In this document: piece after piece, positions 1-20,509 of the stretch
Layout: the number at the start of each line of letters is the position of its first letter
How positions within the stretch are numbered: the first letter of the stretch is position 1
Virus record (IMG/VR): IMGVR_UViG_3300032323_001584
Span: 1-20,509 of that record
DNA length: 20,509 bases
From: a virus
Reading direction: 5' to 3' (one strand)
Notes under the pieces: model-generated
Databases searched by the model: none
What the model was told of the DNA's origin: nothing
What the model saw: the letters and a program-made list of their open reading frames with translations, nothing else
Position numbers and translations under genes: made by a program

Positions 1-122
1 AGTTCTCTACGCAGACGTAATTCAGCCAACTGGATGAACGTAGGAATCATAGCCGTTAAATCACTACGAGCTAAGTAACTAGCTATCGTAGTCTTTAAGT
101 CACTGTATGTACTAAAAGCCAT
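1..122 (-). CDS. Partial phage head-tail adaptor-like protein (N-terminal 40 residues)
   Basis: The gene runs off the left edge; only the N-terminus is visible, beginning MAFSTYSDLKTTIASYL and continuing with an amphipathic helix rich in Leu and Arg (residues 26-40). This N-terminal pattern is one I associate with phage adaptor/connector proteins that follow the capsid gene and close the head for tail attachment; that is family memory, not something provable from 40 residues. The start is an ATG with a GAGGAA ribosome site 5 bases upstream, and the upstream glycosyltransferase stops 1 base before it, so it belongs to the same late operon. It could also be an unrelated small structural protein. 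Confidence 0.55.
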   Translation of the reverse strand, partial: MAFSTYSDLKTTIASYLARSDLTAMIPTFIQLAELRLRRE

Positions 123-123
123 A

Positions 124-777
124 TTATTCCTCTAGTTGCTCAAAATCTTCCCAGCCGTACTCATACGTACCTACGTGTTTGATGTGCATAGATAATTCGT
201 GATCTACCCAAGTATCAAAGCCATTATCACCAGCCTTAACGCAAAAGTGAACGTCCTCACCGACTACACCTGTTGGCCCCCATCCCGCATCAAACCAAGG
301 CTGAGGAACCTTCTCAAACACTTCCCTACGAATCATTACCGCCCCAAAACCAACAGCAGTAATCTTCTCAATACCTTCCTTACCACGAGAATCGACATTA
401 GACCAATGATGGCGAATCCCCTTCTCATCCTCTGACTTAACTAACAGTTTAGCCGTTGGCATACATGGTTTACGTCTAGTGACAGCATTGACACCTACGA
501 TTCCAACCTCACGAGATAACATAATCGTTATCAGATCAGGAGGAAAACGCATATCGCTATCAATGTATAGAACAGCGTCACAGCCCTCTTTTAATGCTAC
601 CTGAGCTAACTTCTCACGCTGATCAAATATAAGTGTCCCAGGCATCGTGTAGAGGCTTAGACCGCCCTTACCGTCCTTGCATCGAACAGACGCATCGTGT
701 GCAGCCATCCTAGCAAAATCAAACGCAAAACCTGTATGTACTTCGTCTCTACATGGAATACAAACGCCAACTCTCAT
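124..777 (-). CDS. GT-A-fold glycosyltransferase (family 2-like)
   Basis: Probable nucleotide-sugar-dependent glycosyltransferase of 217 residues, cytoplasmic, with no membrane segment. The N-terminus VGVCIPCRDEVHTGF (2-16) resembles the first beta strand of GT-A enzymes. YIDSDMRFPP (71-80) carries the DxD-type metal/sugar-nucleotide motif. VGEDVHFCVKAG (172-183) supplies the acidic ED pair, and the late His in MHIKHVG (198-204) may complete the metal site. A longer reading frame begins at 828, but I chose ATG 777: it has GAGGAAC 4-9 bases upstream and overlaps the stop of the preceding gene as ATGA. It lies between the capsid gene and the adaptor, an odd place for a sugar enzyme, so virion or host-surface glycosylation is possible. 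Acceptor unknown. Confidence 0.75.
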   Translation of the reverse strand: MRVGVCIPCRDEVHTGFAFDFARMAAHDASVRCKDGKGGLSLYTMPGTLIFDQREKLAQVALKEGCDAVLYIDSDMRFPPDLITIMLSREVGIVGVNAVTRRKPCMPTAKLLVKSEDEKGIRHHWSNVDSRGKEGIEKITAVGFGAVMIRREVFEKVPQPWFDAGWGPTGVVGEDVHFCVKAGDNGFDTWVDHELSMHIKHVGTYEYGWEDFEQLEE

Positions 778-1073
778 ACTGTTCCTCGATATATCTTTAA
801 CGGTGCTTGGTCTGGATGATTTAGCCACTTCTTAAACGCTACCTCATCCACTATAAAAAAGCCACGCATGATTCCCATTTGATTTAGCTTATCAATAGCC
901 GTAAAAGGTATTGATCCTATTAAATGTAAATCTTCTGTTGCTCCTGTCCTAGCCTTATCCACTTCCTGTAACGCTTTGTTGCGCTCCAAGATGTCAGTTA
1001 TATCTTGATTAGTTTCGATGATAATGCCGCCATCACCGTCCGCATGAACTGTCTGAGTACGATAGTTTTCCAT
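774..1073 (-). CDS. Conserved-looking phage protein of unknown function, 99 aa
   Basis: I do not recognise a domain. The protein is soluble, mixed in charge, and begins MENYRTQTVHADGDGG. The middle (residues 20-45) is Asp/Glu/Lys-rich and probably helical, and the C-terminal half has aromatic and hydrophobic patches (MRGFFIVDEVAFKKWL). It is the first gene after the intrinsic terminator downstream of the capsid gene. Its ribosome site GAGGGATTA directly follows the terminator T-run, so its expression depends on readthrough or on another promoter. It overlaps the glycosyltransferase start by 4 bases (ATGA). A head decoration or assembly accessory role would suit the position, but nothing in the sequence proves it. 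Confidence 0.7.
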   Translation of the reverse strand: MENYRTQTVHADGDGGIIIETNQDITDILERNKALQEVDKARTGATEDLHLIGSIPFTAIDKLNQMGIMRGFFIVDEVAFKKWLNHPDQAPLKIYRGTV

Positions 1074-1083
1074 TAATCCCTCT

Positions 1084-1111
1084 AAAAAGCCCCCACCATC
1101 AGGCAGGGGCT
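1084..1111 (-). terminator. Intrinsic terminator after the capsid gene
   Basis: On the minus strand AGCCCCTGCC pairs with GGTGGGGGCT around a TGAT loop (10 pairs, two of them G-T wobbles), followed directly by TTTTT. It lies 7 bases beyond the capsid stop codon. This is a textbook rho-independent terminator. Because late genes continue immediately downstream on the same strand, it probably terminates only part of the transcripts, so capsid mRNA is more abundant than the mRNA for the following genes. Confidence 0.85.
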
Positions 1112-1118
1112 AGTCAAA

Positions 1119-2063
1119 TTACAGCGAGAAGTCTAAGTCAGCAACGATACCATGTGCTGCCTCATTTTTTACCTCTAGTGTTACCTCCGCTAGGATCTGG
1201 GTCTTCATGGAGTCACCACTCTTAGCAAGCTCATTAGTCATGAATGGACGTAAGTAAGCCATTGCTGCGTACTCAGGATCAAGAATCAACATATCACGTG
1301 AGCGCATGAAGCGATCTGGAACGATAGACAATTGACCAAAGTCGGACTGATAAATATCAGCAGCACCGATGATAACGCCAGCTTCAGGCTTAGTGATCTG
1401 ATAGCGATTTACAGCGATACCAGCAAATGTAGATACCTTCTGCTTACCTGCTGAACCAACGAATACAGCCTTTGGTGAACCACCTTGATCAAAGATCGAA
1501 GCGATAACAGTTTTCATCAATGCTTCAGTAGCAGTACGCTGTGTACCATCGGTACGGGTAGATGTACCCGAAGTTGCTGGAGCCGAACCACCACTGCCTT
1601 GTGAGCTGTTGGTCTTGATCCATGACAACAATGAACCCATAGTACGAGCTACAGTTGATGTACCTGCTGACTTACCTTGATTAGCGGTAATGATTGTCTC
1701 TAGGTCTCTCTTTAGCTCGCTCGATGCTTTAGCAAGTTGATAAGCTTTTTCGGAGGAGCGCCCTGCTTTGTTAACTTTTTCCAATGTTCCTGAGACCTGA
1801 ATTGTCTTTTGAACAATTTGAGTATAATTTCCAACACGAGTCGTTGGAGAAGCAGTGATAGATGTAGCGTCTGCACCCTCAACCGCAGCGTTAGCGGTAG
1901 TAGCAGCAGAAAGCGAGTCAGTCTGCCATTCATGAAAAACCGCAGTCGCAGACGTTTTGCCTATGCTAGACATGATAGGAGTGTCAACAGGACTGATATT
2001 ATAGATAACATCTGATAAATCTTCACGCATACCGATAGCGGTAAATGTTTGATATGTAGGCAT
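1119..2063 (-). CDS. Major capsid protein (SU10 MCP / DUF5309-like)
   Basis: Main shell subunit, 314 residues, a usual size for HK97-fold capsid proteins. The N-terminus MPTYQTFTAIGMREDLSDVI followed by YNISPVDTPIMSSIGK is characteristic of the DUF5309/SU10-type capsid family, in which this segment precedes the E-loop. Residues 38-90 are Thr/Ala-rich with repeated TSITASPTTR-like stretches. KSSELKRDLE-type helix sequence around 110-125 is consistent with the spine helix. The C-terminal VTLEVKNEAAHGIV (about 292-305) is also typical. The start has AAGGA 6-10 bases upstream and lies 9 bases after the scaffold stop. Scaffold-capsid-terminator order supports the call. The family assignment is from recognition, not from a search. 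Confidence 0.88.
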   Translation of the reverse strand: MPTYQTFTAIGMREDLSDVIYNISPVDTPIMSSIGKTSATAVFHEWQTDSLSAATTANAAVEGADATSITASPTTRVGNYTQIVQKTIQVSGTLEKVNKAGRSSEKAYQLAKASSELKRDLETIITANQGKSAGTSTVARTMGSLLSWIKTNSSQGSGGSAPATSGTSTRTDGTQRTATEALMKTVIASIFDQGGSPKAVFVGSAGKQKVSTFAGIAVNRYQITKPEAGVIIGAADIYQSDFGQLSIVPDRFMRSRDMLILDPEYAAMAYLRPFMTNELAKSGDSMKTQILAEVTLEVKNEAAHGIVADLDFSL

Positions 2064-2072
2064 TTTATTTCC

Positions 2073-3047
2073 TTATAAGAATCGTTCAAAAGCGGCTGCG
2101 GCATCAGCAATCCTTCCAGATTGTCTTACCTTAGCCTTCAGTTTTTTAATATCCTCAGCATTGCTATCTCTTGGGTTTGATACTCCAGGCTTCATTGCCT
2201 TTGGAGCTTCATTCACCTTCTTAGCAATAGCTGGTTGCGATGCTTTTAATTTATCGTACTGCATAGCTTTATATAGCGTTAATACAGCACGAGAATCAAA
2301 TACATTCGCTAGTTCATCATCCGAGAATCCAGCCTGTTTACCATAGCTGCGTATCTCTTTACGGATCACTTCACCCTTAACAGGATCAGCATAATCAGGT
2401 AACGCACCGACTAACTTCTCAGCTTCCTGTGCGACCGTTGCACGTAGTTGCTGCTGTCTGTCGTATTCTTGCTGTTGAGCTATATGCGCTCTCTCAGCAC
2501 GAACCTGCGCTAACTGCTTTTCCCTCTGAGACATCTCTGCAACCTTAACAGCGTATCCAATAGGATCAGTCTCTTTCAGGTATTCCAGATTCTCTGTTTC
2601 TTGAGGCTGCATCAAGGCTTGCTCGATATATTGCAACCTCTCCGCATAAGTATCACGGAGTTGCTTCGCTTCTTGAACTGCTTGGCGTTCGGCCTCAACC
2701 GCCTTACGTTCTTCCGCTACAGCTTGCGATTTCTTTGTATAATCAGTGCCAAGTTGATACGACTTAATGAGTTCATCTAGGGTTACCTCACGTTCTTCTC
2801 CCGCAGCTTTCACTCGGAATTTTTGGGGTTCCTCTGACTCATCAGCTTCTTCTTGTTCTACCTCAGATTCATCCGATTCCTCGTATTCCTCTGATTCGGC
2901 ATCGCTATCGTTGGATTCTGTGTGCTGTTCTGGTTGTTCCTGTTCGGAGCCGTCATCAGTACCCATTAATCCCAAAATAGCGTTAGCTGCACCATTTACA
3001 TCTAACTGCGCACTTCCCTCTGGAGTGGTGCTTTCAGTATCGCTCAT
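2073..3047 (-). CDS. Capsid assembly scaffolding protein
   Basis: Internal scaffold that would guide procapsid formation and then leave or be cleaved. The 324-residue protein has the usual architecture. An extremely acidic, low-complexity N-terminal region (about 30-75, Glu/Asp/Ser-rich) is followed by a short folded segment (about 76-105, FRVKAAGEEREVTLDELIKS) seen in many phage scaffolds. Next comes a long Gln/Glu/Ala coiled coil (about 108-205), and a basic helical C-terminus (about 275-324) that typically binds the capsid shell. It lies directly upstream of the capsid gene and downstream of the portal, the canonical position. Ribosome site GGAAA precedes the ATG. No protease motif was seen, so a fused protease is unlikely. 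Confidence 0.87.
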   Translation of the reverse strand: MSDTESTTPEGSAQLDVNGAANAILGLMGTDDGSEQEQPEQHTESNDSDAESEEYEESDESEVEQEEADESEEPQKFRVKAAGEEREVTLDELIKSYQLGTDYTKKSQAVAEERKAVEAERQAVQEAKQLRDTYAERLQYIEQALMQPQETENLEYLKETDPIGYAVKVAEMSQREKQLAQVRAERAHIAQQQEYDRQQQLRATVAQEAEKLVGALPDYADPVKGEVIRKEIRSYGKQAGFSDDELANVFDSRAVLTLYKAMQYDKLKASQPAIAKKVNEAPKAMKPGVSNPRDSNAEDIKKLKAKVRQSGRIADAAAAFERFL

Positions 3048-3066
3048 GTTTTCATTTCCATAATTA

Positions 3067-3085
3067 TATAGGGAACCGCCCTATA
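3067..3085 (-). other. Perfect hairpin upstream of the scaffold gene
   Basis: TATAGGG and CCCTATA form a 7-bp perfect stem around a 5-base loop (CGGTT on the minus strand), in the 42-base gap between the 76-residue gene and the scaffold gene. No T-run follows, so it is not a standard terminator. It may be an mRNA processing or stability element tuning scaffold output; function is inferred only from position. Confidence 0.45.
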
Positions 3086-3089
3086 CGGA

Positions 3090-3320
3090 CTACAAAATCT
3101 TCCATCTTTTTGCGTCAATGAGCTTCTGGTTAGTAAGCCCTTGAATATAACCTTCTATATCCTCTAGAACTCGGAGGCGTAGATACGCTTGTTCACGTAG
3201 TTCCATGTCGCTGTAATCTGTACTTCTAAACTTCTGTATCTCTAATTCTTTTAGCTCGTTCATTACCTCAATGAATCGCTCATCTTGAAGTATCCGAGCT
3301 GCCCAATCTGCTTTACTCAT
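3090..3320 (-). CDS. Small phage protein between portal and scaffold, 76 aa
   Basis: Unrecognised family. The 76-residue sequence is almost wholly helical and highly charged: WAARILQDERFIEVMNELKE at residues 6-25 is amphipathic, followed by a second helix rich in Arg and Glu (38-55) and a basic tail ending KRWKIL. No Cys and no membrane segment. ATGA overlap with the portal stop indicates translational coupling. Small helical proteins at this position are common in phages and are usually unannotated; a role as a portal or scaffold cofactor is plausible but unproven. Confidence 0.7.
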   Translation of the reverse strand: MSKADWAARILQDERFIEVMNELKELEIQKFRSTDYSDMELREQAYLRLRVLEDIEGYIQGLTNQKLIDAKRWKIL

Positions 3321-5410
3321 TGGACTAAACCACCTAATTCTTTAATAGCTTTCAGGACAATCTCAGCTTGCTTCTGACGCATTTGCTCGTCTGCCATATC
3401 CATCGTTAGAATTGCCTGTAACTGCTGAACAGCTAACTGTGCTTCTTTAATCTTGATGTCAGACTGTTGCTGCTGATTCTTCATAGCCATCTCTAAACCC
3501 TTTTGGGTATATTGAGCTTCGAGTTCCTGCTGCTTTAATCTCAATCTCTCCGCTTCAATCTGCGCCTTCGCAGCGATCTTCTCTCGTTCAACGTCCGCAA
3601 GCATTTGAGTAATCTCTGCCTGTGCATCGGGTGATGGAGGTTGAGGCTGTGCAAGAGCAGCATCTTGTTCAGGAGTAATCTCGTTAAGGAAAGCATTGGC
3701 ATCTTTGAAACCTGCTGACTCGATAAACTTTGCTAACGTGGTGCGATACTGACCTACCGATACTAGCGGATTAGATGGCCCAAACTGCTGCAATATCTGC
3801 TCTTGTTTCGCCAGAATCATCTGCAACATTGCCAGCTTCTGATCTCTGTCACCAGAACCAAGACCTACGTTAATGCTAATGTCGTATTCGTTCGCCCATG
3901 TTCTAGGATCGTACTGTACGTACTTACCACGCATACGAACCAGCTTTGCCTTGTCCTGATACTTGCCCAATAGATGCAAGATACCTCTGAACAGCGACTT
4001 AACGCCAGTATCAGCAAACACACGAGCAATCAACTCCAACTTACCGCTATTAGACTTCATCATAGCCGCTACAGCAGTTGCAGTTACGTTATTGAGTACG
4101 TCTGGATCAAGACCTGCGTTAGCGTCTGATACGCCTGTACGCTTTGCTGCTACACCGTCCAGATACTCGAACATTGGGAACGCCTGACCTGTAACGCTAG
4201 GCACTTGCATTGGAATTAGAGCATTAGGATTCTTAACTCGGATAATGCCACCAGGAGTAGCATTAAGCATATCGTCAAGGTTAACCTGACCATCAACAAC
4301 ACCAACACGAGCATTGTTAGTTAGATACAAGTTATCCAAAGTCTGACGCATCAAGGTGGACTTGATTAACTGAATGTCCATTGTTCTGTCAGCTAATGAC
4401 TGACCAAAGAACTTATGTGGAATTGGAATCGGACAGATTGAATGGAACGGAATAACGTCTGTTTCTTCGTCATCCAGAATCTCAGAGCCACAGTAAACAA
4501 TCCTGCGTAACTCAGCGATACCGTCCTCGTCCTCGTCAATACGTATATAGCACTCGTATACCTCAAGCACCTGCATCGAGAAGTCTAGACTAGGCGATGA
4601 ATCTGGCTGCTCGTCTTGGTTAAATCGTGCGATACGCTCAGGACTGTAGGTTAGATCGTCATACGTTGGCAGACTGTCAACTACGTCTTTGCTGTAACCC
4701 ATAGCTATTAAGTCACTACGAGGCATCAAACGTCTGTGAGCTACAAACGGAGAATCATCAATAGTCTTAGCTGACTTAGAGATCAAGAACTCCTCTGGCG
4801 GCACGTTCTCAATCTTTACCTGACCTGACTTCTTAACCTTCTTTACCGTAACAGAATAAGACGGAGCCATAATCGGCATACCCATCTCGTCAACTCCTGC
4901 TTCTACCATCTCCACCTTTTGACGCACGACTTCCATCGTCTCGTCAGATAGCAATAAGGCAAGTTCTTCTTCTGTTAGGTTCTTGTACTTTTCTTTGACT
5001 ACATCTTCTTGCGAATCCCAGTAAGACTTAACGATACCTGTCTTTTGTAGGAGCGCATCCTTAAACCAGTTATGCAGAATCAGCAGACCATCATTCTCAC
5101 GATAGAACACCCAGTTACAGTATTCAGTAGCTTGCTTTGCGCTTTCTTCGTCATTAGGTGACTTAGGTTCAAAGTAAACTATGTCCTCTGTTGTCGTAAA
5201 GACACGTAGGAGCTGTGGCAATGCGCCATCTACAGCTTCAGCTACCTCGCCTGTTACGATCTGTGAGCGACCTTCAACCTCGTTACCGTAAGGTTCACGT
5301 AAGTAATACTGTAATGCTCTTGTCCGTTCGTCAGTAGTTTCAGAGTCGATAAAGCCGATTGAGTTATCAATCTCGTTCTCTAAAATACCTTTTACTTGTC
5401 CTGAATCCAT
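3317..5410 (-). CDS. Portal protein (P22-like podoviral portal family)
   Basis: Dodecameric portal at one head vertex, through which the terminase pumps DNA. At 697 residues it is in the range of P22-type portals and longer than lambda or HK97 portals. Typical parts are visible: an N-terminal region with WVFYRENDGLLILHNWFKDA-like sequence (about 99-118) and the segment KTGIVKSYWD that follows it; NVPPEEFLIS (about 203-212); a central stretch ending FFGQSLADRTMDIQ (about 337-350), near SPYHG-like positions of related portals; and a very long Gln/Glu/Ala helical C-terminus (about 590-690) comparable to a barrel. It sits between the large terminase and scaffold genes, 29 bases after the terminase stop. 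The fold family is recognised by overall pattern and context. Confidence 0.88.
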   Translation of the reverse strand: MDSGQVKGILENEIDNSIGFIDSETTDERTRALQYYLREPYGNEVEGRSQIVTGEVAEAVDGALPQLLRVFTTTEDIVYFEPKSPNDEESAKQATEYCNWVFYRENDGLLILHNWFKDALLQKTGIVKSYWDSQEDVVKEKYKNLTEEELALLLSDETMEVVRQKVEMVEAGVDEMGMPIMAPSYSVTVKKVKKSGQVKIENVPPEEFLISKSAKTIDDSPFVAHRRLMPRSDLIAMGYSKDVVDSLPTYDDLTYSPERIARFNQDEQPDSSPSLDFSMQVLEVYECYIRIDEDEDGIAELRRIVYCGSEILDDEETDVIPFHSICPIPIPHKFFGQSLADRTMDIQLIKSTLMRQTLDNLYLTNNARVGVVDGQVNLDDMLNATPGGIIRVKNPNALIPMQVPSVTGQAFPMFEYLDGVAAKRTGVSDANAGLDPDVLNNVTATAVAAMMKSNSGKLELIARVFADTGVKSLFRGILHLLGKYQDKAKLVRMRGKYVQYDPRTWANEYDISINVGLGSGDRDQKLAMLQMILAKQEQILQQFGPSNPLVSVGQYRTTLAKFIESAGFKDANAFLNEITPEQDAALAQPQPPSPDAQAEITQMLADVEREKIAAKAQIEAERLRLKQQELEAQYTQKGLEMAMKNQQQQSDIKIKEAQLAVQQLQAILTMDMADEQMRQKQAEIVLKAIKELGGLVQ

Positions 5411-5439
5411 AGCTAAACCCTATGCGGATATTTTGCTTA

Positions 5440-6699
5440 TTATACAACCCATTTAGTATTTATTGTGATATTTGATGACCATGAATCGTCTGATTCGTCA
5501 AGTGTTATCGCTAAATACCTGAAACTATCTGAAGCATGAGATGCCCAATCATGTAGCGGTTTCTCGTAGTACACGTTCTGCTTCTCGTTGTATTCCCTGC
5601 GATAGTTCCTCAGCGCATTAACGCCTTGCTTAGTCTTATCCTTGTCAAACCAACAACGTGGCAGCAACCTACGCACTGCCTGTATGCCATCAGCCACGCT
5701 CAGTCTAGGAGCTACGGTAATCTCTAGTCCTGCTTCTTGGAGGACTTCCTTGCGACTCTTTCCTGTCCCCATCTCACGGACTTCAACGTCATGTGGAAGG
5801 TACTGGTCGAAACGCTCATATCTATTTTCTTTGAGCCAATTGACATACCAATCAAGCCCGACCCCGTGGTTTTCCACGAAATCAATGAGCCTGACTTCCT
5901 TGCCAACCAGTTGAGCCACCCACAAGCAAGTAGAGTCACCCATACCCAAATCCCAAGCCACATAAGACTTGCAAAGATCATCACGGTCAACAGTGGTGAG
6001 ACGACCTTTTGCTTCAAGATCGTTGATAATCTGCCCATAGTAAGCCCCTTCTACGGCACTATTAAAGTTACATTCGAACTCTTGTTGGTACTTGTCCTCG
6101 CCCATCTCAGCACGAGCTGCGTTAAGTTCTGACTCAGGAATAATTCCAGTTTCACTAGCCTTAAACTCAAGCAACTTCCATCCAGCAGTTTCCTCAGCTC
6201 GATCCCTGAAGTCTGCGAAATGGTTGCGACCCTTTGGAGTTCCGATAAATAAGCACCATCCTAATCTATCACTCAGACTCGGTCTAAGAACCTCATTCCA
6301 TACCTTTGGGTTCATGTCACCTACTTCATCTAGGACGCACCCATCGTAGTAAGTTCCACGTAATGAATCTGGATTATCTGCGCCATGCAACGAGATTCTT
6401 CTGCCCCAAAAGTCAACACGCAGTTCAGAAATGTTTACGCTAGCACCTAATGGTCTAGTGAACTTAACCAAGTAGTCAAACGCTATCCTCTTGGCTTGTG
6501 TGTAAGTAGGAGCAACGTAACAGAATCTAGGATCAGGCAGCTCGCACTCTATTGCTTTTTTGATTAATTGGTTAATTGCAGCTACAGTTTTCCCGAATCT
6601 TCTGTGCATAACTCCAACAACAAATCTATTGTTATCAAGAGCATCATGCAGGATTAACTGCTGCGGTCTAGGTTTGTAAGGGATTATTATTTCTGCCAT
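5440..6699 (-). CDS. Terminase large subunit (ATPase plus nuclease)
   Basis: DNA-packaging motor and genome-cutting nuclease. At 419 residues it is compact but complete. ATPase: Walker A VMHRRFGKT (30-38), an Arg-rich variant usual in terminases; Walker B with catalytic Glu CVLDE (121-125); coupling motif FIGTPKG (151-157). RNase H-like nuclease: first Asp in VAWDLGMGDST (247-257), second acidic site near LIDF (271-274), PHD (302-304) and the last Asp in HASDSFR (388-394). All expected catalytic acids appear present. It overlaps the upstream small gene by 13 bases and is followed by the portal, the standard packaging order. The packaging type (cos, headful or terminal repeats) cannot be told from this window. 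Confidence 0.95.
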   Translation of the reverse strand: MAEIIIPYKPRPQQLILHDALDNNRFVVGVMHRRFGKTVAAINQLIKKAIECELPDPRFCYVAPTYTQAKRIAFDYLVKFTRPLGASVNISELRVDFWGRRISLHGADNPDSLRGTYYDGCVLDEVGDMNPKVWNEVLRPSLSDRLGWCLFIGTPKGRNHFADFRDRAEETAGWKLLEFKASETGIIPESELNAARAEMGEDKYQQEFECNFNSAVEGAYYGQIINDLEAKGRLTTVDRDDLCKSYVAWDLGMGDSTCLWVAQLVGKEVRLIDFVENHGVGLDWYVNWLKENRYERFDQYLPHDVEVREMGTGKSRKEVLQEAGLEITVAPRLSVADGIQAVRRLLPRCWFDKDKTKQGVNALRNYRREYNEKQNVYYEKPLHDWASHASDSFRYLAITLDESDDSWSSNITINTKWVV

Positions 6700-6998
6700 G
6701 TCACGCTATGCTCTACTGCGCCACCGTCTGCACCTGTGATCTCTGACCTAGCCAGCTTAGGTACGTGGTACTCACACAGCTTATTCATTAGGTCTAAAGC
6801 CTTGTAAGGATCGTCCTTAGCTACCTGCTCTAGCCAACCATCCATGTTCTCTACGTTACGTTCTAGTAGCTTTGCAATAGCTTCCTTAACGATAGATGTT
6901 GACTTGTTGACCGCACCCTTAGGTCTGCCCTTACCCATGTTAGTAAGGTTAGCTATTCGTGCATCTTCCTCTATTTTACTGGTGTAATCTGTTTCCAT
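6687..6998 (-). CDS. Possible small terminase subunit or DNA-binding protein, 103 aa
   Basis: Positioned where the small terminase, which recognises the packaging site, is normally found: immediately upstream of, and overlapping by 13 bases, the large subunit gene. The sequence shows MGKGRPKGAVNKST (21-34), a Gly-Arg-Pro basic motif like an AT-hook. After it come helices around 35-85 that could oligomerise, and a short C-terminal tail (EHSVTWQK). The GRPKGxxNK signature occurs in several phage small terminase-like proteins and also in plasmid DNA-binding proteins, so the assignment relies mainly on context. No clear helix-turn-helix was seen. Ribosome site AAAGG lies upstream. Confidence 0.6.
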   Translation of the reverse strand: METDYTSKIEEDARIANLTNMGKGRPKGAVNKSTSIVKEAIAKLLERNVENMDGWLEQVAKDDPYKALDLMNKLCEYHVPKLARSEITGADGGAVEHSVTWQK

Positions 6999-7025
6999 TT
7001 TTGCATTACCTTTCAGGTGTCATGC

Positions 7026-9197
7026 TTACTTACGTTGATCTTGCTGAGTACCTAATAGACCGCCCGTTACTCCTATTGGAGCTGCTGCAAATAGTGGTTG
7101 TCCTTTTGATACTCCTGCTTTCATTTCTGGTGTTATGTCTATGTAGCGTACTGACTCTTGTTTCATTTGTGGAATCATGCTGTTTTCAGCTCTTTCCATA
7201 ACTGTTCCTATCTTAGTCTCACCTACTTTAGCTCCCCACTTCTTACCGTACTTATCTAGGAATTTAGGATATATCTCGTCATAGTATTTCTTCATTCCTT
7301 GTCCACCTACTTGGAGATCAAGACCAGAGAAATTAGTCTCTGGCTCTGCTTTCATAACTTTATCAGACATTTCTTTTCCAATAACTTCATTCAATTTCTT
7401 GCCTGAAAATTGTGTGCTTCCAGAACCATATCCAGTAACTACACCATCTTTATCAACCATAAGTTTTATGCTTGTCCCAGTAGTAGGAGTAATCCTTACT
7501 GATCTTGTGCCATCAGAATTAACCATAGGAACAGTAATTTCATTTACTTGCTTACTTAAATCAAACCTAGCCGCCTGTTGGCTGCCTGTTGTCAATCCGA
7601 TACGTTCATAGCCATTCTCTGCTGCGTGTTGGATAGCTCTCTTTAATGCTAGTTGATACCATGTGTCTTTAAATGGAGCATCTGGTACTTCTGCACCTGT
7701 ATTTAATTTAATTTTTTCTTGTATTTCTTTATATTTTTTTTCTAATTCAGCATTTTTTTCTTTTAAACTATCAGGTACTTTTTCTCCATTATTAATATAT
7801 TCATCGTATTTATTTGTCATTGCTTGTAAATCGTAATTAATACTTTCTTTTTCACTAAGTAATTTTTCAAAATTCTTCTTGGATTCTGGAGTAGCGTATC
7901 CACCTTCTCTGCCAGCCTGATGCCAGTCGCTCTGTACTTCTTCAATTAACAACATTTTCTTACCGTCAGCATCTACTCTATCGTTTACTCGTAAGTGAGC
8001 TAGGATATTTGGCTGATCGAAATGTGATGATCTATATTCATCTGCATTTTTTCTGCTTGCGTAAGACATATCTGCTGCTGATAACTTAGCATCTGGAGCC
8101 GCACCCAATACTTTTCTTGCCTCTGCTTCTGTTAATTGCTTTGCTGGCATAGTCAACAGAATCTCTCTGTAGTTCTCTCCGCCAGGTAATGTGTATTGAC
8201 CGAATTTAGTTTGTGATCTATCTATAAAATAATCTGCATCATCTTCTAAACCAGAAAATACAACCTTGTTATTTTTATCAACAACATCATAAAAATCTTG
8301 ATCTTCTGGGCTATTTAAAGAGAATTTCTTTCTTAATGCCGTATCAGATAAATTTACTTCTTGAACATCTACACGATTATTAGCAATGTAATCTTGTACT
8401 TCTTGCTTAGTTATGCTTTTCTTGTCTTTTAGATAATCATCTAAGCCCATCCATTTAATCTCGTCAGCTCTAACGTCTTGACCTTTCATAATATCGTTAA
8501 GAAAAGCCTGACCTGTTGCTGTTTTTCTTGGACTTGCTAAAGCTGCATTTTCTACTGCGCTATAAAAGCCAATATCTGATTTAGGAGCTGTAGCCAACAA
8601 TCCTGCCTTACTCACATCCTGAATACTTAAACCAACTGGTAAACCTTTAGTTGCATCAATTACGTTAAGCAATCCTTTACCAATTCTTGCGCCACTCATT
8701 GCTGCTTTTGCTGGTAAATAACCAAGTGTAGCTACATCTAATACGTCAAACGGATTCGGAGCATTGCCAGCTCCTATATCGCCATAAGCACGTTCAGCAC
8801 CACTAATACCTAATACATCAGCAGGTTTAACCTGTTGTAATACATTACCTATCGGAGCTTGCTGAGTCTGTATTCCTGTTGGCATTACTTGACCTGAATA
8901 CGGATCAACTTTAGGAACTACGCTAAAACTGGTAGGAATCGTTACTTTAGTCTCAGGCTGATAGCCAGGGAATAGTTTTGCTACGTCAGCAGCAGTTCCA
9001 GCTTTGTTTATAAACTCGCCAGTTCGTCTTGCACCTGCGCTAGCTGTCGTGAAGAAACTTTCAGGCAATGGCTTAATAGTGCCGCCTTTTGCTAGGTTCT
9101 CATTAATGATCTCTTGAGTAGTCTTACCTTGCATCTGACCCATGTAAAGAATCTTTTGTAATTCTTCTTGGGTAGGCATCCTCTGGAATTCAGCCAT
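7026..9197 (-). CDS. Large polyvalent protein with conserved C-terminal module, 723 aa
   Basis: I recognise the module type but not its activity. Residues 249-281 (WMGLDDYL, SITKQEVQDYI) and 419-434 (EEVQSDWHQAGREGGY) match segments recurring in large polyvalent proteins of phages and plasmids. So do 505-513 (PDAPFKDTW) and 529-548 (GYERIGLTTGSQQAARFDLS). A Lys/Glu coiled coil (about 440-500) interrupts the module and is noticeably more AT-rich in DNA. The N-terminal 200 residues are Gly/Ala/Pro-rich with hydrophobic stretches, and may serve for virion association or membrane passage. Ribosome site GAGGAAATAT precedes ATG 9197, which overlaps the glycosyltransferase stop by 8 bases. Situated just upstream of the terminase genes, it may be packaged and injected; that is inference. 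Confidence 0.7.
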   Translation of the reverse strand: MAEFQRMPTQEELQKILYMGQMQGKTTQEIINENLAKGGTIKPLPESFFTTASAGARRTGEFINKAGTAADVAKLFPGYQPETKVTIPTSFSVVPKVDPYSGQVMPTGIQTQQAPIGNVLQQVKPADVLGISGAERAYGDIGAGNAPNPFDVLDVATLGYLPAKAAMSGARIGKGLLNVIDATKGLPVGLSIQDVSKAGLLATAPKSDIGFYSAVENAALASPRKTATGQAFLNDIMKGQDVRADEIKWMGLDDYLKDKKSITKQEVQDYIANNRVDVQEVNLSDTALRKKFSLNSPEDQDFYDVVDKNNKVVFSGLEDDADYFIDRSQTKFGQYTLPGGENYREILLTMPAKQLTEAEARKVLGAAPDAKLSAADMSYASRKNADEYRSSHFDQPNILAHLRVNDRVDADGKKMLLIEEVQSDWHQAGREGGYATPESKKNFEKLLSEKESINYDLQAMTNKYDEYINNGEKVPDSLKEKNAELEKKYKEIQEKIKLNTGAEVPDAPFKDTWYQLALKRAIQHAAENGYERIGLTTGSQQAARFDLSKQVNEITVPMVNSDGTRSVRITPTTGTSIKLMVDKDGVVTGYGSGSTQFSGKKLNEVIGKEMSDKVMKAEPETNFSGLDLQVGGQGMKKYYDEIYPKFLDKYGKKWGAKVGETKIGTVMERAENSMIPQMKQESVRYIDITPEMKAGVSKGQPLFAAAPIGVTGGLLGTQQDQRK

Positions 9198-9876
9198 ATA
9201 TTTCCTCGTACTTGTCAGGACGGTTAGTCCGTATCCATTCTCTAGGTTCTTCGTGGCACTTTGCGTAGTCCATTCCTACTGTCTGCGATCCCGCATGATG
9301 CACGTAAGCTGTGCTTACATAATGACTGAACCCTGCTTTAGATAGATCATCGCACATAATATTGTCTGAATACCAATTAGTGCTAGGAAATCTTGCTACG
9401 TCAAACGCTTGTTTATTGATGTAAGCAAAAATAGGCGCAATAACCCCTACTTCTTTGATGTGATCTTCTGATTCGTATTTTAACCCAACGATAGAATCAT
9501 TAGTAATACTACAACGAATATTTTGATCCCAAAGTACATAGTCACTTCTAGCCCCTACGAAACCTAGTTTGTCTGTGTGATTCTTTAGTAGTTCAATATC
9601 TGACTGTAGATTCTTATAAGTTGTCGGAGTTATAACAACGTCATCGTTAGCGATAATGATTTCTTTGTAGCCATCGTAGAACGCTTTGCTCATAGCTTCG
9701 TTATAAGCATCGCCAAAGTTTGTAGCTACGTTGTATATCCATGTGTGTACAAGTTCAGCGTCCTCAGTATTTTTACTGGATAGATATACAGGTATGTTCG
9801 GACAATACGCCTTTATGCTTAAAAGCAGTATGTTTAGACCTATGTTTCCTGTGCTACAAATAACGATAGCTTGCAT
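9190..9876 (-). CDS. Glycosyltransferase family 2-like protein
   Basis: Predicted sugar transferase of 228 residues, no membrane segment. The N-terminal strand MQAIVICSTGNIGLN and the helix-strand NFGDAYNEAMSKAFYDGY (53-70) leading to EIIIANDDVVITP (72-84) give the usual GT-A layout with an Asp-Asp metal/nucleotide site. The late region has VHHAGSQTVG (approximately 196-205), with a His that may coordinate metal. The protein is clearly different from the other glycosyltransferase in the window. The ATG lies 6 bases after a 20-bp inverted repeat and has no visible Shine-Dalgarno sequence, so initiation is probably weak or controlled by folding. Together with the upstream methyl- and acetyltransferase genes it forms a sugar-modifying cassette. 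Confidence 0.75.
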   Translation of the reverse strand: MQAIVICSTGNIGLNILLLSIKAYCPNIPVYLSSKNTEDAELVHTWIYNVATNFGDAYNEAMSKAFYDGYKEIIIANDDVVITPTTYKNLQSDIELLKNHTDKLGFVGARSDYVLWDQNIRCSITNDSIVGLKYESEDHIKEVGVIAPIFAYINKQAFDVARFPSTNWYSDNIMCDDLSKAGFSHYVSTAYVHHAGSQTVGMDYAKCHEEPREWIRTNRPDKYEEIYG

Positions 9877-9882
9877 AATTAT

Positions 9883-9960
9883 TAATAAGTCTGAGAACTA
9901 GGGAAAAAGAAATTCCCATCGCTTTTTCTAAACACAACTTCCTAATTCTCAGGCTTGTTA
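9883..9960. repeat. 20-bp inverted repeat filling the gap between two genes
   Basis: Left arm 9883-9902 and right arm 9941-9960 pair at 17 of 20 positions by Watson-Crick rules, with two G-T pairs and one C-A mismatch on the plus strand. Inside, GAAAAAG and CTTTTTC (about 9903-9929) can form a second hairpin. The right arm starts in the stop codon of the methyltransferase gene and the left arm ends 6 bases before the start of the glycosyltransferase gene. The whole 81-base gap is therefore one fold. No T-run follows on the minus strand, so it is not a standard terminator. Confidence 0.75.
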
Positions 9961-10476
9961 GCTCTTTGTTAAGATTACTCGAATAAAATCTATTGCTCTT
10001 GGCGTTCTAAGCAGCGTCTCCTGATCCTGTATCGTTTGACCGAACTCAGATATACCAAACTCCATTGTCTTTACTGTAAATCTATCTTCCCAGCCCAGAT
10101 ACCAGTGCCAATCAGTATAGTATAAAAAGCTGTTTTCGTTAAATGCTCTTACGTGAGTTGGATCCTGCCACGCACCTAAACTCAAGTCATACGGCACTTG
10201 AATGTGGAACTCGCCACCACTCTCTAGCAAGTCCTTGCAGTTCGTCATTGCAGTTACCAGATCAGGTATATGCTCCAGTACGTCATTAGCGACTATCTGG
10301 TTAAACATTCCCTTCTTTATCTCTACCTTGCCGAACCTAGTATCAATTACCTCACCAAACTCTACGTGAGTAATATCTACATGCCAATCAGGTTTAGTCC
10401 TAGCCTGTATATCAGCGTTAAACCATTCATCTCGCCAATCCTTACCTGATCCTAAATTAAGCGTTTTTGGCAGCAA
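9958..10476 (-). CDS. Class I SAM-dependent methyltransferase
   Basis: Small cytoplasmic methyltransferase, 172 residues. Motif I LNLGSGKDW (6-14) binds S-adenosylmethionine. ADIQ (21-24) is the acidic end of strand 2, NQIVANDVLEHI (59-70) is motif IV with the post-strand helix, and LLESGGEFHIQVP (83-95) is motif V/VI. Proteins of this type often methylate sugars or small molecules, and its neighbours are an O-acetyltransferase and a glycosyltransferase, so a sugar substrate is the best guess. The start is a TTG: it is the only choice that keeps motif I near the N-terminus and has GAGG 7 bases upstream. The gene overlaps the acetyltransferase by 20 bases. Confidence 0.82.
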   Translation of the reverse strand: MLPKTLNLGSGKDWRDEWFNADIQARTKPDWHVDITHVEFGEVIDTRFGKVEIKKGMFNQIVANDVLEHIPDLVTAMTNCKDLLESGGEFHIQVPYDLSLGAWQDPTHVRAFNENSFLYYTDWHWYLGWEDRFTVKTMEFGISEFGQTIQDQETLLRTPRAIDFIRVILTKS

Positions 10477-10966
10477 TTAAAGCCTCTATATCGTTAGAGC
10501 AAAGCAATGGAATTAAATCGTTTATACGGCTATCTGGTAGTTCCCACCACGGGTTTTCTAGCAATCTCTCTATCTGACTCCGACTGAACCTGAACTTCAG
10601 AGCTATTGCCGGATTTCCTGCTGCAATCGCATAAGCCGGAATATCCTTTACGACCACAGAGTTGGCAGCTATTACGGCTCCGTCTCCAATCGTGACTCCA
10701 GATAATATTGTTGACCCTGAGCCTATCCATACGTCATTTCCTATGACTACATCACCCTTAGTTGCTGGATGACCTTTGCCGTTATGGTTAAATACGTCTT
10801 TGTGGATGTGTCCGAAAGGATAAGTCGTTACCCAATCCGTCCTGTGATTACCACCTATAAAGATCGTTACGTTATCAGCAATCGAACAAAAGGAGCCTAC
10901 CTTTACATCAGCTCCTTCTCCCCAATCACGAACTTTAATATTCTCTAGTCCGTATGAGTAACGCAT
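10457..10966 (-). CDS. CatB/xenobiotic-type hexapeptide O-acetyltransferase
   Basis: Acetyl-CoA-dependent O-acetyltransferase of the left-handed beta-helix class, 169 residues, normally a trimer. Hexapeptide repeats run through SFCSIADNVTIFIGG (25-39) and then GDVVIGNDVWIGSGSTILSG (71-90), VTIGDGAVIAANSVVVKDI (91-109) and YAIAAGNPA (112-120). NHRTDWVTTYPF (40-51) contains the His expected to be catalytic in this family. Members related to antibiotic-acetylating CatB are usually surface sugar acetyltransferases when found in phages. Here the neighbouring methyltransferase and glycosyltransferase favour modification of O-antigen or another glycan, not drug resistance. The ATG overlaps the preceding stop as TAATG. 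Confidence 0.88.
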   Translation of the reverse strand: MRYSYGLENIKVRDWGEGADVKVGSFCSIADNVTIFIGGNHRTDWVTTYPFGHIHKDVFNHNGKGHPATKGDVVIGNDVWIGSGSTILSGVTIGDGAVIAANSVVVKDIPAYAIAAGNPAIALKFRFSRSQIERLLENPWWELPDSRINDLIPLLCSNDIEALIAAKNA

Positions 10967-11151
10967 TACTTCTTTTTGGCTTTGTTTGTCTTTGTACGTG
11001 AACCACGCATCGGAAGGCTAATCTCAATCTCGATCTTGCCGTTCTTCTTACCGTTCTTTTCTTTACCGTACTCTTTTTCTTCCATCATGCAACCCTTACC
11101 ACCTTTGCACTCACCACCCTTACATTTAGGACAAGATTTCATGCCTTTCAT
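10966..11151 (-). CDS. Small Cys- and Lys-rich protein with zinc-knuckle-like motif, 61 aa
   Basis: Unrecognised. Four Cys in SCPKCKGGECKGGKGCM (residues 5-21, C6, C9, C14, C20) resemble a metal knuckle. The rest is Lys/Glu-rich and ends TKTNKAKKK. The reading frame is open back to 11256, but ATG 11151 is preferred: GGGGAAA lies 3-9 bases upstream and it follows the stop of the 83-residue gene by 10 bases. An ATG three codons further in is a second option. It overlaps the acetyltransferase ATG by one base. RNA or DNA binding is plausible from charge and Cys pattern but not shown. Confidence 0.6.
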   Translation of the reverse strand: MKGMKSCPKCKGGECKGGKGCMMEEKEYGKEKNGKKNGKIEIEISLPMRGSRTKTNKAKKK

Positions 11152-11161
11152 TGCTTTCCCC

Positions 11162-11413
11162 TTACCATTTAACTTTGTTAGCCCAATATGCCGCAGACAT
11201 CTTGCCTTTAGCGATATTGGAAGCGTGACGAGCCTTGAATGACTCATTCCTAGCACTACCTTCAGGACTACCTTTTACACCTTGCTGACCAAATCTGATT
11301 AGCTTTACTTCATCACCAGACTTAGCAAGCACAGCATGGCTTTTTGTTGGATGACCAGGAGTCTTTTTAGGCTTGTTATAACCTGAAAATTCTTCTTTGC
11401 CTCGCTTAATCAT
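11162..11413 (-). CDS. Small conserved phage protein (DUF6321-like), 83 aa
   Basis: This sequence has a pattern I have seen in many phage genomes, which I believe is DUF6321. Its features are FSGYNKPKKTPGHPTKSHAV (9-28), KLIRFGQQGVKGSP (37-50), an Arg/Ala helix SFKARHASNIAKGK (58-71) and the ending SAAYWANKVKW. The protein is strongly basic, soluble and without Cys. Function is not established to my knowledge; a virion or DNA-associated role has been suggested only by occurrence in late regions. It overlaps the upstream 49-residue gene by 4 bases (ATGA). The family number is from memory and should be treated as tentative. Confidence 0.75.
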   Translation of the reverse strand: MIKRGKEEFSGYNKPKKTPGHPTKSHAVLAKSGDEVKLIRFGQQGVKGSPEGSARNESFKARHASNIAKGKMSAAYWANKVKW

Positions 11414-11559
11414 TTCTTTTTCTTCGCAGTCTTAGCAGCTAATTTAAAGTCTGCTTTAGTTGGCGCACCTTTAGTTCCAGGCTTATTCATTTTCTCGCCA
11501 GAACCCTCAGCTATGCGTTTACGTTTAGCATGAATTGCAGAATAGAGACCTTTTTTCAT
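11410..11559 (-). CDS. 49-aa Lys-rich phage protein
   Basis: The small protein begins MKKGLYSAIHAKRKRIAEGS and continues GEKMNKPGTKGAPT, ending LAAKTAKKKK. The GLYxxIHAKRKRIAxGSGEKM pattern is one I recall as a recurring but uncharacterised small phage protein. Strongly basic throughout, with a poly-Lys tail like those of two neighbours. ATGA overlaps at both ends (with the 55-residue gene upstream and the 83-residue gene downstream) show that it is a real, coupled gene. DNA or RNA binding is likely from charge only. Confidence 0.75.
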   Translation of the reverse strand: MKKGLYSAIHAKRKRIAEGSGEKMNKPGTKGAPTKADFKLAAKTAKKKK

Positions 11560-11723
11560 TTTTTGGCTTTCTTTTTAGCTACCTTTGCTTCGCTTAATGC
11601 AATTGCGAGGGCTTGGCGTTTAGACTTGACTACTGGGCCACCTTTGCCGGAGTGTAAAGTGCCTTCTTTGAATTCGTTGTACACCTTACTTATTTTCTTT
11701 TCCTGCTTAGTTTTCTTCATCAT
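11556..11723 (-). CDS. DUF6496-like small basic protein, 55 aa
   Basis: The 55-residue protein contains KVYNEFKEGTLHSGKGGPVV (13-32) and KSKRQALAIALSEAKVAKKK (33-52). This EFKxGxLxSG...RKQAIAIALSEA pattern matches the DUF6496 family of short proteins found in phages and bacteria, function unknown. The C-terminus is a run of Lys and Ala. Two adjacent ATG codons are possible; I chose 11723 because it forms an ATGA overlap with the HNH gene stop. Its own stop overlaps the start of the next gene in the same way. Confidence 0.8.
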   Translation of the reverse strand: MMKKTKQEKKISKVYNEFKEGTLHSGKGGPVVKSKRQALAIALSEAKVAKKKAKK

Positions 11724-12013
11724 TTAATCACCTGTAATTTACCGTTATCAAAAAGTAACCCAATTGTCTTTCTATGCGCTTCTTCCCACATCTCGACACG
11801 CTCTTGTTTACTTAGATTCTTGCCTTGATCCAGTTCCATGTGACAGGCGTAACATAAAGCAGCTATGCGGTAATCATGTGATTTTATACCACGTCCTTTA
11901 CCGTCTCGCAACTGGTTTGAATGAGCAGCTACAACAGTTCCGTCTGATATCTCGCAATGTTGGCAAGGTATATCTCTAACGATCTCAAGTAATGTTTTGT
12001 TCCTATATATCAT
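11720..12013 (-). CDS. HNH-type nuclease (YbcO / DUF1364-like)
   Basis: Probable metal-dependent nuclease, 97 residues, near the length of prophage YbcO. Visible motif: C17-x2-C20, then AAHSN (29-33) with H31 as the candidate general base, GKGRGIKSHD (38-47), and C54-x2-C57-H58 with D62. Spacing and the K-x-x-D segment before the second Cys pair match the YbcO/DUF1364 family, described in E. coli prophages as a putative structure-selective nuclease of the recombination region. Cys pairs probably hold a structural zinc. It heads the run of tiny coupled genes at 11720-10966. Ribosome site is weak (AAAGA). Confidence 0.78.
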   Translation of the reverse strand: MIYRNKTLLEIVRDIPCQHCEISDGTVVAAHSNQLRDGKGRGIKSHDYRIAALCYACHMELDQGKNLSKQERVEMWEEAHRKTIGLLFDNGKLQVIK

Positions 12014-12105
12014 TGTCTTTTTGTTAATGCCTATTTATTGAGCAGTCATAATTATCTGGTAGCATTCTTTTACAGCGTTCGGGCTGTGTTTACTTGGAGA
12101 AAATT
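12014..12105. promoter_or_regulatory. Divergent intergenic region
   Basis: This 92-base gap separates the minus-strand HNH gene from the plus-strand acidic-protein gene, so it must hold at least the plus-strand promoter. The best plus-strand candidate is TTGAGC (12038-12043), 16 bases, then TAGCAT (12060-12065), a weak sigma70 match. A small hairpin ACAGC/GCTGT (about 12072-12087) precedes the GGAGA ribosome site at 12096-12100. No clear minus-strand promoter was found. Confidence 0.35.
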
Positions 12106-12303
12106 ATGGTTACGATTACCGTTGGCGATGTAGTTGTTTACGTAGAATCCGATGAAGTTGAGTTTGCTGATGATGACTTTGAGTACGATGAAGAAGGCAT
12201 TGCTTGGTCTTTCGATGAAGATGAAGGTATCTGGTACTGGTACTCTGAAGATGACGATGAGTGGTACGCAGACGAGTTCGATTACTTTGAAGATGAAGTC
12301 TAA
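12106..12303 (+). CDS. Extremely acidic 65-aa protein, candidate DNA mimic
   Basis: No family recognised. The 65-residue product has 27 Asp/Glu and no Lys, Arg or His, so a net charge near -27, with aromatic clusters such as GIWYWYSEDDDEWY (41-54). The N-terminal part VTITVGDVVVYVES (2-15) looks like a beta hairpin. Dense acidic charge plus aromatic residues is typical of proteins that mimic DNA and block restriction or other DNA-binding enzymes, but this alone is not proof. ATG 12106 is preferred over an in-frame TTG at 12094 because GGAGA lies 5 bases upstream. It is the only plus-strand gene within a 16-kb minus-strand block, and its stop overlaps the opposing gene's stop by two bases. Confidence 0.8.
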   Translation: MVTITVGDVVVYVESDEVEFADDDFEYDEEGIAWSFDEDEGIWYWYSEDDDEWYADEFDYFEDEV

Positions 12304-12623
12304 ATAGTAGAACGCTCAAGGAAGCGATTAGAAGCCTCCTGAGTACGAAATACGTCAATCCTAGCCTGAGCCGCTATGAGCATCCAGCGTAGCGTCTCAG
12401 CCCTTTCTACAGCCTCCCTAAGCCCTTCTAATACCTCTTGATACTCTGGATGAGCGTAAGCATCAGCTTCCTTTTCTGCCATCGTACTTTTCATGCTATT
12501 TTGAAAACATAACGCTTTTTTAGTCTTACGAAATTCTGACAAGTAAGTAACGTCAGCTTTAGCTTTAGCGTATTCCTTCGAATGTTTTATTATGTAATTT
12601 ATAGCTTCGTGCGGATCAGTCAT
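12300..12623 (-). CDS. Helical phage protein of unknown function, 107 aa
   Basis: Almost entirely alpha-helical: YAKAKADVTYLSEFRKTKKA (18-37) then a second charged segment and LREAVERAETLRWMLIAAQA (68-87). I recall similar sequences (E/A-rich helix ending QARIxVxRxxEASNR) near recombination or nuclease genes in other phages, always without an assigned function. It overlaps the upstream nuclease gene by 4 bases (ATGA), suggesting that the two work together. No metal-binding or membrane residues were seen. Confidence 0.72.
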   Translation of the reverse strand: MTDPHEAINYIIKHSKEYAKAKADVTYLSEFRKTKKALCFQNSMKSTMAEKEADAYAHPEYQEVLEGLREAVERAETLRWMLIAAQARIDVFRTQEASNRFLERSTI

Positions 12624-12907
12624 TTTCCACTCTTTAGTAAATTATTAATAGTCTCTACTGCGTTCTCTGGACTTGTTACAACGACTACCTGACCTTTCCA
12701 GTTGTAATGCCAGATAACCTGATCTGGTGTTAGCTTCCACGCTTTTTTACCGTCTTTGACTTCAACTAGGAAGTTCTTTTCTTTAGCTCCTACGATTAAA
12801 TCAGGACAACCTTTACCTACCTCATGCAAATGCTGAACAGTCCAACCCTCAGCTCTTAACGCTTTGGTAACTAGTGCTTGATTATCGTCCACCCTCTTAT
12901 ACGTCAC
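12620..12907 (-). CDS. PD-(D/E)XK-family nuclease (VRR-NUC-like)
   Basis: Small single-domain nuclease, 95 residues. GKGCPDLIVG (31-40) contains the PD motif with D36, and FLVEVKDG (46-53) the E-x-K with E49 and K51; the spacing of 12 residues is right for this superfamily. The preceding helix (ALVTKALRAEGW) and following strand-helix (VVVVTSPENAVETI) complete the fold. VRR-NUC proteins cut branched or structured DNA, so a role in resolving replication or recombination intermediates fits the neighbours. The start is GTG at 12907 with GGGAG 7 bases upstream; it overlaps the preceding gene by 11 bases. Confidence 0.82.
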   Translation of the reverse strand: MTYKRVDDNQALVTKALRAEGWTVQHLHEVGKGCPDLIVGAKEKNFLVEVKDGKKAWKLTPDQVIWHYNWKGQVVVVTSPENAVETINNLLKSGK

Positions 12908-13106
12908 GCCAATCTCCCTTTAAGCCTCTCGCACCTCGAGACCATTGCTCTTTACAATCTTTCTCTAGCTTGTCTGCTGCGTTATGTCCTCGCATCTTAC
13001 GGACTAACTGCAAGTAATCTGATGACTTATTTCTATCCTGCGCTCTCCATCGTAATACTTGCCAGACTTCACAGCGATGTCTTTCTTCCTCAAAAAACTC
13101 ATTCAT
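12897..13106 (-). CDS. Small phage protein with basic C-terminus, 69 aa
   Basis: Unassigned function. The core CEVWQVLRWRAQDRNKSSDY (12-31) and the ending WSRGARGLKGDWRDV form a pattern I have met in other phage replication modules near VRR-NUC genes. Predicted helical, rich in Arg and Trp, which might suit nucleic acid or protein contact. It overlaps the helicase stop by 4 bases (ATGA) and the nuclease start by 11, so the three are tightly coupled. Confidence 0.72.
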   Translation of the reverse strand: MNEFFEEERHRCEVWQVLRWRAQDRNKSSDYLQLVRKMRGHNAADKLEKDCKEQWSRGARGLKGDWRDV

Positions 13107-14110
13107 CCTCTAAACTTACCTTTGTTATCAAAGTCCATCGTAGCACCACCCCAAGTCTCAATAAACTGCTGGCTAGATTGATGGTAATAAAGTGAGTACA
13201 TTTCCTGAGCTTCACCGTTGCGCTGTTTCTCGCACATCAAGTAAGCGTCAGGTAAATCTTCTTCGTACTTCTCTCCGTTACGCTTACGATTCTCTTTCTG
13301 CTTATTGCGCCACATTAAGAATACGTTATCAACCTGATCTGTTATAGCTCCAGTGCCTTTGATGTCGTACTTGCCAGGCTGAACTTCCTCAGACTGTAAC
13401 TTGCGGATATGGTGAATCAAATGAATGTGTACGTTATGATCTCGTGCCAGTGCTGTTAGCTCATCAACAAAGTACTTCTGTTCGTTGAAATTATCCTCAG
13501 CATTACAAACTTTCATTAACGAGTCAATAAAAATATGCTCGATGCCTAACTCTACAGCGCAGTACCTAGCCATAGCGATAGTCTGGTTAGGAGTTGTAGA
13601 ACCTTGCTGATCGTAGATGTATAAATGCTCACCTGCAAACTGGTTAAATCGCTGAGTAAGTCCTTTGATGTACTTCTCTCTATCGTTAGTAAGCGGATCA
13701 TCAATAAACTCACCAGCGAACTGTCTTAGCATCCTGTGAATGGTGCTAGTAGGCTTCATCTCAAATGACGCTATAACGCACTTACGCTTTTGCTTAATCA
13801 AGTGTAACGCTATCTGACCAGTTATTAGAGACTTACCGCCACCGTTACCGCCTGCGTACAAAGTAACCTCACCTAAACGAAAGTTAAAGTCATCTTGTGT
13901 CTTAGTCCACGGCATTTTTGCATTATCGTTAACAGGTGGATTAATGTAGTTCTCTGTGATCTCATCAAGCCAATCTGAAACAATACGCACCTTCTGACCA
14001 ACATCGTTATTTTTGAGATACTTTTCTACATCAATATCCTGTGACTTTACTAATCTAGCTTTACGCTCAACATCTAGCTGTATTGCTACGCTCTCTAAAT
14101 TTGTTTTCAT
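13103..14110 (-). CDS. DnaB-type replicative helicase (RecA-fold ATPase domain)
   Basis: Hexameric helicase expected to unwind the phage fork, 335 residues: the motor domain with a short N-terminus (about 75 residues) and no full DnaB N-terminal domain. Walker A GGNGGGKS (87-94); catalytic Glu in SFEM (115-118); Walker B IFIDSL (193-198); His/Gln motif HLIHHIRK (230-237); GTGAITDQVDNVFLMWR (252-268), the usual H4-like segment. These are the standard DnaB C-terminal/Twinkle-type motifs. It lies downstream of the initiator and CHC2 genes and next to the Mom-like gene. A RadA- or RecA-like annotation is possible, but the SFEM and GAITDQ motifs favour DnaB. Ribosome site GGGAT precedes the ATG. 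Confidence 0.9.
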   Translation of the reverse strand: MKTNLESVAIQLDVERKARLVKSQDIDVEKYLKNNDVGQKVRIVSDWLDEITENYINPPVNDNAKMPWTKTQDDFNFRLGEVTLYAGGNGGGKSLITGQIALHLIKQKRKCVIASFEMKPTSTIHRMLRQFAGEFIDDPLTNDREKYIKGLTQRFNQFAGEHLYIYDQQGSTTPNQTIAMARYCAVELGIEHIFIDSLMKVCNAEDNFNEQKYFVDELTALARDHNVHIHLIHHIRKLQSEEVQPGKYDIKGTGAITDQVDNVFLMWRNKQKENRKRNGEKYEEDLPDAYLMCEKQRNGEAQEMYSLYYHQSSQQFIETWGGATMDFDNKGKFRG

Positions 14111-14150
14111 TTTTATCCCATTGCTATGACAATTGCAAAAAATTTAGTTT

Positions 14151-14855
14151 TCATAAAAAACTCATTTGCATTGGATTTGTAAATGTTTTTAACTCAAAAC
14201 TATCATTTTTTTTATGTTTTTTACCTTTAGGGTATTCATTAATAATGTCATATTTTAAAACTGATAAAAGTTCTTTCTTCATATATTTATTAGAAATTAT
14301 TTGCAAATAACGATGTTTTCTTGGACGCTGGACGAGAACTGTTCGTTCTTTTATATTGTCTATGTCTGTTGAAATAACGTGCCTACCATGCTTTTGCTTA
14401 GTCCCATCAATAAAAATGCGATCAGTTCTAATTTCAGACAAACCTAAATAAATCCAATTTGTGGCTTGATATACATAACCTACATGATCCTGAGATGTAT
14501 CAGCATAAGACAATACAATACTTGGATGTGGAAGAAGTTTAAGACTTTTAGATATTAAAAAACTAGCCTCATTTGGACGATTGTATTTCAATACTAATCT
14601 GTTTAATTCCAATACTTTCTTTGAATGTTCTTTTCCACATATTCCTTCACAAACACGAGGACTAGCTGGAGAGCCATAAGTAACACATCCAATCATCTCG
14701 TTATTGTCAAATAATCCAAATGCATAAGAAATACTAGGCCAACGTTTTGCGTAATGAATATTTAAAATAAAATCAGAACATTCATTTCTTTGTATTTGTC
14801 TAACCTCAAAGATTTTTTTATTTTTAGCGATTAAAGCAATGTCATCTATAGTCAT
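14151..14855 (-). CDS. Mom-like DNA adenine hypermodification protein
   Basis: Probable homologue of phage Mu Mom, which converts adenine in DNA to N6-carbamoylmethyladenine and so blocks many restriction enzymes. The 234-residue protein has a GNAT-like layout: MIGCVTYGSPASPRVC (54-69), VLELNRLVL (81-89, with an Arg conserved in this family), SYADTSQDHVGYVYQATNW (116-134) and PRKHRYLQI (178-186). The ADxxxxHxGxxYQAxNW stretch is the strongest family signature. DNA here is visibly richer in A and T than the flanking helicase and zinc-finger genes, suggesting separate acquisition. It overlaps the CHC2 gene by 4 bases (ATGA). Activity, and whether a Com-like regulator is needed, are unknown. Confidence 0.82.
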   Translation of the reverse strand: MTIDDIALIAKNKKIFEVRQIQRNECSDFILNIHYAKRWPSISYAFGLFDNNEMIGCVTYGSPASPRVCEGICGKEHSKKVLELNRLVLKYNRPNEASFLISKSLKLLPHPSIVLSYADTSQDHVGYVYQATNWIYLGLSEIRTDRIFIDGTKQKHGRHVISTDIDNIKERTVLVQRPRKHRYLQIISNKYMKKELLSVLKYDIINEYPKGKKHKKNDSFELKTFTNPMQMSFL

Positions 14856-15268
14856 CTTATGTGCCTCGCTGCTTCAATGATCCGTTCTTGTGCTTGTCTT
14901 AAACGTGATCTGTCATTATCAGTTAATTTAACTCCGTTAGCTAGGTTACTTGCAGCTACAGATACTAGTACGGACTCGAATTCAATAACACGCAGTAGGT
15001 CTGTTGCGTAAAAAGCATTTTTAACTTTAGGTTTGTGATGAGATAACTTATCCTCTTTAGGAAATAACTCACCTATATCCATACCGATAGCACCTACTAT
15101 TTCCTGTACAGAACAACCACCAAAGCATTTCAATAAGATACGACCATCTTCTGTTTCTCTTATCGCTAGAGAAGGGCTACGATCTTCGTGAGCAGGACAA
15201 CTTGCTGTCCATCTATCTCTACCACCTTTTATTTTCTTTAGGTTAGAGAGTAATTTTTCTATGCTCAT
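14852..15268 (-). CDS. CHC2 zinc-finger primase-like protein (no TOPRIM domain)
   Basis: The 138-residue protein carries the DNA primase zinc-binding module: C24-x2-H27 in SCPAHEDRSPSL (23-34) and C48-x3-C52 in KCFGGC (47-52), followed by VQEIVGAIGMDIGELFP (54-70), a typical CHC2 tail. In primases this domain reads template sequence for primer start. The catalytic TOPRIM part is absent; the C-terminal half (85-138) is helical and unmatched. It may cooperate with the host primase or with a phage polymerase outside this window. Coupled by ATGA overlaps to the initiator gene above and the Mom-like gene below. Confidence 0.85.
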   Translation of the reverse strand: MSIEKLLSNLKKIKGGRDRWTASCPAHEDRSPSLAIRETEDGRILLKCFGGCSVQEIVGAIGMDIGELFPKEDKLSHHKPKVKNAFYATDLLRVIEFESVLVSVAASNLANGVKLTDNDRSRLRQAQERIIEAARHIR

Positions 15269-15987
15269 TTAGCACCTCTCAGTCTGCCATCAAATACTGG
15301 TGTACTTACGCTAGGACGTTTAAAGTCAGCAGCATTTCTTAACCATGTATTTAAAGCAAAGTCCCAACTTTTAAACTTGTTTCCTCTAGATTTATGATAA
15401 TCACTAAACTTTAATAATTCTGCATTTATATTTACATTTAATTGTTTAGCTAATTCATAATGACTTTCTTTAGGCAAATAGTCATCTGATAGTTCAGTTT
15501 CTTTTGTTGCAACTTTCTTTTTTGTCTTTTCTTCGTCTATAAATATATTTGAAGATGAAGAAGAAGATGAAGATGAAGGGGTTGGTTTTTGCTTAACCTC
15601 TTTTTCAACCTTAAGGTTAACCTTATCCTTAACCTTTAAAGCAGGATTTCCTCCTAGCTTTCCACCTAAAGCCCTGATATTCCTAAGATTTTCGTCTTTT
15701 ACCATTCTTCTGCTAACGATAGCTCCATCAATTAAGTCATAAACTCCAGCCTGACTTAATTCAGAAAGCCAACCTTCTACTTCAGGTAAGGTTTGCCCAA
15801 CCATACGTGCAAGGTTGTCTGGAAGGATAACCTTATCGCCAACCTTAAGATAACCATAAGGATTACCTTCGTGCATATAGCAGATCATATCCATCCATAA
15901 ACCTCTAGCCCCAATAGAGCAAGAACGTAGTGCGGTATCACGTAACCAATCAGAGGGATAAAATTGAAATGAAGGTCTTTTAATCAT
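15265..15987 (-). CDS. Phage replication initiator / DnaT-like primosomal protein
   Basis: Likely recruits the helicase to the phage origin. The 240-residue protein starts RPSFQFYPSDWLRDTAL (4-20) and GARGLWMDMICYMHE (26-40), a winged-helix-type N-terminal domain common in phage initiators. After a linker with KVKDKVNLKVEKEVK (118-132) and nine consecutive Ser (138-146), a C-terminal domain ELLKFSDYHKSRGNKFKSWD (190-209) plus FALNTWLRNA resembles the DnaT C-terminal single-strand-binding domain. The linker DNA contains four 12-bp repeats, as in lambda O, where the origin lies inside the gene. It overlaps the upstream 71-residue gene by 8 bases. Call is by pattern and context. Confidence 0.78.
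   Translation of the reverse strand: MIKRPSFQFYPSDWLRDTALRSCSIGARGLWMDMICYMHEGNPYGYLKVGDKVILPDNLARMVGQTLPEVEGWLSELSQAGVYDLIDGAIVSRRMVKDENLRNIRALGGKLGGNPALKVKDKVNLKVEKEVKQKPTPSSSSSSSSSNIFIDEEKTKKKVATKETELSDDYLPKESHYELAKQLNVNINAELLKFSDYHKSRGNKFKSWDFALNTWLRNAADFKRPSVSTPVFDGRLRGAK
15593..15640. repeat. Four 12-bp direct repeats (candidate origin iterons)
   Basis: TTAACCT-like units begin at 15593, 15605, 15617 and 15629, exactly 12 bases apart (units TTAACCTCTTTT, TCAACCTTAAGG, TTAACCTTATCC, TTAACCTTTAAA). The central pair also creates the palindrome AAGGTTAACCTT (15613-15624). Two further copies of AACCTTA lie at 15829 and 15841, again 12 apart, inside the same initiator gene. A visibly AT-rich stretch (about 15395-15550) lies beside the cluster. 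Periodic iterons beside an AT-rich region inside an initiator gene are typical of lambda-type origins. Confidence 0.55.
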
Positions 15988-16195
15988 TTATAAACTCCTT
16001 ACATAAGCCATCATCCCAATCATCATACATAGATAAAAGTTTGTCTTTTAACAATAAATTTATATGATAGGCTTGTTCAGGAGAAACAATTATTGTTACT
16101 TCTTTCCCTAGCTCAATGCTTTCTTGCTTTAATACCAAACAGCCAACATCACTAATGTAAACCTCTAGTTCTTGCGATCCTCTAAATTTCAACAT
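15980..16195 (-). CDS. Small protein at the head of the replication operon, 71 aa
   Basis: Unrecognised. Soluble and slightly acidic: MLKFRGSQELEVYISDVGCL then EVTIIVSPEQAYHINLLLKD (35-54) and an acidic end (DDWDDGLCKEFIND). The pattern of short strands followed by a helix is compact and single-domain. ATG 16195 is preferred to an in-frame TTG at 16207, because GGGAAA lies 5-10 bases upstream of the ATG. It is the first gene after the folded leader RNA, so its expression would be the one most directly controlled by that structure. Confidence 0.65.
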   Translation of the reverse strand: MLKFRGSQELEVYISDVGCLVLKQESIELGKEVTIIVSPEQAYHINLLLKDKLLSMYDDWDDGLCKEFIND

Positions 16196-16208
16196 AGCTT
16201 TTCCCAAT

Positions 16209-16288
16209 AAAAAAAGCCCTAGGTGAGACTCTCACTATTTCTAGTGTTGACGGACTGGTGAGTAACCAGCAGAGTCCCATCTAAGGCT
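16209..16288 (-). ncRNA. Multibranched structured RNA ending in a T-run (leader/attenuator or sRNA)
   Basis: On the minus strand, 16288-16271 pairs with 16232-16215 over 18 positions: mostly Watson-Crick, two G-T pairs and one A-C mismatch. The long stem encloses two smaller hairpins, CTGGT/ACCAG with loop TACTC (16269-16255) and CACTA/TAGTG with a GAAA tetraloop (16246-16233), giving a three-way junction. Seven T follow at once. G-T pairs are favoured on the minus strand, supporting transcription in that direction. It can act as a terminator for the upstream genes or as a regulated leader of the replication operon. It is not a tRNA: there is no T-loop or anticodon pattern. Confidence 0.6.
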
Positions 16289-16298
16289 TACTCGTTAA

Positions 16299-16316
16299 AT
16301 ATGCCGTCAAGCATAT
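16299..16316. promoter_or_regulatory. Operator-like inverted repeat at the predicted transcription start
   Basis: ATATGC and GCATAT form perfect 6-base arms around a 6-base centre. The site begins 5 bases downstream of the -10 element of the minus-strand promoter and covers the predicted start point near 16314, where a bound repressor would block transcription. The repressor-like gene at 18794 is one possible partner. It could instead form a small hairpin at the 5' end of the transcript. Confidence 0.4.
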
Positions 16317-16320
16317 ACCT

Positions 16321-16349
16321 ACTATACCGTTTTCTGTCTTATTCTGCAA
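16321..16349 (-). promoter_or_regulatory. Sigma70-type promoter for the replication operon
   Basis: On the minus strand, TTGCAG (16349-16344) and TATAGT (16326-16321) are separated by exactly 17 bases. The predicted start is near 16314, so the transcript would begin with the operator-like repeat and the folded RNA, then the 71-residue gene, initiator, CHC2, Mom-like and helicase genes. The -10 box overlaps the stop codon of the small zinc-knuckle gene. Confidence 0.6.
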
Positions 16350-16462
16350 GTCTTACAAATATCACTACTCTTAAACTGAATTATCGACCGACTACGCTTG
16401 CAGACCGGACATAACTTCGTGGAGAACTGATAAGTCGTTTCCTGTTTCTTCTTTTGCTCCAT
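16322..16462 (-). CDS. 46-aa zinc-knuckle protein hidden in the end of the preceding gene
   Basis: The reading frame starts at ATG 16462 with AGGA about 8 bases upstream. It encodes MEQKKKQETTYQFSTKLCPV followed by CKRSRSIIQFKSSDICKTCR and IRQKTV. C18-x2-C21 and C36-x2-C39 make a treble-clef or zinc-ribbon-like pair, with many basic residues. It overlaps the end of the 145-residue gene by 71 bases in another frame. Small four-Cys proteins are common in phage early operons; Mu Com, the translational activator of mom, is one such zinc protein, but no specific similarity is claimed. Good ribosome site plus paired Cys motifs make coding likely. Confidence 0.68.
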   Translation of the reverse strand: MEQKKKQETTYQFSTKLCPVCKRSRSIIQFKSSDICKTCRIRQKTV

Positions 16463-16829
16463 TGCTTAATCCTATGTGGCAGAAGTCCCTTAGTGGCTGA
16501 CCTCTTGGTGATACTCTTGGTAAAAAATACTTGCTCGATAATGGCGTAAACGGCTTAGGTTCACGTGGTTTAACGTACTCCACACCTTCTATCTTGATAC
16601 CCTCTTTGAGCTTGCTAGAAGGGCTGTAGGAGCCTTTAAACTCCTTTAGCAACCCTTCCCTTACCAACTCGTCAAACTCACACCTAAGATTCGCTAAAGT
16701 TGGTGCGTTCATCATTCCGTAAGACTCAACAAACTGCTCAGGACTTAGCGGGTGATTCTTGAGGAAATTCATGCAAATTTTATATCTCTTAGTGCCTTCC
16801 TTCGGCAGCTCTTGAAACATATCACTCAT
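16392..16829 (-). CDS. Possible winged-helix regulatory protein, 145 aa
   Basis: Family not recognised with certainty. Residues 15-65 (RYKICMNFLKNHPLSPEQFV, then NAPTLANLRCEFDELVREGL) have the spacing of a winged helix: helix, turn, recognition-like helix and wing. The middle is Pro/Lys-rich and the C-terminus (100-145) is unstructured or low in homology. AGAGGATAAAG lies directly before ATG 16829, which overlaps the upstream stop by 8 bases. Its last 71 bases also encode the start of the zinc-knuckle protein in a different frame. It could be a transcription regulator of the replication operon. Confidence 0.6.
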   Translation of the reverse strand: MSDMFQELPKEGTKRYKICMNFLKNHPLSPEQFVESYGMMNAPTLANLRCEFDELVREGLLKEFKGSYSPSSKLKEGIKIEGVEYVKPREPKPFTPLSSKYFLPRVSPRGQPLRDFCHIGLSNGAKEETGNDLSVLHEVMSGLQA

Positions 16830-17004
16830 CTTTATCCTCTACCTGACGCTTACGCCATAACGATAAATGCTTTTGTAGCCGTTCATTCTTAGACTCTTGG
16901 CTTTCTTCTCTAAACTTCCTTGTGTTCTCACGTATCTCGTCTAAGCGATCTTCACGCTCGTTATATTCACGCTCGAATTCCTTAAACCATACTGGATCTC
17001 TCAT
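16822..17004 (-). CDS. Highly charged helical protein, 60 aa
   Basis: Unknown. Begins MRDPVWFKEFEREYNERE and continues as one long Arg/Glu helix ending LWRKRQVEDKDE. The frame has another ATG two codons upstream (17010), but AGGAG would touch that codon. ATG 17004 has the ideal spacing of 6 bases to AGGAG, so it is chosen. A coiled-coil protein-protein role is likely; nothing more can be said. Confidence 0.65.
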   Translation of the reverse strand: MRDPVWFKEFEREYNEREDRLDEIRENTRKFREESQESKNERLQKHLSLWRKRQVEDKDE

Positions 17005-17013
17005 CTCCATCTC

Positions 17014-17109
17014 CTATAACATTAATAAAATAGTAACTGCCACACCTAGTGATACAGCTACCAACACGCCTATTGCCATCCCTGTTGCCGCTAATGTTGC
17101 TAATTTCAT
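17014..17109 (-). CDS. 31-aa single-membrane-span peptide
   Basis: The frame encodes MKLATLAATGMAIGVLVAVS followed by LGVAVTILLML, essentially one long hydrophobic segment with a single Lys at position 2. GGCGGGAAAT lies just before the ATG. It is the first gene of the leftward operon, at the edge of the divergent control region. Comparable tiny membrane peptides in phages can act in lysis timing, superinfection exclusion or membrane remodelling, but no family is identifiable. Coding is supported by the ribosome site and a compact fit before the next gene (AGGAG within 5 bases of the stop). Confidence 0.6.
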   Translation of the reverse strand: MKLATLAATGMAIGVLVAVSLGVAVTILLML

Positions 17110-17311
17110 ATTTCCCGCCTAATTATTAATATTTAATCGGGTTGACAATGTTGATCTAAAAATACCTAAGATTGCCAAGTCAAATATTTGCATACTTTTT
17201 TGTTTATGTATATAAATTTATTTTATTTATTTTTATAAATAATTGTTGACTTCTATTTCTAAATGGAATTACTATCTGTTTCACCAACTAAACACAACGA
17301 GGGAGAAATAA
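17110..17311. promoter_or_regulatory. Divergent control region with plus-strand promoters and operator-like repeat
   Basis: AT-rich, non-coding, between the leftward and rightward operons. Plus-strand promoter candidates: TTGACT (17246-17251), 18 bases, TACTAT (17270-17275); and TTGCAT (17188-17193), 17 bases, TATAAA (17211-17216). An imperfect inverted repeat TTGACAAT (17142-17149) / ATTGCCAA (17171-17178) may bind a repressor such as the product of the gene at 18794. The A/T-only stretch around 17211-17243 could be an UP element or melt easily. A leftward promoter is expected, but only weak matches were found (TTGACT, 17 bases, TTTAGA). Confidence 0.5.
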
Positions 17312-17524
17312 ATGGACTTAACAATATACAAGCAAATGCCTGATCTGCCAAATGCTGACATTATGTTTATTAGCGAGTTGGAAGATATGGTTGGATACGA
17401 ATTAGAAGGTTATGAAGCTGAAGAAAATATGCACATAGCTCAGGAATTAGAAGATGAGCAAGAATCAGAAGCACAGTATCAGAGGGATTTACGTGAATTT
17501 AAACTTTCGAGGATACCAAGATGA
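17312..17524 (+). CDS. Acidic early protein, 70 aa
   Basis: No family recognised. Contains LPNADIMFISELEDMVGYEL (12-31) and an acidic helix rich in Glu and Gln (32-55), with a basic end (FKLSRIPR). First gene after the divergent promoter, with strong ribosome site GAGGGAG about 6 bases before the ATG. Its stop overlaps the next start as ATGA. Early phage proteins of this sort often act on host factors, but no target can be proposed. Confidence 0.72.
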   Translation: MDLTIYKQMPDLPNADIMFISELEDMVGYELEGYEAEENMHIAQELEDEQESEAQYQRDLREFKLSRIPR

Positions 17525-17700
17525 TAGATAAATGGGCTATGGCTGAAATGACCTACGTCTTGCGCTTGATGGTAGATAAGTTTGAGCGCAGGGAATTGTC
17601 AGCAGACGAACAAAACGTGTTATTGATGGCTTATCAGGCTTTAAGAATACCGTCACGAGAAGTTCACGAGATGGCTAATATGATGGAGGACATGGAATGA
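17521..17700 (+). CDS. Small early protein, 59 aa
   Basis: Begins MIDKWAMAEMTYVLRLMVDK, then FERRELSADEQNVLLMAYQA and ALRIPSREVHEMANMM, ending EDME. Helical, with many Met, moderately acidic. Overlaps by 4 bases with both the gene before and the gene after (ATGA), so it is certainly part of the operon even though no family was recognised. Confidence 0.7.
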   Translation: MIDKWAMAEMTYVLRLMVDKFERRELSADEQNVLLMAYQALRIPSREVHEMANMMEDME

Positions 17701-17777
17701 TTAAATGGCTAGATGAACATCAGCTGGTTATAATCGCAGTCTTGTTTTTTTTATGGGTAGTGTGTTCAAGTTTTTAA
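17697..17777 (+). CDS. 26-aa membrane peptide
   Basis: Encodes MIKWLDEHQLVIIAVLFFLW followed by VVCSSF: a short charged N-terminus and one hydrophobic span. ATGA overlap with the preceding stop supports translation by coupling. A second tiny membrane peptide lies on the other side of the control region (17014-17109), so each early operon has one. Possible roles include exclusion or membrane signalling; no evidence discriminates. Confidence 0.55.
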   Translation: MIKWLDEHQLVIIAVLFFLWVVCSSF

Positions 17778-17792
17778 TTCAGGAGATAAATA

Positions 17793-18440
17793 ATGGAAGA
17801 TTTTAAAGTTTATGCTAAGTTACAAAAGTGCAGAGTAGAGTTGCAGAACATGGAACTCAAGAAGTCAGGACATAACAAGTTTCAAGGCTACAAATATTTT
17901 GAGCTGCGTGATTTTTTGCCAGCTATTAACACCCTTTTTGACGTATATGGTCTTTGCTACTCGCTACAGTTTGATAGAGATATGGCAAATATGTTTGTGG
18001 TAGATGTAGATACAGGTAGCTCAATTAAGTTCTGCTGCCCTATGGAACCAGCAGTATTAAAAGGTTGCCAGCCAGTCCAAAATCTAGGTGGAAGTTTGAC
18101 CTATATTTCGAGATACCTACTTTGCCTTGCGCTTGCGGTCAGCGAGTCTGACATTGTGGACGCTTCAGAGCCTTTAAAAGATAAAAAGACTATATCCGCT
18201 ACAGATGGTGCTAGAGAAGCCTTAGATGCTCGTTTAGGCAGCTTGGTAGATAAGTTAGCTGCACACATACAAGCTCAGTTTGACGCTGGTAATGAGTGGG
18301 CTGCTTTCGAGGCTTGGGATTTACGAGATCAAAAAACCTTTGATGAAACAGCAACAACAGCAGTATGGTCGCAGTTAAGCAGCAAATGTAAGTCAACACT
18401 TAAATTAATGGCTAAAGAAGCTAATGGAGAATCTAAATAA
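17793..18440 (+). CDS. ERF-family single-strand annealing recombinase
   Basis: Phage recombination protein of the Essential Recombination Function superfamily, which anneals complementary single strands and helps circularise or repair phage DNA. The 215-residue size is typical. Family signature is clear: LQKCRVELQNMELKKSGHNK (10-29), FQGYKYFELRDFLPAI (30-45) and GGSLTYISRYLLCLALAVSE (98-117). The C-terminal part (about 140-215) is helical and variable. CAGGAG lies 7-12 bases before the ATG. It is followed by an SSB-like gene overlapping by one base, a common recombination pair. Confidence 0.9.
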   Translation: MEDFKVYAKLQKCRVELQNMELKKSGHNKFQGYKYFELRDFLPAINTLFDVYGLCYSLQFDRDMANMFVVDVDTGSSIKFCCPMEPAVLKGCQPVQNLGGSLTYISRYLLCLALAVSESDIVDASEPLKDKKTISATDGAREALDARLGSLVDKLAAHIQAQFDAGNEWAAFEAWDLRDQKTFDETATTAVWSQLSSKCKSTLKLMAKEANGESK

Positions 18441-18691
18441 TGGAAACTAAATACGAAGCACGACCAGGCACTTTCTCACTGTTCAAGAATCAGGAGAAGA
18501 AAACAGATAAGCATCCCGATTACAAAGGTGACGGTAAAGACTTAGACGGTAACGAAATATGGGTTAGTGCTTGGCTTAAAGACAGTAAAGTTGGCAAGTT
18601 TATGAGCTGCTCGTTTAAATTGAAGGACGAGAAGCCTAAAGCAAAGCCTGAAAAGTTTTATGATGACGATTTAGATACGGCACCCTTTTAA
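18440..18691 (+). CDS. Single-stranded DNA-binding-like protein, 83 aa
   Basis: Likely OB-fold ssDNA-binding protein. PGTFSLFKNQEKKTDKHPDY (9-28) and EIWVSAWLKDSKVGKFMSCS (39-58) have the alternating strand pattern of small phage SSB-like proteins. The acidic tip ending YDDDLDTAPF resembles the partner-binding tail of SSB proteins (DDDIPF-like). Next to the ERF gene, it would coat single strands for annealing. The start overlaps the ERF stop as TAATGG. A purely structural OB-fold protein without DNA binding remains possible. Confidence 0.75.
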   Translation: METKYEARPGTFSLFKNQEKKTDKHPDYKGDGKDLDGNEIWVSAWLKDSKVGKFMSCSFKLKDEKPKAKPEKFYDDDLDTAPF

Positions 18692-18828
18692 TGTATAGCC
18701 AAGCCGATAGTGGCTTTATAACATCGGCAGCAGGGGCTATTGTCTCCTTCGGAACACTCTCGGTAGTGACCCTGCACTTACACAAGGAAAACAATGAAAC
18801 TGTTAGATTATTTACAAAAGACCTATGA
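18691..18828 (+). CDS. Possible 45-aa membrane peptide, overlapping a folded leader
   Basis: A frame starts at ATG 18691 (overlapping the SSB-like stop as TAATG) and encodes MYSQADSGFITSAAGAIVSF then GTLSVVTLHLHKENNETVRL, with a hydrophobic central span. No Shine-Dalgarno sequence is visible, and it overlaps the repressor-like gene by 35 bases. The same DNA can fold as RNA (see the entry for 18696-18772), so the frame may be chance. Confidence 0.3.
   Translation: MYSQADSGFITSAAGAIVSFGTLSVVTLHLHKENNETVRLFTKDL
18696..18772 (+). other. Folded leader region upstream of the repressor-like gene
   Basis: AGCC/GGCT and GCCGAT/ATCGGC interlock in the order of an H-type pseudoknot, within about 18697-18724. 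A second hairpin follows: GCAGGG/CCCTGC enclosing further pairs and a TCC-TTC-GGA tip (about 18729-18776). No T-run follows, so this is not a terminator. It could regulate translation of the following gene. Confidence 0.35.
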
Positions 18829-18985
18829 CGTTAAGAATGATCGGCAACTTGCACTAAAGTTAGGATTTAGCACACCAACTCTGTCAAAAATTAGAACAGG
18901 AAAGTATCCAGTTAGCGCAGATATGATTATTGCTATCCACGAGACGTTTGGAATGACAATTAAGGACATAAAGAAATTACTATGA
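18794..18985 (+). CDS. Cro/CI-type helix-turn-helix repressor, 63 aa
   Basis: Small DNA-binding regulator in the XRE/Cro-CI class. The helix-turn-helix is NDRQLALKLGFSTPTLSKIR (15-34), with QLALKLG as helix 2 and TPTLSKIR as the recognition helix, followed by ADMIIAIHETFGMTIKDIKK (42-61). At 63 residues it is just the HTH domain, like Cro. AAGGA lies 6-10 bases before the ATG. It is a natural candidate for binding the repeats in the divergent control region. Autoregulation through the folded leader is possible. Confidence 0.85.
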   Translation: MKLLDYLQKTYDVKNDRQLALKLGFSTPTLSKIRTGKYPVSADMIIAIHETFGMTIKDIKKLL

Positions 18986-19185
18986 GAATTCTATTTCTAT
19001 TAGGAGTTAGCTTGATTCTGCTAGGTATTACGTTAGCTATACAAGACAAGCTAGAGCGTGAATACGAACGTGGTTATCAGGACGGTATGCACTCGTTAAA
19101 TACGAGACAAGTTGATAACTTGTGTATTAAATGGTGGTTTCAGTCTGATCTGGAAGCAGCCAGAAAGAGGGCTTGTGGAAAGTAA
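18982..19185 (+). CDS. Membrane-anchored small protein, 67 aa
   Basis: N-terminal hydrophobic span MRILFLLGVSLILLGITLAI (1-20) serves as signal anchor, followed by a charged helix (LEREYERGYQDGMHSLNT) and a C-terminal part with two Cys and two Trp. No family recognised. It overlaps the repressor stop by 4 bases. Its stop codon abuts the opposing metallophosphoesterase stop with no gap, so no terminator separates the two convergent operons. Confidence 0.68.
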   Translation: MRILFLLGVSLILLGITLAIQDKLEREYERGYQDGMHSLNTRQVDNLCIKWWFQSDLEAARKRACGK

Positions 19186-20148
19186 TTAAACCTTAATCAC
19201 TTGTCCTCTAAAGTAAACAATACCTTCATCCTCATCAATAACCTCACACAGCTCAGGTGGCATTAACTTACCATTATGGAATGTTAGTACCCCAAAACCT
19301 GAGCGATGGTTAGCTGGATTATCTTCAGAATACGTAAAAGCATCAGCATCAACTTGAGCCAGTGTACCTGTGTCCACACCGTATCTAGTGCCGCTATAGT
19401 CAGTCCACGGAGTTACTTTAAGGCTGTGCAAATGACCAGTTATCATATTAGCACCAGATTTTAAAATGTTGTTATAAATACTATGAATTCCATTGTGATA
19501 ACGGTGTTTAATCATAGTGTCACCGTTAATCATCAGAGACATCGAGAATCGCCACAGTGGGAAATGCTCTGCTAGATTCATGCCCATCACGCCCTTAAAC
19601 GTATCGCCTACCTGAGACTGTAAACGAGCGTTAAAGCGTAAATCGTGATTACCCCAACAGAAGTGTAGCTGTGCGCCTGTAGCAGCCTTCTGAATCTCCT
19701 CTAAGCGATCCTGACACGCTTCTAGCTCCTGTTTTACCGATGGCATTGATTGCCACGTACCTCCTGCCGGATGACGAGAGATTGATGCACCGTCAAAAGC
19801 ATCACCGTTAATAACAATAATCTTAGGTTTTAGCTCTTTGACAAGTTTTACGAAAGCCCTGTGAGCAGTAGATATTATGTCAGGCCAGTAATGGCAGTCA
19901 GAAGCCACCATAACGACACCAGAGTCGATTTTTGCCGTTGCCCTAACTCCGTTCTCAGGATAGACGATCTTAGCGTCTGGGCTGTTTCTAGCCACTCCTA
20001 AGAGCTTAACTCCTTGCCTTGCTTCTACCTTGCGTCTGCGATGGTGAGCGTTACGAACATCTATTCCTAAGTGATTAGCGACTGCACTAACACTACCTAA
20101 GTTATTCCATAGCTCAATAAAATGAGCGTCAGTAATTTTTGATCTCAT
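19186..20148 (-). CDS. Calcineurin-like metallophosphoesterase with N-terminal HTH
   Basis: Metal-dependent phosphoesterase of 320 residues. Motifs in order: D84-x-H86 in VASDCHYW (81-88), GDAFD (115-119), GNHD (166-169), a His in HRYHNG (215-220) and GHLH (238-241), which together build a two-metal active site. An extra N-terminal segment, residues 10-45 (IELWNNLGSVSAVANHLGID), looks like a helix-turn-helix that could bind DNA. Phage enzymes of this type may act on nucleic acid ends or nucleotides; the substrate here is unknown. GAGGACTT lies before the ATG. Convergent with the plus-strand operon, ending directly at its last stop codon. Confidence 0.87.
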   Translation of the reverse strand: MRSKITDAHFIELWNNLGSVSAVANHLGIDVRNAHHRRRKVEARQGVKLLGVARNSPDAKIVYPENGVRATAKIDSGVVMVASDCHYWPDIISTAHRAFVKLVKELKPKIIVINGDAFDGASISRHPAGGTWQSMPSVKQELEACQDRLEEIQKAATGAQLHFCWGNHDLRFNARLQSQVGDTFKGVMGMNLAEHFPLWRFSMSLMINGDTMIKHRYHNGIHSIYNNILKSGANMITGHLHSLKVTPWTDYSGTRYGVDTGTLAQVDADAFTYSEDNPANHRSGFGVLTFHNGKLMPPELCEVIDEDEGIVYFRGQVIKV

Positions 20149-20154
20149 AAGTCC

Positions 20155-20370
20155 TCATGAAACGTAGCGCACGAACTCACCACACCATTCATCAGAGGCG
20201 GTTAGTGCAAAGGAAAAGGAAACGCCACCATTATCTTCAGGTAGCACAGTAGGGGGGAATCGGTGACATTCGCCTAAACTTGCTTCTTTATCTGGTTTAA
20301 AGAAAGCACAAGTTCGGCACATAGGCATACAATCGTCAGGAATCTTAGAGGCACTTCCTTTTTTCGACAT
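20155..20370 (-). CDS. Small Cys-rich protein, 71 aa
   Basis: Contains CMPMCRTCAFFKPD (14-27), GECHRFPPTVLPED (33-46) and EWCGEF (61-66); five Cys (14, 18, 21, 35, 63), enough for a metal or iron-sulfur site. The CxxCxFF...GECxRxPP...WCGEF pattern recurs in small uncharacterised phage and environmental proteins. ATG 20370 is preferred over the TTG at 20379 because of AAGG at suitable distance. It overlaps the upstream partial gene by 26 bases and ends 7 bases before the metallophosphoesterase start. Confidence 0.7.
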   Translation of the reverse strand: MSKKGSASKIPDDCMPMCRTCAFFKPDKEASLGECHRFPPTVLPEDNGGVSFSFALTASDEWCGEFVRYVS

Positions 20371-20509
20371 CTTGCACAACCTTTTCTAGTTCTTCAATAC
20401 GATATTGTTGGTACTGAATAACTCTGTTGAGTTCATTAAAAAGCTCACGAGTGTTATCTACTTCTTGCTTGGATAACAACAGATTGCCATTATTATCTAA
20501 AGTTGCTGC
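20345..20509 (-). CDS. Partial coiled-coil protein (C-terminal 54 residues)
   Basis: Open to the right edge of the window; only the C-terminus is visible. It reads LLLSKQEVDNTRELFNELNR and VIQYQQYRIEELEKVVQDVE, ending KRKCL: a continuous amphipathic coiled coil. Family unknown because the N-terminal part lies outside. Stop codon at 20345-20347 overlaps the Cys-rich gene. Confidence 0.65.
   Translation of the reverse strand, partial: AATLDNNGNLLLSKQEVDNTRELFNELNRVIQYQQYRIEELEKVVQDVEKRKCL

Follow-up and report, generated by a model that had tools for sequence, protein, structure and literature searches.

Protein repressors and antiterminators are usually credited with a phage's decision to replicate. 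In the freshwater phage of IMG/VR virus record IMGVR_UViG_3300032323_001584, a folded RNA stands directly in front of the replication genes, and the question raised by this locus is what that RNA is and whether it could decide if the genes behind it are read. The window, by which we mean the whole 20.5-kb record, contains capsid, portal and terminase genes. Its replication operon lies 3' of the RNA element and comprises a small ORF followed by initiator, primase-like, Mom-like and DnaB-like genes; genes for an ERF-type annealing protein and a single-strand binding protein run divergently from it. The first gene of the operon (15980-16195, minus strand; ~71 aa from the ATG at 16195, with a TTG at 16207 in frame) had no family match that we could find, and the replication initiator gene (15265-15987, minus strand) matches PHROG 1408 (1.8e-9). 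The operon also includes a Mom-like DNA modification gene (14151-14855; Pfam PF25680). A link between that gene and the RNA was rejected: among loci of Mom relatives the RNA occurs only in L032, which comes from an already known carrier contig.

A folded RNA at the head of the replication operon

The original prediction for this locus described a promoter with 17-base spacing, an inverted repeat, an 18-position stem enclosing two hairpins and a run of seven T, and each of these lies where it was placed, in an RNA element that spans about 16316-16209 on the minus strand. The promoter (16349-16321) consists of a weak -35 hexamer (TTGCAG, 16349-16344; 3/6), a 17-nt spacer and the -10 hexamer TATAGT (16326-16321); it went unlisted in a consensus scan with a threshold of 9 matches in 12. 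Transcription is predicted to start near 16315-16313, inside the 5' arm of hairpin H1 (16316-16299), whose arms (16316-16312 and 16303-16299) and loop (C-UUGACGG, 16311-16304) correspond to the inverted repeat ATATGC-TTGACG-GCATAT. The long stem, P1 (16288-16271 with 16232-16215), has 18 positions, 17 pairs and an A.C mismatch at position 9. Inside it lie hairpin P2 (16270-16254; GCUGG UUACUCA CCAGU, with a constant G.U closing pair), the junction strand J (16253-16247) and hairpin P3 (16246-16233; CACUA GAAA UAGUG, with a GAAA loop). A U-tract (16214-16209), which makes seven T with the last P1 position at 16215, completes an intrinsic-terminator-like signal whose stem is the outer 8-9 pairs of P1.

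Two pseudoknots and an alternative hairpin, none of them part of the original prediction, complete the layout. PK1 (16310-16247) pairs the H1 loop UUGACGG (16310-16304) with CCGUCAA of J, and PK2 (16293-16260) pairs GAGUAA (16293-16288) with UUACUC in the P2 loop (16265-16260), the 3' end of the GAGUAA strand abutting or overlapping P1. A possible alternative hairpin at the ribosome-binding site (RBS), P4 (16218-16196), would pair GGCUUUUUUU with GGGAAAAGCU (core GCUUUU/AAAAGC) around the Shine-Dalgarno sequence and is mutually exclusive with the outer P1 pairs.

The element is part of a family that Rfam 15 does not contain

The minus-strand element is a member of an RNA family that is absent from Rfam 15, a larger finding than the one first stated. 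Relatives were reached through phages with a related initiator, which carry the same element upstream in other letters, and the search pattern drawn from these gave at least 120 matches in IMG/VR. From all loci we parsed 111 non-redundant members, so that the family numbers at least 111; a second pattern yielded 27 parsed members of a variant subclass with quite different PK1 letters (UGGGGAG/CUCCCCA). In an independent sample of 80 loci fetched by initiator protein alone, 54 carry the RNA.

Nearly all parsed members come from uncultured phages, with Burkholderiales genomes contributing four and a Betaproteobacteria MAG one. The real matches in bacterial genomes are in a Polynucleobacter isolate, a Burkholderiales MAG and a Betaproteobacteria MAG; two further, divergent copies are in bacterial genomes of the same family as the Polynucleobacter genome, and the other pattern matches in bacterial genomes look like chance. 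By sequence search, the RNA is almost absent from records of named or cultured phages (two uncultured genomes only), and plasmids gave no credible match. In MW202462.1 (L365:817-1059) a reverse-strand hypothetical protein is annotated across the RNA, probably a mis-annotation, and no gene is annotated after the RNA, where the initiator gene would be expected. Rfam returned no relevant match for the window even at a permissive threshold, on which ground a known riboswitch or ribozyme was rejected, in agreement with the original reading that no such consensus was recognisable; locus L239 likewise had no match. Our literature search, incomplete in its coverage, found no description of this RNA.

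Covariation supports six helices, two of them pseudoknots

The RNA strand folds at -42.6 kcal/mol, against -25.4 kcal/mol in shuffles (z = -5.7), and homologues hold many of the compensatory changes by which the prediction was to be checked. Among 50 diverged homologues in alignment, standard pairs fill 94.4% of pair cells (75.9% when shuffled), and the covariation score is 0.530 against 0.178, with 0 of 500 shuffles as high, in a control that ignores relatedness among the sequences. We nonetheless regard the structure as secure, because pairing in this alignment falls to 35-45% of cells when partners are slid by 1-3 columns, because many pair types occur per position and because the loci are independent.

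All six helices (H1, P1, P2, P3, PK1 and PK2) covary. H1 shows two-sided covariation at all five pairs. PK1 keeps 7/7 pairs in 111/111 members, in four Watson-Crick versions of which UUGGCGG/CCGCCAA is the commonest (80/111, with H1 loop C-UUGGCGG), and the search pattern would have let mismatched combinations through. The inverted repeat, originally taken for an operator, is thus mainly an RNA hairpin with a paired loop rather than a DNA site. PK2 occurs in 51 pair versions, always compensated, and averages 6.3 bp against 4.4 when loops are swapped between members (maximum 4.65 in 200 swaps); its spacing to P2 is 17-20 nt (18 in 72/111), and the P2 loop varies in length. P1 is paired in 98.4% of cells, with two-sided change in 14 of 17 pairs, and has 18 positions, in most members with one near-central mismatch (A.C, A.G, U.U or C.A). 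Covariation in the 50-homologue alignment also supports P2 and P3, the latter commonly with a GNRA loop across the family. The G.U pair closing P2 is kept in loci L245 and L246, which were found without the search pattern; elsewhere its conservation is partly imposed by that pattern.

In L245 (1456-1610) and L246, from two bacterial genomes, the RNA is nearly identical and the HNH endonuclease gene directly behind it is clearly diverged; the DNA 5' of the RNA gave no alignment, the U-tract has been lost, and a further hairpin upstream shows compensated arms. P1 in these copies still has 18 positions, with A.C at position 9 and one further mismatch. Across the family, G.U pairs are frequent in stems and other non-standard pairs are few outside the central mismatch, which argues that the minus-strand RNA is what is selected. 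We conclude that this is a new, securely structured RNA family and infer for it a regulatory role on phage replication.

Signals around the RNA and the genes behind it

A -10-like hexamer is most frequent 9-15 nt before the H1 loop, where most of 90 non-redundant members have one, and transcription should therefore start at H1; the -35 signal of the family is weakly above shuffles, and antisense -10-like sites show no peak in the same 90 members. At the other end, the 8 nt that follow P1 contain at least six T in 110/111 members; in nearly all members the GC-rich outer P1 (about -12 kcal/mol) is thus directly followed by a U-tract, as in an intrinsic terminator, whereas L245 and L246 lack the tract. 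These signals support what had been proposed from the window, namely a promoter, a multibranched, strand-specific RNA and a terminator at the head of a replication operon. P1 keeps its 18 positions and its central mismatch even in the two copies that lack the U-tract, a constancy that a mere terminator would not need.

The original prediction did not include the fixed geometry of P1 and of the start codon. The next start codon lies 14-23 nt 3' of P1 in nearly all members (typically ~17 nt), apparent spacings of 6-8 nt being mostly explained by in-frame TTG codons, and a single P1-to-start spacing prevails in most of the 54 RNA-bearing loci fetched by protein alone. Because this short spacing is nearly constant, a further promoter would not fit between RNA and start codon, and the operon needs read-through from the RNA's promoter or from upstream.

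The replication operons headed by the RNA have unrelated first genes, which encode DUF1376 and other initiators, DnaD-like and ParB-like proteins or a large primase, and DNA polymerase is also among the replication genes concerned. Some first genes are homing endonucleases (HNH, GIY-YIG, NUMOD4) ahead of initiator or DNA polymerase genes. At seven loci (L022, L116, L123, L141, L147, L155 and L204) a homing-endonuclease gene sits precisely between RNA and replication gene, with the RNA-to-start spacing preserved; the endonuclease type was tested for some of these and judged from the look of the sequence for others. The surroundings of the RNA were searched for a regulator gene dedicated to it, but held nothing beyond ordinary genes of replication and recombination and Cro-like genes. 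The Polynucleobacter prophage has, in this order, a divergent CI-like repressor gene, a small gene, the RNA, the initiator gene and later a Q-like gene, which puts the RNA in the position of nutR-tR1 in lambda.

There is moderate evidence that the end of P1 and the U-tract may re-pair with the stretch before the AUG as an RBS hairpin: P4-type stems average 5.96, whereas 300 swaps of P1 ends never gave more than 5.62, a comparison uncorrected for relatedness. The UGGGGAG subclass has, in 19 of its 27 members, a second hairpin whose loop copies that of H1, displays the Shine-Dalgarno sequence and is complementary to J; the H1 loop is repeated at the RBS in this subclass only.

Attenuation as the best reading

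Since its fold is kept in over a hundred other phages in which the letters differ, the element very probably represents an RNA switch, so far undescribed, that governs the reading of the phage replication genes, and attenuation is the best reading of it. In its specific form, a cis-acting, pseudoknot-gated terminator and RBS switch that controls the replication operon, we hold this reading to be moderately probable. Transcription would start at the base of H1, and the helices known from covariation would fold as the RNA emerges, presumably in the order H1, P2, PK2, PK1. Once the 3' half of P1 emerges, outer P1 would terminate transcription intrinsically, a short way ahead of the first ribosome-binding site, with read-through where PK2 is kept and termination where PK2 is lost. 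On top of this termination control a translational layer is likely: in read-through transcripts the end of P1 and the U-tract would re-pair around the RBS, and in the UGGGGAG subclass the loop of the RBS hairpin, as a copy of the H1 loop, could pair with J. The balance might be tipped by a phage or host protein, an RNA partner or folding kinetics.

Geometric reasoning suggests that PK2 and the outer half of P1 exclude each other within one molecule, because PK2 abuts P1 and the 18-bp P1 measures ~50 Angstrom, against about 30 spanned by P2 and its loop. PK2 would then either compete with the terminator or act between molecules; we favour competition because the operon needs read-through and all parts are spaced in cis. 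A balanced pair of PK2 and P1 energies was considered and rejected, since outer-P1 and PK2 stabilities are uncorrelated in the non-redundant set, a result that speaks against a switch, as does a P1 length more constant than termination requires.

Alternative readings

Since the folded RNA begins and ends almost exactly at the predicted start and the terminator, it could instead be a stand-alone small RNA acting in trans, either as an immunity RNA directed at incoming operon copies, in the manner of P4 CI RNA, or as a dual-function RNA like IsrK (PMC4825925). We think this unlikely, though worth keeping in mind: the near-constant start-codon spacing and the diversity of first genes point to cis coupling, and all loops except that of P3 are already paired within the molecule itself. 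Processive antitermination of the put (HK022) or EAR (Bacillus) kind, in which the folded nascent RNA would load onto the polymerase so that its own and later terminators are ignored, would suit an RNA that heads a long operon irrespective of the genes in it. It is improbable, as the RNA has no Rfam match and ends in a built-in terminator, which no put- or EAR-type element is known to do.

The absence of a linker between PK2 and P1, the narrow range of PK2-to-P2 spacing and the incompatibility of PK2 with a full P1 in one chain would each fit a homodimer or multimer, in which the P2 loop would reach into another copy and pair with its PK2 strand, stacked coaxially on that copy's P1, and expression would track RNA concentration and hence copy number. 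The large ornate RNAs GOLLD and ROOL, which form homo-oligomers (PMC12286853), count in favour of such an assembly. Because the P2 loop varies in length, however, the dimer geometry would not be constant, and we give the idea a very low probability. Also improbable is a new replication-control RNA class in which a fast-diversifying, always compensated PK2 kisses between molecules, dimers sense copy number, the PK2 sequence sets self and non-self (a phage 'incompatibility') and PK1/J controls the RBS. A feature of the DNA itself (operator, origin or cruciform), suggested by the inverted repeats and the adjoining initiator gene, is extremely unlikely, since the strand-specific G.U pairs and the pseudoknots, which have no role in duplex DNA, largely refute an operator or origin and the first genes need not be initiators.

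Comparison with known systems

In plasmid leaders of the ColIb-P9 repZ type (IncI-alpha/IncB/IncL-M), a pseudoknot switches translation of the initiator and a hairpin loop 5'-UUGGCG-3' lies upstream of it (Asano and Mizobuchi 1998, in PMC10724649; PMC9977716). The key loop of our RNA resembles these copy-control leaders: the commonest version, in 80/111 members, contains the motif and has a downstream complement, as does the UUGACGG of the window with its CCGUCAA. The resemblance is one of outline, and the RNA is not a member of this group. Unlike those leaders, it has two pseudoknots around a three-way junction and a terminator U-tract, and we saw no leader peptide; J lies inside P1, whereas the pseudoknot strand of the plasmid leaders is beside the initiator RBS. 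Cis-antisense control of the ColIb-P9 type was rejected because there is no conserved antisense promoter.

P4 CI RNA and Gifsy-1 IsrK (PMC4825925) are likewise short, terminated or processed phage RNAs heading replication or induction operons, but they act in trans by antisense pairing, and the new RNA has no Rfam match at all. Lambda nutR-tR1 and HK022 put occupy a comparable place ahead of replication genes, the likeness to put, which the original prediction had raised, being positional only; unlike either, the new RNA carries its own promoter and terminator.

The int-alpA RNA (RF02996) shares with the new RNA a closing stem, two hairpins and a U-run, but differs in sequence and fold and has no H1/J pseudoknot. 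In phages without the new RNA it stands in the same slot before the same kinds of initiator genes (L302:2397-2463 and L011:3981-4047; just below cut-off at L300:2405-2479; similar cases elsewhere), and by eye its 3' loop there also pairs with a stretch after the U-run. The same slot in L289 and L290, in the last 130 nt before position 2501, holds other kissing-loop terminator leaders, in which the loops of a 5' hairpin and of the terminator hairpin are complementary (GGACAAG/CTTGTCC and GTGCGAG/CTCGCAC). In L029 and L030 a GC-rich, apparently highly structured leader of yet another type, with the long inverted repeat GCGCTTGAGG...CCTCAAGCGC, lies about 250 nt before the initiator start. A double-pseudoknot RNA whose fold is conserved across environmental phages, independently of the replication genes that follow, would thus sit on the replication decision; different structured RNAs share its slot in related phages, and the locus could give int-alpA RNA a testable role.
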